A stretch of 64,000 nt of DNA from Burkholderiales bacterium 39-55-53 (GTDB taxonomy: Bacteria > Pseudomonadota > Gammaproteobacteria > Burkholderiales > Burkholderiaceae_C), in contig NCJK01000002.1 of assembly GCA_002282445.1 (NCBI GenBank), positions 372,001 to 436,000 of the forward strand, in the 5' to 3' direction. Under the pieces are notes generated by a model. That model ran no database searches, was not told the DNA's origin, and worked only from the letters and a program-made list of their open reading frames with translations. Positions 1 through 64,000 of the stretch are shown here, piece by piece (the first letter of the stretch is position 1; each line of letters begins with the position of its first letter). The translations under genes were made by a program, and so were the position numbers.

Positions 1-395
1 TCAATGTCATCTAAGACGATCACTTTTTCACCTAAAACGATAGGCGCCATCAACATTAAATTGACATCATTAAGAGTAGCTAATGCTTTGAAATGTTCTG
101 TACCTGCCTTCACTCCAGCTTTGAAAAATTTCTTAACTGGGCTGAGCACTTTCTCGTAGGAATCAGATTCTGGGATCGCTGCCTCAAGCAATCTGCGTTT
201 TACTTGATCAATGTTTGACAAGCCAAAAAGCGATACATAGAGTGCGTTCTTAACTTTTTGGTCTTTACACTCTGATTTAATTTTTTCCCAAAGATGCGTC
301 TTTCCTGTCCCCCACTTACCAGACAACGCAATTACCTTAATATCTGATTGACCAAGTAATTTGATAAGTTGCGCTTTTGTTTTTTCGATCGGCAT
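1..395 (-). CDS. KAP-type P-loop NTPase, N-terminal part (runs off the window)
   Basis: This is an open frame of 131 codons read on the minus strand from ATG at 395 to the window edge, so the C-terminus is missing. Near the N-terminus it has a Walker A of the form GKWGTGKTHLW, and at the truncated end a Walker B of the form VIVLDDI, with a probable Glu next. A short N-terminal lead into GxWGxGKT and a hhhLDDIE Walker B are typical of KAP-family and related STAND-like NTPases, which are often found in mobile elements and anti-phage loci. The domain call is inference from these two motifs. What the missing C-terminal domain does cannot be seen. It is oriented like the neighbouring unknown gene ending at 578. 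Confidence 0.6.
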   Translation of the reverse strand, partial: MPIEKTKAQLIKLLGQSDIKVIALSGKWGTGKTHLWEKIKSECKDQKVKNALYVSLFGLSNIDQVKRRLLEAAIPESDSYEKVLSPVKKFFKAGVKAGTEHFKALATLNDVNLMLMAPIVLGEKVIVLDDI

Positions 396-577
396 ATTAA
401 TTCGCAGGCATTTACGTTTAAAAAATTTAAGTCTATCGCCCTGCAAATCATTGAAATCGATTTGCTATGGACAAGAAAGACCAGCTTCAGGACGGTCACA
501 AAGACTACTGGGGCATGCTGTTCATGAACAGTGCATCAGAACTCTAGCTAGATTTTCAATCTTTCGTTAATTCTCTT

Positions 578-1321
578 TTAAAGCACTCTATACAACTTAG
601 AAATATCACGGGCAGAAGGAAAAATTCCTTGCGAAGCATTAAACGACAGGTTCTTACCTCGCCTGTTTTCTGCGCTTACAAGCTTCCCCATCTGGATGTG
701 TTTATCTGCGACATCAATTCGCCAGTCTTCCTTGGTACAGGTAGCCGATTTTTTCAAGTTCAACTGCTCGCCAATTTTCCACATTTTGACTTTATCGCTC
801 TTGCCGACGCTTTGACATGCTTTGACCACGCTAAGGGACTTATTGATTGAGTACGCTGAAATACGAGCTTTGAAAAACGGCCATGCCATCGGATTCATCG
901 ATAACAAGTTGCAACTAGAAGCATCAATGATTGCTGCAATTTCGTGAAATGTTAGACAGGCAACATTTTTCGGCGAGTAATTTCTTACGGAAATTTTGAA
1001 CTCATCACAACCTGATTGATATCCGATTTCAAGACCTGGTTCTAACTCAAGACATCCACATCCCAATTTTCTCGCCCCAGTTAAAGACCACCACTGTTCA
1101 AAAGATAGATCTTCTAAAGCCCCAAAAAGCTCATAGGTCTTGAATGAAGCATCACTCATGAAGATTCCAGTTCGACACATTTGTACGTAATGCGGTGAGA
1201 GTTTTAAGGCTTCAAACCAAGATCCCAAGTAGCCACGGCAAGCTAGTTCACATCCCCTATCACCGGATGCAGGTCTCAATAGGCTTGGTTCGTTATCAGA
1301 AATTGAAGATAGGTTTTTCAT
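578..1321 (-). CDS. Hypothetical protein of the left mobile element
   Basis: I do not recognise a family. The frame can be extended to a TTG at 1387, but ATG at 1321 is the more usual start and gives 247 aa. The protein is soluble-looking, with no signal peptide or membrane segment. It has several cysteines in its first half (a CGCxxL stretch near the middle) and a basic C-terminal third. It is divergent from the gene at 1422 and co-directional with the NTPase at the window start, from which it is separated by about 180 bases with no visible gene. Its position between an NTPase and an integrase implies a cargo gene of the element. Confidence 0.5.
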   Translation of the reverse strand: MKNLSSISDNEPSLLRPASGDRGCELACRGYLGSWFEALKLSPHYVQMCRTGIFMSDASFKTYELFGALEDLSFEQWWSLTGARKLGCGCLELEPGLEIGYQSGCDEFKISVRNYSPKNVACLTFHEIAAIIDASSCNLLSMNPMAWPFFKARISAYSINKSLSVVKACQSVGKSDKVKMWKIGEQLNLKKSATCTKEDWRIDVADKHIQMGKLVSAENRRGKNLSFNASQGIFPSARDISKLYRVL

Positions 1322-1421
1322 GTTTTGTCTTGAACAAAATGTGAAATTTCTCAGATTTATTGCTTTTAGTCTTGAACTCCGCGTCAATTCCGACCGGTTT
1401 TATCAACTTGAGGAATAAATC

Positions 1422-2444
1422 ATGGAAAACACTAATACGCCACAAACCAACGGTCATACCCCCGTCACAGCCGCCGCCCCAGTGGATGAGCTAGCTTTCG
1501 GTCTTCTGATGAATCGCACACTCGGCGGTTCTGCCAGCCGTCGTCCTAGCGACAAAAGCGCTAATGATGTCCAAGTCGACATGGTTTTGGGCCAAGCGCA
1601 AAACCTTGCCAAGATGAACGATCAGTACGTAGAAACGTACGTAGTTCGTGGAACAAAGGAGCTGTATGCCCTTTTAGGTGCGATTTATAGCTATGCCTTG
1701 CAAATTAACGAATCGCCTTTGCGTGACCACATCCTTCAGCGTATGCGCGAACGATTGGAAGAGGAGCATGAAATCAAGACTCAGGTCAACACACCATGGA
1801 TGACCACTGTTCTGCGATTCATCCTGCCAACTGATCGCCAAACGGCTTACTCATATTCAAAGGTTCTGCAGGTAGCACACGATGAAAACCTTACAGCACT
1901 TGAACTCCCCAACTACATCAAGGAGCGTGGCGGCATCGGAAAAATTACAGCTACAAAAGAAGAAGCCGAAGCCACCAAATCTGTGAAAGAGCACAAGGAA
2001 GCTAAAGCCGACTTGCTTCGGAAGATTCTTTTGGCAAATGCCAAGCAAGCCCAAACGATTGTTCAAGTTGAAGATAAGTTCGTAATTAACACTATTGCAG
2101 AAGGCAAAAAAGAAGGTTCATTTGAATTTGCCATTTGCGTCAACCCTGGTGGCAATGAACGACGAGTTGTTCGCTTTATCCGTGTTAACGAAGCAGTTGA
2201 GTCTCAATTGCTGTCGCTGGTCGCAGAAGCAAGTCTTTCTGACGACTTAGCTGGGACCCAAGACAAATTAGATGTATTGCGCGAAAAACTCGGGATCACC
2301 TCTGGTTGGGGTATGAAGCCCGGAGATAAAGGTTATCAGCCAATGGGCTTACCTTCACTCAATACAGCAGTACAGCCGGAAGTAATGCTTAACGCACCAC
2401 ACAGCTCAACTGTTAGTGGAGTAACGATTCAGCAGCCTGCATAA
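1422..2444 (+). CDS. Hypothetical protein of the left mobile element
   Basis: A 340-aa soluble protein with a good ribosome site (TGAGGAATAAATC before ATG). The N-terminal 50 residues are Thr/Pro/Ala/Ser-rich and probably disordered. The centre (about residues 120-210) is rich in Glu, Lys and Ala and likely helical, and the C-terminal 60 residues are Gly/Pro/Ser-rich. No catalytic motif is recognisable. A strong terminator follows at 2463-2492, so it can be its own transcription unit. No signal peptide or membrane helix is seen. Function unknown; the gene looks like conserved cargo of an integrative element because it sits between unknown genes and an integrase. Confidence 0.6.
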   Translation: MENTNTPQTNGHTPVTAAAPVDELAFGLLMNRTLGGSASRRPSDKSANDVQVDMVLGQAQNLAKMNDQYVETYVVRGTKELYALLGAIYSYALQINESPLRDHILQRMRERLEEEHEIKTQVNTPWMTTVLRFILPTDRQTAYSYSKVLQVAHDENLTALELPNYIKERGGIGKITATKEEAEATKSVKEHKEAKADLLRKILLANAKQAQTIVQVEDKFVINTIAEGKKEGSFEFAICVNPGGNERRVVRFIRVNEAVESQLLSLVAEASLSDDLAGTQDKLDVLREKLGITSGWGMKPGDKGYQPMGLPSLNTAVQPEVMLNAPHSSTVSGVTIQQPA

Positions 2445-2462
2445 CTCAGCGTTTAGGCCAAT

Positions 2463-2492
2463 CCCTAAACCTTCGGGTTTAGGGTACTTTTT
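2463..2492 (+). terminator. Rho-independent terminator
   Basis: A perfect 9-bp stem (CCCTAAACC / GGTTTAGGG) is closed by a TTCG tetraloop and followed by TACTTTTT. It lies 18 bases after the stop of the gene ending at 2444 and just before the ribosome site of the next gene. Confidence 0.85.
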
Positions 2493-2505
2493 CAAGGAGA
2501 ACGAT

Positions 2506-3147
2506 TTGTACGATTTATTTGAAAAAATTAAAAAAGGATCAATCCTGCTTTGGAACGTGGCAGATGAAAAAGATTTGCCTAAACGCAAAGAAATGAATCG
2601 ATTGCTTGGGACTGATGAGTTCACCTATTACAAAACTCATGGCCACCACAGTGACTACATACGAAAACTTGGGCGTCTAAAAAACTATCTAACTACAGAT
2701 CCAAGTGAAGTTAAAACGGGTTGGTGGGCGCAGATTCCAACATCTCACTTCTTGTTTACAAGCCACGAAATTGAATCCAACAGCTTTTTTTTATTGAAGT
2801 ATGGCCATCAATGTTTTGGGTCGTATTTTGTGGATCGAAGCGATATCGAAAATCTTGAAAAACTGCTTCGCAGATACGAGCAGGTCATGCAGATTTCGGA
2901 TGAAATTAAAAACTGGCCGAAAAGAATTGAAGGACACAAAGAGGAAATTAAACGGGATGGTATCGAAGACAGTGTGATCGAGAACTTTCAAATAACAAGA
3001 CTAATAGAGATCACAGATAGTTACGGAAAGCAAGCAATCGATCACGCCATGCAGGAACTCGTTGCTTGGCATGACGCACATTTCTGGAAAAACAAAAAAT
3101 CGCAAACATCGATTGAGAACTCACAAGATGAAGCTTCGATCGTCTGA
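2506..3147 (+). CDS. Hypothetical protein, TTG start
   Basis: A 213-aa protein starting at TTG 2506, supported by AAGGAG at 2494-2499 with 6-base spacing; no ATG follows close enough to compete. It is rich in charged and aromatic residues (WW and FFLL patches around residues 70-95) and appears soluble. The second half looks helical and Lys/Glu-rich. No known motif is recognised. The ribosome site follows the upstream terminator directly, so initiation must come from readthrough or from a promoter inside the preceding gene. It is part of the integrase-linked cargo. Confidence 0.55.
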   Translation: MYDLFEKIKKGSILLWNVADEKDLPKRKEMNRLLGTDEFTYYKTHGHHSDYIRKLGRLKNYLTTDPSEVKTGWWAQIPTSHFLFTSHEIESNSFFLLKYGHQCFGSYFVDRSDIENLEKLLRRYEQVMQISDEIKNWPKRIEGHKEEIKRDGIEDSVIENFQITRLIEITDSYGKQAIDHAMQELVAWHDAHFWKNKKSQTSIENSQDEASIV

Positions 3148-3257
3148 GATTAGGCGCACAAATTAATTGATCGTCTAAAAGCCACAGATTTCGCATCTCC
3201 GGTTGACTGGCCAACTTTTCAGAAAACACACTACACAAAACCTAACGAGTGTGAATC

Positions 3258-4607
3258 ATGGTGCAAGCCCTCAATCCATCATCAGCAGAACGTCATCGTT
3301 CCGTCCCATTGCAAGAGACAATTACAAGAATTCCTGGTTATCCCAGAAAACTTGTGATCTTCAAAATCCCAGCATCAAGCTATTGGTGGGTTCGCTATTA
3401 CGCTGACAAACACATCTACAAAAGAACGACAAAAACAGAAAGCAAGCGTGAGGCGTTAGAGGCTGCCAAGCGCTTTTATGACGACATTAACTTTCGTATG
3501 CGCGGTGGTAATTTTGAGGGCATACCAAACGATGTAAATGCTGCGGAAGTTGTTCCGTTCAGGAAAGTTTGCAAACTTCTTTTAGAAAGCGAACAAGCAA
3601 AAGTTGATCGCAAGCAGCAAGCTGAATTGACACTGAAAAATAGTGAGTTGCGCTTTGACAAACTGATCCTCCCCTTCTTTGGGCACATGGACATCTTGAC
3701 CATCAACTACAAAGTTCTAGATGAGTTTTTGCAAAAGATCTCTAAGCTCGAACCTAAGCTAAGTGTCTCGACAGTTAGCAACTACATGGGCCTTGTTCGC
3801 AAAGTATTGCAACACGGTGCTCGACATGGATACCTCGAACACTTGCCGGAGTTTCCTAAAGTCGGCGTCGAAGATAGACCACGCGGATGGTTCAACGTTG
3901 GTGAGTACAAAACAATAACGAAAGTCAGCAAACAACTAGCTGGCAAACGAATGGAATGGCGCTATCACGGTGAAGCGGAAGAAAGCACCTACTTCTGCGA
4001 AGTTGGCGGGAGGCTTGGCCCTAATGATCGACTTATCAAACGATATGAGATGACGAAGGATTTGCCTGACCTAATCGTTTTCATGGTCAACAGTTACATA
4101 CGTCCAACAGACATCAGGAACATGCAACATAAGCATGTTGAGATCATTCGACGTGAATGGACGTACTTGAGGTTGACACTTCCACCAAGCAAAGGACACA
4201 GCTTTCCGATCACTACGATGCCTTGGGCTGTCAAAGTCTATGAGCGCATTTGCAGACGACAAGAACTTGAATTAGGCAGGCCCGTTAAACCTGATGACTA
4301 TGTATTCATGACGCAGGCTAAGTCACGTGACAACGCCATGAAAAAATTAGCTAAGCAATTCGATATCTTGCTCAGCATAACCAATTTGAAAGTCAGCAAC
4401 ATTGGTGAACCTAGGACTATGTATAGCCTTCGTCATAGTTGCATCATGTTCCGTTTGATGTTTGGTCGAGCTGTTGACACCCTGACACTCGCAAGGAATG
4501 CTAGAACCAGTCCAGAAATGATTGATCGTTTCTACGCTGCCCCACTTCAGGGTGAAATGAACGTTGGTGAATTGCAAAGCAAGCGCAGACCTCGCCCATG
4601 GGAATAA
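3258..4607 (+). CDS. Tyrosine site-specific integrase
   Basis: A 449-aa phage/ICE-type integrase. The N-terminal half holds a DNA-binding arm and a SAM-like core-binding region (around residues 95-190). The C-terminal half holds the catalytic domain: an Arg box in FMVNSYIRPTDI, a Lys in LPPSKGHS, a box II written YSLRHS, and a nucleophile in DRFYA (Tyr426). The first His of the usual HxxR is Ser here, and the later GH is replaced by an Asn-containing stretch, both tolerated in many ICE integrases. An attachment-like region with a tRNA 3' fragment lies 390 bases downstream, as expected for an integrase that uses a tRNA gene. A terminator follows at 4739. Confidence 0.9.
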   Translation: MVQALNPSSAERHRSVPLQETITRIPGYPRKLVIFKIPASSYWWVRYYADKHIYKRTTKTESKREALEAAKRFYDDINFRMRGGNFEGIPNDVNAAEVVPFRKVCKLLLESEQAKVDRKQQAELTLKNSELRFDKLILPFFGHMDILTINYKVLDEFLQKISKLEPKLSVSTVSNYMGLVRKVLQHGARHGYLEHLPEFPKVGVEDRPRGWFNVGEYKTITKVSKQLAGKRMEWRYHGEAEESTYFCEVGGRLGPNDRLIKRYEMTKDLPDLIVFMVNSYIRPTDIRNMQHKHVEIIRREWTYLRLTLPPSKGHSFPITTMPWAVKVYERICRRQELELGRPVKPDDYVFMTQAKSRDNAMKKLAKQFDILLSITNLKVSNIGEPRTMYSLRHSCIMFRLMFGRAVDTLTLARNARTSPEMIDRFYAAPLQGEMNVGELQSKRRPRPWE

Positions 4608-4738
4608 GCACGATTAACATGCTTTGCTTTACTGTTTGCGCACATGCATGAGAGCGCTAAGCTTTACCCATAGCCCTTGCGGGCATCTAAAACGCCCTAC
4701 AACGCACTTTTTCCAGGATGGACTGGGCTGAGTAGCTG

Positions 4739-4770
4739 AACGCTAGTAAAAACAAACGTAGCGTTTTTTT
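4739..4770 (+). terminator. Terminator after the integrase
   Basis: The 7-bp stem AACGCTA (4739-4745) pairs with TAGCGTT (4759-4765), and a seven-T run ends at 4770. It lies 130 bases after the integrase stop on the same strand. Confidence 0.7.
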
Positions 4771-4911
4771 AAAGCTTTCGATTTTTACGCCCCTGCTTTT
4801 TAAGGGCTGCGCGGCATAGTTTTATGCTCTGCGAATGCGATAACCAACGTGGGTTTTCTGGGTGGCGCCTTGAAGCTTGTTGAGCTTGAAATGAGGTCCA
4901 AATGCTTATCA

Positions 4912-4940
4912 AAAGTAGTATACCGCCACTATACTACTTT
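4912..4940. repeat. Perfect 11-bp inverted repeat with 7-bp spacer (recombinase core-like)
   Basis: AAAGTAGTATA (4912-4922) is followed by a 7-bp spacer (CCGCCAC) and then the exact inverted copy TATACTACTTT (4930-4940). Two arms around a 6-8 bp spacer is the geometry of a tyrosine-recombinase core site. The same half-site recurs in the dyad at 5105-5154, on the other side of the tRNA fragment. A regulator operator is the alternative reading. Confidence 0.55.
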
Positions 4941-4946
4941 GAGCAT

Positions 4947-4980
4947 AAAAAAAAGCACTAAGAATTGCTTCTAAGTGCTT
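4947..4980 (-). terminator. Terminator reading leftwards, behind the tRNA fragment
   Basis: AAGCACTAAGAA pairs with TTCTAAGTGCTT (one mismatch, TTGC loop), and on the minus strand the hairpin is followed by eight U. It sits 19 bases past the CCA end of the tRNA fragment and on the same strand, so it is probably the original terminator of that tRNA gene. Confidence 0.7.
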
Positions 4981-4998
4981 GATTTTATTGGCAAAAAA

Positions 4999-5043
4999 TG
5001 GTGGGCGATGCAAGTTTCGAACTTGCGACCCCCACAGTGTGAA
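4999..5043 (-). pseudogene. tRNA-Val 3' fragment (anticodon loop to CCA)
   Basis: Read on the minus strand this is the 3' half of a tRNA. It has an anticodon loop TTCACAC (anticodon CAC, Val by alignment), the stem strand TGTGG, a GGGTC variable region, a perfect 5-bp T stem (GCAAG/CTTGC) around TTCGAAA, the acceptor strand ATCGCCC, and ACCA. The bases beyond 5043 do not pair to complete the anticodon stem, and no acceptor 5' strand (GGGCGAT) is found, so it is not a complete gene. Breakage at the anticodon loop is the usual crossover point for integrases that target tRNA genes, so this is taken as an attachment-site half. Confidence 0.75.
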
Positions 5044-5104
5044 TACTATGGCGTTTTGCCATATTCTCCATTTAAATCAACAACTTACGTAATTCAAAAA
5101 GCCC

Positions 5105-5154
5105 AAAAGTAGTATGCTTGTAGTATAGTCATATAACTATATACAACTACTTTT
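5105..5154. repeat. Imperfect dyad sharing the AAAAGTAGTAT half-site
   Basis: AAAAGTAGT (5105-5113) is mirrored by ACTACTTTT (5146-5154), with an inner TTGTAGTATAGT / ACTATATACAA pair. With the repeat at 4912-4940 it brackets the tRNA fragment, as arm or excisionase sites do in attachment regions. The 4608-5316 gap holds only these elements, the terminators and the dyad at 5184. Confidence 0.5.
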
Positions 5155-5183
5155 TAGGTTAAATTTAGAACTTGTAGGACCCC

Positions 5184-5206
5184 AAGCGTAAAGACTCTTT
5201 ACGCTT
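5184..5206. repeat. Perfect 10-bp hairpin
   Basis: AAGCGTAAAG, loop ACT, CTTTACGCTT. It lacks a strong T run on either side, so it could be a weak terminator closing the element region or an operator upstream of the gene at 5317. Confidence 0.45.
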
Positions 5207-5316
5207 AGAAATTTTGAACGCTCACACATGTTGCTGACTAGTGACTTGTATCAATGTCTCAGGGGTTTGGGATACAACTTCAGCACAGGATAGAAATTGA
5301 GTCCTAGAATTTGTAA

Positions 5317-5652
5317 ATGCGAAAGTTATGTCTCATCATCTGCCTAAGCTTGCTCAGCAGCATGTTCCATGCTGTAGCTATGCCAATTGAGACAAATGAA
5401 ATGGCGCAAACGGATGTAATGACTCAATCACACGCATCCCATGAGTGCGATGAAACACCAACTTCATCAACTAGCAAGCAATGCAAACTGAACGGCCACA
5501 TCTGCTGCCTCGGCATAACAGCAGCTATTACCGATAAGGTAACCCAGGACAGCAGCCCTACTCAATTGTTTAATGCGTTTTCTGAAACGCTAGCACTGCA
5601 GGTACACCCAGACAAAAGATTTAAGCCTCCCAAAAAATCTCTTCAAACCTAA
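5317..5652 (+). CDS. Small exported Cys/His-containing protein, metal cluster
   Basis: A 111-aa protein with an N-terminal signal peptide (positive start, hydrophobic core LCLIICLSLLSS, cleavage probably after AVA). The mature part has HASHEC, QCKLNGHICC and scattered His and Met residues, consistent with periplasmic metal binding. I do not recognise the family with confidence. It opens a run of genes (5699, 6279, 6668, 7010) that all look metal-related, with a 46-base gap to the next gene. The copper assignment is inference from the neighbours and from residue content. Confidence 0.6.
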   Translation: MRKLCLIICLSLLSSMFHAVAMPIETNEMAQTDVMTQSHASHECDETPTSSTSKQCKLNGHICCLGITAAITDKVTQDSSPTQLFNAFSETLALQVHPDKRFKPPKKSLQT

Positions 5653-5698
5653 ATCGACTTGCCCATAACTGGGTTGTTAACTTTTTTTGGAGAAATTT

Positions 5699-6208
5699 AT
5701 GAACATGACGCATTACATGGAGTTGCTTGCGACTAACCAACCATGGAATCTTTTGATTTTTATGGCAGTTCCAGTGATCTTGGCGGAGACCTTGGCGATT
5801 ACAGAACTTTATGTTTTGTTCACAAGACGTAATGAAGGTTGGGTCCACAGCCTCAACCGAGCGGCTGGGATTACTGTCGGCTTGTACTTTATAGGTGTCA
5901 TAATCTATTTGATGAACACGGCCGTTTTGCCCATCACAAAAGCAGGCGAATGGCGGACCATCATTGATGTGATCGCAGTTGGTAGCTACTTGATAGGCGG
6001 CTTGCCATTGATCTACATTGCACTGCAAGAGTTAGGTTTGGTTAACTCCAAAGCTTCCGATGAGGACAAACGTAAAGTACATGCAGTGTGCGTAGCGTTG
6101 TTCTTAGTATTTGGCCACATTGCCATGATTACAGGAATGCTCGATCCAGCGCTGCTTGGTTACGGTCCGGATACTGCTACGGATATGCCAATGATGCATA
6201 ACCATTAA
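5699..6208 (+). CDS. Inner-membrane protein, DUF6803-like
   Basis: A 169-aa membrane protein with about four hydrophobic segments (near residues 15-40, 55-80, 90-115 and 130-150) and a C-terminal tail ending in MPMMHNH, which suits metal binding. The frame opens at a TTG at 5687, but ATG 5699 has GGAG seven bases upstream (5689-5692), so the TTG is part of the ribosome site. The N-terminal MNMTHYM start and AETLAITEL segment resemble the DUF6803 membrane family as I remember it. A terminator follows directly (6228-6257). Role unknown; the cluster suggests metal homeostasis. Confidence 0.7.
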   Translation: MNMTHYMELLATNQPWNLLIFMAVPVILAETLAITELYVLFTRRNEGWVHSLNRAAGITVGLYFIGVIIYLMNTAVLPITKAGEWRTIIDVIAVGSYLIGGLPLIYIALQELGLVNSKASDEDKRKVHAVCVALFLVFGHIAMITGMLDPALLGYGPDTATDMPMMHNH

Positions 6209-6227
6209 AGGGTTAAGTTTCAGGTTA

Positions 6228-6257
6228 GAGCTCACTACCCCAGTGAGCTCTTTTTTT
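6228..6257 (+). terminator. Rho-independent terminator
   Basis: A perfect 9-bp stem GAGCTCACT / AGTGAGCTC with an ACCCC loop and seven T. It covers a spurious GTG start of the next frame, which supports the later ATG start there. Confidence 0.9.
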
Positions 6258-6278
6258 ATCAATTCGCAAGGGGCTTAT

Positions 6279-6629
6279 ATGCAGTGGCTAATCACCAAGT
6301 ACTTGATATCAGCAGGCGTCGTTGTCGTGATCTCTGAAGTAGCAAAACGCAGTGGAAAGCTGGGCGGCCTTATGGCAGCGCTACCTTTGATCACTTTGCT
6401 TTCTATGGTTTGGATGTACATCGAACAAGCCCCTGAAGCAAAGATTGCTGAACAAGCATCTTTTACCTTCTGGTATGTCATACCAACACTGCCCATGTTT
6501 TTGGCTTTCCCATTTCTGTTGGCGCGATTTGGATTTTGGTCATCAATGGGGATTGGAGCAGCTCTAACGATTGCTTGCTTTATCGTCTTGAGCCTTCTGC
6601 TCAGACAGTTTGGAATCGAGTTGTTATGA
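6279..6629 (+). CDS. DUF3147 family membrane protein
   Basis: A small integral membrane protein (117 aa from ATG 6279) with four hydrophobic helices: residues about 5-22, 30-48, 65-85 and 92-113. The N-terminal pattern MQWLITKYLISAGVVV and the following KLGGLMAALP stretch fit DUF3147. The frame extends upstream to a GTG inside the terminator at 6228-6257, which cannot be the start; AAGGGG precedes the ATG. Function unknown in the family. It is here between a DUF6803-like protein and a heavy-metal-binding protein, so a metal-related role is possible but unproven. Confidence 0.75.
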   Translation: MQWLITKYLISAGVVVVISEVAKRSGKLGGLMAALPLITLLSMVWMYIEQAPEAKIAEQASFTFWYVIPTLPMFLAFPFLLARFGFWSSMGIGAALTIACFIVLSLLLRQFGIELL

Positions 6630-6667
6630 CGCACTGTTCAAACCAGGTTTCAAACAGAAGATCTTGA

Positions 6668-6949
6668 TCAGGAAACGCGACCAATCGCACAACTCACGAA
6701 AGACTTGGCGTTGGCAAGTCCAGCATCAAGCCCGCTGACGCTGCCGTGCTCGGGATAGCCCATCGATTTGAGCTTGGCCACTAGCGCTTCACGTAATGAC
6801 ATATCAGCTGAAACACTGATTAACTGCTGATCACGATCGATAACGATGTTGGACACGCCTTCGATTGAGGTCAACCCTTTGATGATGGACTTCTCGCAAC
6901 CACCGCACTTGATGTTTTCAACATGTACTTGAATTTGATTCACTGACAT
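6668..6949 (-). CDS. Heavy-metal-associated (HMA) domain metallochaperone
   Basis: A 93-aa cytoplasmic protein with an N-terminal ferredoxin-like HMA domain. The metal site is CGGC in ENIKCGGCEKSI (about residues 14-17), followed by the typical GVSNIVIDRDQQLISV strand pair. This is the CopZ-type fold that binds Cu(I) and hands it to transporters. ATG 6949 has AAGGGAGC upstream; the frame's extra N-terminal residues up to 7000 come from the terminator hairpin and are not real. It is downstream of, and co-directional with, the Met-rich exported protein at 7010-7375. Confidence 0.88.
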   Translation of the reverse strand: MSVNQIQVHVENIKCGGCEKSIIKGLTSIEGVSNIVIDRDQQLISVSADMSLREALVAKLKSMGYPEHGSVSGLDAGLANAKSFVSCAIGRVS

Positions 6950-6965
6950 AAAAGCTCCCTTGATT

Positions 6966-6996
6966 AAAAAGTAAAACCACCCACGGGTGGTTTTAC
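6966..6996 (-). terminator. Terminator of the Met-rich protein gene
   Basis: A perfect 11-bp stem GTAAAACCACC / GGTGGTTTTAC with a CACG loop, followed on the minus strand by TTTTT. Confidence 0.85.
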
Positions 6997-7009
6997 GCAT
7001 ACGGATAAG

Positions 7010-7375
7010 TTATCCGCAGTTTTTGCCCCACATCATGTGCGGTCCGTGTCCTGCAGGCAAAGTGATGCCTTTATCCTTGGCACGCTTTTCCATTTCAGAA
7101 TGATTTGCTGTCATAACGGCTTGACGCTCTTCTGGAGTTTTAGCATCCATCATCTTGTCCATCATGGCTAGCCTTTCAGCAGGAGTCATCAGCTCTCGCA
7201 TGACTTTCATATCGGAATTTTGTCCAGACATTTGTCCATGCATCATTCCCCCGCGCATCATGCCCTGCCCCATACCATTACCAAAAGGACCTTGTTGAGC
7301 GTAAACAGCGCCAACTGCCAAGCTAAGACCCAAAACGGTAGCAACACCTATCGCGATTTTCTTTACGGTTTTCAT
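7010..7375 (-). CDS. Exported Met/His-rich metal-binding protein
   Basis: A 121-aa protein with a clear signal peptide (KTVKKIAIG start, cleavage near AVYAQ). After it comes a Met/Gly/His-rich stretch (GMGQGMMRGGMMHGQM), then an amphipathic helical region with MTPAERLAMMDKMMDAKTPEERQ, and a tail with HGPHMMWGKNC. This composition suits a periplasmic Cu(I)/Ag(I)-binding protein, related in style to Spy/CpxP-like LTxxQ proteins. ATG 7375 has AAGGA upstream; the TTG at 7393 is not needed. Transcribed away from the Crp/Fnr regulator at 7496, with about 120 bases of shared upstream region. Confidence 0.75.
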   Translation of the reverse strand: MKTVKKIAIGVATVLGLSLAVGAVYAQQGPFGNGMGQGMMRGGMMHGQMSGQNSDMKVMRELMTPAERLAMMDKMMDAKTPEERQAVMTANHSEMEKRAKDKGITLPAGHGPHMMWGKNCG

Positions 7376-7481
7376 TTTCAATTCCTTGTTCAATCAATTA
7401 GTTACAACAACCACTCGATCCATTTTTACGAGACCTCCTTATTCGTTAATCAAATTGTTGAGCAGCCTCGCTAATACGCGT

Positions 7482-7495
7482 ATGATTTTGATCAT
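7482..7495. promoter_or_regulatory. Crp/Fnr-type dyad abutting the regulator start
   Basis: ATGAT TTTG ATCAT is a perfect dyad in its arms and differs by one base per arm from the FNR consensus TTGAT-N4-ATCAA. It ends at the base before ATG 7496 and is about 107 bases upstream of the divergent start at 7375. Autoregulation, or control of the Met-rich gene by the 7496 product, is the simplest reading. Confidence 0.5.
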
Positions 7496-8104
7496 ATGAA
7501 AAGCATTCTTCTACCGCCGTCGTTAACCACGCTTCTCCCTGAGCAAATGCACCCACTTTGCGAAGGCGCCTATTACAAAAAGCATCAAAGGCTATTTCTC
7601 ACCGGTGAACGTCCTCGCTGGATGTTCTTTGTGGTCAGTGGCGAGGTAACGCTTGAGCGGCTAAGCCAACACGGTGACCCCGTCGTGCTGCAAAGGACAA
7701 GATATGGGTTTGTAAGCGAAGCAAGTCTTCAATCGCCCAAATATCACTGCGATGGGCGTGTGGTGGCGAACTCAGAGATCATTCAAATTCCTCTTTCAGC
7801 ACTAGCAGACGCATTGAATAGTGATTCAGCTTTTGCTGCCCGCTGGATTCGCATGTTGAACCAAGAAGTCAAACGACTTCGATTGCAATGCGAACGGTTA
7901 AGCATGAAGTCTGTAAAGGATCGTGTTCTTCACCTCATTGATACAGAAGGTAAAAACGGACAGTACCAAGTCACCTCAGGATTGAAGTCATTGGCAGGAG
8001 AACTAGGCGTTACACATGAAGCTCTTTATCGAACACTAGCGCTATTAGAAAAAAACAAAACCATCAGACGAGTAGAAGCCTTACTTGTTCTTACACATAA
8101 ATAA
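7496..8104 (+). CDS. Crp/Fnr family transcriptional regulator
   Basis: A 202-aa regulator with an N-terminal cyclic-nucleotide-like sensor barrel (residues about 20-110), a dimer helix (about 115-145), and a C-terminal winged helix (about 148-200) with the recognition helix in VTHEALYRTLALLE. The sensor part lacks the FNR N-terminal cysteine cluster, so it is not an obvious 4Fe-4S FNR. It is divergent from the exported Met-rich protein and beside the metal genes, which suggests local control. A diverged copy of its C-terminal third survives as a pseudogene at 23731-23916. An alternative start at Met 18 is possible because the dyad at 7482 touches the first ATG. Confidence 0.85.
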   Translation: MKSILLPPSLTTLLPEQMHPLCEGAYYKKHQRLFLTGERPRWMFFVVSGEVTLERLSQHGDPVVLQRTRYGFVSEASLQSPKYHCDGRVVANSEIIQIPLSALADALNSDSAFAARWIRMLNQEVKRLRLQCERLSMKSVKDRVLHLIDTEGKNGQYQVTSGLKSLAGELGVTHEALYRTLALLEKNKTIRRVEALLVLTHK

Positions 8105-8170
8105 ACCTCTTCTATTGCGAATCGCACAGGAAAATCCACGGTTTTCACTTCGTAGGTTGCTCATTTCATT

Positions 8171-8211
8171 GAGTTCAACTCCCAATACATGAGCCAGACT
8201 GCGCTATGAAA
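8171..8211. repeat. Copy 1 of a split repeat (GAGTTC-N18-CAGACTGCGCTATGAAA)
   Basis: A 6-bp and a 17-bp block with an 18-base spacer recur exactly, in the same order and spacing, at 34754-34794, just after the recombinase of the second island. No coding frame covers it. It lies in the 160-base gap between the regulator and the DUF3422 gene. Confidence 0.5.
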
Positions 8212-8263
8212 AGTGACTACAGTTTTAAGGCAAAGCTAAACACTATGAAGTCAAGTAGCGTGA

Positions 8264-9568
8264 TCAATAGCCGCTATAAAGCTTTTCATGAATTCGGCGA
8301 GTAGCGGTCCAAACCAACCATAAAACAACGGGAATCAACGCCCCAGCAATAAGCTCAGGTTGAATGTTTAAGCCTGCTGCCTTACCTGCCTTGCCCGCAT
8401 AGAGCAACAGACTAACAACGTAGTAAGAGATGGCGGCAATGGACAAGCCCTCAACAGTGCTTTGCAAGCGGAGTTGCAACTCTTGGCCCTTGGTCAACTT
8501 TTCTAGTAACAAACGGTTTTGCTCTTCTGTAGCAATATCAACGCGTGTTCTTAACAAAGAACTCGCACGATTTATACGCTCTGACAGGGAGATAAGACGT
8601 TGTGATGTCGCCGCAACAGTTGCCATAGCGGGCGACAAGCGTCTTTTCATAAACTCACCAATCGATTGAGTTCCAGTAATTGGCGATTCACGTAATTCCA
8701 CAATTCGTTCGATCACTAGCTTGTCGTAAGCAGCAGTTGCAGCGAATCTATAGGCATGGTCTGCTGTCATACGCTCTACAGAGGCAGCTAAACCTACAAG
8801 CCTAGTCAACAAAGCCTGATCATCACAATCCTTTTGTTCTAGGGAATCGATGATGTCAGAAAGTTCTTTCTCTGATTGTCCAAGTTGACTACTCACAATC
8901 TTGGCAATTGGTAAACCACGCAAAGCCATCAATCGATAAGTTTCTAACTCGAGTAATCGTTGTGAAATTCGACCTGCACGACTCTTGCTTGTTCCGTGTG
9001 GGGCCAAAACAAGCATCCGTTCAAAACCACTTTCACGAAGCCTGAAATCCGTGGCAACTAGTGAATGAGCGGGATTACCCATACGAGAAGCAATCACTGG
9101 TGAATCACCAATCCATTTACGAGCTTGTTCAAGTGCAAATTGAGGATCTGCTAGATCCTCGTGGAGCATCACTAGTTTGATTGCAGAGAATGTTTTTCCT
9201 GGAATGGAAGCAAGCCAGCCTTGTGGCAACTTTAGGTGCGACAGCAATTCAGGTTCTTGAGAGCCAAGTCCGGCATTCTCAGGTAAAGATTGAACTAATG
9301 AATATCGAGTGAATTCAGTGTGACGCTCCCACTTCAATGTGTAGTCATTCATCCGCAAGCGCACAAAATTTCCTTGCATATCTTGCAGGCTTAATTCAGG
9401 TTGCAGTTGACGAAGGTGCTCACACTCTTGATCTCTGCTGATCCCTTCATTAAAAACACCCACTAACAAAATAAATGCAGGCAAACGAATTCTTGCGCTA
9501 GGTCGCGCATGCACCTCATTGTGAAGAGAGGCACGTTGAGAATCATCAGGTGGCAATAAATTCATCAT
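8264..9568 (-). CDS. DUF3422 family membrane-anchored protein
   Basis: A 434-aa protein of the DUF3422 family. Diagnostic features are the N-terminal LHNEVHARP motif, the WERHTEFTRY motif near residue 78, a long helical middle (about 200-370), and two hydrophobic helices near the C-terminus (about 378-400 and 405-425) that anchor it in the membrane. Family function is unknown. It starts at one of two adjacent ATG codons (9568). It stands alone, with no operon partner in view. Confidence 0.85.
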   Translation of the reverse strand: MMNLLPPDDSQRASLHNEVHARPSARIRLPAFILLVGVFNEGISRDQECEHLRQLQPELSLQDMQGNFVRLRMNDYTLKWERHTEFTRYSLVQSLPENAGLGSQEPELLSHLKLPQGWLASIPGKTFSAIKLVMLHEDLADPQFALEQARKWIGDSPVIASRMGNPAHSLVATDFRLRESGFERMLVLAPHGTSKSRAGRISQRLLELETYRLMALRGLPIAKIVSSQLGQSEKELSDIIDSLEQKDCDDQALLTRLVGLAASVERMTADHAYRFAATAAYDKLVIERIVELRESPITGTQSIGEFMKRRLSPAMATVAATSQRLISLSERINRASSLLRTRVDIATEEQNRLLLEKLTKGQELQLRLQSTVEGLSIAAISYYVVSLLLYAGKAGKAAGLNIQPELIAGALIPVVLWLVWTATRRIHEKLYSGY

Positions 9569-9655
9569 GCTTGATCCAGAAGAAACGAAATTTGAATTCT
9601 CACCATGAGAAAAAATAGGATCGAATTTTCAAAATAATGCAGCTAATGAAGCGCC

Positions 9656-9802
9656 CTATTTCATTACATTAGTGTCTTGGCTCTTTGAGTTTCGAAGAAT
9701 TAGCTCTTCAAAACTGTTTCGAACACTTTCTTTAAGCTTAGCGAACTCAATTTCAATAAATTCTTTAAGCGCTCTTGATATCGCTACTTCATTCTGACTC
9801 AT
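9656..9802 (-). CDS. Possible 48-aa protein at the end of the cyd operon
   Basis: A short frame starting 21 bases after the ybgE stop and reading the same way. It is Glu/Lys-rich with a long amphipathic helix (EVAISRALKEFIEIEF...) and no membrane segment. A GGGTGG purine run precedes the ATG. No homologue is recognised, and the frame may be chance. If real it would be the last gene of the cytochrome bd operon. Confidence 0.35.
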   Translation of the reverse strand: MSQNEVAISRALKEFIEIEFAKLKESVRNSFEELILRNSKSQDTNVMK

Positions 9803-9823
9803 AAAGTCCACCCTTCAACTAAT

Positions 9824-10078
9824 TCATAAGCGGGTTTGGGCCCACAAAGCTATGGCCAATAGGAGTCCCAACAAGCAACTCCATCCCGAAAAGAACCAGC
9901 GCAAGACTGATGCATGCGGTATGAACCCAACCCCACGAATAAACCCTACACTCATTGACCAAAATAAGGCAAGTGCAAGCCAATGATTAGCTCGGCCGTC
10001 TAGATCAGTCATCAAGGGCGGGAAAACGGTGCCCACTAACATGATGAGGATGCCTATAGCTAAGGCCGGAAAATTCAT
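9824..10078 (-). CDS. ybgE: Cyd operon membrane protein YbgE
   Basis: An 84-aa membrane protein with three hydrophobic helices (about residues 3-22, 33-50 and 60-80) and the GFIRGVGFIPH motif between helices 2 and 3, close to the HGVGF signature of YbgE. YbgE is a small accessory protein encoded with cytochrome bd oxidases; its exact role is not established. Its ATG overlaps the cydX stop (ATGA, 10075-10078), so it is translationally coupled and is the last recognised gene of the cydP-A-B-X operon. Confidence 0.8.
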   Translation of the reverse strand: MNFPALAIGILIMLVGTVFPPLMTDLDGRANHWLALALFWSMSVGFIRGVGFIPHASVLRWFFSGWSCLLGLLLAIALWAQTRL

Positions 10079-10188
10079 GGTCTCTTATGGCTTTCAGTTC
10101 GCTCTTCTTGCAGTTCGCCCCACATAGCATTCATGATCGCTAAAAGAACAGCAAATCCAACACCTAAGACCCAAGCAAAGTACCACAT
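10075..10188 (-). CDS. cydX: Cytochrome bd oxidase small subunit CydX
   Basis: A 37-aa single-helix membrane protein beginning MWYFAWVLG, which is nearly identical to the start of the known CydX subunit (MWYFAWILG). It ends with a hydrophilic tail carrying Glu residues. CydX packs against CydA and is required for stable, active cytochrome bd. It lies 11 bases downstream of cydB, and its stop codon overlaps the ybgE start. Confidence 0.93.
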   Translation of the reverse strand: MWYFAWVLGVGFAVLLAIMNAMWGELQEERTESHKRP

Positions 10189-10199
10189 ATCTGATTCCT

Positions 10200-11336
10200 T
10201 TAATAAGCGCTATGTTCGTTAGCCTGAATGTGTGCAATCGTCACTTTGCCCCGCATTACACCGTAGGCCCATGACGTGTACATGATGATCAGTGGCATAA
10301 AAACTAAAGCCGCAACAAGCATGATGCCTAATGACAAGTGACTCGAGACACTATCCCAAACAGTCAAACTTGCACTGGGCATCGTGCTCGATGGCATGAT
10401 GAACGGAAACATGCTTGCGCCTGCGGTTCCAATAACTCCTATCACTGCGAATGATGAAGAAACGAATGCCAATAAAGTTCTACGCAACAGCAGAAGCGTA
10501 GCCGCGTTAAGTGCACCGAATCCCCCAAGTATTGGAAGAATCCAAAGAATTGGGAATTGATGGAAATTACTCATCCATGCGCCCGCTTCCTTAACGACCG
10601 TTTTACTTAAAGGATCTGGCATAGCCGACGGATTGATGATCGATGTGATTCGATACCCGTCAATATGCTGAATCCAAAAGCCCGCTAAAACAAATGCTAG
10701 CACCATGACGACAGCGGCCCAAATGCCGGCCTTAGTGGAACGAGCTTGTATTGCACCTTCAGTTCGATGGGACAGATAACAAGCACCTTGGAGCGTAATC
10801 ATGGCACTACTAACAACACCAGCCAAGAGAGCAAATGGGTTTAGAAGTTGCCAAAAGCTTCCTGAGTAAGTTGAGATCAAATAACTATCAAAGGAAAAAG
10901 GCACTCCTTGCAACAAATTGCCAAATGCCACACCAAAGATTAGCGGTGGAACTGCACCGCCAATGAACAGACCCCAGTCCCAAGTGCTACGCCAAGTTGC
11001 GTTATGTATCTTGCTGCGATAGTCAAAACCAACGGGACGGAAGAACAGAGCCCATAAAACGGCAAGCATTGCCCAGTAAAACCCACTAAATGCTGTCGCA
11101 TAGACCAAGGGCCAGGCAGCAAAAATAGCTCCACCCGCGGTGATGAACCAAACTTGGTTGCCATCCCAGTGAGGTCCGACAGTATTGATAACCACGCGAC
11201 GCTCTACATCGTTTCGGCCCACAAATGGCAAAAGAGTACCTACGCCCATGTCGTGACCATCCATGATGGCGAATCCGACGAGTAAGACACCAACCAATAG
11301 CCACCAGATGAGTTTTAAATTTCCATAATCAAACAT
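10200..11336 (-). CDS. cydB: Cytochrome bd ubiquinol oxidase subunit II
   Basis: A 378-aa polytopic membrane protein of normal CydB length with about nine hydrophobic helices. Near the N-terminus are the family patterns GFAIMDGHDMGVGTLLPF and ERRVVINTVGPHWDGNQVW, both highly conserved in CydB. With CydA it forms the high-affinity oxygen-reducing oxidase that oxidises ubiquinol and helps build proton motive force under low oxygen. It follows cydA with no gap (11336/11337) and precedes cydX. Confidence 0.97.
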   Translation of the reverse strand: MFDYGNLKLIWWLLVGVLLVGFAIMDGHDMGVGTLLPFVGRNDVERRVVINTVGPHWDGNQVWFITAGGAIFAAWPLVYATAFSGFYWAMLAVLWALFFRPVGFDYRSKIHNATWRSTWDWGLFIGGAVPPLIFGVAFGNLLQGVPFSFDSYLISTYSGSFWQLLNPFALLAGVVSSAMITLQGACYLSHRTEGAIQARSTKAGIWAAVVMVLAFVLAGFWIQHIDGYRITSIINPSAMPDPLSKTVVKEAGAWMSNFHQFPILWILPILGGFGALNAATLLLLRRTLLAFVSSSFAVIGVIGTAGASMFPFIMPSSTMPSASLTVWDSVSSHLSLGIMLVAALVFMPLIIMYTSWAYGVMRGKVTIAHIQANEHSAY

Positions 11337-12887
11337 TTAGTGCCCCTCATTAGCGTAACGACCAGTGCCTAAGCTTCCAGGCCCCATTCGCGCGAACTTG
11401 ACCATCAAGAAAACCTCAACAACGAGAAGTACGGTGTAGAAGATGATGAAACCAGCCAATGAACCATACAGACTGTTAACCGTCAGTGTCGATACGCTCA
11501 TATGCGTAGGCAGTACACCGTAAATAGTCCAAGGTTGACGTCCGTACTCTGCAACAAACCAACCTAGTTCACAAGCGATCCATGGTGCTGGAAGCATCCA
11601 AAGAGATGCACGCAGTAGATATGGGTGTTCAGAACATTTAGATTTCAAAGTCGTCCAGAATGCAGTGGCAAACAAGATCAACATGGCGAAACCTAGGCCC
11701 ACCATGACTCTAAAACTCCAAAACATTGGCGTGACTCTAGGAACGGTATCGTTAACAGCCTTTTCAATGATTTCTGGGGTAGCAAGACTCACGTCATCCA
11801 CATATTTTTTCAACAAGAACCCAAAACCTAAGTCGTTCTTGTATTCTTCAAATCTGCGTTTTACTTCGACGCTCTCGCGGTTGTTACGAAGTTCATCAAG
11901 TGCCTTGACTGCAACAATTCCACGCTTGATTCGCTCACGATTCTTCGCTTTGATTTCATGAATGCCTGGTATCTCTTTTGTCAAAGAGCGCGTGCCAATC
12001 AACCCCATAACCCAAGGAATATCAACTTCCCAGTTGTTTTTTGACTCAGCTTCATTAATACTTGCAATTAATGTGAGTGAAGCTGGAGCGGGTTTGGTTT
12101 CCCACATCGCCTCGAGGGCCGCCATCTTTGTTTGCTGAGCCTCGCCAACGGTGTAGCCTGACTCATCACCTAAAACAATAACGCTCAGTACTGAAGCCAA
12201 TCCGAAAGCTGAAGCAACTCGAAAACTACGTTTTGCAAATTCAACGTCTTGCTTTTTCAGCAAGAACCAAGATGAGATTGAAAGAACAAACATTGCACCT
12301 GTTGTGTACCCAGCTGAAACAGTGTGGACAAACTTCGCTTGTGCATCTGGATTAAACACAACAGCCCAGAAGTCTGTCATCTCCATACGCATGGTGACAT
12401 AGCTAAATTCGGCACCAACGGGGTTTTGCATCCAACCATTGGCAATCAAGATCCAAAGCGCACTTAAATTTGTACCAACAGCCATCAGTATGGTGACCAT
12501 CAGATGCTGAGTTCTGCTAAGTCGATCCCACCCAAAAAAGAACAATCCAATAAAAGTTGATTCCAAGAAAAAGGCCATCATTCCTTCGATTGCAAGTGGA
12601 GCGCCAAAGATGTCGCCTACATAGTGGGAGTAGAAAGCCCAATTTGTGCCGAACTGAAACTCTAAGGTGATGCCTGTCGTAACACCAAGAGCAAAGTTGA
12701 TACCAAACAACTTGCCCCAGTAACGGGTCATATCTTTCCAAATTACGTTACCCGTCATCACGAATACAGTTTCCATGATCACCAGCAACCAGACCATCCC
12801 TAAAGTTAAGGGCACGAAGAGAAAGTGATACATAGCAGTTGCGGCGAACTGCAACCTAGAAAGATCGACTAGTTGTTCTGAAATCAT
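11337..12887 (-). CDS. cydA: Cytochrome bd ubiquinol oxidase subunit I
   Basis: A 516-aa integral membrane protein carrying hemes b558, b595 and d. The N-terminal segment SRLQFAATAMYHFLF holds the expected axial His (His21). The quinol-binding Q loop begins with GDESGYTVGEAQQTKMAALEAMWET, and the loop is of the long type found in Escherichia coli. A heme-ligand His lies in KFVHTVSAGY, and the C-terminal part has GRQPWTIYGVLPT. The start overlaps the cydP stop (ATGA). An FNR-like dyad upstream of cydP (13104-13117) suggests low-oxygen induction. Confidence 0.97.
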   Translation of the reverse strand: MISEQLVDLSRLQFAATAMYHFLFVPLTLGMVWLLVIMETVFVMTGNVIWKDMTRYWGKLFGINFALGVTTGITLEFQFGTNWAFYSHYVGDIFGAPLAIEGMMAFFLESTFIGLFFFGWDRLSRTQHLMVTILMAVGTNLSALWILIANGWMQNPVGAEFSYVTMRMEMTDFWAVVFNPDAQAKFVHTVSAGYTTGAMFVLSISSWFLLKKQDVEFAKRSFRVASAFGLASVLSVIVLGDESGYTVGEAQQTKMAALEAMWETKPAPASLTLIASINEAESKNNWEVDIPWVMGLIGTRSLTKEIPGIHEIKAKNRERIKRGIVAVKALDELRNNRESVEVKRRFEEYKNDLGFGFLLKKYVDDVSLATPEIIEKAVNDTVPRVTPMFWSFRVMVGLGFAMLILFATAFWTTLKSKCSEHPYLLRASLWMLPAPWIACELGWFVAEYGRQPWTIYGVLPTHMSVSTLTVNSLYGSLAGFIIFYTVLLVVEVFLMVKFARMGPGSLGTGRYANEGH

Positions 12888-13060
12888 TTGGGTGATTCTT
12901 CCTGTTTCTGTTGACTGCTAATTTTTTCGAAAACACTTTCTGCATTCACATTCACTTTGGCATCTTTCACGAAGAGCCACCACAGAACAATCAGCGCACA
13001 TAACTTTAGAAGTACGAAGATGATTAAGTGCCTAACAAGCTTGTCATCGTGTAATTTCAT
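12884..13060 (-). CDS. cydP: Cytochrome bd putative small subunit CydP
   Basis: A 58-aa protein with one membrane helix (HLIIFVLLKLCALIVLWWLF) preceded by MKLHDDKLVR and followed by a charged tail starting VKDAKV. This matches the CydP family, short proteins encoded just before cydA in many beta- and gammaproteobacteria. The stop codon overlaps the cydA start, so translation is coupled. It is the first gene of the operon, 43 bases downstream of an FNR-like dyad. Confidence 0.85.
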   Translation of the reverse strand: MKLHDDKLVRHLIIFVLLKLCALIVLWWLFVKDAKVNVNAESVFEKISSQQKQEESPK

Positions 13061-13103
13061 GTGAATTCCGTTAAGGATTTAATCAGTACTAGAGAAAAAT
13101 TGA

Positions 13104-13117
13104 CTGATTTGAATCAG
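13104..13117 (-). promoter_or_regulatory. FNR-like box upstream of the cyd operon
   Basis: CTGAT TTGA ATCAG is a perfect dyad in its arms, one base per arm away from TTGAT-N4-ATCAA. If it acts as a class II site, transcription would start near 13069 on the minus strand, a few bases before the cydP ATG region; a GATTAAAT stretch sits near the expected -10. Confidence 0.65.
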
Positions 13118-14041
13118 TTAAAGAAATTGAATGTGACTTGTCTTATTTTCTCTATCCGACAAATGGTGCTGTAACCAAATTTGGACGTCAACTTGAAGTT
13201 TGTCTTGGTCAAAGAATTTCTCATGCGTACCTTCTACTCGCAAGAGTTGAGCGTTTGGCTGGGATTCGAGTAACTGTTCTGCACAATAGATGGGCACTAC
13301 ATCATCTTGCAATCCATGAATTAATAAGACTGGACAAGTTACATTTTTAAGACGAGCGATAGGTGCGATGTCGTCAAACCGAAAACCGATGACCTTTTCA
13401 ATGTATCGATTAACAAGCCAGCCGATTGGCCAATAAGGCAAAAATCTAACTGATAACCATCGCCGCATGACCTGCTCTGGATGAGAAAAGGAAGAGATGC
13501 TGATAAGTGCCGAAACGTCATTTCGCATAGAAGCACAGAGAATTGCTCCAGCACCTCCAAGTGAATGGCCAACTAAGAGGATTTCTCTCTTAACTTTTGT
13601 GTGCACATAAACTGAGTTCTGTACCCAACGAATTGAAGCCTCAATATCTTCCGCAAATTTTGGCAATGAACTAAAGTCATCTGAATCACTTAGTCCATGT
13701 GATCTTGCATCAGGCAAGACAACATTCCATCCATGCGCATGCAATTGGTCAGCAACTTCTAACAAGTTTGTTGCGTCTCCGCCCCATCCATGCATTAGCA
13801 CCGCACTAGGACTGTTCAACGTATTTGGCTGAGGCCACCAAAGTGCATTTAACGTTTTATTTCGCTGAGTTTTATATAAAACCGTTGTTAGTCCTCTGTT
13901 GATGAACTTTGCTAGAAACGGTGAGTAAGAGTTCTTTGCAGGTCTTAATGAATACCTCAACCACTTCAAACCTAACCAAATGCCTGTAGACATTACTACC
14001 AGAGCAGCAAAGGCATCAATCAGGATTAATTTACTAATCAT
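13118..14041 (-). CDS. Alpha/beta hydrolase with N-terminal membrane anchor
   Basis: A 307-aa serine hydrolase. Residues about 1-25 form a hydrophobic anchor. The hydrolase fold follows, with the oxyanion motif HGWGG, the nucleophile elbow GHSLGG, an acid in HGLQDDVVP and a catalytic His in EGTHEKF. Substrate is unknown; the elbow is a lipase/esterase type. It reads the same way as the cyd operon and ends right at the FNR-like dyad, so its transcript could continue into cydP. The gap from the regulator at 14152 contains a terminator. Confidence 0.85.
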   Translation of the reverse strand: MISKLILIDAFAALVVMSTGIWLGLKWLRYSLRPAKNSYSPFLAKFINRGLTTVLYKTQRNKTLNALWWPQPNTLNSPSAVLMHGWGGDATNLLEVADQLHAHGWNVVLPDARSHGLSDSDDFSSLPKFAEDIEASIRWVQNSVYVHTKVKREILLVGHSLGGAGAILCASMRNDVSALISISSFSHPEQVMRRWLSVRFLPYWPIGWLVNRYIEKVIGFRFDDIAPIARLKNVTCPVLLIHGLQDDVVPIYCAEQLLESQPNAQLLRVEGTHEKFFDQDKLQVDVQIWLQHHLSDRENKTSHIQFL

Positions 14042-14077
14042 TTAAACATATCAAAATTTGAGTCATTTTTGGAGCGC

Positions 14078-14112
14078 AAAAAAGCTTGCTCGACTGAGTT
14101 GTTCGAACAAGC
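14078..14112 (-). terminator. Terminator of the FNR-like gene
   Basis: GCTTGCTCGA pairs with TCGAACAAGC (one G-U on the minus-strand RNA) and is followed by six U on the minus strand. It lies 40 bases past the stop at 14152. Confidence 0.75.
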
Positions 14113-14151
14113 AAAGTCTAAGATTTTTACCCCGAATTCAAATGACTTGGA

Positions 14152-14856
14152 TCAATCAGTAGCCAACAAATCAGGTCGATCTATCCTGTATTGACGCCCT
14201 CTTTTGTCTAGTTGAGTGAGGGCCCCAGAGTTTAAAAGTTTTGTAATTTCTCTGCTGATAGTTTCTAGCGTCAGATCTAGCATTGCCCCCATATCTTCTC
14301 TAGGAAACATTGTGGTCAGTGTTGGATCTGAATCATCTCGCATCTTCAAAACGAATCTTGCTAGTCGCTGCTTTGCACTTCCAAAATTCAAGTCAGCCAA
14401 CCAATCATCAGCATCACGCAATGTTTTTTGCCACTTGATCATCAAAGATTTATGAATCTTTGGGCTATTACTGGCTAAGCTATCCATCACACTCAATGGA
14501 ATACGACAAACTTTTACATCAGTCAGTGCGTATGCATCAGTATCGTAGTGTTGATTTGCAAGAGCTTCTAATCCCGCCACATCTCCTGCCCGGAGTACTC
14601 GAACGATTCGCTCACGCCCATCTTGAGAAACACGAACAATCTTGAGCATGCCCTGCCTAACAGTAAAAATTCCTAGGGCACTGCTACCTTCTCTGTAGAC
14701 CTGCTCCCCTGCTGAAAAATTTAAGTCGTCAATTGGGGCATGGATGAATTCAAAGTCTGACTCTTCCAACTCTGAAAACAATACTAAATTTCTAATCTGA
14801 CAACTGCGACAGTCTGACGTTCCTTGCCATGCGGATTCAATCTTGATTGGAATCAC
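14152..14856 (-). CDS. FNR-type Crp family regulator, three-cysteine variant
   Basis: A 234-aa regulator with an N-terminal DCRSCQIR (Cys16, Cys19), a sensor barrel, an internal VKVCRIPLSVMD (Cys117), and a C-terminal winged helix whose recognition helix reads LETISRE, the ExxSR pattern that reads TTGAT half-sites. In FNR four cysteines bind the oxygen-sensing 4Fe-4S cluster. Here Cys16, Cys19 and Cys117 align with three of them, but the third N-terminal position is Val25. Oxygen sensing is therefore plausible but not certain. It lies upstream of the hydrolase and the cyd operon, and FNR-like sites occur before cydP and at 47774. Confidence 0.85.
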   Translation of the reverse strand: MIPIKIESAWQGTSDCRSCQIRNLVLFSELEESDFEFIHAPIDDLNFSAGEQVYREGSSALGIFTVRQGMLKIVRVSQDGRERIVRVLRAGDVAGLEALANQHYDTDAYALTDVKVCRIPLSVMDSLASNSPKIHKSLMIKWQKTLRDADDWLADLNFGSAKQRLARFVLKMRDDSDPTLTTMFPREDMGAMLDLTLETISREITKLLNSGALTQLDKRGRQYRIDRPDLLATD

Positions 14857-15023
14857 TTGAAGCCTTTTATTACGAGAATAGGGAGCAAAAATTAATCACT
14901 TATCTTGAACTTCATTTTATTCTTATATCAGCAAATACTGAATCATTTTTTTCATTTAGACCCGTTGTCATCCAATTCACAGATCATTTTCCAAGCAACT
15001 GTTTTGGTAAGTTTTGGATCAAA

Positions 15024-15056
15024 AAAAAGTTGACTCCTTTCGGAAGCCAACTTTTT
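15024..15056. terminator. Bidirectional terminator after pstS
   Basis: AAAAAGTTG ... CAACTTTTT forms a stem with a GC-rich inner part, with A and T runs on both sides. It closes pstS on the minus strand. The rest of the 14857-15074 gap shows nothing else supportable. Confidence 0.75.
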
Positions 15057-15074
15057 ATTTTTAACAACTAATAA

Positions 15075-16106
15075 TTACTTTTGAATTTGTGTCCACACCT
15101 TTGCGCGGATTGCTGAAGTCAATGTGTCAGGTAGGGGAACGTAGTCGAGATCAGATGCCATTTTTTTGCCATTGGCAAATGACCAATCGAAAAACTTGAG
15201 GGCTTCAGCAGCGGCAGCTTTATCAGCAGGTTGCTTGTACATCAAGATATAAGTCGCTGTACTGATAGGCCAGCTGGTAGCGCCCTTAGCGTTAACCATT
15301 GAAACACCCATACCTGGAACACTGAACCAATCTGCACCAGCAGCAGCAGCAGCAAATGTCAGGTCATCAGGAGAGACGTACTTGCCGTCAGCGTTTTGCA
15401 ACTGCATGAAGTTCATGTTGTTCTTTTTCACATAAGCGTATTCCACGTAACCCACAGAACCCTTTACGCGGTTCACATTAGCGGCTACGCCTTCGTTACC
15501 CTTACCGCCTACGGAGGAAGCAGCTGGCCATTTCACAGCAGCGCCCTTGCCCACTGAAGCAGACCATTCTTTGCTGACAGCAGTCAAGTAGTCAGTGAAG
15601 TTGAAGGTTGTACCTGAACCGTCTGCGCGGTGAACCACCGTAATAGGTAGATCCGGCAATTTTTTGCCTGGGTTCAAAGAAGTGATTTTTGGATCGTTCC
15701 AGTTAGCAATCTTGCCCATGAAAATTTCAGCTAAAACGGGGCCTGTCACGTGCAATTCGCCAGGATTGAAACCGTCTACGTTCAAAACAGGCACAGTTCC
15801 GCCGATCACAGCTGGAAATTGGACCAAGCCTTCTTTATCAAGATCTTCACCGGACATAGGCGCATCTGTCGCACCAAAAGTCACTGTTTTCGCTTTGATT
15901 TGACGGATACCGCCAGAAGAACCAATTGATTGATAGTTCAAGCTGTTACCGGTAGCAGCTTTGTAGCCCTCAGCCCATTTAACGTAGACAGGATATGGAA
16001 AGGATGCACCAGCGCCTGTGATTTCGGCAGCAAAAGCAGAGCCCATGGTCAGCGTTGCCATTGCAGCAGCGACTACCGATTTGATGAATGTGCGTTTCGA
16101 GGTCAT
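15075..16106 (-). CDS. pstS: Phosphate ABC transporter substrate-binding protein PstS
   Basis: A 343-aa periplasmic phosphate-binding protein. ATG 16106 gives a normal signal peptide (TSKRTFIKS, hydrophobic core, cleavage at AFAAE); the longer frame adds 26 residues without a start context. The mature N-terminus has ITGAGASFPYPVY, then SIGSSGGIRQI and FGATDAPMS, and later HRADGSGTTFNF, all phosphate-binding or family signatures. pstCAB and phoU are not in the window, so it is a detached pstS. A candidate Pho box lies 46 bases upstream. Confidence 0.96.
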   Translation of the reverse strand: MTSKRTFIKSVVAAAMATLTMGSAFAAEITGAGASFPYPVYVKWAEGYKAATGNSLNYQSIGSSGGIRQIKAKTVTFGATDAPMSGEDLDKEGLVQFPAVIGGTVPVLNVDGFNPGELHVTGPVLAEIFMGKIANWNDPKITSLNPGKKLPDLPITVVHRADGSGTTFNFTDYLTAVSKEWSASVGKGAAVKWPAASSVGGKGNEGVAANVNRVKGSVGYVEYAYVKKNNMNFMQLQNADGKYVSPDDLTFAAAAAGADWFSVPGMGVSMVNAKGATSWPISTATYILMYKQPADKAAAAEALKFFDWSFANGKKMASDLDYVPLPDTLTSAIRAKVWTQIQK

Positions 16107-16151
16107 ACGAATCCTAGAGTTTTTGTGAATCTTTGACTCTAGACAGCCAAT

Positions 16152-16169
16152 GTGACAAATCGGTGTCAT
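16152..16169 (-). promoter_or_regulatory. Candidate Pho box upstream of pstS
   Basis: On the minus strand the sequence reads ATGACAC-CGAT-TTGTCAC, two 7-mers separated by 4, the spacing of PhoB sites (CTGTCAT-N4-CTGTCAT). The match is moderate, so this is weak evidence. Confidence 0.35.
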
Positions 16170-16236
16170 GAAATGATGGATCACACGCCAATAGAAAATC
16201 AGCGTGTAAAGATTAATTAAATAAGTCTATTCTTAT

Positions 16237-17061
16237 TTAATTAACTAAAGATTTTGATAGTTTTATGTCAGAGCGAACCCACAGTAAACATCCAAGCATG
16301 ATCATAGGGACACACAACCACTGCCCCATAGACATTCCTAAAGCTAACAATCCAAGCTGAGCATCTGGCTCGCGGAAGTACTCAGCTATGAAGCGAAGAC
16401 TGCCGTACCCAATCATGAATACGCCAGAAATAGCACCTGTAGCTCGGGGTTTGCGGGCATAAAGCCACAACACTACAAACAACAAGACACCCTCACCAAA
16501 GAATTGGTAAATCTGGGAAGGATGGCGAGGGATAAGGCTGCCACTTTGTGGAAACACCATCGCCCAAGGTAGGCTCGAATCAGCTCCCCTGCCCCATAAC
16601 TCACCATTTATGAAATTACCAATACGACCTGCGGCTAATCCCGTTGGCACACATGGCGCAATGAAGTCTGTCACCCACAACCAAGGGCGCTGGCGTTGCG
16701 CGGCAAAAATTGCCGTAGCCACAAACACACCCAACATGCCGCCATGAAAACTCATGCCACCTTGCCACAAGGCAAATACTTCCATCGGATGTTCAAGGTA
16801 GTAGCTTGGGTTGTAAAACACACAGTAGCCAATGCGCCCGCCCAAGACCACGCCCATGACACCGTAAAACAAAATGTCTTCGATGTCTTGCTTAGACCAA
16901 GAGCCCAACACCACTTGTGCAGCATAGGGCTCGTGTTTCAGTCGCAAGCGACCAAGAATTACAAATAACGCAAAAGCGGCCAAATAAGTTACTCCGTACC
17001 AATGGACAGCCAACGGGCCAATAGACAAAGCAATGGGATCAAATTGGGGATGTGTGAGCAT
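16237..17061 (-). CDS. lgt: Phosphatidylglycerol-prolipoprotein diacylglyceryl transferase
   Basis: A 274-aa polytopic membrane enzyme that transfers diacylglycerol from phosphatidylglycerol to the lipobox cysteine, the first step of lipoprotein maturation. Family signatures are [12 protein letters not shown] near the N-terminus, YCVFYNP, the [11 protein letters not shown] loop, the catalytic-site [14 protein letters not shown] stretch, and [11 protein letters not shown] 17061 ([12 protein letters not shown]) is the normal start; 16 further residues upstream come only from frame extension. It stands alone, divergent from the Bug protein gene. Confidence 0.97.
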
Positions 17062-17193
17062 TAGAAAAATTGCCAGACTGTTGCGCGATCCTAAGAAACG
17101 CGAAAGCATGAATCATGTCTGAAAACTAGGTGAATCCGATAGGATAAATAATTAAATACTTATTTATCATGAAGCTTTACAAAAAGGACTTTC

Positions 17194-18177
17194 ATGAAAA
17201 AGATAATTTCACTAAGCCTACTGACAGTTGCTGCACTGACTCAAACGACATTCGCAGCTGAATTTCCCATCAAGGACAAACCAGTAACTATTGTTGTTCC
17301 ATTCGCAGCGGGCGGGCCAACTGACAGAGTGGCACGTGACTTGGCGGAAGCAATGCGGAAACCATTGGGCGCAACTGTTGTTGTCGAAAACGTAGCCGGG
17401 GCTGGTGGAACGATCGCTTCAAACAAGGTTGCAAAAGCAAGTCAGGATGGCCACACCATCTTGCTTCATCACATTGGAATGGCAACCTCGCCGGCTCTTT
17501 ACCGAAAGCTCCCATACAACACAATAGAAGACTTTGAATATTTGGGTATGGTTAATGAAGTACCAATGACTTTAATTGGTCGACCAACCCTCCCGGCTAA
17601 TAACTTTAAAGAGCTGCAAGATTGGATCAAACAAAGCAAAGGCACTATCAACCTAGGTAATGCAGGCTTGGGGGCTGCGTCACATCTGTGTGGTCTACTT
17701 TTTCAAAGCGCACTGCAAGTTGATATGACAACAGTCCCTTACAAAGGTACCGCACCTGCAATGAACGACTTGATGGGCGGTCAGATTGACTTGCTTTGTG
17801 ACCAAACTACCAATACGACTAGCCAGATTGAAGGCAAAACCGTTAAAGCATTTGCTGTGACAACCACCAAACGCTTGACTACACCTGCTTTGAAGAACTT
17901 GCCAACATTGCAAGAGTCTGGCCTCAAAGGTTTTGAAGTGACTATTTGGCACGGGCTATATGCACCCAAGGGAACTCCAAGCGATGTTTCGGCCAAGCTA
18001 AACAATGCAATCAAGGCTGCATTAAAAAATCCTGAATTCATCAAGAAACAAGAAGCTCTCGGTGCGATTGTGGTTAACGACAAACGAATTAATTCAGCAG
18101 AGCACAAAAAGTTTGTTGCAGATGAAATCGCTAAGTGGGGCCCTATCATCCAAGCAGCTGGCGTCTATGCAGACTAA
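17194..18177 (+). CDS. Bug family tripartite tricarboxylate transporter binding protein
   Basis: A 327-aa periplasmic binding protein with a signal peptide (cleavage near TFAAE) and the family N-terminus FPIKDKPVTIVVPFAAGGPTD. Further signatures are VVVENVAGAGG and the VPYKGTAPAMNDLMGGQIDLL segment. Bug proteins bind carboxylates or related small acids for TctAB-type permeases; the ligand cannot be read from sequence. No tctAB genes are nearby, as is usual for the many orphan Bug genes in Burkholderiales. It is convergent with tolB across a shared terminator. Confidence 0.93.
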   Translation: MKKIISLSLLTVAALTQTTFAAEFPIKDKPVTIVVPFAAGGPTDRVARDLAEAMRKPLGATVVVENVAGAGGTIASNKVAKASQDGHTILLHHIGMATSPALYRKLPYNTIEDFEYLGMVNEVPMTLIGRPTLPANNFKELQDWIKQSKGTINLGNAGLGAASHLCGLLFQSALQVDMTTVPYKGTAPAMNDLMGGQIDLLCDQTTNTTSQIEGKTVKAFAVTTTKRLTTPALKNLPTLQESGLKGFEVTIWHGLYAPKGTPSDVSAKLNNAIKAALKNPEFIKKQEALGAIVVNDKRINSAEHKKFVADEIAKWGPIIQAAGVYAD

Positions 18178-18197
18178 ATCTCATAGATAAACAGCAT

Positions 18198-18222
18198 AAA
18201 AGCCAGTTTCAAACTGGCTTTT
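18198..18222. terminator. Bidirectional terminator between the Bug gene and tolB
   Basis: AAAAGCCAGTT / AACTGGCTTTT is an 11-bp perfect stem with a TCA loop, with A and T runs on both sides, between two convergent genes. Confidence 0.9.
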
Positions 18223-18224
18223 TT

Positions 18225-19523
18225 TCAATTAGATTTGTAGAGAAAAGGCCCCCAATTTGGTTCCCTCATATCTCCAACTTGTCCAGCAAGCTTAACTTTG
18301 ACTTTTCCATCTAATGTCGTGGTCATGAGGGCATCTTTGCCGCTTTGCTGAGTGGCGTACACAATCATTCGTCCATTAGGAGCAAAGCTTGGTCTTTCGT
18401 CTGCGACAGTGTCTGTTAATTCTGTCGTTGCTTGAGTAGCTAAATTCATAAGTTGAAGTTTGTAGTTCGCTCCAACCTTAGAAACATATGCAAGTAATTG
18501 TCCGTCTGGACTGATAGTTGGTGAGATGCTGTATGGTGTTGCAAAAGTAACTCGCTCAGGTGTGCCGTTTGGATATGCAACACGATAGATTTGAGGGCCA
18601 CCACTTCGGTCGCTCACAAAGTAAAGCGTCTTTCCATCTGAAGTGAAAACAGGTTCTGTATCGATACCCAAAGACTGAAAAATGCGCTTGGGTACCCCAC
18701 CCTTCACATCAATCACATAAAGTTGCTGTGATCCGTCCTTTGAAAGCGCTAACACGAGCGACCGACCATCAGGGGTCCAAGTCGGAGCACTATTAGAGCC
18801 TTTGAAATCAGCAACTGCATGTCTAGTTCCATCTGAAACCTTGTGGATATAAACAACTGGTTTGCGAGACTCGAATGAGACATAAGCAATGTACTTTCCA
18901 TCGGGAGACCACGATGGAGAAATGATTGGCTCAGGTGAGCTAAGAGCTGACTGCGAGTTTTCACCATCAATGTCAGATATCCAAAGGTTGTACTTGGCTC
19001 CCAGCTTCGTCACAAAAGCAATGCGTGTTGAAAAAATAGCCTTTTCAGCTGTGAGTTTTTCGTAGATGAAATCAGCAATTCTGTGAGCTGCGATTCTTAA
19101 GTCTTGCGTGTAGACAACATAGCTCGTAGCGCCCAAATCTTCCTCTTTCACAGCGTCCCACAAACGGAATCTAACTTCGTATTGCCCATTTGATAAAGCT
19201 GAAATACTTCCTGAAACAAAAGCATCAGCACCTTTGTTGCGTATTGCTGAAAGATCGGGACGTTGGTTTTCATCTACAACTTGCTTAAGCAACTGAGGCT
19301 TAAATAGACCACTGCGCTCGAGGTCATTTCGAACAATAGAAGTTATTTTTTGCGGTGATGCACTTTCATTTCGAAATGAGGCGAAGGCAATCGGTATTTG
19401 CGTGACTCCAACGCCTGAAACCTCGACTCGAAACTGTGCAAAAGATGAGGAAGCAAAGCAAAAAATACCAAATAAGAAAGTAAATGAAACTTTGCCAAAT
19501 GCTCTAATTGATTGATAAGTCAA
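18225..19523 (-). CDS. tolB: Tol-Pal system beta-propeller protein TolB
   Basis: A 432-aa periplasmic protein with a signal peptide (cleavage near SFAQF), an N-terminal domain (about 30-160) containing VEVSGVG and SGSISAL, and a six-bladed WD-like propeller made of repeats such as SPSWSPDGKYIAYVS, TPDGRSLVLAL, TSDGKTLYFVSD, SPDGQLLAYVS and APNGRMIVYAT. TolB links the TolA complex to Pal during outer-membrane constriction. tolQRA are not here, and pal lies upstream of tolB rather than downstream. Confidence 0.97.
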   Translation of the reverse strand: MTYQSIRAFGKVSFTFLFGIFCFASSSFAQFRVEVSGVGVTQIPIAFASFRNESASPQKITSIVRNDLERSGLFKPQLLKQVVDENQRPDLSAIRNKGADAFVSGSISALSNGQYEVRFRLWDAVKEEDLGATSYVVYTQDLRIAAHRIADFIYEKLTAEKAIFSTRIAFVTKLGAKYNLWISDIDGENSQSALSSPEPIISPSWSPDGKYIAYVSFESRKPVVYIHKVSDGTRHAVADFKGSNSAPTWTPDGRSLVLALSKDGSQQLYVIDVKGGVPKRIFQSLGIDTEPVFTSDGKTLYFVSDRSGGPQIYRVAYPNGTPERVTFATPYSISPTISPDGQLLAYVSKVGANYKLQLMNLATQATTELTDTVADERPSFAPNGRMIVYATQQSGKDALMTTTLDGKVKVKLAGQVGDMREPNWGPFLYKSN

Positions 19524-19597
19524 TGAATCACCTTGAAAAGTTCATGGCTGTATCAGTACAACCTGCTGCTGCCTCATGCGCTTGATGACAGCGAATA

Positions 19598-19621
19598 GAG
19601 TGGAGCGCAAAGTCTCCACTC
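19598..19621. repeat. Perfect 8-bp hairpin between pal and tolB
   Basis: GAGTGGAG, an 8-base loop, CTCCACTC. It has no T run on the minus strand. It may attenuate transcription from pal into tolB or stabilise the pal mRNA end. Confidence 0.45.
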
Positions 19622-19632
19622 TAAAAGTGCTC

Positions 19633-20121
19633 TTACTTGCTCAAATAAGAAACGTCTGCGCGACGGTTTTGTGCCCATGATGCCTCATCATGACCTGCCG
19701 CTTTAGGCTTTTCGCTACCAAAGCTAACAGGTTCAGCTTGGCCATCCTTAACGCCGTAGGCTTTCAAGCCACGAACAACAGCTTCAGCACGTTTTTGTCC
19801 TAAAGCCAAGTTGTATTCGCGGCCACCGCGTTCGTCGGCGTTGCCTTCAACGCGCACTTTCAAAGCGCCGTTTGCAGACAAGTACTTACCTTGACGCTCC
19901 ACAACAGCAGCTTGGTCCGCTTTGATGTCGAACTGGTCAAATGCAAAGTAAACACTGCGCTCTTTAGAAATTTCGCTGTTTGGGTTCAAGTGGTCTGCAA
20001 CGACAGACGCAACAGCTGACGAGGCTTTCGCATCAGAAACGTTTTCGAGCTTGGTTGAGCTGCATGCAGACAACAACAAAATAGCGACCGCTGTCGCTGC
20101 AATACTTTTCAATGAACTCAT
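19633..20121 (-). CDS. pal: Peptidoglycan-associated lipoprotein Pal
   Basis: A 162-aa outer-membrane lipoprotein. The lipobox is LLLSAC, with the lipidated Cys at residue 20. An OmpA-like peptidoglycan-binding domain fills the C-terminal two thirds: YFAFDQFDIK, VEGNADERGGREYNLALGQKRAEAV and a final NRRADVSY. Pal tethers the outer membrane to peptidoglycan and binds TolB. It reads the same way as tolB with a gap of 109 bases containing a hairpin. The gene is more G+C-rich than its neighbours, as expected for a highly expressed gene. Confidence 0.97.
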   Translation of the reverse strand: MSSLKSIAATAVAILLLSACSSTKLENVSDAKASSAVASVVADHLNPNSEISKERSVYFAFDQFDIKADQAAVVERQGKYLSANGALKVRVEGNADERGGREYNLALGQKRAEAVVRGLKAYGVKDGQAEPVSFGSEKPKAAGHDEASWAQNRRADVSYLSK

Positions 20122-20277
20122 TCAGGTTCTCCGTTTACAGTTTAAAAAATCCATTCGAATCATAGTCATTTGAAATATGAATTTTTGTAAAGCCAAACCT
20201 TTTAGCTTATCAATTGGACATAAGTCATTGCTAATATATAGTGGATACTTACTAAGTAAGCAAAATATTTTACTTAA

Positions 20278-20493
20278 ATGGATTCAGACATGAACAGTCA
20301 ACAGCAAAAAGAATTTCTTGAAGCAACTGCTTGGCTTCGTCCATTCACAAAATGGGCTGCCTCCTTTTCATTCAAAACATCAAGATTCCTTCCATCGGTG
20401 ATTAGGAATCTACCGTTAAAAATTGTGAAGAAAATTCTGATGGGTTATCAGCGTAAATTGTCCTCAGGTTCCAGCTGTGGCACTTGTAGCTGA
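20278..20493 (+). CDS. Hypothetical small protein ending CGTCS
   Basis: A 71-aa basic protein, divergent from pal. It has an aromatic, positively charged middle (LRPFTKWAASFSFKTSRF) and a C-terminal SGSSCGTCS, a CxxC at the very end. There is no signal peptide. Met5 (20290) is an alternative start. An odd-length perfect palindrome CTTACTAAGTAAG (20248-20260) lies 18 bases before the first ATG and could be an operator. Function unknown; thioredoxin 2 is the next gene. Confidence 0.45.
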   Translation: MDSDMNSQQQKEFLEATAWLRPFTKWAASFSFKTSRFLPSVIRNLPLKIVKKILMGYQRKLSSGSSCGTCS

Positions 20494-20617
20494 CCAACAA
20501 ATGCATCAATAAACATCAAATAAATTCAGGATTCACTGCTGATAGGTCTTGATTTTTCCAAATTGATTACTACTTATATAAAGAAGTACTGATCGATGAT
20601 GCATGGAGATCTTGAAA

Positions 20618-21049
20618 ATGAAACACGTTGTTTGCCCACATTGCAGCAGCACAAACCGGGTTCCTGCCGACAAGTTTGAAGCTGAACTCACATGCGGAAA
20701 ATGTCACGAGCAGCTATTTAATAGGCATCCAGCAGCAGTTACAGAGTCACAACTTGCTTCACACATAGCTAAGAACGAAATTCCCGTCGTAGTCGATTTT
20801 TGGGCACCTTGGTGCGGGCCATGCCGAATGATGGCTCCCGAGTACGAAAAAGCTTGCGGCCTGATTGAACCTTATGCCAGATTCCTAAAAGTAGATACTG
20901 AAGCCAATCCAAATGTCGGTGTACGGCACAACATTCGAAGCATACCTACCCTAGCGATCTTCATTGGTGGCAAGGAAATCACACGAATTTCAGGAGCAAG
21001 ATCTGCCTCTGATCTTGCTCAGTGGGTAAGAGCTCACATTGTTAAATAG
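20618..21049 (+). CDS. trxC: Thioredoxin 2 (zinc-containing)
   Basis: A 143-aa cytoplasmic thioredoxin of the TrxC type. The N-terminal zinc-binding segment has two CxxC pairs (CPHC and CGKC, residues about 5-8 and 28-31), followed by a thioredoxin fold with the active site WAPWCGPCRMMAPE and the conserved cis-Pro in RSIPTLAIF. TrxC reduces protein disulfides, and in related bacteria is induced by oxidative stress. ATG 20618 has GGAG upstream; an earlier ATG at 20603 adds five residues. An ACTACTTATAT motif at 20569 also occurs before the rhodanese gene at 23587. Confidence 0.93.
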   Translation: MKHVVCPHCSSTNRVPADKFEAELTCGKCHEQLFNRHPAAVTESQLASHIAKNEIPVVVDFWAPWCGPCRMMAPEYEKACGLIEPYARFLKVDTEANPNVGVRHNIRSIPTLAIFIGGKEITRISGARSASDLAQWVRAHIVK

Positions 21050-21055
21050 CAAGAA

Positions 21056-21775
21056 TTAAGAAACTTTACGAAGCAGGCGTACATGTATTGGGCGAACAAA
21101 TGATGCGCCATCCTTGGTAAGGTGAGGTGTAAACGCTTCTTGAATTCGAAGAAGCATTTGAGCATCAATACTGTGATCTGCAAAACTGGGGTAAAGCATT
21201 CTTTTCTCAAACTCATCACAACTTGAGTAATGAACTGGTTGAGCAAAACGCCGTTCCTCAACTTGCGTCCAATCTAAATTTTTTGCAAGCGCCCTATCTA
21301 AAGCCATTTGCGCCGCACTTCTGACGATACCCTCATCGTTGTACAAACGCACGATATCGTTGAGTGCTCCCGAATAAATGGGCTCAGACACATAAAACAA
21401 ACTGCCAGTGCGAAGGACTCTTGCAACCTCCTCTAAAGCCTGATCCATCAAATGAATAGGCACATGATGAAGCGACTTGAGCATGAGTGCTAAGTCAAAC
21501 GCTCCATCAGGGAATGGCACGTTTTGTGCACCCGCCTCTACAAATTCAATTCCGCGCTGTAAGTGAAATAAGTTCTTGGCATGTTGAACTGCATCAACCT
21601 CGAGTCCAGTTACCTTGCAATTTGGGTAGCGTCCCAAAAGGGATCGAGATAAACGGGCATTGCCACACCCCAATTCGATGATCGCTTGATTGCTCAAGTT
21701 AACCATCTGCCCCAAAACGTCCAATTCGTCATTAACTAGTGGCAACTGGTCCAAATCAAGTTCAAAATTAATCAC
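21056..21775 (-). CDS. Class I SAM-dependent methyltransferase
   Basis: A 239-aa methyltransferase with a Rossmann-type SAM fold: motif I IIELGCGNARLS (about residues 33-44), an acidic residue ending strand 2 in VTGLEVDA, and the FDLALMLKSLHHVP motif. The substrate cannot be deduced; the type II methyltransferase pattern fits small molecules or quinone-like lipids. Its ATG overlaps the stop of the thioesterase gene upstream (ATGA at 21772-21775), so the two are translationally coupled. Convergent with trxC with only a few bases between. Confidence 0.8.
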   Translation of the reverse strand: MINFELDLDQLPLVNDELDVLGQMVNLSNQAIIELGCGNARLSRSLLGRYPNCKVTGLEVDAVQHAKNLFHLQRGIEFVEAGAQNVPFPDGAFDLALMLKSLHHVPIHLMDQALEEVARVLRTGSLFYVSEPIYSGALNDIVRLYNDEGIVRSAAQMALDRALAKNLDWTQVEERRFAQPVHYSSCDEFEKRMLYPSFADHSIDAQMLLRIQEAFTPHLTKDGASFVRPIHVRLLRKVS

Positions 21776-22233
21776 GTTCCAAAGCTTTCTGGCATTTGAA
21801 TAGCGACGACTTCACCACGAGCTGTTGCAACATCGCCAGCGTAAACAGTTGCTTCAACAACCACTTTGCGGCCTTTAATTTCTTTTACGCGACCACGAAT
21901 GACTAACTCGCCCTCCAGCGGTGTGGGCTTTAAAAAGTCCACATGCAAAGAGCCAGTGACAAAACGGAACGCGGGCAATGAGTCATGGCTACGGCCTTCT
22001 TGCTTGTACATGGCGGCCGAGGCTGTGCCTGTGCAATGGCAATCAATGAGCGACGCGATCAAGCCGCCATACGCGTAGCCCGGCACTGAGGTGTGATACG
22101 GCTCGGGCTTGAAACGGGTGACGGTTTCATCGCCTTCCCACACAGTTTTGATTTGGTGGCCATGCTCGTTGAGGTGGCCACATCCGTAGCAATGAGCTAC
22201 GTTTTCTGGGTAATGATCTTGGAATGCATCCAT
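21772..22233 (-). CDS. PaaI-type hotdog thioesterase
   Basis: A 153-aa hotdog-fold protein. The conserved features are HCYGCGHLNEHG near the N-terminus and VPGYAYGGLIASLIDCHCTGTA, the long central helix in which PaaI-type thioesterases carry their catalytic acid (Asp in LIDCH). It probably hydrolyses an acyl-CoA. The gene overlaps the methyltransferase gene by four bases, suggesting a two-gene unit. Confidence 0.8.
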   Translation of the reverse strand: MDAFQDHYPENVAHCYGCGHLNEHGHQIKTVWEGDETVTRFKPEPYHTSVPGYAYGGLIASLIDCHCTGTASAAMYKQEGRSHDSLPAFRFVTGSLHVDFLKPTPLEGELVIRGRVKEIKGRKVVVEATVYAGDVATARGEVVAIQMPESFGT

Positions 22234-22259
22234 AAAACTCTCCTATTGATGATTTGCGC

Positions 22260-22682
22260 TTATTTTGGTGACACCAATGGCCAGCCTTGAGCTGACCATT
22301 GACTCATGCCACCTTCAACATAGCGGATATTTTGATAACCCTGCTGCTTTAGCAATTGCAGTGTTGCCTTTGATCGGTTTTGTGTATTGCAAATTAACAG
22401 CACAGGCTGGTCCGGGTTCTTAGGCAACAAGTTCGGTTTTTGGGTCAACTCACTCATTGGCAACAGAACCGCACCGTCTGCTATACCGGTTTTATGCTCA
22501 CGAGTCTCACGAATATCCACCAAGACTGCTTTACCGGACTCAAATTCAGCTCGCGCTTGCTCAAGCGTTACATGATCAGCAGCGTTTGACTCTGAGCATC
22601 CAGAACTAAGGACCGCAGTTATCAACGAAAAAATAACCACGCCAATGAGCTGTTGAATTAATTTTTTGGAAGATCTCATCAT
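22260..22682 (-). CDS. Rhodanese-like lipoprotein
   Basis: A 140-aa protein with an N-terminal hydrophobic segment ending in a plausible lipobox (LSSGC) and one rhodanese domain (about 40-138). The active-site loop is CNTQNRS, with Cys followed five residues later by Arg, as in single-domain sulfurtransferases; VLVDIRETREH and VEGGMSQWSAQGWP are family signatures. It would act in the periplasm as a persulfide or thiol carrier; the substrate is unknown. Two genes upstream on the same strand is a second membrane-anchored rhodanese. Confidence 0.85.
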   Translation of the reverse strand: MMRSSKKLIQQLIGVVIFSLITAVLSSGCSESNAADHVTLEQARAEFESGKAVLVDIRETREHKTGIADGAVLLPMSELTQKPNLLPKNPDQPVLLICNTQNRSKATLQLLKQQGYQNIRYVEGGMSQWSAQGWPLVSPK

Positions 22683-22694
22683 TACAAATCTTTA

Positions 22695-23249
22695 TTAAGG
22701 AACAACGTAGCAAGTGGAGTTAGCGATCCACATGTCATCAGGGGTCACGCAATGCTGGTAGTACTTTTCGCGTTTGAAGTCGGAAAGAAAATATGAACGA
22801 AACACCAACTGATTCTTCAAAACCAAACTGACATTTCGAGCTAGCTTGCAACGATGATTGATAGCGCATTCTTTCAACTCATGTGCATCCTCATAAAAGT
22901 GAACACTAAAACGTCCCTCTTTCGGCCCTAAGTCTTTATCAACGATCAGCAAACAAACTGGTGCATTGATCGTTTGTAACTTCTCTTTTTCAGCCAAATA
23001 ATTAAGTTCAGCTACCAACACTTTTTGGAACCATGGGGCCACCATGCCTTGACAGTCGTACAAGTCACGCTTCTTATGCACATACGTAGGATCTGCCATA
23101 GGCTCTAGTTCATCCGTCAGCATCAGCATAGGCTCTGCGCCCGTACGAGCTATACCGTCCAACACCACATGAACCGGCTTAGCATCTTGGCAGGCACTGA
23201 GCACAGCCAATACGGCTAGCACCAAACTTAAACGAAATTTGCTCAACAT
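22695..23249 (-). CDS. Hypothetical lipoprotein between two rhodaneses
   Basis: A 184-aa protein with a lipobox (VLSACQ, Cys20) and six further cysteines spread over the mature part, which suggests disulfides and a periplasmic location. No family is recognised. It overlaps the rhodanese gene at 23243 by seven bases and is followed 12 bases later by a second rhodanese, so the three form one operon. A role in thiol or sulfur chemistry of the envelope is an inference from context. Confidence 0.65.
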   Translation of the reverse strand: MLSKFRLSLVLAVLAVLSACQDAKPVHVVLDGIARTGAEPMLMLTDELEPMADPTYVHKKRDLYDCQGMVAPWFQKVLVAELNYLAEKEKLQTINAPVCLLIVDKDLGPKEGRFSVHFYEDAHELKECAINHRCKLARNVSLVLKNQLVFRSYFLSDFKREKYYQHCVTPDDMWIANSTCYVVP

Positions 23250-23587
23250 AAATTACTCCATGTCCCTGCGTTGTGCACTTTTGCAAAACCTCTGGTTCTG
23301 AGCATCATTTTGGCCATGCCACTTCGCGAGCCACTGGCACAGCACAGAACCACATCGCGATCTTTGGGTAACTCAGCTAAACGCGAACCCAAGTCAGGTA
23401 ATGGAATGTTGATGGTCCCAGGTGCATTGCCTAAAGCAAATTCAGCTGCCGAACGAACATCGACAAACACGGCGCCGTTTTGGCGTAACTCTGGGAGCAT
23501 CCGGACAACTTGCTTTGCACTCCACCACTTGTAGCCAAACCACAGGGCCAGTGCAAGGATTGGCCAATATTGCTCAATGAAGTTCAT
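23243..23587 (-). CDS. Membrane-anchored rhodanese domain protein
   Basis: A 114-aa protein with an N-terminal transmembrane helix (about residues 6-20) and a rhodanese domain. The motifs are AVFVDVRSAAEF, GTINIPLPDL and the active loop CASGSRSGMA. It is the first gene of the three-gene rhodanese/lipoprotein operon. Upstream, an ACTACTTATAT motif (23636-23646) matches exactly one found before trxC, which may reflect shared redox control. Confidence 0.85.
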   Translation of the reverse strand: MNFIEQYWPILALALWFGYKWWSAKQVVRMLPELRQNGAVFVDVRSAAEFALGNAPGTINIPLPDLGSRLAELPKDRDVVLCCASGSRSGMAKMMLRTRGFAKVHNAGTWSNLC

Positions 23588-23730
23588 ACAACTCTTCCAA
23601 TTTGAATCAGAGCGTAGTCTACAACTCCATAACTCACTACTTATATTTGAAATCTACGCACTTGTTAAATACGCAATTTAAGACAAGTCCAAATAGTTAG
23701 TTATTGGCGATATTTGTATCAATCAACTGA

Positions 23731-23916
23731 TCGACCTTCGCCCTCCACCTCATCAACACTGAGGGGAAAAATGGAAAATTTAAAGTCTCCATCGGTCTTA
23801 AATCGCTTGTGGGAGAACTGGGAGTTACGCATGAGGCGCTATATCGAACACTTGCGTATTTGGAAAACGAAAACTTGATTCGACGAGAAGAAGGTTTACT
23901 TCTTCTTACCCAATAA
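23731..23916 (+). pseudogene. Crp/Fnr regulator, C-terminal fragment
   Basis: An uninterrupted frame of 61 codons to TAA at 23914 encodes LHLINTEGKNG, then SLVGELGVTHEALYRTLAYLE and RREEGLLLLTQ. This closely matches the winged-helix end of the regulator at 7496-8104 (LHLIDTEGKNG, SLAGELGVTHEALYRTLALLE). The sensor domain is gone, and a TGA (23728-23730) in the same frame precedes the fragment. It is the remnant of a second, paralogous regulator, presumably of another metal cluster now lost. Confidence 0.8.
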
Positions 23917-23920
23917 ATGA

Positions 23921-24541
23921 CTAGTGTTTTTTGCGGCCAACAAAACCTAACAGTCCCGACATACCTTTGTGAGCAGAGCCCTCGTGAATTTCAGCTTCAT
24001 AAACCCGCATATCCAGCACTTCATAGGCAGGGAATGCGTCACGCAAGATCGCCTCATCGTACAAGTGGTCTAGCTTCCCTGGACCACCCGTATTGTATTT
24101 GAGTTGTTCAGTTGAGTAGCCTTGAATTATCAAAACGCCACCTGGCTTGAGAGCCAAGTCCATTTTTTCGAAGATTTGGGCTCGCTCTTCTGGACCAACA
24201 AACTGAAAAAAGACTCCCACAATGTTGTCGTAACTTGCGGGCTTCCAGTCGAAGTTTTGCCAATCGCTACAAACAGCATTTACATTGACGTTCGTTGCGT
24301 GCGCTAATTTATTTGCTTTGTCGACGGCGGATTGAATGAAGTCAAATGAGTCGACGTCAAAACCTTGCTGTGCTAACCAAACTCCATTTCTACCTTCACC
24401 GTCAGCTATAGCTAAAACCTTGCCAGATTTAAGTTGGGACAGTTGAGAGACCAAATACTCATTCGGCATCTCACCAAAGATGTACTCCTCGGTTTGAAAT
24501 CGCTGAGACCAGCGTTCCTTGGGATTCTTAAATCCAGTCAT
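23921..24541 (-). CDS. SAM-dependent methyltransferase, TehB-like
   Basis: A 206-aa methyltransferase. The N-terminal ERWSQRF and EEYIFGEMPNEYL patterns, then motif I VLAIADGEGRNGVWLAQQG, with Asp in place of the usual Gly-rich start, are features of the TehB/thiopurine-type methyltransferases that act on metalloids or small thiols. The YDNIVGVFFQF motif IV and LKPGGVLIIQGYS motif VI follow. The exact substrate is unknown. It is preceded by a 180-base gap and is convergent with the regulator pseudogene. Confidence 0.8.
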   Translation of the reverse strand: MTGFKNPKERWSQRFQTEEYIFGEMPNEYLVSQLSQLKSGKVLAIADGEGRNGVWLAQQGFDVDSFDFIQSAVDKANKLAHATNVNVNAVCSDWQNFDWKPASYDNIVGVFFQFVGPEERAQIFEKMDLALKPGGVLIIQGYSTEQLKYNTGGPGKLDHLYDEAILRDAFPAYEVLDMRVYEAEIHEGSAHKGMSGLLGFVGRKKH

Positions 24542-24721
24542 TTGTCGTTCCTATAAATAACTTCTAGTTCGCTGCGAACTAATTTCTGGCCAAATCGCTT
24601 GAACACTAACGACATTTAGCCTTCTGCAAAATCATAGGCGCATTTTGCGTATTTAGGGCTTAGGATAAGTTTCGTCATTCAGGCTATCCTTGCTGTAGCG
24701 ATAAATGCGTCGAACCAAAAA

Positions 24722-25408
24722 ATGAATGAAAATGCCGATTTAAGCCTCAAAATAGTAATTGATTCCAATGAATTAAATTGGGAACCCTCTCCTATCCCTG
24801 GGGTTGACAGAAAACAATTAGATAGATTTGGTGGTGAGCTTGGTAGAGCCACCTCCATAGTTCGATACGCCCCAGGTTCAAGTTATTGCGAGCACAAACA
24901 CTCTGGAGGTGAGGAAATACTTGTACTTTCAGGTGTTTTTTCCGATGAAAGTGGCAACTATCCAGCGGGGAGTTATCTACGCAACCCACCGCATTGTGCA
25001 CACATGCCTTTTTCTAAAGACGGTTGTGCTCTATTTGTAAAAAGCAAACATTTTCACCCTGTTGATCAAGATTCAGTTCGAGTCAATACAAATACATCCA
25101 CTTGGCATCAAGGGCTTGTACCCGGTCTGTCTGTCATGCCACTTGATGATTTTGAGGGAATAGCGACTGCACTAGTTCGATGGGAAGCAAACACAATTTT
25201 CAAACCTCACACTCACCCAGGAGGTGAAGAGATCTTTGTTCTAGAGGGCGTCTTTCATGATGAACACGGCACCTACACTGCTGGCACATGGATAAGAAGT
25301 CCTCGTTACAGTAGACATGCCCCATTCACGAAATCAGAAGGCGCATTGATTTATGTAAAAACCGGCCACCTAGACAATCCGGTACCGCACGTGATTCATG
25401 GTGTCTAG
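24722..25408 (+). CDS. Duplicated ChrR-like cupin protein
   Basis: A 228-aa protein made of two similar cupin domains. The first has HKHSGGEEILVLSGVFSDE (about 60-78) and PPHCAHMPF; the second has HTHPGGEEIFVLEGVFHDE (about 160-178) and SPRYSRHAPF. The HxHxGGEE pattern with a downstream His is the metal site of the cupin domain in ChrR-type anti-sigma factors, but the zinc-binding anti-sigma N-terminal domain is absent. A role in oxidative-stress signalling or as an acetylacetone-type dioxygenase is possible; both are inference. Confidence 0.8.
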   Translation: MNENADLSLKIVIDSNELNWEPSPIPGVDRKQLDRFGGELGRATSIVRYAPGSSYCEHKHSGGEEILVLSGVFSDESGNYPAGSYLRNPPHCAHMPFSKDGCALFVKSKHFHPVDQDSVRVNTNTSTWHQGLVPGLSVMPLDDFEGIATALVRWEANTIFKPHTHPGGEEIFVLEGVFHDEHGTYTAGTWIRSPRYSRHAPFTKSEGALIYVKTGHLDNPVPHVIHGV

Positions 25409-25458
25409 TTGACTTTCTCAAACTAAGCTTTGATCCACATCTCATACGGAGTTCTTTC

Positions 25459-27921
25459 TTGAAGTTATTCCACAAATTACTTGCAGCGATGTGGATACTC
25501 GCATGTCCAGCTGCGTGGACACAAGATGTCATCCATCACGGTCCAGTATTGGACATACAGGTCAAACGAGGAGACCATCAACTTCCTTTGGCATTAGTTG
25601 ATAAGTTACGCAAAGGCGATCGACTGCTAGTTCGCCCAGATACTGAAACTCTTGCCAAAGGCGACTGGGTTCTTCTGTTAGCTCGCGTATCGCCAACAGG
25701 CAACCAAGTTTTTTCACAGCATTACGAAGTATCAAATCTGAAAAGTTCTGCCGAGTTGGAAATCACAGCAGATAACCAAGCACCAGTAATCATGCTTGCG
25801 CCTCAGTTGCGCAACCTATTCGGTCTCTACACCAGCCTTCATGAATCTGCCAGTTTATTGAATGAAGTATTACGAGCTGATCCCCAGCGATTTTTTGACC
25901 TTCAAAAGGTTGATCAAATTAACCAGGCGATTCTCGCTATCAGTCAGGGCCTCTCCAAGCGCGTCTCTGGTCGAAAGCCACAAGATGCAATTCAAGCAGC
26001 ACGAGAACTTGCATCTAAATTTGGCGTATTGAATCTAGAACCCGATTGCATAAAAAATGATGCAGTAAACACTGAATGTGTTGCAACACAAATTGTGTTT
26101 GCAAAGGACTTCGTTCTTCCCTCGAACGGCGATTTAAGTGCAATGGTGGGAAACAAAAAAGCAGTTGATCTAAACAGCTTTCTCCTTTCAAACCTTCGCA
26201 TGTTTTCCGAAGCCAGTGACTTTCTAAGCAACAAGTACAGAGATAGCTATGACTTCGCTCCTACATTTGGGCGTCGTCAGTCATCATCCGCGCGTATTGA
26301 GTTGTTCTCGGTTGCACGCTTTCGCTCTGGGAACATAAAGACTGCATACATCTATGTCCCCTCTTGGTTTAACTCAACCGCACCAGTCTTATCAAATAAC
26401 GATAGAACTACGCAATGCTTCACAACCGGAACCCTGCCATTGCAAGTGCAAGGAAAACTGCCATTAGTCAACTATTGGCATGACTGGAAGATGGAAATCA
26501 TCGACCTTCAAAACAATTCATTACTTGGTGAAGCAAGAAATATTTCATTCGACCAAGAGTCTGGTATCTTGAGCTTTGAACCACTTGCTTTTGACTCGCA
26601 AATTCGTCCTCAATCAAATGAGGTAGGGATCAAACTAACAACACAGTTTGGATTCTCCAAAGTAACCCTCTCAACCATTAGGATGAGGCTTCCGCTTATA
26701 GACCCAAGTGAAATTTCTAAAGCCCTTGAGGGTAAATCAACATTGATCTCAGGAGAGATGGGACAGTTGAAAATTCGTGATCTCAATAGCGCATCATGCG
26801 TTAGATCTATGGAGGTTCAATTACCAGATGGCTCAGAAATTCATAACGACAGTAAAGAGCAAACTCGAATTGACCTAGATCTAAGTAAGACTGCTCCCAC
26901 ACCGTTGACAATGAGTATTCAGCAATCAGGGACTGACCCTATTGCCGTTAGCCTAAGGGTACTAAAACCGAAAGCCCGCATTACACGAGTTGAACACGCG
27001 CAATGGGAGAACTATGTATCGGTCATCGGTACACAACTTGAACGCATTTCACGCATCGAGATCGGAGCATCCATTTGCACTCTAGATATTTCTACTCCAT
27101 TCATCACCATCGTTAATGAACAAACCTTCAAATGTGAAGAAGACATTCGAGATAACGCCAAACTTCCAGAACAAGTGCTTATAGTTCATCAAGATGACGA
27201 ACCCTCTGCTCAGCGTTTCCTACTCAATAAAAAAGCAGCTAAGCCACGATTCAGTATTTCTAGCAGCGTCAACAACTCTCTAGTAATTAGCCCATCAGCA
27301 AAAGCTCTGCACTGGAACCTTTCACCTACGGATCGATATTTAAGTGAAGACTCAGGACTGAATGTTTTGTTTCAAGCTAAAGCGCCCTACACACTTCAGC
27401 GTGGCTCTTACATACTTCAGATTCGTTTCAAAGACGATCCTCATTCTGATCGTCAGCCAATCAATGCACCTTTAATTGCTGACTTTTCACACAATGAGTT
27501 ACGCACGAAAAATCCAGTCAACTTTTCTCAGTCTGATTTACCTAGTGTCATCAATTCTTTAGAGTACCGAATTCAGCACAACACGTCGGGCCAAGTTAGT
27601 GAATGGGTCAACTTACCAAGATCAGTCATAGTGCTTCCTGATTTGCAAAATGCGACTTGTTCTGCAACAAATGATTCATGGCTAGTTAGCGGTAAAAACT
27701 TAAACTTGATCGACTCAATTCGGATTGAAGACACAGATAAAAATGAAGCTTTCCAAGCAGCTCAACTTGTATCCTGTTCGCAAGGGCTTTGCCTCAAAGT
27801 ACCAGCACCTCTGGCTCGAGATTCGATCGATCTACGCATGCGGTGGGTTGATGATCGTGAGTTCAATGCCTTAATCCCGGGAATTACAAAAGACTGCGGT
27901 AGAAATCCAAGCTCCCATTAA
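25459..27921 (+). CDS. Large exported protein of unknown function
   Basis: An 820-aa protein with a signal peptide (basic start, core LLAAMWILACPAAW, cleavage probably after AWTQ). It starts at TTG 25459, with CGGAG seven bases upstream. The mature protein is beta-strand-rich, without a membrane anchor, and shows Ig/IPT-like stretches (for example the segment beginning PKARITRVEHAQWENYVSVIG, paraphrased as Pro-Lys-Ala at about residue 510). Paired cysteines occur near the middle and at the C-terminus. No catalytic motif is recognised. It stands alone, with a terminator after it and a recombinase island beginning beyond that. Confidence 0.6.
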   Translation: MKLFHKLLAAMWILACPAAWTQDVIHHGPVLDIQVKRGDHQLPLALVDKLRKGDRLLVRPDTETLAKGDWVLLLARVSPTGNQVFSQHYEVSNLKSSAELEITADNQAPVIMLAPQLRNLFGLYTSLHESASLLNEVLRADPQRFFDLQKVDQINQAILAISQGLSKRVSGRKPQDAIQAARELASKFGVLNLEPDCIKNDAVNTECVATQIVFAKDFVLPSNGDLSAMVGNKKAVDLNSFLLSNLRMFSEASDFLSNKYRDSYDFAPTFGRRQSSSARIELFSVARFRSGNIKTAYIYVPSWFNSTAPVLSNNDRTTQCFTTGTLPLQVQGKLPLVNYWHDWKMEIIDLQNNSLLGEARNISFDQESGILSFEPLAFDSQIRPQSNEVGIKLTTQFGFSKVTLSTIRMRLPLIDPSEISKALEGKSTLISGEMGQLKIRDLNSASCVRSMEVQLPDGSEIHNDSKEQTRIDLDLSKTAPTPLTMSIQQSGTDPIAVSLRVLKPKARITRVEHAQWENYVSVIGTQLERISRIEIGASICTLDISTPFITIVNEQTFKCEEDIRDNAKLPEQVLIVHQDDEPSAQRFLLNKKAAKPRFSISSSVNNSLVISPSAKALHWNLSPTDRYLSEDSGLNVLFQAKAPYTLQRGSYILQIRFKDDPHSDRQPINAPLIADFSHNELRTKNPVNFSQSDLPSVINSLEYRIQHNTSGQVSEWVNLPRSVIVLPDLQNATCSATNDSWLVSGKNLNLIDSIRIEDTDKNEAFQAAQLVSCSQGLCLKVPAPLARDSIDLRMRWVDDREFNALIPGITKDCGRNPSSH

Positions 27922-27964
27922 GTTTCGACTCCCTCATGTAAGCCTCGAACTTCCAGAGGCTTTA

Positions 27965-27995
27965 GTTCGATGACTATTTTGAGTATCGAACTTTT
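27965..27995 (+). terminator. Terminator after the exported protein
   Basis: GTTCGAT / ATCGAAC (7 bp) followed by TTTT. A second, weaker hairpin AAGCCTC / GAGGCTT (27940-27962) lies just before. Confidence 0.6.
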
Positions 27996-28013
27996 CGAGC
28001 TAGCGCAGCTCAA

Positions 28014-29039
28014 TCAGATACAAATTTTCTGAATAACTTCCAGCTTCTGCTCCAACGTGTACCCAACAGTTCCATAGTTGTTGAACTCTGACCCACCGCT
28101 TGAGTGCCCCGTAATGCTCTCAGCTAAACGAGTTGGAATGTCGTTACGAGCTTTCATCCTATCTATCAGCCCGTGTCTGAACATGTGACTTCTAAAGTCC
28201 AAATCAGCCAAATACTTGTTCATAGTTGCTGAGCAAGTATTGCTGCCGTGATAGTGAGCGTACTTAGGAACAAGCCATTCACTGCCCTCCTCCTTTGCAA
28301 ACTCAACTAGCCTCTGAGCTGCAAACAATGAAATACCAACCAGAGGTACAGCCCGAATACTGCTGTTGGTTTTTCGGTTCGACAACTCGTTTCTTCGAAC
28401 CCAAATATGTGGAATGGGATGTTCCAAAACACAGTCTTCGACTCGGGCATAGACGGGCTCAGATAGACGTAATCCTGTGTTGAGTTGAATCAGTCCAACT
28501 AATTTGTAGGGTGTAAAACGAATCATCAACCTATGCTTAACCTCAAGCAACAGCTCATCAGTTATGACACGCATTGGACGACGAATCTCAACTCCTGAAA
28601 TCTTCAGGGCTCGGAATGGACTAAATCTATCAATATCAAGATAGCGAAATGCCACATTGAGCATTGCATTCAATATGGAATTCTGTTTTCTAATTGTGAC
28701 TGGCTTCAGCCCGAGGCCTAACAAATAATCTCGAAATGCACAGGCGTGTACGTATCTCAAATCTCTCAGCGGTAGATTACCCAAAAGAGAGGAAAAACGG
28801 TTGAAGACATGCAGCACATCTCCTCTGAATTTACGATTGTCACTAGCATCACTCTCGTACAAGTAAATCGCCATTGCGTCTGAAAGCAAAGGATCTGCAC
28901 CAGCTTGCTTTCTATTGAAGTAATCTGCAATGATTTCGGCTAAGAAGTCCTCATCAAACTCAACGCCTTTTACCCGAACTAACCGCCGTAAGACAGGCTC
29001 TTGAAATGTGTTGGTAATTTCAAAATCGCTGCCGCTCAC
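28014..29039 (-). CDS. Tyrosine recombinase of the second island
   Basis: A 341-aa recombinase with an N-terminal core-binding region and a full catalytic set: Arg191 in NTGLRLSEP, a Lys in NRKTNSS, box II HMFRH (His285, Arg288), GH (His312) and Tyr322 in FNNYGTVGY. It reads leftward, toward the island edge at about 28 kb, as expected for an integrase placed next to an attachment site. A CAACCGAA half-motif shared with other island promoters lies 53 bases upstream (29092-29102). Confidence 0.88.
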   Translation of the reverse strand: MSGSDFEITNTFQEPVLRRLVRVKGVEFDEDFLAEIIADYFNRKQAGADPLLSDAMAIYLYESDASDNRKFRGDVLHVFNRFSSLLGNLPLRDLRYVHACAFRDYLLGLGLKPVTIRKQNSILNAMLNVAFRYLDIDRFSPFRALKISGVEIRRPMRVITDELLLEVKHRLMIRFTPYKLVGLIQLNTGLRLSEPVYARVEDCVLEHPIPHIWVRRNELSNRKTNSSIRAVPLVGISLFAAQRLVEFAKEEGSEWLVPKYAHYHGSNTCSATMNKYLADLDFRSHMFRHGLIDRMKARNDIPTRLAESITGHSSGGSEFNNYGTVGYTLEQKLEVIQKICI

Positions 29040-29145
29040 AAGAAAGCTGTTTCAATTTGCACAAAGTAAATTTACTTTCAATAGTGCAAATGAGCAACCG
29101 AATTCAGTTGAGATTTATGATTTTTTGCCGATGTAAAAGCTAGTT

Positions 29146-29444
29146 TTAAACGGACTGCTTTAGCTTAGCGCTTGCGTGAAAAGTTACAGCACGTCTGGCT
29201 GCAATCAACACGGACTCCCCCGTACGTGGGTTACGGCCAGGCCTAGCTTGCTTTGTACGTACTTGGAAATTTCCGAACCCTGAAATTTTTACATCCGTAC
29301 CCGCAGCAAGTTCACGGGTGATCATTTCGAAGAACGCATCAATGAAATCCTTGGCCTCACGCTTGTTCAAGCCAATCTGCTCAAAAAGCCCAATTCAGCC
29401 TTAGTGAGGGCTGGTGTTTCAATGCTGTCAAACGAGAGTTCCAT
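29146..29444 (-). pseudogene. ihfA: IHF alpha-like gene with an N-terminal frameshift
   Basis: The last 74 codons encode an IHF-alpha body: [16 protein letters not shown], the DNA-binding arm SGFGNFQVR and [10 protein letters not shown], and FHASAKLK. From ATG 29444 another frame encodes the usual N-terminus ([15 protein letters not shown]). The expected LFEQIGL bridge exists in the sequence but in the other frame, and the first frame stops at TGA nearby, so a small deletion has split the gene. A TTG at 29370 could still give an N-truncated product lacking the first helices. The chromosome should carry an intact ihfA elsewhere. Confidence 0.75.
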
Positions 29445-29555
29445 GTCGTAAATTATCGCAAGCCTGAGAAACCATTTGCGCTATGCCTGTCGTGACCACG
29501 AACTAAGATTTTTAAAACACATAAAAAATCGTGAAATATCCCGTCTTTTGACCCT

Positions 29556-30098
29556 TTAGAGCGGTTTTTGGTCTCGCAATGGCTTGAGTGGGTTCTCTCT
29601 TCGATGGAAAACTAGTTCGTCTTTGTCACGTTCACTGTAGCTATTGTTCATGGGGCCCACGGTAGTAGCAACTGCTGGCTTAGGCTGAATTGCTTGGGGG
29701 TGGGTGGGGGCTGGTGCTTTCTTGCTGAAGGCCTGGTGTATTTGCTGGGCAAGCTGATGGTTTTGCTGGGTCTGGGTCTGCTTAGCTTGTGCGGGGGTTG
29801 GTTGAAGTTGCTGGGGTTTGGATAGAGGCTTGGGGGCTGGTGCCATGGGGGCTCGCTTGGGCTTGTGCCCTTTTGCTGAGGTAGCCTTACGTTTGCCCAT
29901 AGCCTTAGCAGTTACAGGAGGTACCCCCTTTGTCGCAGCCTTGGGGGTTGGCTTGGCAGCAACTGTGGCAATTGGGGACTGGGGCTTAGGTGCGGTTGAT
30001 TGCTGTGGTAACTGTCCAAAAGTTGCCCATACCTTGTCTGATATCAAACGCCAAAGTGCCAATTGATCCTCAGGGCTAATGATTTCTGTAAATCGCAT
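29556..30098 (-). CDS. Pro/Ala/Lys/Gln-rich low-complexity protein
   Basis: A 180-aa protein with a short folded-looking N-terminus (about 30 residues, MRFTEIISPEDQLALWRLI) and then a long disordered, basic Pro/Ala/Lys/Gln-rich tract up to about residue 150, ending in a charged tail. AGGAG precedes the ATG. The composition suits DNA binding or a tether. It is divergent from the small gene at 30149. No family is recognised. Confidence 0.55.
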   Translation of the reverse strand: MRFTEIISPEDQLALWRLISDKVWATFGQLPQQSTAPKPQSPIATVAAKPTPKAATKGVPPVTAKAMGKRKATSAKGHKPKRAPMAPAPKPLSKPQQLQPTPAQAKQTQTQQNHQLAQQIHQAFSKKAPAPTHPQAIQPKPAVATTVGPMNNSYSERDKDELVFHRRENPLKPLRDQKPL

Positions 30099-30148
30099 AG
30101 TTGCTCTCCTTTCTCTACATTTATTTATCCAAAGGAGGCTTAAAACTA

Positions 30149-30355
30149 ATGGGTATTGAGCAGACCTTCATAAATAAATTTATGCGAATCTTTGAAATAG
30201 AAAAACCCAAATCGCCAGAGCAACTGCGCTTAGACCAGCTTCGCGCCAACAGTAAAAGAGCAAGCAATGCACTGAAAATGGAACGGAATCGCCAGAAGAT
30301 GCAACGCGCACAAAAAGCATTGCGGTCAATTAGGCCAGTAACGTCTACTAATTAA
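30149..30355 (+). CDS. Small basic protein of the island
   Basis: A 68-aa protein, highly basic and helical (long Arg/Lys/Gln stretch over residues 25-55). ATG 30149 follows a very strong AAAGGAGG site; the longer frame from 30101 has no such site. It may bind nucleic acid. No family is recognised. Confidence 0.55.
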   Translation: MGIEQTFINKFMRIFEIEKPKSPEQLRLDQLRANSKRASNALKMERNRQKMQRAQKALRSIRPVTSTN

Positions 30356-30434
30356 AACGATTTCCGTTTAAAAACCGCTGTCAACATAACTATGCTCAAG
30401 ATCGTTGTTGATTTAGCAAATATAAAATAGCCAC

Positions 30435-30647
30435 ATGCCTCTAAGCGCAACGAAAAAATCAACACCTAAAAATTGCCTGAACTGTGCAAATTTAATGAAG
30501 TCTGATAGCTCCGCATCAAGTATGCGCTGCGGATACTCTTACTTCTCTCAGCCCCCATCTGAGAGAAAACAGCTACGCATGGACACATATCCAGAAAAGC
30601 AGCCTAATGACACTTGCGAACATTGGGCTGAAAAACGTTCAGACTGA
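30435..30647 (+). CDS. Small cysteine-containing (zinc finger-like) protein
   Basis: A 70-aa protein with Cys in NCLNCANLM, MRCGYS and DTCEHW, giving a CxxC plus two single Cys that could hold one zinc. It is followed 7 bases later by a terminator. The start context is weak. Similar small Cys proteins occur in mobile elements, but I cannot name the family. Confidence 0.5.
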   Translation: MPLSATKKSTPKNCLNCANLMKSDSSASSMRCGYSYFSQPPSERKQLRMDTYPEKQPNDTCEHWAEKRSD

Positions 30648-30650
30648 ATT

Positions 30651-30675
30651 AAAGGCACCACTTGGGTGCCTTTTT
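30651..30675 (+). terminator. Rho-independent terminator
   Basis: AAAGGCACC / GGTGCCTTT with an ACTTG loop and a five-T run, directly after the stop at 30647. Confidence 0.85.
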
Positions 30676-30676
30676 A

Positions 30677-31180
30677 TCAGGACAAAGCTTTGCGGCTGGG
30701 CAACCCCAAAATTGATCGACGCTCAGGCGCAGCAGATGCAGGCTCGCTCAAGCCCTCTTTAATCATGGATGTAACAGCTTCAATACGCTTATCCAATTCA
30801 CCCTTATCAGCAGCTGAGCGAATGACTTGCAACGAAGTGATCACATCGGCGATGCAGTCTGCTTCAATGGCATTCTTGCCATCGATGATTTCAAGCGTTC
30901 GTGCTCCATATCGAACGGTGATGCAAAGTTTGCCTTTGTCATCTGACCACCACCAAGGCTTAATCTTCTTGGGTACTTCAACCTTGCGACTCTCACCAGT
31001 TTCCGTATCTTTAATCGTGCGTACCTTGATGGGCGCAAACTCAGTACCGGCTTGCTGTGCTTTTGCTAGTTGGATTTGTTCATCTAGCTTGAGGCAGAAC
31101 TTTTGGCGACGGGCTTGTTGTGGGCTATTGCCCTGCTGACGTTTACTATTTGTGAATTTCAATGCACTAAGACCTGACAT
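30677..31180 (-). CDS. Hypothetical protein, DUF6641-like
   Basis: A 167-aa soluble protein. The N-terminus reads LSALKFTNSKRQQ, then a helical LDEQIQLAKAQQ, a VEVPKKIKPWWW motif, strands with KGKLCITVRYGARTLEI, and a helical end. The LKFTN-KR opening and the WWW motif resemble DUF6641 proteins as I remember them. Function unknown. A repeat copy (31242-31277) lies 62 bases upstream. Confidence 0.55.
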   Translation of the reverse strand: MSGLSALKFTNSKRQQGNSPQQARRQKFCLKLDEQIQLAKAQQAGTEFAPIKVRTIKDTETGESRKVEVPKKIKPWWWSDDKGKLCITVRYGARTLEIIDGKNAIEADCIADVITSLQVIRSAADKGELDKRIEAVTSMIKEGLSEPASAAPERRSILGLPSRKALS

Positions 31181-31241
31181 AGTTACTCCTTGTGTATGTG
31201 TTGCAGGAATAACAAATTTAGTTTCGGCCTCGGGGTCTGAG

Positions 31242-31277
31242 CAACCGAAATCCTACATAACCCGACAGATTGGACGG
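31242..31277. repeat. Island intergenic motif, copy 1
   Basis: CAACCGAAAT, a spacer, TAACCCGACA, four bases, GGACGG. The same blocks in the same order occur at 33692-33726. It lies upstream of the gene starting at 31180, at about the same distance as copy 2 from the gene starting at 33641. Confidence 0.55.
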
Positions 31278-31298
31278 ACTCAAAAATCTCTTGCTTTT

Positions 31299-32873
31299 TT
31301 AGTCAACTGAAAGATTGGCAAAGTGCTCTCTAGCGCGTCTTTCTTCTTCTTGGATTCTGGCTTTGTGCTCTGCTTCTGCCAACTCAAGATCTAAGTGCCT
31401 GGGCTGATATCGCTCTAGCTGCTTTGGTGACAAGTACCAATAAGGATTATTGGAATGTTCACGCATGGAAAGCTCGCACTCGTGCTTCAAATCGATTCCA
31501 AGCTTCTTTTTAAAGAAGATGGCATCATGAACACTTGCTATTGGCTCTCGTCCATGGTCTTTAGCAACTGACCTAACAACATCCATAATTTCGGTTTCAT
31601 AGTGCTGATACAGGTACGCAAGAATCTTCGACTTACTGGATCTGCCACTAGGAGTTTTTAAGAAACTTTTAGCTAGTAAATCTTTGCGATGAATTTTGAC
31701 AACATCGTATATGTGAGCATCCAACTCGCTTTGCTCATGGATAAATGCATTGACAGTTGAATCCGCTAAGAAACGCTCCCTGTCTTTACTGTTTTGAATG
31801 ATGTCAACGATTGCTGGATTACTCCACCCGCCAGCTTCGTTTTGCCAGCCAACGCTGCTCACCCTTGCGCCAAAACTGATTGCAGTAAATGCTTGTTTCA
31901 AGAGTTTGGGTTGTAAATCTTTTGGGACAGGGCTATCTTCTTCAAAAGTGAAATATCGCACTGTTGCCATGAAGTCCGCTTTATCCTCAAGGAATCCAAG
32001 GGTTGCGCTAAACACACGACGCAAGTTCTCTCCCATTCCACGGCTATCGATGTAGCTTTGAGCCCATCCCATCTTCCAAGCTACAACGCTTGAGCGGATG
32101 TCGTACTCCCAACAATCACCAAGCACTGCCCTGCGCAGTTCTTTGTTGATGTTTTGAACGCTGACGCCCTCGTAATACATTCGTCCAAACTCACTTGGCT
32201 TTCTGCGCTGCAAGTAATTTCCATTCATGACACTTGCTACACCTAAAATAATTTTGGCTTGGCGTAGTGCTTGCTGTTTTTTTTCAAGAGATAGAAGCTT
32301 TGCTTCAGTAGCAATCCAGAAGATGTAGCTCTTCAATGACTCAATGTCGACCTCTAGTAAATCAAAATAATCCTGAATTGGCTTACTTTCGAACTCAGCA
32401 GACAACTCAGGGTACAAAGCATTCACGAGCTGATAGTTACTGAACTCGTCACCTAAGAGGTAAGCGTCGAGCGCTTTATCAGTTTTCGCTGATTTCAATA
32501 TTTCTTCCTCAACCTCTAACGTGTCAATCACAGTTACCCATTTGGTCAATTTGCACTGACTGAGTTGACCATTTAAGTTAGATCCAATGATCACTGCTTC
32601 AACAAGATTGAACCTGTTGTCCTGCAACCACTTATGAACACGAATTTTGTTAGGTCCAATTTGTCCTCCCTGCTGCGCTAACTTTTCTAGAGACAAAGAA
32701 AATAGGTCTAGCTTTCGCTGCAAAGGCGTCGCTTCATAGTGCAGACTCTTGAAGAGCATCTGCTCCAAAACTGTGATGTATTTAGTGATGGCTTTTTTAG
32801 CAGAGGCAGCTGGTTTGGGAAAGGCCTTACTTAAGGCCTCATAAACTGCGCTGTTTACGGTGATCTTAATCAT
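31299..32873 (-). CDS. Putative divergent palm-domain polymerase (replication-type) of the island
   Basis: A 524-aa soluble protein with a GGAG site before its ATG. No annotation is obvious, but three segments in order resemble motifs of family A polymerases and single-subunit RNA polymerases. Motif A-like WEYDIRSSVVAWK contains Asp258. Motif B-like KQAFTAISFGAR (326-337) recalls AIxFG of DNA polymerase I, with Thr330 where the usual Lys would be. Motif C-like ASVHDAIFF has His449-Asp450, followed by a charged helix. The N-terminal 200 residues are helical and the tail is Glu/Arg-rich. It lies about 1.1 kb from a DnaA-box repeat, which suits a replication role. The assignment is an inference from short motifs. 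Confidence 0.5.
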   Translation of the reverse strand: MIKITVNSAVYEALSKAFPKPAASAKKAITKYITVLEQMLFKSLHYEATPLQRKLDLFSLSLEKLAQQGGQIGPNKIRVHKWLQDNRFNLVEAVIIGSNLNGQLSQCKLTKWVTVIDTLEVEEEILKSAKTDKALDAYLLGDEFSNYQLVNALYPELSAEFESKPIQDYFDLLEVDIESLKSYIFWIATEAKLLSLEKKQQALRQAKIILGVASVMNGNYLQRRKPSEFGRMYYEGVSVQNINKELRRAVLGDCWEYDIRSSVVAWKMGWAQSYIDSRGMGENLRRVFSATLGFLEDKADFMATVRYFTFEEDSPVPKDLQPKLLKQAFTAISFGARVSSVGWQNEAGGWSNPAIVDIIQNSKDRERFLADSTVNAFIHEQSELDAHIYDVVKIHRKDLLAKSFLKTPSGRSSKSKILAYLYQHYETEIMDVVRSVAKDHGREPIASVHDAIFFKKKLGIDLKHECELSMREHSNNPYWYLSPKQLERYQPRHLDLELAEAEHKARIQEEERRAREHFANLSVD

Positions 32874-33111
32874 CTGCTACTCCACGGCTACAGGACTCAT
32901 AAAAATCCTGGAATTCCAATGTATTTAGCTGGTTTATACAGATTTCTCGGAAAAACGCAAAAAGTCACATGCTTATAGTAATTTCATCATCCAAATGACC
33001 TGATATGTACCCACATAGCCAATTGATTGGTTATTGAGCTAATTCAAGCAAGTCCTTCCTTTGCACCTGGATCACTTCGCGACGACCCGACAGCACTTGC
33101 ATAAGTACTAG

Positions 33112-33276
33112 ATGCATACCTATCAAGCTTCAGTACGCGTAACCGTAAAAGGAAGAGCCCAATCAGTCAAAACCGAAGTCAGAGCCTTAAACGCGCAAGA
33201 TGCGCGTTGGTTGCTATGGGCTCAGTACGGTTTTCACAGCATTCAAGCTGGACCTACCCAAATATCAGGCAAGTAG
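33112..33276 (+). CDS. Small basic protein (54 aa)
   Basis: ATG 33112 to TAG 33274. It encodes VRVTVKGRAQSVKTEV followed by ALNAQDARWLLWAQYGFHSI, with clear strand-then-helix patterning and no rare-looking codons, so it looks genuine although short. It is convergent with the DUF6876-like gene. I recall similar small proteins in mobile elements but cannot name a family. Confidence 0.55.
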   Translation: MHTYQASVRVTVKGRAQSVKTEVRALNAQDARWLLWAQYGFHSIQAGPTQISGK

Positions 33277-33284
33277 ATCTGCGC

Positions 33285-33641
33285 TCAATACTCGCTGGGC
33301 AACATGATCACCCAGTGCTCTCCGTCCCAGCAGGCGTACAACGAAACAGCTACCATCGGAAAATCCGTGTACGGGATCTCTTGCCTTGCTAGTTCTTTGC
33401 CATTTCCGTCGTCATAGATCATGGTTGCTTTGATGCCATGCACCTGCACCTTGATTTGTACGAACCAGTCATGTGTATCAATTTCGCTGACGTGACTGGC
33501 AATCGCGTCCATCATCCAAAAACACTCCGCCTCTTCTGCCAAGTACTTTGTGCCATCAGTTAACAAATGGCGTCGGCTAATGCGATAGTACTTCTCAGTG
33601 CCAGTGAAGTAAGCAAGTTGTGAAGCGTCGAAATTTTTCAT
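33285..33641 (-). CDS. DUF6876 family protein
   Basis: A 118-aa protein with the family pattern LAYFTGTEKYYR, TDGTKYLAEEAECFWMMD and a C-terminal YACWDGEHWVIMLPSEY. DUF6876 proteins are small, soluble and of unknown function, and are typical of plasmids and integrative elements. Copy 2 of the island motif lies 51 bases upstream of its start. Confidence 0.75.
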   Translation of the reverse strand: MKNFDASQLAYFTGTEKYYRISRRHLLTDGTKYLAEEAECFWMMDAIASHVSEIDTHDWFVQIKVQVHGIKATMIYDDGNGKELARQEIPYTDFPMVAVSLYACWDGEHWVIMLPSEY

Positions 33642-33691
33642 CAGTAGTCCTTTGTCTGTAACTAAAGTTTGTTTTCAGACACACAGATGGA

Positions 33692-33726
33692 CAACCGAAA
33701 TTTGGTAACCCGACATCTAGGACGGG
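33692..33726. repeat. Island intergenic motif, copy 2
   Basis: CAACCGAAAT, spacer, TAACCCGACA, four bases, GGACGGG. CCCG and CGGG can pair. It is shared with copies at 31242 and (second half only) 34081. A weak plus frame crosses it, but the spacer differs by two bases between copies 1 and 2, which argues against coding conservation. Confidence 0.55.
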
Positions 33727-33882
33727 CATTGGTTAAAAACTACCAGGTCAAAAGGCTAAGTACTTCACCTAAAAAATCCGCAGCGCTAGAAATTAGGTCT
33801 GCAGACCCCATTCGGGCAGTAGATACAAACCGCACTACTTTGCAAAATTTCATTGCTCAAGCGTAAAACTCGACACGTTTAA

Positions 33883-33957
33883 AAGCCCTACAGCACGCCG
33901 ATCCCAACGCCCGAATACTTTGAGCGCTGAGAACCCAGATAAACGCTTGTAGGGCTT
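33883..33957. repeat. Long-range 10-bp inverted repeat
   Basis: AAGCCCTACA (33883-33892) and TGTAGGGCTT (33948-33957) are exact inverted copies 55 bases apart, just upstream of the DnaA-box repeats. The region 33642-34176 has no supportable gene and instead holds the motif copies, this repeat and the DnaA boxes. Confidence 0.5.
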
Positions 33958-33970
33958 GCTATGCAATCTG

Positions 33971-34005
33971 CGCGAGTTATCCACAGAGCGCGTGAGTTAT
34001 CCAAA
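33971..34005 (+). promoter_or_regulatory. Tandem DnaA-box repeat (possible origin)
   Basis: GAGTTATCCACA at 33974-33985 contains the perfect DnaA box TTATCCACA. It recurs 20 bases later as GAGTTATCCAAA with box TTATCCAAA (33997-34005). The flanking GCGCGAG/GCGTGAG also repeats. A run of A and an A+T-rich stretch follow to about 34080. This layout suits a plasmid-type replication origin. Confidence 0.55.
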
Positions 34006-34080
34006 AAAAATCACGAAAAACATTGCTTTTCAATGATTTCATGGCTAAGTCATTGATTTTGTTAGACCACTAAATCGTGT

Positions 34081-34105
34081 TGGTAACCCGAAGTTTTGGC
34101 GGGTT
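34081..34105. repeat. Island intergenic motif, copy 3 (half)
   Basis: TTGGTAACCCGA is identical to part of copy 2 (12 of 12 bases). Here AACCCG pairs with CGGGTT to give a 6-bp stem. It lies 72 bases before the recombinase start at 34177. Confidence 0.5.
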
Positions 34106-34176
34106 TCAGATCGACCAAAACAATCTATGAAAACACAATAGAACTAACGAAAAACAGTGATTTAGGAAGAGCACAA

Positions 34177-34749
34177 ATGGCACAAGCAAAAACACTCAAC
34201 AGCACAGACATTGAACTAGTGCTTGCATATGTAGAGACACGTGCACACGCGCATCGCAATCGTGCAATGCTGCTACTCACTCACCTTGCAGGTCTTCGTG
34301 TCGGGGAAGTGGCTTGTTTGCGGTGGCAAGATGTCACAAACATGGACGGAACAGTTAAAGATGAAATTCGCTTGCTGCCTGATATGACCAAAGGGCGTCA
34401 TGCACGCACAGTGTTTGTGAGCAGCAAATTGAAAGGTGAACTCCAAGCGTATGCAGCTCAGGCCAAATGCGTGGATCGTAGCTACCCATTCTTTGCAACA
34501 CAAAAAAGCGTCAAGCACGGGTTCTCGGCAAATAGCCTCGCTCAGACACTCGCACTGCTGTATCTCGGAGCTGGACTCGAAGGAGCCAGTAGCCACAGTG
34601 GTCGTCGCAGTTTTTTAACAAATTTGGCCAATAAAGGCACTTCAATTCACTTGCTCAAAACGCTTGCTGGGCACCGCAGCATCCAAACCACCGCCGCATA
34701 TCTTTACAGCAGTCCTGCGCAGCTGCGCGCAGTTGTTGAGTTGGTTTGA
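34177..34749 (+). CDS. Catalytic-domain-only tyrosine recombinase
   Basis: A 190-aa protein with all catalytic residues of the family: Arg41 in AGLRVGEV, Lys72 in TKGRHAR, His140/Arg143 in HSGRRS, His166 in AGHRS and Tyr175 in TTAAYLY. The N-terminal core-binding domain of larger integrases is missing. GGAAG precedes ATG 34177; the frame extends to 34096 but that region carries the repeat motif. Short recombinases of this kind act in plasmid resolution or element excision. It sits at the right end of the island, next to a repeat copy at 34754. Confidence 0.85.
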   Translation: MAQAKTLNSTDIELVLAYVETRAHAHRNRAMLLLTHLAGLRVGEVACLRWQDVTNMDGTVKDEIRLLPDMTKGRHARTVFVSSKLKGELQAYAAQAKCVDRSYPFFATQKSVKHGFSANSLAQTLALLYLGAGLEGASSHSGRRSFLTNLANKGTSIHLLKTLAGHRSIQTTAAYLYSSPAQLRAVVELV

Positions 34750-34753
34750 TCAA

Positions 34754-34794
34754 GAGTTCGAATCTGCTCGAAAGAATCAGACTGCGCTATGAAA
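34754..34794. repeat. Copy 2 of the split repeat (GAGTTC-N18-CAGACTGCGCTATGAAA)
   Basis: Same two blocks and spacing as 8171-8211. It starts 4 bases after the recombinase stop and lies at the island's right edge, as an attachment core would. Confidence 0.5.
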
Positions 34795-34836
34795 GTGTTT
34801 AGGGTATGGGGAATGCCAGAAACAACTAGTGATTAA

Positions 34837-35406
34837 CTAGCTTAGCAAATTCAAATAGTGTAATTTTTTAAGTAACTCAGCTCCTGCATCATCTAATGTT
34901 GAGTTGTTAATTATTTCGATCAAATTGGAACCTGCTGGAATTGAAATAGGAACGGTCCTCATTAATCGAGCATTGATAGCCTCTTCTGGTTCACGACCAC
35001 GACTTACTAGGCGCTGCCGAAGTACTTCAGTGCTGGCGGTAACGTGCAACACAGTCAAACCCGAAAAAGCTCTCGCCGCAGTAGGCAAGTGCGCTCTTGA
35101 ACCATTGACAATCACACACCATGATGGATAACTTAAATGTTTCAACTCATCCGAACGAATTCCGTATCGGTGTGTGTTGGCCTCCCATTGCATAGCAAAT
35201 TCGCCATCAGCCACCATTCGTTCGAAGGTTTCTGCATCTACAGGGAAATGATCTTCTGCATTTGGCAGATCAACTTTGGGGCGATCAATAGTTCGCTTGG
35301 CCCAATGCACTGGAGCGGTCAACGGTGTATGTTGACGCAACCACGACAGCACACTGTCTTTGCCAGCACCTGAGGGGCCAACTACATAAATTAAACGTCG
35401 ATTCAT
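34837..35406 (-). CDS. phnN: Ribose 1,5-bisphosphate phosphokinase
   Basis: A 189-aa kinase with P-loop VVGPSGAGKDSVL near the N-terminus and a guanylate-kinase-like fold (VHWAKRTIDRP, then AMQWEANTHRYGI). PhnN makes PRPP from ribose 1,5-bisphosphate, the last step of the C-P lyase pathway, returning the ribose to nucleotide synthesis. Its start overlaps the DUF1045 stop by 4 bases. It is the last gene of the minus-strand phnF-DUF1045-phnN operon. Confidence 0.93.
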   Translation of the reverse strand: MNRRLIYVVGPSGAGKDSVLSWLRQHTPLTAPVHWAKRTIDRPKVDLPNAEDHFPVDAETFERMVADGEFAMQWEANTHRYGIRSDELKHLSYPSWCVIVNGSRAHLPTAARAFSGLTVLHVTASTEVLRQRLVSRGREPEEAINARLMRTVPISIPAGSNLIEIINNSTLDDAGAELLKKLHYLNLLS

Positions 35407-36125
35407 GATGTGAGCAAAACTTGATCAAACAACTGGAAATCTGCTCCACGCTCAGGCTCAACAAACAATGCAAGTCGATCAAATCGACATGCCGGCAAAT
35501 GTCCAAAGTGCGACATAGCGGCCTCTTGCCATTGGGCAAGCTGAGCTTTTGAAAGGTTATCTAATCGCCCCGTGAGAGATAAATGAAATGAGAATTCATC
35601 CAACACATACGGATATCCCCAAACCTGCAACAACTGGTCTTGCAAGGGCGTTAGCTGTGCCATTCGACGACGAGCCAACTCTGATTCACCTAAAGGAACT
35701 GCCAATTGATGTAAGCCAGTTACACAAGCGTCGCCTGCACGTTGAATCTCAGCGCTACTGTCTTGAGGACGCAAGGCCATGTACCCCCCATCCGTACTAA
35801 CTTTCATAGCTGGTAAATCAAAAGCCGGCAAAGATTTACCAATTTCGCGCAAGGCCAACATCACAGAACGTAAGTCGATGCCAGGAACAATTTTAAAAGG
35901 CGCTTTAAGAGTGGCGTGCCACCCGTAACGACGGGGCTCTGCTGTAAGAGCCCATTGTTCTTTGGACGAAACGCCATCTATCAAAGGCTGAAGTACCGGC
36001 TGACTTGTCGCAGCGCAACGTCCGAGCCAAGAACTACCAGCGTCCCACCAGACGCTATCTGGATCGGGCACAAAGTACACCGCACAACGGTACGGTGTGC
36101 CTAGATATTTCGCATCAAGAATCAT
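35403..36125 (-). CDS. DUF1045 phosphonate-associated 2H phosphoesterase-like protein
   Basis: A 240-aa protein found in C-P lyase loci (DUF1045). It carries the two HxT/S motifs of the 2H phosphoesterase superfamily: His70-Ala-Thr-Leu in YGWHATLKAPF and His181-Leu-Ser-Leu in FSFHLSLTG. Many 2H enzymes open cyclic phosphodiesters. phnP, whose product opens 5-phosphoribosyl 1,2-cyclic phosphate, is missing from this locus, so this protein is a good candidate to do that step. It overlaps phnN by 4 bases and phnF by 11. Confidence 0.85.
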   Translation of the reverse strand: MILDAKYLGTPYRCAVYFVPDPDSVWWDAGSSWLGRCAATSQPVLQPLIDGVSSKEQWALTAEPRRYGWHATLKAPFKIVPGIDLRSVMLALREIGKSLPAFDLPAMKVSTDGGYMALRPQDSSAEIQRAGDACVTGLHQLAVPLGESELARRRMAQLTPLQDQLLQVWGYPYVLDEFSFHLSLTGRLDNLSKAQLAQWQEAAMSHFGHLPACRFDRLALFVEPERGADFQLFDQVLLTS

Positions 36126-36855
36126 GATGGTTCACCGTCAATGTCACGCGGTCGCCCGCAAACCAAGCTTTGGAAAATTCAATCGGCACGTTGCTTAGAT
36201 CCACGTTCACACTGGTCACCAACAAAGCTGGACGAGTTATTGGCTGAGACAAATGTTCAGCCACATCTTTATTGGGCAAACGTGCGCTGATACGGCTCTC
36301 TAGCCGCATGTAATCCAACACACCGTGCTGTGCAAACGCTTCGGTGATGGAGCCACTGCTGCGTACCACTTCAGCCAAATTGGCAAATCTTGGCAACGGA
36401 AACCACCGCTCACTCACATGCAGTGGCTGACTGGCGCCCTCACCCAGCACTTGCAAATACAAAAGCGCGCTACCCACATCCATATGCAAAGCCTGCGCCT
36501 CATCCAACCCCGCTTGAACCTCACAGGCTCGCAACACTTGCAGACCACCACGCAAGCCAGCATGCGACAAACTGTGGCGATGTCGCGTACGTTTGCCCAA
36601 AACCAAATCCACCGCAAAAGACTCGACAAACGTACCTCGACCCTGTGCAGCATGCACCAAGCCGCGCTGTACCAAGCTAGCCAAAGAGCGCCGAATAGTG
36701 TGACGGTTCACGCCAAACTGCTGAGCCAAGCTGTGCTCTGACGGCAAGCGCACCCCTGGCGCATACACGCCTTGCCCAATCGCCTCGGCCAACTCATTAG
36801 CGATGCGCGACCAAAAGCGATCGGGTTCACCTGAAGAAGAAATCACATCCGTCAT
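36115..36855 (-). CDS. phnF: GntR/HutC-family regulator of phosphonate genes
   Basis: A 246-aa regulator from ATG 36855 (the frame extends to 37023 but then overlaps the phnG promoter and gene). The N-terminal winged helix has ELAEAIGQGVYAPGVRLPSEHSLAQQFGVNRHTIRRSLASL, paraphrased as a classical GntR domain over residues about 15-75. The C-terminal UTRA ligand domain has YLQVLGEG and SERWFPLPRF. It is divergent from phnG, and a TTGTATAGACAA dyad in the shared gap and before phnC is its likely operator. It probably represses phn genes until a pathway intermediate binds. Confidence 0.93.
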   Translation of the reverse strand: MTDVISSSGEPDRFWSRIANELAEAIGQGVYAPGVRLPSEHSLAQQFGVNRHTIRRSLASLVQRGLVHAAQGRGTFVESFAVDLVLGKRTRHRHSLSHAGLRGGLQVLRACEVQAGLDEAQALHMDVGSALLYLQVLGEGASQPLHVSERWFPLPRFANLAEVVRSSGSITEAFAQHGVLDYMRLESRISARLPNKDVAEHLSQPITRPALLVTSVNVDLSNVPIEFSKAWFAGDRVTLTVNHHDS

Positions 36856-36898
36856 GAAAGTTACACATGCATTGCCTAAGCTTGCATGCATGCTTGAG

Positions 36899-36910
36899 TT
36901 GTATAGACAA
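36899..36910. promoter_or_regulatory. PhnF operator in the phnF-phnG gap
   Basis: TTGTATAGACAA, a 12-bp near-palindrome (TTGT-N4-ACAA) in the 74-base divergent gap. The same 12 bases occur before phnC (43225-43236). HutC-type regulators bind sequences of this kind. Confidence 0.75.
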
Positions 36911-36929
36911 GTGATAGGGTGCCATAAAG

Positions 36930-37427
36930 ATGTTTCAGCCGTTTGACAAAAGCTCGCCGCCTTCGCGCCAGTCGTGGATGGCCTTGCTGGCCAGAGCGCC
37001 ACAGCCCTTGCTAGATCACGCACTCGGGGGACTGGCTGACAACCCGCACCAATGGCTTCGCCGGCCCGAAACGGGTTTGATGATGGTGCAAGGACGTGTG
37101 GGTGGCACGGGCGAGCGTTTCAACCTCGGTGAGGTTACCGTCACACGCTGCGCCCTGCGCTTAAGCGGTTCTGCCACCGATGCGCCTGTAGGTGTGTCCT
37201 ATGTGCTGGGCCGCAACCACCGCCAAGCTCAGCTTGCCGCTGTGGCCGATGCGCTGCTGCAAGACCCTGCCCAGCTCGCGGCACTAGAGGCTAGTTTGCT
37301 GACTCCACTGCGTGAACACCTGCAACAACAACAAGCTGAGCGTCACGCACGTGCACAAACTACCAAGGTGGACTTCCTCACCGTAGCCCGCGAAGCCGGT
37401 GGCGACGACGAAGGAGAAGAGTCATGA
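36930..37427 (+). CDS. phnG: C-P lyase subunit PhnG
   Basis: A 165-aa protein with the PhnG opening SRQSWMALLARAP, then GLMMVQGRVGGTGERFNLGEVTVTRC (paraphrased core at residues about 45-70) and VSYVLGRNHRQAQLAAVADALLQD. PhnG is part of the PhnGHIJ core that makes alpha-D-ribose 1-methylphosphonate 5-triphosphate. It is the first gene of the plus-strand operon, which is visibly G+C-richer than the flanking chromosome. Its stop overlaps the phnH start (ATGA). Confidence 0.95.
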   Translation: MFQPFDKSSPPSRQSWMALLARAPQPLLDHALGGLADNPHQWLRRPETGLMMVQGRVGGTGERFNLGEVTVTRCALRLSGSATDAPVGVSYVLGRNHRQAQLAAVADALLQDPAQLAALEASLLTPLREHLQQQQAERHARAQTTKVDFLTVAREAGGDDEGEES

Positions 37428-38041
37428 AAACGCAAGACTTGCAACACATAGTCGCAGGCTTTAGCCACGAAGCCTTTGGCAGCCAAGCCGTGTTTCGGGC
37501 TGCGCTGGATGCGCTGTCCCATCCCGGCCGTCCAGGGATCATGCCGATCGACTGCTCACTGCCACGACATGGCCAGCCCGCAGCAGCCGCCTTGCTGCTG
37601 GGTTTGCTGGATGCAGACACCCGCCTGTGGCTCTCGCCCGCCTTGGCCCGCAGCGATGCTGCGCCGTGGCTGCGCTTTCACACAGGTTGCCACGTCGTGG
37701 CCGAGGCAAGTGACGCCAACTTTGTATGGGTAGCGCTGGGCGATGCGCTGCCCGCCCTCGCCAGTCTGCGTTTGGGCACCGATGCCTACCCTGATCAATC
37801 GGCTACTTGCGTGGTCGAAACGCTGGCTGTACATGCCGACGTGGCAGGCTGGACGCTGCAAGGCCCGGGCATTCAAGACCAACGTCATCTGCAGGTGACG
37901 GGGCTCACGCCTGCGTTCGCTGAGCAATGGAAACTCAACCACGCCAGCTTTCCCCGCGGTGTGGATGTGTTCCTCACCACGCCCACCCACGTGGTCGGCC
38001 TGCCGCGCACCACGCGCATCGTCCACACAGAGGAGATCTGA
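37424..38041 (+). CDS. phnH: C-P lyase subunit PhnH
   Basis: A 205-aa core subunit. Family features are the N-terminal AGFSHEAFGSQAVFRAALDALSHPGRPG region (residues about 10-37), the LLLGLLDADTRLWLSP strand, and the C-terminal FPRGVDVFLTT segment. PhnH supports the PhnGIJ complex structurally. Overlaps phnG by four bases, and phnI follows after a single base. Confidence 0.95.
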   Translation: MKTQDLQHIVAGFSHEAFGSQAVFRAALDALSHPGRPGIMPIDCSLPRHGQPAAAALLLGLLDADTRLWLSPALARSDAAPWLRFHTGCHVVAEASDANFVWVALGDALPALASLRLGTDAYPDQSATCVVETLAVHADVAGWTLQGPGIQDQRHLQVTGLTPAFAEQWKLNHASFPRGVDVFLTTPTHVVGLPRTTRIVHTEEI

Positions 38042-38042
38042 T

Positions 38043-39155
38043 ATGTACGTGGCCGTCAAAGGCGGTGAAACCGCCATCCTCAACAGCTACAAGCTACTCG
38101 CCGAGCAGCGCCGTGGCGACACCGCCCAAGCCGAACTCACCGTCGATCAAATTCGCCAACAGCTTAAACTGTCGGTGGACCGCGTGATGACCGAGGGCTC
38201 GGTGTACGACCCTGAACTCGCAGCACTCGCCATCAAGCAAGCCAGCGGCGATTTGGTCGAAGCCATCTTTTTGCTGCGCGCCTACCGTGCCACCCTGCCG
38301 CGCTTGGGCAACACCTGCGCGCTGGACACATCACGAATGCAGCTCGACCGCCGCATCTCCGCCACCTTCAAAGACCTGCCTGGCGGGCAAGTGTTGGGCC
38401 CTACCTATGACTACACCCAACGCTTGCTCGACTTCACCTTGCTGGCCAATGGCCAAGCCGCAAACACAGGGACAGACGATCCTGCTAAAGCGGCAAGCGA
38501 CGCCACTCCGCCACCCGCCGTGCCGCGTGTGGTGGACTTGCTCAACCAAGAAGGTTTGATCGAAACCTTCCCCTGCCCTGCGCACGACCCCAACCCCATG
38601 GACCTCACGCGTGAGCCGTTGCGTTTTCCTGCAGACCGTGCCACGCGCTTGCAAAACATCGCCCGCGGTGACGAAGGCTTTTTGTTGGCCATGGCCTATT
38701 CCACCCAACGCGGCTATTCACACACCCACCCCTTTGTGGGCGAGGTGCGCATGGGCCAAATCGCGGTCGAAATCGAACCCGAAGAACTGGGCTTTGCCAT
38801 CTCGATCGGCGATCTAGAAATCACCGAATGTGAAATGGTCAACCAGTTTGGCGGCAGCAAAACCGAGCCCCCCAAATTCACACGCGGCTACGGTTTGGCC
38901 TTTGGCCACAGCGAACGCAAAGCCATAGCCATGAGCTTGGTCGACCGCGCCCTGCGTGCCGACGAGTTGGGCGAAGCCATTGAGTCGCCTGCGCAAATGC
39001 AAGAGTTCGTACTCTCGCACAGCGACAGCTTGGAGGCCTCGGGCTTCGTGCAGCATTTGAAGCTGCCGCACTATGTGGACTTTCAGTCCGAGCTCGAGTT
39101 GGTGCGCAAGATGCGCGCGAGCTACGGCAGCGACAGTCAAGAGGAGCAAGCATGA
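38043..39155 (+). CDS. phnI: C-P lyase subunit PhnI
   Basis: A 370-aa subunit starting MYVAVKGGETAI, the family start. It contains DQIRQQLKLSVDRVMTEGS, later the LARLLNQEG-type segment VVDLLNQEGLIE, and the conserved AYSTQRGYSHTHPFVGEVRMG motif near residue 220. PhnI is the nucleosidase-like subunit that, with PhnG, H and L, attaches phosphonate to ATP ribose in place of adenine. The upstream frame extension to 37959 lies in phnH and is discarded. Confidence 0.96.
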   Translation: MYVAVKGGETAILNSYKLLAEQRRGDTAQAELTVDQIRQQLKLSVDRVMTEGSVYDPELAALAIKQASGDLVEAIFLLRAYRATLPRLGNTCALDTSRMQLDRRISATFKDLPGGQVLGPTYDYTQRLLDFTLLANGQAANTGTDDPAKAASDATPPPAVPRVVDLLNQEGLIETFPCPAHDPNPMDLTREPLRFPADRATRLQNIARGDEGFLLAMAYSTQRGYSHTHPFVGEVRMGQIAVEIEPEELGFAISIGDLEITECEMVNQFGGSKTEPPKFTRGYGLAFGHSERKAIAMSLVDRALRADELGEAIESPAQMQEFVLSHSDSLEASGFVQHLKLPHYVDFQSELELVRKMRASYGSDSQEEQA

Positions 39156-40033
39156 ACACCCCCCATACGGCAGCGAATCAAGACACCACTCCAGACGTGA
39201 ACTTCGCGTATCTGGACGAGCGCACCAAGCGCATGATTCGCCGCGCCATCCTCAAAGCTGTTGCCATCCCCGGCTACCAAGTTCCATTTGGTTCTCGCGA
39301 GATGCCACTGCCCTATGGCTGGGGCACAGGCGGTATTCAAGTGACAGCTTCGGTCATTGGGCCAGACGACACCCTCAAGGTCATTGACCAAGGTTCCGAC
39401 GATACGGTCAACGCTGTAAACATCCGCCGCTTCTTTGAACGCACAGCAGCTGTGAACACCACCACACGCACCCACGAAGCCACGCTGATTCAAACGCGTC
39501 ACCGCATTCCCGAAAAGCCCTTGGTCGAAGGCCAGATCATTGTGTTTCAAGTACCTGTGCCTGAACCCATGCAACGCTTGGAACCCCGCGAAACTGAAAC
39601 GCGAACCCTTCACGGCTTGGCCGAGTACGGCCTGATGCACGTCAAGCTGTACGAAGACATTGCCCGCTACGGCCACATCGCCACCACCTACGACTACCCC
39701 GTCATGGTGAATCACCGCTACATCATGTCGCCCTCGCCCAACCCCAAGTTTGACAACCCCAAGATGCATATGAACCCTGCCTTGCAGTTGTTTGGGGCGG
39801 GCCGCGAAAAACGAATTTACGCCGTGCCGCCCTACACCTCGGTGGAGAGCTTGGCGTTTGAAGACCATCCCTTTGAAATCCAAAAATGGAACGCGGTGTG
39901 CGCCAAATGTGGTGCCACAGATTCGTTCCTTGACGAAATCATCACCGACGATGCGGGCGGCCGCATGCACGTGTGCTCGGATTCCGACTACTGCCAAACA
40001 CGGCAAGACGATCAATCGTCGGAGGCCGCATGA
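39152..40033 (+). CDS. phnJ: Radical SAM C-P lyase PhnJ
   Basis: A 293-aa enzyme that breaks the carbon-phosphorus bond, releasing the alkane and 5-phosphoribosyl 1,2-cyclic phosphate. The four functional cysteines appear as C-x2-C-x21-C-x5-C in CAKC ... HVCSDSDYC (Cys250, 253, 275 and 281). The spacing is exactly that known for the cluster ligands plus the active cysteine. The N-terminal FAYLDERTKRMIRRAILKAVAIPG is typical. Overlaps phnI by 4 bases. Confidence 0.98.
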   Translation: MNTPHTAANQDTTPDVNFAYLDERTKRMIRRAILKAVAIPGYQVPFGSREMPLPYGWGTGGIQVTASVIGPDDTLKVIDQGSDDTVNAVNIRRFFERTAAVNTTTRTHEATLIQTRHRIPEKPLVEGQIIVFQVPVPEPMQRLEPRETETRTLHGLAEYGLMHVKLYEDIARYGHIATTYDYPVMVNHRYIMSPSPNPKFDNPKMHMNPALQLFGAGREKRIYAVPPYTSVESLAFEDHPFEIQKWNAVCAKCGATDSFLDEIITDDAGGRMHVCSDSDYCQTRQDDQSSEAA

Positions 40034-40497
40034 GCCTAGACGTGAGCGAGAACATGAAGATTGATGTGCGACAAGCCACTGTTGCCGATTTACCTAGCGT
40101 CTTGGCCCTGTATGCGCAGCCGGCCATGGACAACGGCAAGGTGCTGACGATTGAAAAAGCAGAACAGCTGTTCGCGCAGTTCAATCAATACCCCAACTAC
40201 CGATTGTTTGTGGCCTCGGAGGACGACATCGTGGTGGGCACTTTCGCTTTGTTGGTCATGCACAACCTGGCTCATCAAGGCACGCCCTCGGCGATCGTCG
40301 AAGACGTGGTGGTGAGCGACACGCACCAGTCGCAAGGCATTGGCCGCGACATGATGCACCACGCCATGACACTAGCTCGTGAGGCGGGTTGCTACAAGCT
40401 GGTGCTGTCATCCAATCAAAAACGTGAACGTGCCCATACGTTTTATGAGTCGCTGGGTTTTCAGCGACACGGCTTTAGTTTTTCAATCGAGATTTGA
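40030..40497 (+). CDS. GNAT acetyltransferase inserted in the phn operon
   Basis: A 155-aa N-acetyltransferase of the GNAT fold. Acetyl-CoA binding is marked by the QSQGIGRDMM loop (R/QxxGxG), after the DVVVSDTHQ strand, and the end reads HTFYESLGFQRHGFSF. It lies between phnJ and phnK and overlaps phnJ by 4 bases (ATGA), so it is part of the operon. PhnO of other bacteria, also a GNAT, acetylates aminoalkylphosphonates and related toxic by-products; the end of this protein resembles PhnO, so the same role is likely but unproven. Confidence 0.85.
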   Translation: MSLDVSENMKIDVRQATVADLPSVLALYAQPAMDNGKVLTIEKAEQLFAQFNQYPNYRLFVASEDDIVVGTFALLVMHNLAHQGTPSAIVEDVVVSDTHQSQGIGRDMMHHAMTLAREAGCYKLVLSSNQKRERAHTFYESLGFQRHGFSFSIEI

Positions 40498-40498
40498 C

Positions 40499-41287
40499 AT
40501 GCCTTCTTTAGACAACTCCCCACCCTTGCTGCGCGTGCGCGGTGTGGGCAAAAGCTATGGCGATCGCGTCGCGCTTCACGAAGCAAGTTTTGATTTATGG
40601 CCCGGTGAAGTGATGGCTGTGGTCGGTGAATCCGGCTCGGGCAAATCCACGCTGCTCAACACCATTGCCGCACGCACCCGCCCCGATGCTGGCTATATCG
40701 AATTTTTGGGTCGTGATGGCCATATGCAAGACATCTACACCATGACCGAAGCCCAACAGCGCCTGCTGGCCCGCACTGACTGGGGCTTTGTGCACCAACA
40801 CGCCGCGGATGGATTGCGCATGGATGTGTCTGCAGGTGCCAATGTGGGTGAACGCTTGATGGGTTTGGGCGAGCGCCACTATGGCCGCTTACGCAGCACC
40901 GCCGAAGAATGGCTGCAACGCGTTGAAATTGACCCAGCCCGCATGGACGACACACCACGCACGTTCTCTGGTGGCATGCGCCAACGCTTGCAAATTGCAC
41001 GCAACCTTGTCACCCAACCGCGCTTGGTGTTCATGGACGAACCCACCTCGGGCTTGGATGTGTCGGTGCAAGCACGGCTGCTGGATTTGCTGCGTCAGCT
41101 CACACGCCAAATGCAATTGGCTGTGGTCATCGTCACCCACGATTTGGCCGTGGCGCGTTTGTTGGCACACCGCATGATGGTCATGCAGCGTGGCCGCGTA
41201 GTCGAAGCTGGCTTGACCGACCAAGTGCTAGACGACCCACAACACCCCTACACCCAATTGTTGGTGTCTTCGGTCTTGCAACCCTGA
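40499..41287 (+). CDS. phnK: C-P lyase ABC-type ATPase PhnK
   Basis: A 262-aa ATPase with Walker [13 protein letters not shown], signature FSGGMRQRLQIARN and Walker B LVFMDEPTSGLD, similar to oligopeptide-importer ATPases. PhnK binds the PhnGHIJ core and is needed for C-P bond cleavage in vivo; it is not a transporter subunit. ATG 40499 follows the acetyltransferase stop by one base. Confidence 0.95.
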   Translation: MPSLDNSPPLLRVRGVGKSYGDRVALHEASFDLWPGEVMAVVGESGSGKSTLLNTIAARTRPDAGYIEFLGRDGHMQDIYTMTEAQQRLLARTDWGFVHQHAADGLRMDVSAGANVGERLMGLGERHYGRLRSTAEEWLQRVEIDPARMDDTPRTFSGGMRQRLQIARNLVTQPRLVFMDEPTSGLDVSVQARLLDLLRQLTRQMQLAVVIVTHDLAVARLLAHRMMVMQRGRVVEAGLTDQVLDDPQHPYTQLLVSSVLQP

Positions 41288-41306
41288 TCCGTTTGAAAGA
41301 ATCGAC

Positions 41307-42023
41307 ATGCTACACATGAAACAGGTGTCCAAGCGCTTCACGCTGCACCATCAACACGGCGCTGAACTGCAAGTGCTCCACAACGTCGACTTGACATTGA
41401 AAGCAGGCGAATGCGTGGTGCTAGACGGTCCATCGGGCATGGGCAAAAGCACCTTGCTCAAACTCATCTATGCCAACTACCGTGCCACCAGTGGTGCCAT
41501 TGAGGTACGCCAAGCCGATGGCCGAACGCTAGAACTCACCCAAGCCACACCACGCGAGTTGGTGCGCATGCGCCGCGACACGGTGGGTTATGTGAGCCAG
41601 TTTTTGCGCGTCATCCCCCGCGTGTCTGCCTTGGATGTGGTGGCCGAGTCGCTCATCGACGATGCAGCCGATCAAGCGCACGCTATTGAAGCCGCCCGCG
41701 AGCAAGCCCGCACCTGGCTCACGCGTTTGCGCATTCCCGAACGGTTGTGGGATTTGCCCCCTGCCACGTTTTCGGGCGGTGAGCAACAACGCATCAACAT
41801 CGCACGCAACATGATCAAGCCTCGGCCAATTTTGTTGCTGGACGAACCCACGGCCTCCTTGGACGCAGCTAACACACAAACCGTGATCGACTTAATTCAA
41901 GAAGCCGTTGCACGCGGCGCTGCAGTGATGGGTATTTTTCACGATGCCCATGTGGGCCAAGCTGTTGCCACACGCCACGTGGATGTGGCGCAATTCAGAA
42001 ACACCGCCAAGGACATCGCATGA
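41307..42023 (+). CDS. phnL: C-P lyase ABC-type ATPase PhnL
   Basis: A 238-aa ATPase with Walker A GPSGMGKSTLLK, signature FSGGEQQRINIARN, Walker B ILLLDEPTASLD and the GIFHDAHV switch His. PhnL works with PhnG, H and I and with PhnK in the core complex. It follows phnK by 19 bases and overlaps phnM by 4. Confidence 0.96.
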   Translation: MLHMKQVSKRFTLHHQHGAELQVLHNVDLTLKAGECVVLDGPSGMGKSTLLKLIYANYRATSGAIEVRQADGRTLELTQATPRELVRMRRDTVGYVSQFLRVIPRVSALDVVAESLIDDAADQAHAIEAAREQARTWLTRLRIPERLWDLPPATFSGGEQQRINIARNMIKPRPILLLDEPTASLDAANTQTVIDLIQEAVARGAAVMGIFHDAHVGQAVATRHVDVAQFRNTAKDIA

Positions 42024-43174
42024 ACACGCCCGTTTTTAAAAACGCTCAATTGGTATTGCCCCACGAAGTGGTGCTGGGCAGCGTGTCGGTTCACAACGGG
42101 CTGATCAGCTCGGTAGACCAAGGGCCTGCAACGCATGCAGAAGGCTGGAACTTGCAAGGCGACTACCTCATGCCCGGCTTTGTTGAAATGCACACCGACA
42201 ACTTCGAGCGCCACCTCATGCCTCGCCCCAAGGTGCAATGGGCCGAAATGCCTGCACTACTGGCCCACGATGCCGAAGTTGCCGCTGCGGGCATCACCAC
42301 CGTGTTTGACGCCTTGGGTGTAGGTGATGCCGACCCCGACAGCCTGCGCGGCAGTACATGGAACCCCGTCATCGAAACGCTGGACACCTGCGCACGCGAA
42401 GGCCTGCTGCGTGCCGATCACCACTTGCATGTGCGGTGTGAACTGCCAGCGCCCAACACCATTGAGTTGTTTGCGCCCTTTCACGACCACCCACGGTTGT
42501 CTCTCATCTCATTGATGGACCACACCCCTGGCCAACGCCAATGGGAAAACATTGAGGTAGCCCGCGTGTACTACACGGGTAAAAAAGGTTGGTCGAATGA
42601 AAAGTTTGAACGTCAAGTTGAACTGGCTGGCGAACTACAAGCCCGCTACGCAGCTCCACACCGCGCCTACTTTGTGAACTACTGCCAAACCCACCGCATT
42701 GCGCTGGCCAGCCACGACGACACCACAGTGGCCCATGTGAAACAAGCACACGCAGAGGGTGCCAGCATGTCCGAATTCCCCACCACCTTGTTGGCAGCAA
42801 AGACGGCGCATGAACTTGGCTTACTCAATGTAATGGGCGGACCCAACGTGGTGCGCGGAGGGTCCCATTCAGGCAATGTAGCTGCGGCCGATTTGGCGCG
42901 TCATGGCTTGCTAGACATCTTGTCCTCCGACTACGTGCCAGGCAGCTTGCTCAGTGCGGCCATGCGTTTGGTCGACGATGAAATTTTGTCGCTGCCACAA
43001 GCCATCGCCACGGTTAGCCATAACCCCGCCAAAGCCACTGGACTTAATGACCGTGGTCAGATCGCTGTGGGCCTGCGTGCCGATTTAATCCAAGTACGTG
43101 TGGTCAATCTTCCACATGGCAAACGACATGCCGTGGTGCGTGCCGTGTGGCGCGAAGGCCAACGAGTTTTGTAA
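42020..43174 (+). CDS. phnM: RPnTP pyrophosphohydrolase PhnM
   Basis: A 384-aa amidohydrolase-fold enzyme. Metal-binding features are PGFVEMHTDNFERH near residue 53, ASHDDTTVAHV (about 233) and the final Asp in DILSSDYVPGSLL. It removes pyrophosphate from the ribosyl phosphonate triphosphate made by PhnGHIL to give the PhnJ substrate. It ends the first plus-strand block; phnC begins 79 bases later behind its own operator. Confidence 0.95.
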   Translation: MNTPVFKNAQLVLPHEVVLGSVSVHNGLISSVDQGPATHAEGWNLQGDYLMPGFVEMHTDNFERHLMPRPKVQWAEMPALLAHDAEVAAAGITTVFDALGVGDADPDSLRGSTWNPVIETLDTCAREGLLRADHHLHVRCELPAPNTIELFAPFHDHPRLSLISLMDHTPGQRQWENIEVARVYYTGKKGWSNEKFERQVELAGELQARYAAPHRAYFVNYCQTHRIALASHDDTTVAHVKQAHAEGASMSEFPTTLLAAKTAHELGLLNVMGGPNVVRGGSHSGNVAAADLARHGLLDILSSDYVPGSLLSAAMRLVDDEILSLPQAIATVSHNPAKATGLNDRGQIAVGLRADLIQVRVVNLPHGKRHAVVRAVWREGQRVL

Positions 43175-43224
43175 ATTATTTCTTCAATGTCAAAAGCTTG
43201 TCACACAGGCTGTGCACACTGAGT

Positions 43225-43236
43225 TTGTATAGACAA
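43225..43236. promoter_or_regulatory. PhnF operator before phnC
   Basis: TTGTATAGACAA, identical to the copy at 36899-36910, 17 bases before the phnC start. Confidence 0.75.
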
Positions 43237-43253
43237 CTGAAAAGGCCACTCTC

Positions 43254-44108
43254 ATGGCGTTGCGTATCGAAAAATTAGACAAGCATTTCGCCAACGGCAA
43301 GCACGCCTTGCGCGACATCAATTTACACATTGGTGACAGCGAAATGGTGGCACTCATAGGTGCATCTGGCTCAGGTAAATCCACTTTGCTGCGCATGGTT
43401 GCAGGCTTGCTAGAAGCCGATGCTGCAGCTGGTTCATTGATTGAAGTCAACGGCCTTTGCGTGCAACGCGATGGCCGTATTGCCAGTGATGTACGCAGCA
43501 TTCGTGCGCAAGTAGGTTTTGTGTTTCAGCAATTTAACTTGGTCGACCGTTTACCCGTGTTGGTCAATGTGTTGGTGGGCCGCTTGCACGACATGCCATG
43601 GTGGCGCGGCGTCATGGGCTGGTTCAGCTCACACGAGCGATCTATTGCTCTGGACGCCCTAGAACGCGTAGGCATTCTTGACTGCCATGCCCAACGCGCT
43701 TCCACCTTGTCTGGCGGCCAACAACAACGTGCAGCCATTGCACGCACCTTGGTGCAAGGTGCCAAATTGGTGTTAGCTGATGAGCCCATTGCCTCTCTCG
43801 ACCCTGAGTCCTCACGCAAGGTCATGGAAATTTTGTCCACCATCCAACGTGAAGATGGCCGCACCGTGGTGGTGTCTCTTCACCAAGTGGACATGGCCAT
43901 TCGCTATTGCCCGCGTGTGATTGCCCTCAACCAAGGCCAAGTGGTGTACGACGGCCCTTCAGCTCAGCTCACCCCCGAACTCTTGCGCCAGTTGTATGGC
44001 ATGCAAGCTGATGAATTTTTGAGTGGCAGCGAATTACTCAGCACACAACCCGAACACCACCCTGCACCCACTTTGGCTTGGTCCACATCGATGGCGCAAG
44101 CGGCTTGA
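43254..44108 (+). CDS. phnC: Phosphonate ABC transporter ATPase PhnC
   Basis: A 284-aa importer ATPase with Walker [14 protein letters not shown]-loop [19 protein letters not shown] (characteristic of PhnC), signature [14 protein letters not shown] and Walker [13 protein letters not shown]. It powers uptake through PhnD and PhnE. The PhnF-type operator directly before it shows that the transport genes have their own promoter. Confidence 0.96.
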
Positions 44109-44162
44109 TCTTTTCACTTTGATTCTTGTTTTTTCTTTTCAACCCTTCTGGAGTTTCTAAAC

Positions 44163-45107
44163 ATGTTTAAGAAAACAATTGCAGCGATGGCTATGGGCCT
44201 GAGCATCACAGGTGCCATGGCGCAAGACATCAACTTCGGCATCATCTCCACCGAAGCCACACAAAATTTGAAAGCCGACTGGCAGCCCTTGCTGGACGAC
44301 ATGGAAAAACAAACAGGCTTGAAAGTCAAAGCCTTTTTCTCCCCAGACTATGCGGGCATCATTGAAGGCATGCGCTTCAATAAAGTACAAATGGCATGGA
44401 TGGGTAACAAATCAGCCATGGAAGCCGTGGACCGCTCCAACGCTGAAGTGTTCGCTCAAATGGTCAACGCTGATGGCGGCCAAGGCTACTACTCACACCT
44501 CATCGTGCACAAAGACAGCCCCTTGAACAACCTCAGCGACATGTTCAGCAATGCCAAAAACCTAAGTTTTGGCAACGGTGACCCTAACTCGACATCTGGC
44601 TTCTTGGTCCCGGGCTTTTATGTATTCGCACAAAACAAAGTGGAGCCAAAATCTGCTTTCAAAGTGGTGCGAAATGCCAACCACGAGACCAACGCTTTGG
44701 CAGTGGCCAACAAGCAAGTGGATGTGGCGACCAACAACAGCGAAAACTTGGATAAGCTGAAAGAGCGTCAGCCAGAAAAGGTCAAAGAAATCAAGGTCAT
44801 CTGGACTTCTCCTTTGATTCCTCTGGACCCTATGGTGATGAGTAAGAACCTGCCAGAAGCTACCAAGGCCAAGATCAAGACCTTCTTCTACAACTACGCC
44901 AAGACCGATGCGCGTGAAAAAGAGATCGTCATGAAGATCTCTAAGTTGTCTGGCTTCAAGCCTTCGACCAACGACCAACTCAAGCCTATTCGCCAGTTGG
45001 ACCTGTTCAGCAAGCGCAACAAGATCGACGCCGACACCACACTGTCTGACGCTGAAAAGAAAGCCAAACTGGCTGACATCGACCAGCAATTGGCAGCAGT
45101 GAAGTAA
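44163..45107 (+). CDS. phnD: Phosphonate-binding periplasmic protein PhnD
   Basis: A 314-aa periplasmic binding protein with a signal peptide (cleavage at AMAQD), then [32 protein letters not shown] and [12 protein letters not shown], and [17 protein letters not shown], the phosphonate-anchoring loop of the family. It delivers phosphonates to PhnE/PhnC. Confidence 0.96.
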
Positions 45108-45189
45108 GACCCTTCGTTCGTTCGATCACCCGGCTTCTCTTTGCACCCAAGGTGCAGCGAGAAGCCGAGTCTATTTTGAAGTGACTGAC

Positions 45190-45996
45190 ATGCTCCCTAT
45201 AGCCCATCCCCCACTGCATGCACTGGCTCATACAGCTGGTGCAAAGCGAAGCCTCACCTGGTATTTGATGTGGGGATTCATCCTCGTGCTGCTGGCAGCT
45301 TCCTGGCAAGGTGCAGACATGCGCCCTGCCGATTTGTATCGTGACTCAGGCAATATGAGCCAATACGCTGCAGAGTTCTTTCCGCCTAACTTCAGAGAGT
45401 GGCGGCTCTATGTTGACGAAATGATCGTCACCCTGCAAATCGCTTTATGGGGTACCGCCTTAGCTGTCATCACAGCCATTCCCATGGCCTTGCTGGCATC
45501 GTCCAACATCGTGCCATGGTGGGTGTATCAACCTGTGCGCCGTTTGATGGATGCCTTCAGGGCCATTAACGAAATGGTGTTTGCCATGCTTTTTGTGGTG
45601 GCGGTAGGTTTGGGTCCATTTGCGGGCGTGTTGGCTTTATGGATTCACACCTCGGGCATTTTGGCCAAGTTGTTTTCTGAAGCGGTGGAGGCCATTGACC
45701 CGCAACCGGTGGAAGGTATTCGCTCTACCGGCGCATCGGCCATGCACGAAATTGTGTACGGTGTGATTCCACAAGTCATCCCACTTTGGATTTCATTCAC
45801 GCTCTACCGTTTTGAATCCAATGTGCGCTCTGCTTCGGTGGTAGGCATGGTGGGTGCTGGCGGTATTGGTGTCGTGCTGTGGGAAATCATTCGAGGCTTC
45901 CAGTACGCCGAAACCGGCGCTGTGATGCTGATCATCATCTTGACTGTGAGCGTCATTGACTTGGTGTCTGCTCGCATTCGTAAATTCTTTGTGTGA
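45190..45996 (+). CDS. phnE: Phosphonate ABC transporter permease PhnE
   Basis: A 268-aa permease with about five membrane helices and the EAA-like loop [29 protein letters not shown] (paraphrased; residues about 175-200). The C-terminus has [17 protein letters not shown], a strong PhnE signature. The start is uncertain: GTG 45181 and ATG 45190 are both in frame and neither has a strong ribosome site. Only one permease gene is present. Confidence 0.93.
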
Positions 45997-46004
45997 GGAA
46001 ATTC

Positions 46005-46556
46005 ATGTCTTTAACCCTGCAAGAAGTCCATGACCTGCTGCTGCGCCGCGGTCAAACCCAATATGGTCTAGAGGCTATCAACCAACTTGAGCATGCCTTG
46101 CAATGCGCCAACTTGGCTGAACTGGCCGGCGAAACCTCTGAGACCATCGTGGCTTGCTTGCTGCACGACTTGGGTCATTTGCTGGCCGCCGAGAGAGAAG
46201 GCACGGTCGAGCACGACACCACCGAAGACGATCTGCATCAGTTCATCGCACTACCCTTCTTGCGTGGATTGTTCCCCGAAGCTGTGCTTGAGCCTATCCG
46301 CATGCATGTGGATGCAAAACGCTATTTGTGCTTAATCGATCCCAGTTATTGGAACGATTTATCAATTGCCTCAAAGCACAGCCTAGAACAACAAGGCGGC
46401 GTATTTGATGAAGCGCAAGCTAATGCATTCATTGCACAATCTTTCGCTGAGGAAGCCGTACGCCTGCGTCGCTACGACGACTTGGCCAAGGTGAAAGACA
46501 AACCAGTGCCAGGGCTAGAGCACTACCAGGCGCGCTTGGCTGAAGTAGCCTATTAA
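46005..46556 (+). CDS. PhnZ-like HD-domain mixed-valent iron oxygenase
   Basis: A 183-aa HD-domain protein from ATG 46005 (GAGG seven bases upstream; the GTG at 45993 overlaps phnE). It keeps the set of residues known in PhnZ, almost all at a constant offset: Tyr20 and Glu23 (QYGLE), His30 in LEHALQ, His54-Asp55 and His58 in LLHDLGH, and His101 and Lys105 in MHVDAKRYL. PhnZ-type enzymes oxidatively cleave 1-hydroxyphosphonates such as 2-amino-1-hydroxyethylphosphonate to phosphate. The usual partner, an Fe/2-oxoglutarate hydroxylase (PhnY/TmpA type), is not in the window. Confidence 0.88.
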   Translation: MSLTLQEVHDLLLRRGQTQYGLEAINQLEHALQCANLAELAGETSETIVACLLHDLGHLLAAEREGTVEHDTTEDDLHQFIALPFLRGLFPEAVLEPIRMHVDAKRYLCLIDPSYWNDLSIASKHSLEQQGGVFDEAQANAFIAQSFAEEAVRLRRYDDLAKVKDKPVPGLEHYQARLAEVAY

Positions 46557-46561
46557 AAAAT

Positions 46562-46591
46562 AAAGGGATAGTCTTTGTAGACACTCCCTTT
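46562..46591 (+). terminator. Probable terminator of the phn operon
   Basis: AAAGGGA...GTC pairs with GAC...TCCCTTT, with a 2-bp internal loop and a TTTGTA loop. The T run is short. Confidence 0.5.
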
Positions 46592-46662
46592 CAATCACAG
46601 TCATTTTGGTGCGGCTATTTTGAAACGTCTGTTCACAAAATCCGCATCCTTAACTTGTATCC

Positions 46663-47268
46663 ATGCAAATTCAAACCACAGACCATTTACGTGCGTTGTA
46701 CAAGGCTCCTTCTGGACGCGCTGTTCAAAAAGAATTAACGCACATTGATCCTCACATCAAGAAATTTATATCTTTATCGCCATTTGTAGTGATCAGCAGT
46801 GGCGATCAACTACATCAAATGGACTGTTCACCGCGTGGCGGAGATTCAGGTTTTGTCAAAGTTCAAGATCAGCACACGCTACTAATTCCTGACTCCATAG
46901 GCAACAACAGATTAGACACACTAACCAACATCATTGCCACATCACAAGTCGGGCTGCTATTTTTTATTCCAGGTATTGATGAAGTGGTACGTGTAAATGG
47001 AAAAGCTACGCTTCAAACTGACACTGATCTTTTGAATCAATTTGATGCTTTAAAAAACAAGCCTAAATTGGTTATCAAAGTTTCTGTAGTAGCTGCTTAT
47101 ATGCACTGTCCAAAAGCGTTGATGCGCTCCAAACTTTGGTCTATTGAAAGCCATCAACCAATTGAAGCAATGCCTACACTTGGAGAAATCATCCGAGATC
47201 AAACCAAGAGTACTGAGCCTGCTGAATCTCGTGAAGAGATGCTAAATCGGTACACGCCCGATCTTTAA
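46663..47268 (+). CDS. Pyridoxamine 5'-phosphate oxidase-like flavin protein
   Basis: A 201-aa protein of the split-barrel FMN-binding family (MSMEG_1061-like group). Motifs are SPFVVISSG, QMDCSPRGGDSGFVKV, TLLIPDSIGNNRLDTLTNI and LLFFIPGIDEVVRVNGKA, all typical. It probably binds FMN or F420-like flavins and reduces small molecules; the substrate is unknown. It lies about 100 bases after the phn operon and is convergent with the gene at 47362. Confidence 0.85.
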   Translation: MQIQTTDHLRALYKAPSGRAVQKELTHIDPHIKKFISLSPFVVISSGDQLHQMDCSPRGGDSGFVKVQDQHTLLIPDSIGNNRLDTLTNIIATSQVGLLFFIPGIDEVVRVNGKATLQTDTDLLNQFDALKNKPKLVIKVSVVAAYMHCPKALMRSKLWSIESHQPIEAMPTLGEIIRDQTKSTEPAESREEMLNRYTPDL

Positions 47269-47305
47269 AATAACCCACTCGGCACTCTCAGGTCAGGCAC
47301 TAATT

Positions 47306-47340
47306 GAAAAATGGAAGAGTCTCGAAGAAACTCTTCCATT
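47306..47340 (-). terminator. Terminator of the 47362 gene
   Basis: AATGGAAGAGT / ACTCTTCCATT, an 11-bp perfect stem, is followed on the minus strand by TTTTC. Confidence 0.75.
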
Positions 47341-47361
47341 GCTTCAATACCGAAATCACAA

Positions 47362-47643
47362 TCAAGCAGCGTGAATTTCCTCTGATTCATCGTCAGTCAA
47401 CTCATCACTTTCAATTACAGCCATTTCGGCGTATTGGTTGGCGACGAGCTTATGACGATATGCCAAAAATACGTGCGAATCGCGAGCCTCAGCATGACCA
47501 TGATCATCTGCATCAGCAGCTAATGAATGATGTTTCGCTGCTTGCGAATAGTGCAAAGCAGCAATGCGGTGGTAGTCCGCCAAGGACTCATATTCTTCTT
47601 CATCTACGTGGATTTCAGGATCAAGGGTTTGGGCATTGGTCAT
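47362..47643 (-). CDS. Hypothetical acidic His-rich small protein
   Basis: A 93-aa soluble, acidic protein of helical composition (Glu/Asp/Ala/His-rich; LADYHRIAALHYSQAAKHHSLAADADD, paraphrased). No motif is recognised. It is transcribed away from the DUF47-like gene, with an FNR box in the shared 230-base upstream region, so it may also respond to oxygen. The composition recalls small PHA-granule or stress-associated proteins, but this is only a resemblance. Confidence 0.6.
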   Translation of the reverse strand: MTNAQTLDPEIHVDEEEYESLADYHRIAALHYSQAAKHHSLAADADDHGHAEARDSHVFLAYRHKLVANQYAEMAVIESDELTDDESEEIHAA

Positions 47644-47773
47644 TGAAAAATCTCCATTTAGAGTGCAGCGGATTGCTACAAGCCCAAGGATGGACTAGCA
47701 AGGTGAAGCTTTGGTGACATTAACGAAATTAGCTCCAAATAAGCATAGCCATTTAATTTTTGAACCTGCTTAA

Positions 47774-47787
47774 TTGATTCACATCAA
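47774..47787. promoter_or_regulatory. Perfect FNR box before the PHA cluster
   Basis: TTGAT TCAC ATCAA matches the FNR consensus TTGAT-N4-ATCAA in all ten positions. It lies 86 bases before the preferred start at 47874 and 130 bases from the divergent start at 47643. As a class II site it would place transcription start near 47822. Confidence 0.8.
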
Positions 47788-47873
47788 ACGTTAATCACAT
47801 CGCATTCAAATGTCACCGCACTGACATGCTGTCTCACAACCATGCTCATACAGACGCAATAAAGGGCATGGGT

Positions 47874-49829
47874 ATGTTGAAAGACAAAGCAGTGGAATCT
47901 CTCGGGCAGCAGTCGTTACTTTTACCTGCATGGATCACCGTTGCACTGAATGCAAATGATCGACTCAAACTTTTAATCACACTGTTGCAATCAGCCAAGC
48001 AACATGCCTTCACGCCAGAAGCAAAGGTACTGGATTGGGGCAAGGACTTCCGAAGCGCCGGTTTTGTCGAGCTCGATTGGGTAAAGGACTTCGCCACAAG
48101 TGCTTACCTAGAAGATGAGACATTAATAGTTTCAAATCAAGAAACGTTTTTCGAAAATTTGCAAGAAAATCTAAGTTTGATGGCGCGTCCAGTCATTGAG
48201 TTAGGCGACACTGGCAACGAAGATTTATGCGCGCGATGTGAAATTTGGCATTCACATTTAAAGAAGTTTTCCATCTCAGAAGGTATTTCAAATACCACTA
48301 TCACTGCCCTGACACATGGCGATCGAAAACAAAATGACAGTTTTCATTTGCTGGTCATGGACTTACACAAACGCATCAATGCCATAGCGTCCACTATTTC
48401 AACAGAAAACATTGCGGGTGCACATGCATGGCATGTATTGCCAGAAGATCATGCGCGAATCGAAGCGTTTATGCATGGATTACAGCGCACAGCCGCTTTG
48501 AAATTTTCACACCCAGGACTAGACACTGCTGCCACACGGGATGAACAGCGTCTGCTGATTCAAAATGACATTGGAACCAATGACGCTCATGTGTTGGTAA
48601 TTGAGGTACGTGATAAACAAATTGAACTCACTTATTCAGAGTTACACAAAGGTAGGTTTGAATTTTTTAAAGCGATGCTGGAAAAGTTGAACTTCGACTG
48701 GCAAGTTTTTGAGCCTGTCACCACTGCCGATTTAAATGCTGGTAAGCCTTACCACGTCGGCAAAGCAACATACCTGGCGAATACCGAAACAGACCTCCTT
48801 CAAGCCCTACAAATGGTCGGATCTCGCATTGTGTTTGTGATTGACTGGAACCGTGCGAGAAAGCGCTTGCAACATTTCGTCAGTAAAAAAATTGCCATCA
48901 AGTTACTGACACAAGGCGCTGAGGATGAGTACGGTCATATGGCTTGGCTATTGGCCGGTGGTGAGAAATTGGTTTACCAAACTATGCAAAGCGTTGCTTC
49001 AGACGCTTTTCGCATTGGCGATCGGTTGGATGAAGTGTGCGGCGAGCATGCCGCAGAACTATTTCTCGAAGAGTTGATGCGCATGTGCAGTGCAATGCTG
49101 CTCGACCAACAACCCACAAGCCTGATTGCAGACGAAGCACGTATGTTGCTAGTGCACGTCTTACGCAAGCGCAGTTTTGAATTCGATTTATTAGCCGACC
49201 ACGCAGCCTACTGTCATGCCCTTTCGCAACTGCTCGCGCAATGTCTAGAAACCAGCACTACCCAAACAGCGGATGCTTACAAGGTGATCACAGACCAAGC
49301 CAAAGAATGGGAGCACGCTGCTGATCACTTACTCACTGAAGCACGTCAACGTGCAGAACGCCAACCTCGCTGGCAGCCTGTGGTTCATTTGTTAAGTCAA
49401 TCTGATGATGTCGCAGACACACTGGAGGAGTCGATCTTCATACTCTCAATGCTGTCTAACGCTCCCTTACACAGCATTCCACCTGAAGTAAATGCTGTAC
49501 TAGCACGCCTCGTTCAAACCACGCAAGCTGCAATTCAAGATTACGTCAAAGCGATTCAAATTGCGCGTGACATCACATCCGATGGCACATCACAAGACAC
49601 GGATGCGTTCTTAAAAGTATTGTGGCAAATGTTGCGTGCCGAACGTCACTGCGATGAGCTTTACAGAGAAGCGCGATTACTCATAGTGAACCACTTACAT
49701 GATCAGCCGGTTGCTTTTGGGTTAACCAGCGACCTTGCAGGTGCTATTGAAAGCGCCTCAGACGCGTTGCTCTCGGTTGGACATCAATTACGAAAAATGG
49801 TTTTTGAAAAGAATGCGGTGACCCTATGA
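47874..49829 (+). CDS. PhoU/DUF47-like protein of the PHA cluster, function unknown
   Basis: A 651-aa soluble protein. ATG 47874 has AAAGGG seven bases upstream; the frame also opens at 47826, which would be leaderless if the FNR-box promoter is used. The N-terminal half (to about residue 420) is not recognised. It contains strand-rich segments with VGSRIVFVIDWNRARKRL. The C-terminal half is helical and PhoU/DUF47-like, with EWEHAADHLLTEAR and SDDVADTLEESIFILSML, as in Pit-accessory proteins. It overlaps the next gene by 4 bases, so the two are coupled and may form a complex. Confidence 0.7.
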   Translation: MLKDKAVESLGQQSLLLPAWITVALNANDRLKLLITLLQSAKQHAFTPEAKVLDWGKDFRSAGFVELDWVKDFATSAYLEDETLIVSNQETFFENLQENLSLMARPVIELGDTGNEDLCARCEIWHSHLKKFSISEGISNTTITALTHGDRKQNDSFHLLVMDLHKRINAIASTISTENIAGAHAWHVLPEDHARIEAFMHGLQRTAALKFSHPGLDTAATRDEQRLLIQNDIGTNDAHVLVIEVRDKQIELTYSELHKGRFEFFKAMLEKLNFDWQVFEPVTTADLNAGKPYHVGKATYLANTETDLLQALQMVGSRIVFVIDWNRARKRLQHFVSKKIAIKLLTQGAEDEYGHMAWLLAGGEKLVYQTMQSVASDAFRIGDRLDEVCGEHAAELFLEELMRMCSAMLLDQQPTSLIADEARMLLVHVLRKRSFEFDLLADHAAYCHALSQLLAQCLETSTTQTADAYKVITDQAKEWEHAADHLLTEARQRAERQPRWQPVVHLLSQSDDVADTLEESIFILSMLSNAPLHSIPPEVNAVLARLVQTTQAAIQDYVKAIQIARDITSDGTSQDTDAFLKVLWQMLRAERHCDELYREARLLIVNHLHDQPVAFGLTSDLAGAIESASDALLSVGHQLRKMVFEKNAVTL

Positions 49830-51436
49830 AAAAGAACACGAAATGGCCTAAACATTTTTATTTAATTGGTTCGGATCAAACTATTGATCACCATAAGCCT
49901 GGGCCCAACAGCATGGGATCAAAAGCATTTAATCTCTTGCGCATGTCCGACTTGGGACTCACCGTACCAGCCGCATTGGTAATTGGAACGCACTACACCA
50001 AAGCACCTGACGAATGCCTTGAACCGCTTTTTTCACTTGGATTACCTGCTTTAGAACATACCGCTGAGATGCGACTTGGGGATTCAAAAAACCCATTGAT
50101 CTTGTCTGTTCGATCGGGCGCGCCTGTGTCGATGCCTGGAATGATGGAAACATTGCTGAACATCGGATTAACAGAGAGCACTTTGGGTGGCTTTTTGAGA
50201 CAAACAGGCAACCCACGCTTGGTATGGGATTCATACCGCCGCTTGATTGCCACATACGGTGAAGTTGTAGCAGGTATTTCAGGACAAGTTTTTGAAGAAG
50301 CACTTGATGCAATCACGCAAGGCCGTGATGAACGCAACCTAGACTTTGATGAGTTGCGCACTATAGCCAACACATATCTCAGCTTGTACGAGACACATTC
50401 GCAAACACCTTTTCCGCAGGATGCGCGTACACAACTAGCGGGCGCCATTCAAGCAGTATTTAACTCATGGCATTCAGATAAGGCCTGCGAATACCGTGAT
50501 ATCAATGCGATTTCAGACAAGATGGGAACGGCCGTCACACTCCAACGCATGGTGTTTGGCAACAGTGGAACACATTCAGGTTCTGGCGTAGGTTTTACGC
50601 GAAACCCATCCAACGGTGACAAGCCGTTGTGGATTGATTTTTTACTCAATGCACAAGGTGAAGACGTGGTCTCAGGACGCCGTAATGCGCATGGAGCAGA
50701 TGCCATGGCAAGCCTCATACCAGATGCTTGGTTGCAACTTCAAAAATCAACCCATGCACTTGAAATTGAATTTTCAGACATGCAGGATTTTGAATTTACC
50801 GTCGAGGACGGACAGCTCTACATGTTGCAAACACGATCAGGCAAAAGAACAGCGATTGCCTCAGCTCAAATTGCATTGGATTTATTCGAAGAAGGGGTTA
50901 TTGATAGACGAACGGCAAAAGAACGCACCAGTCACTTAACGCAAGACCACTTGATCCATCAGATTCTGGCCAACGAGGATGACACATCTGTGCATGCAAG
51001 TCCCATAGCAATTGCCATGTCTGCATGTAGCGGAATTGTTTCGGGAGAAATTGCCTTTGACGAGGCGCGTGCGAAAGAACGCAATGCAGCTGGTGCTGAC
51101 GTTATTTTGATCCGACAAGATGCCGAAACCAACGACATTGCCGCGTTGGAATACTCGGTCGGCTTACTTACAGCACGGGGGGCTCGCACATCACATGCAG
51201 CGGTAGTGGCCCGACAGCTCGGGAAAGTTTGCTTGGTCGGTTGTCAGCATTTAAAAATCAATCAAGCACAGCGTTCTATGACGATTGGCGAAACCAGTTT
51301 GTGCGAAGGCGACATTCTCACACTGGACGGCAATCAAGGCTGCATTTACTCAGGCCGCCTGTCTGTCGTCAATCAACCCGACACAGCTCTTTTTGAACGT
51401 TTAGAAAAAATTCGACACGGAGTTAAACATGACTGA
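49826..51436 (+). CDS. Two-domain pyruvate phosphate dikinase-like protein
   Basis: A 536-aa protein with the PPDK ATP-grasp domain (residues about 20-340: GSKAFNL, LSVRSGAPVSMPGMMETLLNIGL, GSGVGFTRNP, NAQGEDVVSGRR and LYMLQTRSGKRT) and the phosphohistidine swivel domain (about 385-515, catalytic His457 in ARTSHAAVVARQLGK). The C-terminal PEP/pyruvate TIM barrel of PPDK is absent (full enzymes are about 870 aa). The protein could phosphorylate its own His and pass the phosphate to an unknown acceptor, possibly through the preceding PhoU-like protein. It overlaps that gene by 4 bases and phaC by 8. Confidence 0.85.
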   Translation: MKKNTKWPKHFYLIGSDQTIDHHKPGPNSMGSKAFNLLRMSDLGLTVPAALVIGTHYTKAPDECLEPLFSLGLPALEHTAEMRLGDSKNPLILSVRSGAPVSMPGMMETLLNIGLTESTLGGFLRQTGNPRLVWDSYRRLIATYGEVVAGISGQVFEEALDAITQGRDERNLDFDELRTIANTYLSLYETHSQTPFPQDARTQLAGAIQAVFNSWHSDKACEYRDINAISDKMGTAVTLQRMVFGNSGTHSGSGVGFTRNPSNGDKPLWIDFLLNAQGEDVVSGRRNAHGADAMASLIPDAWLQLQKSTHALEIEFSDMQDFEFTVEDGQLYMLQTRSGKRTAIASAQIALDLFEEGVIDRRTAKERTSHLTQDHLIHQILANEDDTSVHASPIAIAMSACSGIVSGEIAFDEARAKERNAAGADVILIRQDAETNDIAALEYSVGLLTARGARTSHAAVVARQLGKVCLVGCQHLKINQAQRSMTIGETSLCEGDILTLDGNQGCIYSGRLSVVNQPDTALFERLEKIRHGVKHD

Positions 51437-53201
51437 ACTCACACACGACGTGGATACTCGAATTGAGATTGAGAAATTCTCAAAACAACTTGACGCGACT
51501 GCTCACAAACAGTGGGCATCGTTGACGCCGGGACTCTCCCCCATCTCGCTGGCTCTCGCCTATCACGACTGGCTGGCCCATCTGAGTTCATCCCCAGGCT
51601 ATCGCTTACTGCGCCAGTACGATGCATGGAAGGCCTTTCAGCGTGTAGCCGAAAAAAATCTTGAGCTCACCAAACGTCCGTGGCAGTCCGATGAGTTGGA
51701 CACTGACGCGCGCTTCAAAGATAGAACTTGGACGCAATGGCCATATAGCGTTGTAAAAAATAATTTCAAAACTACTGAACAATGGTGGCGTCAATGTGCA
51801 CAGATTGACGGCATGCATCCGCATCATCAACATGTGGTGAATTTTTTTACGCGACAAATCGTTGATGCCATGTCGCCTTCAAACACAACCCACACCAATC
51901 CTGAAGTCTTACGCGTTGGTATCGAAAGCTTAGGCATGAGCTTTGCAAAGGGCATGCAGCATTATCTGCATGACCAATACAAAAACTTGAAGCAAAAAAC
52001 TTCATCAAACGATGAGCCACAGTTGGCTCCGTTACCTTATGAGGTTGGGGTTGATGTCGCAACCACTCCAGGAAAAGTTATTTATAGAAACGATCTGATT
52101 GAGCTTATTCATTACGTACCAAGTACGAATCAGGTGCACGCAGAACCACTACTCATCGTGCCATCGTGCATCATGAAGTTCTACATTCTTGATTTATCAC
52201 CGCATAACTCAATGGTGAAATATCTCGTTGACCAAGGGTTTACTGTGTTCATGATCTCGTGGCGTAATCCTGATGAACATATGCGAGATGTTGGTTTAGA
52301 GGATTACCTGACACAAGGTGTCCTTGAAGCACTAGCGCAAATCAAAACACAATCTCAGGCTACGCATGTGCACAGCATGGGGTATTGCCTAGGTGGAACA
52401 TTTTTGTCAATTGCGGCAGCTTGGTTGGGTAAAACCTCAACATCTATCTATCCAACATTGGCAAGCGTCACGCTGCTTGCCGCACAAACCGACTTCACTG
52501 AACCCGGTGAATTAGGCGTCTTCATTGATGAAGATCAGTTGAAAAGTTTGCGAGAAGAAATGAGCAAGACTGGCTATCTGTCGGGTCGTCAGATGGCTGA
52601 CTCCTTCAGATTTTTAAATGCACGCGATTTGATTTGGTCACATAACGTACAACGCTATTTACTCGGCAAAGATGAAAACGGCAACGACATGATGAGTTGG
52701 AATTCCGACCACACCAGGCTTCCAGAACGGATGCACAACGAATACCTGACTCACTTCTTTTTGCACAACGCCTTGGCAGACGGACAATATCGTTTACAAA
52801 ACACCGCAGTCGCTCTTCGCGATATCGAAGCCCCAATGATGGTCGTCAGTACGGTTCGCGACCATGTTTCGCCTTGGCGCTCAGTTTACAAAATTCATTT
52901 GCTCACAGATACCGACATTACTTTTGTGCTTGCATCAGGCGGCCACAACGCGGGCATTATTTCTGAGCCTGGTCACCAGCACCGACATTACCAAATTGGC
53001 CACACATCTAAAGACTATGGATGGACACATGCTGATGAATGGGCCGAATCGGCCACATCGGCTGAAGGCTCGTGGTGGCTAGCGTGGTCTGAATGGCTGA
53101 CACAAAACAGCAGCCATCAAGTTAAGGCTCGAACACCATCAACAAAGCATGTCTTGTGTGATGCGCCTGGTGAATACGTCTTAACGCGTTACGCAGACTA
53201 A
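51429..53201 (+). CDS. phaC: Class I polyhydroxyalkanoate synthase
   Basis: A 590-aa PHA polymerase. The lipase-like box is GYCLGG with the catalytic Cys, followed by an Asp in VRDHVSPW and a His in SGGHNAG, the three catalytic residues of PhaC. The N-terminal domain has RFKDRTWTQWPYSVVKNNF and the fold core has PLLIVPSCIMKFYILDLSPHNS (paraphrased). It polymerises hydroxyacyl-CoA into PHA granules. phaA and phaB are not present; FabI and a MaoC-Pta fusion follow, which suggests a redox-linked acyl pathway. Confidence 0.93.
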   Translation: MTELTHDVDTRIEIEKFSKQLDATAHKQWASLTPGLSPISLALAYHDWLAHLSSSPGYRLLRQYDAWKAFQRVAEKNLELTKRPWQSDELDTDARFKDRTWTQWPYSVVKNNFKTTEQWWRQCAQIDGMHPHHQHVVNFFTRQIVDAMSPSNTTHTNPEVLRVGIESLGMSFAKGMQHYLHDQYKNLKQKTSSNDEPQLAPLPYEVGVDVATTPGKVIYRNDLIELIHYVPSTNQVHAEPLLIVPSCIMKFYILDLSPHNSMVKYLVDQGFTVFMISWRNPDEHMRDVGLEDYLTQGVLEALAQIKTQSQATHVHSMGYCLGGTFLSIAAAWLGKTSTSIYPTLASVTLLAAQTDFTEPGELGVFIDEDQLKSLREEMSKTGYLSGRQMADSFRFLNARDLIWSHNVQRYLLGKDENGNDMMSWNSDHTRLPERMHNEYLTHFFLHNALADGQYRLQNTAVALRDIEAPMMVVSTVRDHVSPWRSVYKIHLLTDTDITFVLASGGHNAGIISEPGHQHRHYQIGHTSKDYGWTHADEWAESATSAEGSWWLAWSEWLTQNSSHQVKARTPSTKHVLCDAPGEYVLTRYAD

Positions 53202-53232
53202 TCCCTTTCTTTTACTTTTTATTGAAATTGAT

Positions 53233-54024
53233 ATGTCATCTATTAACGAATTCACATCCTCACCATTCAGTCTGGATGGAAAAAAAGGCCTTGTACTTGG
53301 CTTAGCGAATGAACACAGCATTGCATGGGGCTGCGTTCATGCCGCCCAAAAGCAAGGAGCTGATATTGTTGCTACTTGCCTAAATAACAAAGCACGGAGT
53401 TACGTTGAACCACTTACCGAGCCTTTAGGTGTTGAACTCGTGACTTGCAATGTCGAAGAAACAGGTGCGATGCAACAACTGGTTACATCGGCTGTAGAAA
53501 AATTAGGTCACTTGGATTTCGTGATTCATTCCATCGCTTGGGCCCCATTGGAAGACCTTCACGCGAATGTGACAGATACAAGCAGCGAGGGTTTTGCAAG
53601 AGCCATGGAGGTTTCTTGCCACTCATTTGCGACCTTAGCCAAACTCTGCACTCCCCACATGCCCCATGGCGGAAGCTTACTCACCATGAGCTACTTAGGC
53701 GCGAATGGCGTAGTCCCTCACTATGGATTAATGGGGCCAGTCAAAGCAGCATTGGAATCATTGGTGCGCTACATGGCACTGGAGTTAGGTGGAAAAGGTA
53801 TACGCGTTCATGCTGTATCACCAGGCCCCATATTAACGCGTGCTGCGTCAGGCATAGAAAGTTTTGATGAACTGATGCAGCACAACATTGCAAAGTCACC
53901 GCTTGGACGATTGGTTCGATTGGAAGAAATTGCTCATCTCTCCACGTTTTTGTGCACTGATGCATCCAGTGGCATGACGGGACAAACCATTTATGTTGAT
54001 GCAGGATGCCACGCAGTGGCCTAA
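53233..54024 (+). CDS. fabI: Enoyl-[acyl carrier protein] reductase FabI
   Basis: A 263-aa SDR-type enoyl-ACP reductase. NAD(P)-binding GLANEHSIAWG and SIAW in FVIHSIAWAP, and the catalytic set SYLGANGVVPHYGLMGPVKAALES (Tyr, Tyr-Met-x3-Lys pattern), identify FabI. The chromosome probably has another housekeeping fabI. This copy is inside the PHA cluster, 31 bases after phaC and 3 bases before the MaoC-Pta gene, so it may reduce enoyl-CoA or enoyl-ACP as an electron sink. Confidence 0.92.
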   Translation: MSSINEFTSSPFSLDGKKGLVLGLANEHSIAWGCVHAAQKQGADIVATCLNNKARSYVEPLTEPLGVELVTCNVEETGAMQQLVTSAVEKLGHLDFVIHSIAWAPLEDLHANVTDTSSEGFARAMEVSCHSFATLAKLCTPHMPHGGSLLTMSYLGANGVVPHYGLMGPVKAALESLVRYMALELGGKGIRVHAVSPGPILTRAASGIESFDELMQHNIAKSPLGRLVRLEEIAHLSTFLCTDASSGMTGQTIYVDAGCHAVA

Positions 54025-54027
54025 GCT

Positions 54028-55446
54028 ATGAAAAAAATTACCGCCTTTACAAACGACGTCAATGACGAGTGGTTCGAAAATTACACCTTCTCTGAAATTG
54101 ACGTAGGTGACAGTGCTGAAATAACTCGAACGCTCACACTCAAAGACATCCAGGCATTTGCCGCCGTATCTGGCGACACGAACCCTGCACATCTAGACCC
54201 CGAATACGCGAACGCCACTTTGTTTCACGGCGTTATCGGGCACGGCATGTGGGGCGGCTCTTTAATTTCAACATTACTTGGGACTGTATTTCCAGGGCCA
54301 GGCACCATCTACCTCGAGCAAAGTCTGCGATTCACAAAGCCTGTTCGTATCGGTGACACGCTCACAGTCAGCGCCTCTTGTGTAGAAAAGAATGAAGAAA
54401 AAAAGACACTCTCCCTTGAATGCATATTAGTCAATCAACGTGGTGAATGCGTATTGCGTGGTGTTGCACGAGTTCTTGCACCAACACAAAAACAACGCAT
54501 TCCACGCGTTCGTGCGGCAAACATCAACTTATTTGATGCACAAGCACGTATCAACCAACTGATGTCAATGGGAGATGGACTCGACCCAATTCGTTGTGGC
54601 GTAGTACACCCATGTGACGAAGATTCATTACGTGGAGCGTTAGATGCCCACCTTCAAGGCGTCATAACTGCTGTGATCGTCGCTCCCGAAAAAAAGATTC
54701 GATCACTTGCGTTCAATCTAGGTCTCGACATCACTAACGTCACCATCATTGATGTTCCACACAGTCACGCAGCTGCCGAGCGTGCAGCAAAAATGGCTGC
54801 TGACGGTGAGCTAGAGGCCTTGATGAAAGGTAGCCTGCACACTGATGAGTTAATTCATGCGGTACTGATGCAACCGGGCCTAAAGACTGGTCGCCGCATG
54901 TCACATATCTTTCGCTTTGAAACGATGCATTACTCAAAGCCGCTGTACATCACGGATGCAGCATTGAATATTGCGCCGACATTGACGGATAAGCTAGATA
55001 TTGCTCAAAACGCAGTTGATTTTTTACACATCATGGGAGTTCCAACTCCTAAAGTCGCAGTGTTGGCAGCAGTCGAGACTGTCACTCCTAGCATGCCTTC
55101 AACACTTGACGCCGCTGCACTTTGCAAAATGACAGATCGTCAGCAAATCACCGGTTGCATCATGGATGGACCGTTGGCGTTTGACAACGCAATTTCATTA
55201 CATGCAGCGGAGATAAAACACATCAATTCCGCTGTTGCAGGGCAGGCAGATGTATTGCTCGTGCCCGATTTGGAATCCGGAAATATGATGGCAAAACAGC
55301 TGGAATACTTAGCAGGTGCGACTGTATGCGGCGTCGTGATGGGAGCAAAAATTCCTATCGCACTTACGAGCCGTGCAGATAGCCCTCAAACCCGCGTGTC
55401 ATCTGCGTTGCTGGCCAAGCTCATTGCTCATCACAATCGAAGTTAA
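54028..55446 (+). CDS. Bifunctional enoyl-CoA hydratase / phosphate acyltransferase
   Basis: A 472-aa fusion. Residues about 20-150 form a MaoC hotdog (R-specific hydratase) with AFAAVSGDTNPAHLDPEYA and the GHGMWGGSL segment. Residues about 165-472 are a phosphate acetyl/butyryltransferase domain with VVHPCDEDSLRGALDA, GLKTGRRMSHIF and DALLVPDLESGNM-type ends (seen as DVLLVPDLESGNM). The pair would interconvert enoyl-CoA, hydroxyacyl-CoA and acyl-phosphate. A kinase (ackA/buk) is not in the window. It is the last gene of the FNR-box cluster; a terminator follows. Confidence 0.93.
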   Translation: MKKITAFTNDVNDEWFENYTFSEIDVGDSAEITRTLTLKDIQAFAAVSGDTNPAHLDPEYANATLFHGVIGHGMWGGSLISTLLGTVFPGPGTIYLEQSLRFTKPVRIGDTLTVSASCVEKNEEKKTLSLECILVNQRGECVLRGVARVLAPTQKQRIPRVRAANINLFDAQARINQLMSMGDGLDPIRCGVVHPCDEDSLRGALDAHLQGVITAVIVAPEKKIRSLAFNLGLDITNVTIIDVPHSHAAAERAAKMAADGELEALMKGSLHTDELIHAVLMQPGLKTGRRMSHIFRFETMHYSKPLYITDAALNIAPTLTDKLDIAQNAVDFLHIMGVPTPKVAVLAAVETVTPSMPSTLDAAALCKMTDRQQITGCIMDGPLAFDNAISLHAAEIKHINSAVAGQADVLLVPDLESGNMMAKQLEYLAGATVCGVVMGAKIPIALTSRADSPQTRVSSALLAKLIAHHNRS

Positions 55447-55472
55447 CAGATAGCTTTTGACCCGATCAATAA

Positions 55473-55526
55473 ACCTCAAAATTAATTAATATTTTCCTGC
55501 TCCCTCTTTAATTTTTTGAGGTCTTT
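55473..55526 (+). terminator. Terminator after the PHA cluster
   Basis: ACCTCAAAATTAA pairs with TTAATTTTTTGAGGT (small mismatch) around a 22-base loop and ends in TCTTT. Confidence 0.55.
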
Positions 55527-55663
55527 ATCTATCTTTCAGAACTTGCACGTAAGCATATGAATACTCCAAAAAAGTGACACAAAAACTTCACAAAACAACT
55601 TTTTTACAGCCTCAAATTTCATGATTAAATTCTTACATCACTCACTTTCTATGAAAGCACCTC

Positions 55664-56011
55664 ATGAAACCTCTAGCAATTTTTTTGTCTATCTTTTTAG
55701 TTGCGAGCGCGTCTGCAAGTGAGCCAAATGTCAAAAAATCTGAATCAGGCATTTGCCACGATAAAAAAAGTCCCTCATACGCTCAAACAAAGAAATTTGT
55801 TCCTTTTGAAAATGTGGAGGAATGCTTAAAGAGCGGTGGACGCAGTCCAGCTACAACAAAAGAGAAAGAGCCAGCTGACCCAGTCAAAAAATCTGAGTCT
55901 GGTATTTGTCACGATAAAGCAAGTGCGAACTACTCAAGTACAAATAAATTTACGCCTTATCGAACCATGGAAGAGTGCTTGAAAAGTGGCGGTAAACCAG
56001 TTAAAAAATAA
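55664..56011 (+). CDS. Small exported protein with two Cys repeats
   Basis: A 115-aa protein with a signal peptide (cleavage near ASASE) and two tandem copies of a unit of about 35 residues: KKSESGICHDKKSPSY...KKFVPFENVEECLKSGG and KKSESGICHDKASANY...NKFTPYRTMEECLKSGG, each with two Cys. One disulfide per unit is likely in the periplasm. This unit also occurs beside nucleases in other proteins, as I recall, so it may be a substrate- or cell-surface-binding module; no enzyme domain is present here. Confidence 0.7.
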   Translation: MKPLAIFLSIFLVASASASEPNVKKSESGICHDKKSPSYAQTKKFVPFENVEECLKSGGRSPATTKEKEPADPVKKSESGICHDKASANYSSTNKFTPYRTMEECLKSGGKPVKK

Positions 56012-56041
56012 AAGCACAAGACCTACTAAGGAGACTCTCAT

Positions 56042-56728
56042 ATGACTGACCAAATTCAAACAATTGACAACTACGTACTGCCTGCCGAGGAGAGAAATCG
56101 TGTTGTTAGAAATACATACTGGTTGTTAGCAGTAAGCATGCTTCCCACTGTATTGGGGGCATGGATTGGTGTGTCGACTGGGATCAGTCAAGCATTTTCA
56201 GGCGTCATCGGTTTGGTTCTGATGATTGCAGGCATGTTCGGCTTCATCTACGCCATCGAACGGACCAAAGAAAGCGCCACTGGCGTTTATGTATTGCTTG
56301 GCTTTACGTTCTTCATGGGGTTAGTGCTCTCACGAATGATCGCAATGGTGTTGGGCTTCAAGAACGGCGCTGAACTGGTGATGACTGCATTTGCAGGCAC
56401 TGCCGGCGTGTTCTTTGTGATGGCCAGCTTGGCCACGGTCATCAAGCGCGATCTGTCCGGCATGGGCAAATGGCTCATGGTGGGTGCCGTGGTCTTGATG
56501 GTCGGCAGCATCATCAACGTCTTCGTCGGCTCCTCTGCCGGCATGATGGTGATTTCCATGTTGTCCATGGCCATCTTCAGCGCCTTCATGTTGTACGACT
56601 TGAAGCAAGTGATGGACGGCGGCGAAACCAACTACATCAGCGCCACGCTGACCCTGTACTTGGACATCATCAACGTATTCCAAAGCTTATTGGCATTGTT
56701 AGGAATCATGGGTGGTGAGCGGGATTAA
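56042..56728 (+). CDS. Bax inhibitor-1 / YccA family membrane protein
   Basis: A 228-aa protein with seven hydrophobic helices and a loop DLKQVMDGGETNYISATLTLYLD that carries the acidic residues of the BI-1 family near the last helix. These proteins act as pH-sensitive calcium or ion leak channels, or modulate the FtsH protease in bacteria. The gene has a marked change in base use: from about 56340 to 56680 it is much richer in G+C than its 5' third and its last 40 bases, which suggests recombination with another allele. Confidence 0.9.
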   Translation: MTDQIQTIDNYVLPAEERNRVVRNTYWLLAVSMLPTVLGAWIGVSTGISQAFSGVIGLVLMIAGMFGFIYAIERTKESATGVYVLLGFTFFMGLVLSRMIAMVLGFKNGAELVMTAFAGTAGVFFVMASLATVIKRDLSGMGKWLMVGAVVLMVGSIINVFVGSSAGMMVISMLSMAIFSAFMLYDLKQVMDGGETNYISATLTLYLDIINVFQSLLALLGIMGGERD

Positions 56729-56787
56729 CTTAACCGCGAAAGATTGTGTTCAATTTCTTGTCAAGAGCAACATAACTTTTTAAATAA

Positions 56788-57312
56788 ATGCAAAATCAAG
56801 CGCAACCTCTCTCTAAGCCTTCATTAGGCCGTCGCATTCAAACCCGTCGTTCCGGCGTACATGGCAAAGGGGTTTTCGCCCTATCGGACATCGAAAAAGG
56901 TGAAATCATCATCGAGTACGTTGGTGAGGTCATCACTTGGAAAGAAGCATTGCGACGTCACCCGCATGACCCAAAGGATCCAAACCATACGTTCTACTTT
57001 CACATCGATAAAAAGCATGTGATTGATGCGTTGTATGGCGGTAACTCATCAAGGTGGATCAACCACTCATGCAAGCCTAACTGCCAGCCTGACGAAGAAG
57101 AAGGTAGAGTTTTCATCACTGCAATACGTGACATCAAAGCTGGAGAAGAGCTTAGCTATGACTATGGTTTAGTCATTGACGCACCCCTTACCAAAAAACT
57201 TAAAGCGGAATATCCATGCTGGTGTGGTGCTAAAAAATGTAGAGGCACCTTGCTTGCTTCATCAGGCGAACTTTCTGAGAAAAAGAAAAAGAACAAACAA
57301 AGAAAACATTAA
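56788..57312 (+). CDS. SET-domain protein lysine methyltransferase
   Basis: A 174-aa protein made of one SET domain plus a post-SET zinc region. Features are the SAM-binding SGVHGKGVFAL (residues 22-32), the catalytic-site INHSCKPNC (92-99), ELSYDYG (121-127) and the post-SET CWCGAKKC (144-151), then a Lys-rich tail. The NHSC, SYDYG and CxC motifs are the full eukaryotic-type set. It would methylate lysines of proteins. HU begins 106 bases downstream on the same strand, so HU is a natural candidate substrate. Confidence 0.9.
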   Translation: MQNQAQPLSKPSLGRRIQTRRSGVHGKGVFALSDIEKGEIIIEYVGEVITWKEALRRHPHDPKDPNHTFYFHIDKKHVIDALYGGNSSRWINHSCKPNCQPDEEEGRVFITAIRDIKAGEELSYDYGLVIDAPLTKKLKAEYPCWCGAKKCRGTLLASSGELSEKKKKNKQRKH

Positions 57313-57417
57313 AGTCACATGCAGCTTTCCTAATTTCTTACTAACTTTAACGTTTTAAATTGTCATAAAGACAAAGTAAGATTTCACTTTAAGCATTGAA
57401 CATTAGGAATTTGAATC

Positions 57418-57690
57418 GTGAATAAGACAGAACTGATCGCGCACATTGCAGATCAATCAGACATCTCCAAAGCAGCTGCTACCCGCGCTATTGAATCCAT
57501 CGTTGATGCAGTCAAGAAAACGCTCAAAAAAGGAGGCACAGTCTCCTTGGTAGGTTTCGGCACTTTTGCTGCAAGCAAGCGTCTAGCTCGAACTGGCCGC
57601 AATCCGCGCACTGGTGAAGTAATCAAGATCAAGGCAGCTAAGATACCTAAGTTCCGTCCTGGCAAAGGATTGAAAGATCATCTGAACTGA
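57418..57690 (+). CDS. hup: DNA-binding protein HU
   Basis: A 90-aa nucleoid protein of HU-beta type, starting at GTG 57418 (TAGGA upstream). Motifs are MNKTELIAHIA, VSLVGFGTFAA, and the DNA-binding arm [15 protein letters not shown], with KFRPGKGLKD at the end. It is Lys-rich, and it carries several Lys positions known in HU to be modified. It follows the SET methyltransferase and ends at a clear terminator. Confidence 0.96.
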   Translation: MNKTELIAHIADQSDISKAAATRAIESIVDAVKKTLKKGGTVSLVGFGTFAASKRLARTGRNPRTGEVIKIKAAKIPKFRPGKGLKDHLN

Positions 57691-57709
57691 TCTCGCAGAT
57701 CCAACACAG

Positions 57710-57733
57710 AGCCCACTTACGGTGGGCTTTTTT
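57710..57733 (+). terminator. Terminator of hup
   Basis: AGCCCAC / GTGGGCT with TTACG loop and six T. Confidence 0.88.
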
Positions 57734-57759
57734 CTGTACAAAAACTATTTTTTAATCTT

Positions 57760-57966
57760 ATGAGCGCAGATGTATCAACCGAGATAAAAAGCGATGGGCT
57801 CCGCTACAAATCAAAACAAAGCGGCTCACCATTTGGGGCATCAAACTCAATTGGAACAATGAGTTGTTACAAGTGCGGCATACATAAACCACGGGCACTT
57901 GGCACTTTCAAGCGCCTACTGAATCAAAGCATGTTCATGTGCGGCGATTGCAAAAAGCCTACGTAA
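57760..57966 (+). CDS. Small zinc-ribbon protein
   Basis: A 68-aa protein with CYKCGIHKPRALGTFKRLL and MFMCGDCKKP, that is two CxxC knuckles 24 residues apart, a zinc ribbon. The first 30 residues look disordered. Such proteins are common in Burkholderiales near regulatory genes; no function is known to me. Confidence 0.7.
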   Translation: MSADVSTEIKSDGLRYKSKQSGSPFGASNSIGTMSCYKCGIHKPRALGTFKRLLNQSMFMCGDCKKPT

Positions 57967-58005
57967 ATGCCTGAGATAAAAGCAGGTCTTGAGAAGGACA
58001 ATCCC

Positions 58006-58848
58006 TCAAAGATACGCTCTGCAAAAATATTGACTTTTTGACCACAACTTAGCAGCATCCTCTAAGCTGTAAGCAATCGGAGCGGCCTTCGTAACCGAAG
58101 AATCTGCGTAATACAGACCAGTTTCAATTTGGGGCGCATCCAGAATGCAATGAAGGGTTGTTTTAGTTCCATCCTGTACGTCAATCATCGGACGAATTGA
58201 TAGCAACGGCTTGGTCCATTTAGGCGCATGTCTCCAAATTCCAGTTCGAATAACTCCGGGATGAAGTGCGTATGTGGATACACCGGTCCCCATTAGCCTT
58301 CTTGAGAGATGGTTGCTGAACCAGATGTTTGCCAACTTTGACTGGGCATATTCTTGAATGCCAAATATCGAACGTGTAGGACGTTGAACGTCATTCCAAT
58401 CAATACCGCTAGACGCATGTCTGTGAGCACGGCTAGCCACGGTGACGATACGGGCGTTGTCCGTTTGACATAACTTTTCAATGAGCAATTCAGTTAGCAA
58501 AAAATGGCCCAAATGATTAACGCCGAAAGCTAGCTCAAACCCTTGTGCAGTTTCGCCGTGCTGACCTGCTACACCCGCATTCAAGACAAGCGCATTTAAA
58601 GGTAGACCTAATGCCAAGAAGTCAGCAGCACATTTCTTCACGCTGTGCAGATTTGACAGATCTAGATCCAAGACAGAGAAAAGTTCTGCACTTTGAAGTT
58701 GAGACTTCAACTCTGCGACCTCGGCAGCTCGGACACTTAAATTACGTATAGCGACTACTGTGTGCCAACCGCGCTTGTTCAATTCAAGCGTGGTCTGGTA
58801 CCCGAGACCTGATCCGGCTCCAGTAATCAATGCAACGTTAGCAACCAT
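58006..58848 (-). CDS. Short-chain dehydrogenase/reductase, retinol dehydrogenase-like
   Basis: A 280-aa SDR. The nucleotide-binding motif is ITGAGSGLGYQT near the N-terminus, LDLDLSNLHSV, LVLNAGVAG and the catalytic YAQSKLANI (Tyr-x3-Lys) with the Ser in VTVASRAH. The long C-terminus and the LDLSN motif resemble retinol dehydrogenase/WWOX-type SDRs. The substrate is unknown. It reads leftward, and the divergent hydrolase gene starts at 59207 across a 358-base gap. Confidence 0.85.
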   Translation of the reverse strand: MVANVALITGAGSGLGYQTTLELNKRGWHTVVAIRNLSVRAAEVAELKSQLQSAELFSVLDLDLSNLHSVKKCAADFLALGLPLNALVLNAGVAGQHGETAQGFELAFGVNHLGHFLLTELLIEKLCQTDNARIVTVASRAHRHASSGIDWNDVQRPTRSIFGIQEYAQSKLANIWFSNHLSRRLMGTGVSTYALHPGVIRTGIWRHAPKWTKPLLSIRPMIDVQDGTKTTLHCILDAPQIETGLYYADSSVTKAAPIAYSLEDAAKLWSKSQYFCRAYL

Positions 58849-58960
58849 ACTTGTACCCCTTTGGGAAATGACAAAGGCAAAACACTTGTCTTACTCATTA
58901 CTTGTGACTTAGTTCAAGATGATCAAAAGAAATGTATGGACATGTTTCCTTGCAAATATG

Positions 58961-58975
58961 TCGTCATAGTGACGA
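58961..58975. repeat. Perfect 6-bp dyad in the 358-base divergent gap
   Basis: TCGTCA-TAG-TGACGA, possibly an operator between the SDR gene and the hydrolase gene. The rest of 58849-59206 shows no gene; only this dyad and A+T-rich tracts are seen. Confidence 0.4.
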
Positions 58976-59206
58976 TTCACAACGAGCATCTGTTAAGTCG
59001 TACTACTCCAAGAAGTAGATCTTTTGGTGAGTCATGACAAGATTGACACAATAGATCTTGAACTCTAATTTTTCGCCTTGATAAAGACTCAAGACGTCGA
59101 TACTCTCACATGAAGAGAAAAATCAAAGCGTTAGTTTGCTTGCTAAGTCTTCTACCTTGACTAGCTAGCTTTCATTTAGTTACTCAACCACAAGAGAGTC
59201 TAAGAA

Positions 59207-60061
59207 ATGAAACATGAAAATTTGAATCGACGAATTGCCTACCGTGAATTTGGTGACCCAGACGGCAAAGTGATCTTGCTATGCATTCCCGGCATCCTTG
59301 AAACTCAAAAAACATTTGATGCTCTTGTGACTTATGTTGAGCAACATAGGGGTTGCAGACTGATTACTGTTGATCATTGCGGCAGAGGAAATTCTGAGTG
59401 GCTATCAGTAGGTGAAACCTACAAGATGAGCGTTTACCTTGATGATCTTGAAAAACTGATCACCCACATACACGCATCCCACAAGAGAGCTATCAGACAG
59501 CTCTATCTTCTAGGTACGAGCATGGGTGGAATTTTGTCAATGAACCTAGCCTCTAATCCGATCTTGCGCGTCAAGGGTTTAATCCTTAACGATGTCGCTT
59601 TGTCCATAAGTTGGAGTGGTCTTTTTAAATTGTTTGGGAAGTTTGAGTCGTCTGAAGCGTCGTTACAAATAGAAACTCTGTCACAACAAAAAGAGTTAGA
59701 TCCAAAATTGCTCAAGGAAATCAGGCTTCCTACTCACATCGACATTCATTACAGATTCAATCTTCGCGGTATCAATTTTCATAAATCACTAGCTAAATTT
59801 AAGGGGCCTATCCTTTTGCTTCGTGCAGAACACTCAGAGCTGTGCACAGTTCTTGATCAGATAGAGTTCCAGCAAGTGGTACCAAACGGCAAGGCAATTG
59901 AAGTTGCGGGTGAAACACATCCCGTCACTTTCAAGCCAGAAGTACTTCTTGAAGTTTGCAATTTCTTGGACTTGGAAAAAATTTCCAATGGACTGTGTAG
60001 TGATGAGTTTGAACATGAGTACCACCAGCTAGATCGCTATAGAAATCTTGCCATAGCATGA
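59207..60061 (+). CDS. Alpha/beta hydrolase
   Basis: A 284-aa alpha/beta-fold hydrolase. The N-terminal strand has ILLCIPGILET with the oxyanion region, TVDHCGRGNSEW, the nucleophile elbow GTSMGGIL (Ser-centred), an acid in RAEHSELCTVLDQ and a His in GETHPVTF. It resembles esterases or meta-cleavage-type hydrolases; the substrate is unknown. Confidence 0.85.
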   Translation: MKHENLNRRIAYREFGDPDGKVILLCIPGILETQKTFDALVTYVEQHRGCRLITVDHCGRGNSEWLSVGETYKMSVYLDDLEKLITHIHASHKRAIRQLYLLGTSMGGILSMNLASNPILRVKGLILNDVALSISWSGLFKLFGKFESSEASLQIETLSQQKELDPKLLKEIRLPTHIDIHYRFNLRGINFHKSLAKFKGPILLLRAEHSELCTVLDQIEFQQVVPNGKAIEVAGETHPVTFKPEVLLEVCNFLDLEKISNGLCSDEFEHEYHQLDRYRNLAIA

Positions 60062-60171
60062 AAAACTCAAAGAATCATTGACACGCATCTAGAGCCATCC
60101 AACATCACTTCAATTGGGGGGTTGGTGAGTAGCAAACACAGATATTTTGAAATGTGAACTCAATCCGAAAT

Positions 60172-60192
60172 TTACAGTTTCGTTACAGTTTT
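60172..60192. promoter_or_regulatory. Tandem 11-bp direct repeat (OmpR/PhoB-type site?)
   Basis: TTACAGTTT recurs exactly 11 bases later. On the other strand the two copies read CTGTAAC and CTGTAAA separated by four bases, close to the Pho-box layout CTGTCAT-N4-CTGTCAT. It lies about 100 bases before the gene at 60290, ahead of the exported phosphoesterase gene. Confidence 0.4.
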
Positions 60193-60289
60193 ATGACCTC
60201 GAATCTATTGAATCATTCACGCTTTCTCGCGTACAGTTACCAGGAGTCGTTAAGACATTTCTTTTGTCATTCATCTGTGGAAAACCATC

Positions 60290-60538
60290 ATGCGAGCAAT
60301 CAAAAAAGCCAGAAGAATTATTGAAACCGATCCAAGTTCAGATGCCGCCAAAGCTCTAACTTCACTAATTCTTGCTCTAGAAACTGACGCTCATTTCAGC
60401 TTCAAACAACTGTATGAATTGCAAATGAAAGACTTTGAGTTGATGATCGAAGTCATGAACGACTGGCGATTGGATCGGTACTACGAAGGAAAAGCCAAAG
60501 CAATCAGCACAGCTCTGCAAGCAAAAAGCATCGAGTAA
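60290..60538 (+). CDS. Hypothetical small helical protein
   Basis: An 82-aa protein, helical throughout (IKKARRIIETDPSS..., then LYELQMKDFELMIEVMND). GGAAAA precedes the ATG. Its stop is 7 bases before the start of the exported phosphoesterase gene, so the two probably form one unit. No family is recognised. Confidence 0.6.
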   Translation: MRAIKKARRIIETDPSSDAAKALTSLILALETDAHFSFKQLYELQMKDFELMIEVMNDWRLDRYYEGKAKAISTALQAKSIE

Positions 60539-60545
60539 ATTCTCA

Positions 60546-61499
60546 ATGGCAAAGTGCCTGCGAGCTCGAGTGTGGTTGGCATTGATGGTCTTACTTTCAA
60601 TGCCGATTTCTTATGCTCAACAGTCTTTTTCTTTTGTAGCGCTTGGCGACCTACCCTATGGTCCTAGCGATATTTCATATCTACCATACCGTACATTAAT
60701 CAAGCAGATTAACTTAGCAGAACCAAGCTTTTCAATACACGTAGGTGACTTTAAGTCTGGTTCGACACTGTGCAGTGACGAAGAATTCTCGAATCAAATT
60801 GCACACTTCCAAAGTTTTCAAACTGCACTCATATACACCCCAGGTGATAACGAATGGACAGATTGCCATCGAGATAACAACGGAGCTTTCGACCCGCTTG
60901 AACGGTTAAACACTTTGCGCAAAGATTTTTTTAGAGACGGGAAAACCTTTGGTCAAAACCCAATCTCTGTTGCCAGCCAATCACAACGCATGCCAGCCTT
61001 TTCTAGGCATGTTGAAAATCTTCGCTGGCAGCACCAGAGTTCGTTGTTTACGACTCTTCACATTGTCGGAAGTAACAACAACTTCGAAGCTCGTAATCCT
61101 TCTGCTGTTGATGAATTCTTTCACCGTGATGCAGCAAATGTTGCTTGGATAAAAGATACGTTTGCTGTCGCTTCGGAACAAAAGATTGACCTCTTAGTCT
61201 TTGCCTTTCAAGCAGATGTTTTTGAAGCTAGGAACATTTACGAAGACTTTCCGAGCTGGTCAGGCTTTCGGAAATCTATTGCTGAAACACTTCTGCCATT
61301 AGCTCAACAGTGGGGCAAGCCTGTTCTTATCATTCATGGTGATAGTCATAGGTTCAAAGTTGATCAACCATTCACTCTTAATCGCAAACCTTTAACAAAT
61401 ATCACTAGGATCATAGTACCTGGTCAAACTGACGTAAGGGCCGTAAAAGTTAATGTGCAAGGTGCAAATCTATCTTTCGAACTGATTGCAATTCCCTAA
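60546..61499 (+). CDS. Exported metallophosphoesterase-like protein
   Basis: A 317-aa protein with a signal peptide (cleavage near SYAQQ). Calcineurin-type motifs appear in order: SFVALGDLPYG, SIHVGDFKSG, TPGDNEWTDCH and VLIIHGDSHRF. Metal-binding Asp, Asn and His residues are all in place. It would hydrolyse phosphoesters in the periplasm or outside the cell; the substrate is unknown. The tandem repeat upstream hints at phosphate or envelope control. Confidence 0.8.
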   Translation: MAKCLRARVWLALMVLLSMPISYAQQSFSFVALGDLPYGPSDISYLPYRTLIKQINLAEPSFSIHVGDFKSGSTLCSDEEFSNQIAHFQSFQTALIYTPGDNEWTDCHRDNNGAFDPLERLNTLRKDFFRDGKTFGQNPISVASQSQRMPAFSRHVENLRWQHQSSLFTTLHIVGSNNNFEARNPSAVDEFFHRDAANVAWIKDTFAVASEQKIDLLVFAFQADVFEARNIYEDFPSWSGFRKSIAETLLPLAQQWGKPVLIIHGDSHRFKVDQPFTLNRKPLTNITRIIVPGQTDVRAVKVNVQGANLSFELIAIP

Positions 61500-61592
61500 G
61501 AGCCTTCTTCAAGTGATGAAGTTTGAAAGCCATACGGCATCAAAAAATGCTATGAAATATGGCTTGATCGTTGGGGACCATGGGGTCAAAGT

Positions 61593-62315
61593 TTAGATAT
61601 TTTTTTGATTAACTCTTTTAGAAAGCTCGCCTGCTGATTCTTTACGTTCACTGTAACGATCTACAAGGTAAGGTGCAATGTCACGAGTTAACAGTGTGAA
61701 CTTGACCAACTCTTCCATTACATCAACAACCCTGTCGTAATAGGCCGATGGCTTCATACGTCCATCCTCGTCAAACTCTAAGAATGCTTTGGCAACTGAG
61801 CTCTGATTTGGAATCGTGAGCATCCGCATCCAGCGTCCAAGAATTCGCATTTGATTCACTGCATTGAAAGATTGCGAACCGCCGCATACTTCCATCAAAG
61901 CTAAGGTTTTTCCTTGAGTTGGTCGGACTGCACCTACAGACAACGGTATCCAGTCGATCTGACTTTTCAGGATGCCTGTCATGGCGCCATGACGCTCTGG
62001 AGAACACCAAACCATGCCTTCAGACCATTCGGCAAGATCACGTAACTCTTTAACCTTGTGATGCGTATCAGGTGCAGCATCAGGTTGAGGTAAATCCAAT
62101 GGATCAAACACCTTCACCTCTGCTCCCATAGCCTCAAGCAACCTAGCTGCTTCCAGCGTCAATAGCTTGCTGTAAGAACGCTCACGCAAAGAACCATACA
62201 ACATCAAAATTCTTGGCGCATGAGTTGCCACATTCTTTGGCGCTAACAACGTCTGCTGCGAAAATTGGAAACAACTTTCATCCAGATTGGGCAATTTATC
62301 AGTGAACTTAGACAC
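61593..62315 (-). CDS. arsH: Arsenical resistance flavoprotein ArsH
   Basis: A 240-aa NADPH-dependent FMN reductase. GTG 62315 overlaps the arsC stop, has AAGGG upstream and gives the usual ArsH length; the longer frame up to 62444 lies inside arsC. Motifs are [16 protein letters not shown] (FMN phosphate loop), [23 protein letters not shown] and [15 protein letters not shown]. ArsH oxidises trivalent organoarsenicals and gives resistance. Translationally coupled to arsC. Confidence 0.93.
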
Positions 62316-62724
62316 GTTCGCCCTTTTCGTTGATGACGACTTCACCATCCTCTTTTGTAAAAGCCCCACGCTGAGGATTCTCGAGGATATCAAGCACCAA
62401 CTCGGATGGACGACACAACTTTGTGCCTGTTGGAGTAACCACAATGGGACGGTTTATCAAAATGGGGTGCGCCATCATGAAATCCAACAGTTCCTCGTCA
62501 GACCATTTTTCATTCTCCAACTCCAGCTCATCAAAAGGCGTGCCCTTTTGACGAAGCACATTCCTGACTGGGATGGACATATCAGAAATCAACTTCTTGA
62601 GTTGTTCCTTTGAAGGAGGAGTCTTCAAGTACAAAACCACCTCAGGTTCAACGCCAGAATTTCGAATCAGGGCCAATGTATTGCGTGACGTGCCGCAGTT
62701 TGGATTGTGAAAAATAGTGATCAT
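62308..62724 (-). CDS. arsC: Glutaredoxin-type arsenate reductase
   Basis: A 138-aa protein with the active-site [12 protein letters not shown] (Cys10), then [10 protein letters not shown] and the anion-binding Arg in NRPIVV and CRPSELV, all in the normal positions. It reduces arsenate to arsenite with glutathione and glutaredoxin. It lies between the MFS transporter gene and arsH, all reading leftwards. The arsR regulator is not in the window. Confidence 0.95.
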
Positions 62725-62774
62725 CTGAGATGCTTATCCGGTTAGTTTTTGAATGAATTGATGAGGACGCTTGG

Positions 62775-63968
62775 CTACTTTTTTACGTTAATGACGTACA
62801 ACGAAAAGACTGATAAAGCCCCAAGTGCAAAGGTAACGCCCAGCGCCCCTGCACCCCAATTGGTTAAGGCCACCCCGAAAATCCATGGCGCAAATGCTGA
62901 GCTTATTCGAGCAGGAAACATAATCCAACCCTGCCTGTAGCCGTACCCGCTTGGGCCAAATAAAGCAAGCGGCAAAGTTCCTTTGGCTATTGTCAGTACG
63001 CCGTTACCGGCTCCGTGTAAAAAGGCAAAGATAGGTGCCACTACTGGTCCAAGAACAACCATTAAGAGAGCCCCTATTGGGTGCGCCATTGCAGCAAGGC
63101 GAGCTGAAAACAAGGGATGCATTTTTCGCAATAGTCCAAATTCAAAAATCCTTGCGATAACTTGAGCAGGTCCAATAATGGCACCGATGGCAATCGCACT
63201 GACTAAGCTAACGCCAGTCGCTTCAAGCATTCTGGGCCAGTGAGCTGCCATCGCAGTACTTGTAAACCAAGTTGCCGAGAACACAAAAGAAAGAAGAAGT
63301 GCCTGCTTTAGTGTCGGTGCTTTCTCATCATTTGATTGCGCAATGGGCGTATTGGGTTTAGGCGCAAGACCTTCACTGCCATTAGTGACACCCGAACTCG
63401 TAACAGCGGATAACCTGTCAATTGCCAAATTTAGCGGTAAAGCTAGCAGCAAATGCAGAGATGCCCATGCCCAACAAGCCTCTCGCCAACCCCAATAACT
63501 CAGAACCCATCCACTCAATGGCCAGCCAACAGTGCTTGCAAAGCCTGCAATGAGCGTGATACCAGTAATTGCTGACCTTGCATCTTGTCCATAAATTCGA
63601 ACCAAAGTAGAAAAGGCTGACTCATAGAGACCGCCAGCCATCCCTAAACCAATGATGAACCATGCAAGATAAAGCTCCAACTCACTCTTGGCAAATCCAA
63701 GAAGGGCAAGTCCTGCTGCAAAAAATACATTTGATGCTGGCAGTACTTTATGACCGCTCAACGTATCAATCGCTTTACCAAACATAGGACCGAACACAGC
63801 TGAGACGACCAAAGCCATTGAAAATGCCAGATAAAAATCTGAGGCATCAATTCCTAAAGCCAAAGAAATTGGATAGCCAAGAATGGCAGGCAAATAGTAA
63901 GTGGAGGCCCAAGCTACTGTTTGCGTAACACCTAAACTCGCAACCAATGGCCATGTCTTTCTCACCAT
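62775..63968 (-). CDS. MFS transporter of the arsenic cluster
   Basis: A 397-aa major-facilitator protein with 12 hydrophobic helices, a long cytoplasmic loop around residues 195-220, and MFS motifs in helices 2-3 (FGKAIDTLSGHKV). It is upstream of arsC in the same direction with a 50-base gap. Transport of arsenite or organoarsenicals is likely from position, but a general efflux role is possible. Confidence 0.85.
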   Translation of the reverse strand: MVRKTWPLVASLGVTQTVAWASTYYLPAILGYPISLALGIDASDFYLAFSMALVVSAVFGPMFGKAIDTLSGHKVLPASNVFFAAGLALLGFAKSELELYLAWFIIGLGMAGGLYESAFSTLVRIYGQDARSAITGITLIAGFASTVGWPLSGWVLSYWGWREACWAWASLHLLLALPLNLAIDRLSAVTSSGVTNGSEGLAPKPNTPIAQSNDEKAPTLKQALLLSFVFSATWFTSTAMAAHWPRMLEATGVSLVSAIAIGAIIGPAQVIARIFEFGLLRKMHPLFSARLAAMAHPIGALLMVVLGPVVAPIFAFLHGAGNGVLTIAKGTLPLALFGPSGYGYRQGWIMFPARISSAFAPWIFGVALTNWGAGALGVTFALGALSVFSLYVINVKK

Positions 63969-64000
63969 AGAAAGACTAACTTTGATGCTTATCTGAGTGC

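Follow-up and report, generated by a model that had tools for sequence, protein, structure and literature searches.

A TV-Pol-like family A polymerase as the probable replication protein of a small integrative element with tyrosine recombinases

A stretch of 64,000 nucleotides of Burkholderiales bacterium 39-55-53 (hereafter the window) contains a small integrative element that encodes, on the minus strand at 31299..32873, a TV-Pol-like family A polymerase of 524 amino acids with an ATG start. We propose, with a probability of roughly 0.6, that this catalytically competent member of the Pol I superfamily is the replication protein of the element, which is bounded by tyrosine recombinases. This reading builds on the fold and homology of the protein, its kept catalytic residues, the purifying selection acting on its gene and the co-occurrence of that gene with DnaA boxes. 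Since the catalytic residues are kept and the gene travels with a host replication-start signal, the island is probably copied by its own polymerase. Observations that stand against it include the lack of significance of the direct profile match to Pol I and the absence of a helicase family above the cut-off among the element genes scanned.

Fold and homology of the island polymerase

The original prediction had read this open reading frame as a divergent palm-domain polymerase, its three motif blocks being spaced compatibly with family A DNA polymerases or single-subunit RNA polymerases. The reading frame and the three blocks were confirmed at the residue numbers that had been given, namely motif A (WEYDIRSS, residues 255-262, including D258; 32088..32111, minus strand), motif B (KQAFTAISFG, residues 326-335; 31869..31898, minus strand) and motif C (ASVHDAIFF, residues 446-454, including H449-D450; 31512..31538, minus strand). 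A structure predicted with AlphaFold from 21 alignment rows (pLDDT 86.8, pTM 0.79) gave 97 matches in the PDB with Foldseek at E ≤ 0.001 (best E 4.8e-7), and the best 50 of these 97 all bear titles of family A DNA polymerases. The enzymes listed include Pol I, apicoplast Pol, T7 DNA polymerase, Pol theta and Pol nu, and their TM-scores are low (0.31-0.37 by query length). In the viral library, the best match was a full-length one to an uncultured Caudovirales phage protein (E 5.4e-29, 25% identity), followed by replication proteins of virophages (Zamilon, Qinghai Lake virophage; E about 1e-7). We consider a family A polymerase fold very likely for this protein.

By sequence, the protein was named by none of the libraries searched. 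It had no Pfam family above the cut-off (best E 0.01, under the curated score), no PHROG and no PADLOC match, and nothing significant in the PDB with either the single sequence (best E 0.41) or the profile. A match to a Staphylococcus relaxase was taken as a chance one, and tblastn searches of phages and plasmids brought up nothing beyond marginal local matches (E 0.04 to 0.9). Compared to Pol I, with which it shares the fold and, through the TV-Pol-like set, the catalytic residues, the island polymerase does not match PF00476, a family that the source genome's own Pol I does match, and no exonuclease domain was recognised in it. Among the papers listed from the open-access literature searched, none describes this polymerase family by its title or the start of its abstract.

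Ahead of the catalytic core lies an alpha/beta N-terminal domain (residues 1-218; 32220..32873, minus strand) in the AlphaFold model, to which Foldseek gave no name (best E 0.21; winged-helix regulators are among the weak matches). Judged by eye, the order of its predicted elements (helices 62-68 and 79-85, strands 91-95 and 105-109) appears winged-helix-like. Two further helices are predicted ahead of the palm, at residues 177-189 and 196-215.

The link to Pol I passes through a set of five TV-Pol-like proteins, comprising the Polaromonas plasmid proteins of pW9NP1 and pH8NP1, an ORF of a Desulfovibrio phage, another of a Calothrix plasmid, and MAP_030 of cyanophage LMM01, which may be the LMM01 protein meant in the original TV-Pol description. 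The first four were reached through chains of tblastn searches whose first links are weak. MAP_030, which the motif pattern search did not return, was chosen by eye for its agreeing motifs and adjoining transposase; it has an E of 10 against the island family profile and was retained because of its tblastn matches to pH8NP1 (E 2e-4) and to the Calothrix plasmid (E 4e-8). The proteins encoded by phage LMM01 (L036, 22746-24266) and by loci L032 (37-1653) and L035 (5926-7431) carry annotations such as hypothetical or Clp N-terminal domain protein; judged by motif and profile, they are TV-Pol-like polymerases.

The island family matched this set with a probability of 98.4, an E of 6.9e-15 and a score of 121, the best of 40 column shuffles reaching 22.6. 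The set in turn matched a profile of 49 Pol I-type sequences, made of the 48 Pol I loci, out of 54, that passed a motif filter and of T7 DNA polymerase, with a probability of 87, an E of 3.6e-6 and a score of 53 (best of 40 shuffles, 21.6). Compared directly, the island family and Pol I gave no significant match (E 0.035, with a score of 24.4 that the best of 40 shuffles equalled). Neither did the island family and four T7-type RNA polymerases (E 0.022, with a score of 28.6 that exceeded 39 of 40 shuffles), a comparison whose shuffle control is noisy, since one shuffle of the island family scored 133.9 and the next 24.9. The TV-Pol-like set against the T7-type RNA polymerases was not significant either (E 0.28, score 19.9, just over the best shuffle at 19.5). 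By direct profile comparison alone, Pol I is therefore no closer to the island family than the T7-type RNA polymerases are.

Through the TV-Pol-like set, motifs 1, A, B and C are in register with the family A superfamily: the GR, LQN, R, D, K, YG, Q and HD of the set fall on the matching Pol I features, and the K of K-x3-[TL]-x3-[FYN]-G-A aligns on the K of AK.INFG.IYG in Pol I. From the alignment of the two lysines it follows that K326 corresponds to K758, T330 to F762 and F334-G335 to Y766-G767. This register rests on profiles and conservation, and a predicted helix at 321-333 that encloses K326 agrees with it. The original prediction had the motif B lysine replaced by threonine, which proved to be a register slip of one helical turn: K326, present in 18 of 18 rows of a wider alignment, pairs with K758, and the column of T330 holds T in 15 rows and L in 3.

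The element, its relatives and DnaA boxes

The mobile-island setting that had been proposed was found to be an element with a tyrosine recombinase at both ends and recurrent core genes. One end is formed by a short tyrosine recombinase of 190 amino acids (34177..34749, plus strand; PF00589, E 1.7e-21) and the other by a second one (28014..29039, minus strand; PF00589, E 1.5e-10). Between them, all on the minus strand, lie a recurrent gene for a DUF6876 protein (33285..33641; PF21781, E 1e-33), the polymerase gene, a co-oriented downstream gene for a DUF6641 protein (30677..31180; PF20346, E 2.7e-12), a recurrent element protein of cluster c4 (29556..30098) and an HU/IHF-like protein (29146..29370). 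The latter covers positions 17-89 of the 90 of PF00216, and is perhaps truncated as the first 16 profile positions are missing. Searches for the element ends and an empty site found none, the left flanking gene occurring in 4 of 37 genomes. Directly adjoining the element, at 34837-40497, is what we take to be a phosphonate (phn) gene cluster, where the GC content climbs to 57-62%, compared to about 44% on the left side.

Elsewhere in the source genome (loci L022 and L165; C7, about 297.8-318.6 kb), a related element of about 20 kb also lies between two recombinases and carries the polymerase. It additionally carries an AcrB-family efflux gene with its neighbours, and an ORF that looks by eye like a P-type ATPase lies just outside. 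Among the genes scanned in the window element and in L022, no helicase family exceeded the cut-off; small uncharacterised proteins remain.

The distribution of the polymerase was assessed in a sample of 61 genomes (the source genome, 36 of the same genus and 24 others of the order). Matches were found in 8 of them, all in the genus, at 11 places, of which 4 are in the source genome. No pair among these four copies exceeds 74% identity, and one of the four shares 95% identity with copies from other genomes, which suggests that they arrived separately and did not arise by recent duplication. In a profile search, a single genome matched among 300 of the order and again among 369 of the class, both times the source genome only. 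Ten relatives were confirmed in a collection of genome contigs, seven of them in MAGs and one (L014) identical in sequence to L004, under the record names Limnohabitans (3), Betaproteobacteria, Burkholderiaceae, Oxalobacteraceae, "Rhizobiales" and Methylococcales/Methylococcaceae (3). One more relative was found among viral contigs, and two relatives sit on plasmids whose other genes include those for RepA and ParA. We infer a Limnohabitans-like host within the Comamonadaceae.

The DUF6641 gene is more widespread, occurring at 26 places in 12 of the 61 genomes (11 of the genus and one of another family). Five of the 26 places adjoin the polymerase, and the 16 that were fetched are all devoid of a full polymerase gene: one (L145) has a fragment of 97 amino acids matching the polymerase and 15 show none in view, some of the fetched contigs being only 3-5 kb long. 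The remaining five places are outside this count. As the same core genes recur without it, the polymerase is an optional module of the element and is not required by all such elements. The DUF6641 protein, of which we found no mention in the open-access papers searched, is a candidate OB-fold or SSB-like partner adjacent to the polymerase, and also occurs without it. Large genes stand beside DUF6641 or the polymerase in L141, L143 and L018; from their size and mutual similarity, they look like type I restriction-modification cargo.

The window harbors a single exact DnaA box, TTATCCACA (33977..33985, plus strand), followed 20 bp further by a DnaA-like box with one mismatch, TTATCCAAA (33997..34005, plus strand). 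Beside them is a stretch with 72% AT (34000..34059), a candidate unwinding region. In the 500 bp that precede the short integrase, exact boxes, 12 in total, were present in 7 of the 8 polymerase loci having the integrase in view, the eighth (L016) showing only 306 bp upstream of it, and in none of 8 loci without a full polymerase gene, the fragment-bearing L145 included. Two exact boxes precede the short integrase of the fourth source-genome copy once the element end is included, and all four polymerase elements of the source genome have DnaA boxes at this place. L171, whose contig is cut at the polymerase start, has one exact box 131 bp upstream of the integrase. Counted within 5 kb of the polymerase gene, exact boxes occur in 8 of 18 loci, several on short contigs, with none in L026, L015 and L016. 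No exact box occurs in the 190,320 bases of the 16 DUF6641 loci that lack a full polymerase gene, where about 1.5 would be expected. The source genome has 24 exact boxes versus 14 occurrences of the reversed control word; 8 of the 24 are inside the four elements and 4 more surround two genes read by eye as dnaN and dnaA. The association was noticed before it was counted, so that chance figures for it are after the fact, and they ignore kinship. Indeed, the integrases of seven box-bearing loci form one clade (98/98), and the association therefore amounts to about two independent lineages.

These boxes might instead be arm sites of this clade's integrase and no origin at all, which would leave the link between polymerase and replication loose. 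Their position just upstream of the integrase and the single clade formed by seven of the loci both fit this explanation, which we nevertheless find rather unlikely: the box is an exact 9/9 match to the one clustered at the host locus read as dnaA, and an exact box is also present in the Oxalobacteraceae locus L017, outside the clade. Somewhat less likely still, the polymerase could be cargo rather than a replicator, that is, a defence or stress gene in the variable slot of a defence island, for instance one copying invader DNA or RNA. Its optional presence agrees with such a role (five of the 26 DUF6641 places are beside it and the 16 fetched are without the full gene), as does a nearby gene whose copies in three polymerase loci (L025 13173-14102, L012 2161-3090 and L015 891-1820) belong to one sequence cluster. 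This gene adjoins the short integrase in L025 and L012, and the L025 member, the only one whose protein was scanned, matches the PADLOC candidate defence family PDC-S02 (E 9e-161). However, the polymerase itself has no PADLOC match, DnaA boxes accompany it and are missing where it is absent, and its relatives on plasmids are accompanied by genes for RepA and ParA.

Active-site residues and the upstream 21-nt box

Conservation was scored in two alignments. The close alignment has 21 rows, 20 of them distinct (L004 and L014 being identical), and one row stops short of the motif region, leaving 20 rows (19 distinct). No variation was observed in these at R231, Y233, Q240, R247, E256, D258, K326, T330, F334, G335, A336, Q423, E426, H449 and D450. 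The wider alignment has 18 rows, five of which are plasmid, phage or viral-contig proteins, and keeps 13 invariant columns: R231, Y233, Q240, R247, L251, D258, K326, G335, A336, Q423, E426, H449 and D450. The invariance of key residues across the aligned relatives indicates that the three motif blocks are not a chance occurrence, and the check on Asp258 and Asp450 that the original prediction had suggested found both unchanged in 18 of 18 rows. No third invariant Asp exists in the 18-row alignment; D385 is nearly invariant, in the closer family only. An additional block ahead of motif A, FGR.YY.G.S.QN....LR (residues 229-247), which the original prediction lacked, was placed by profile alignment on the GR...LQNIP...R block of Pol I. 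Its R231, present in all 18 rows, lies between predicted strands at 219-226 and 232-234.

Seven pairs of island polymerases were tried for dN/dS, of which four were saturated at synonymous sites. The three measurable close pairs gave 0.027 (L012-L013), 0.058 (L003-L009) and 0.047 (L003-L013), and the gene is thus under strong purifying selection in these pairs. Low dN/dS and invariant active-site residues together point to a working enzyme. An inactive, divergent palm protein whose role is structural or regulatory, an option that had been left standing beforehand, is accordingly improbable: the threonine at the F762 position and the rarity of an Arg four residues before the motif B Lys (1 of 18 rows) speak for it, and the 18/18 invariance of both Asp, the Lys, Gln, His and hairpin Arg, with the selection in three pairs, against it.

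Nucleotide choice may nevertheless differ from that of Pol I. The E710 place is occupied by V263, encoded just after motif A, with V in 19 and A in 1 of the 20 close rows (19 distinct), and the F762 place by T330 in all 20 (19 distinct), while the Tyr766 position is a Phe (F334). As aligned, both ribonucleotide-rejecting positions of Pol I are lost (E710 to V263 and F762 to T330), which suggests a weaker rejection of ribonucleotides.

The polymerase gene is preceded by a 21-nt box, ACTATAWGNNNNTRACTTTTT (32959..32979, minus strand), located 85 bp ahead of its start. The source genome has four perfect copies, one per polymerase gene, and one further place with two mismatches, and the sample of 61 genomes has 17 perfect copies in 8 genomes. 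ACTATAWGNNNNTRACTTTTT is upstream of the polymerase in 14 of the 15 loci scanned, including L016 and L018 of other classes. The exact box is absent before the polymerase in L017, which shows a variant by eye, and in L020 and L026, which are without the TGTGACTT core. At five polymerase-less places (L166, L167, L169, L172 and the second copy of L168), the left flank resembles that of polymerase loci and the right one differs, by eye, from the end of the box on; similarity to polymerase-less loci stops at this same end. L168 has the box twice, about 2.1 kb apart, around two genes. The left flank can form a hairpin, seen by eye, whose arms vary by locus (TGACCCA/TGGGTCA or CCAAT/ATTGG), and an inverted repeat with the palindrome TGGAATTCCA, variable at other loci, is found just upstream of the polymerase start (window 32900-32927). 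The box may be a promoter with an operator, or a recombination boundary. It was also considered as a site of high-copy cassettes; its 141-bp surroundings occur at only 15 places in 8 of the 61 genomes, so it does not belong to a high-copy cassette array.

Transcription of the element from the 21-nt box by a T7-like single-subunit RNA polymerase, the other enzyme class first considered for this protein, is very improbable: the profile scores given above (28.6 for the family and 19.9 for the TV-Pol-like set), a small residue at the E710 position, where T7 RNA polymerase has a Gly, and ACTATAAG, which we take to resemble phage promoters loosely, speak for it, but neither score is significant, no such enzyme is among the 50 PDB matches listed and the perfect box occurs in the source genome only once per polymerase gene.

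Proposed mechanism and comparison with known systems

For a replication protein, the following course can be proposed. The element would excise, integration and excision both being the work of the tyrosine recombinases, and host DnaA would open the DnaA-box and AT-rich region of the element (33977-34059). The polymerase would then begin the new strand and lengthen it, using D258, D450 and K326 and assisted by a host helicase and other host factors, and its N-terminal domain may bind the origin or place the polymerase. Primer synthesis by the polymerase itself is a proposal on which we lean slightly to the doubtful side. Priming with ribonucleotides is a more speculative proposal, and an unlikely one in our view, prompted by V263 and T330 in place of the ribose-rejection residues and by F334 at the place of Tyr766. 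The same doubt applies to the full scheme of a DnaA-fired integrative element in which a single A-family enzyme makes ribonucleotide primers and elongates them with deoxynucleotides.

The available part of the original TV-Pol description defines a small family A catalytic core with a conserved hairpin Arg, two Asp and a fingers Lys, with an extra N-terminal domain in some members, encoded on mobile elements with integrases or resolvases and proposed to act as primase and polymerase (Iyer, Abhiman and Aravind, 2008, PMC2579912). A conserved Asp in the fingers and a thumb made of two antiparallel helices are further TV-Pol features. The island polymerase similarly has two palm Asp, the hairpin Arg R231, the fingers K326, an extra N-terminal domain and a mobile setting with integrases. 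However, in the register used here it lacks the Arg of the RxxxK signature, as do its LMM01, pW9NP1, pH8NP1 and SRB7757 relatives, and we thus label it TV-Pol-like rather than a strict TV-Pol. It also differs by the absence of a recognised D5-type helicase beside it and by the accompanying DnaA boxes, which that part of the description does not mention for TV-Pol. T7-type single-subunit RNA polymerases are given there as distant superfamily relatives (Iyer, Abhiman and Aravind, 2008, PMC2579912).

A family A polymerase of an integrative element has precedents for primer synthesis in CcPol-MP and PolA-SSB (Bebel, 2020, PMC7581432; Rice, 2023, PMC10061031). In the available texts of these papers, CcPol keeps the equivalents of E710 and F762 and primes with dNTPs (Bebel, 2020), and the PolA-SSB primase examples are all from Bacillota (Rice, 2023). 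On the contrary, the island polymerase has V263 and T330 at these two places, and no helicase was recognised among the element genes scanned; by its aligned residues and recognised gene neighbours, it is not of the CcPol-MP type. In its proposed mode of action, it nevertheless resembles a TV-Pol or CcPol.

With the present finding, the A-family polymerases known from mobile elements come to include one of freshwater proteobacterial islands, paired with DnaA boxes in place of a helicase of the element. It bears on whether TV-Pols outside SCCmec can prime, none of which had been characterised according to the available text of Bebel (2020, PMC7581432). The protein offers a natural enzyme in which both ribose-rejection residues of Pol I appear replaced, the catalytic Asp and Lys being retained. 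Should ribonucleotide priming be true, the enzyme would count as an RNA-tolerant primase-polymerase that belongs to neither the DnaG nor the AEP family and requires no helicase of its own.
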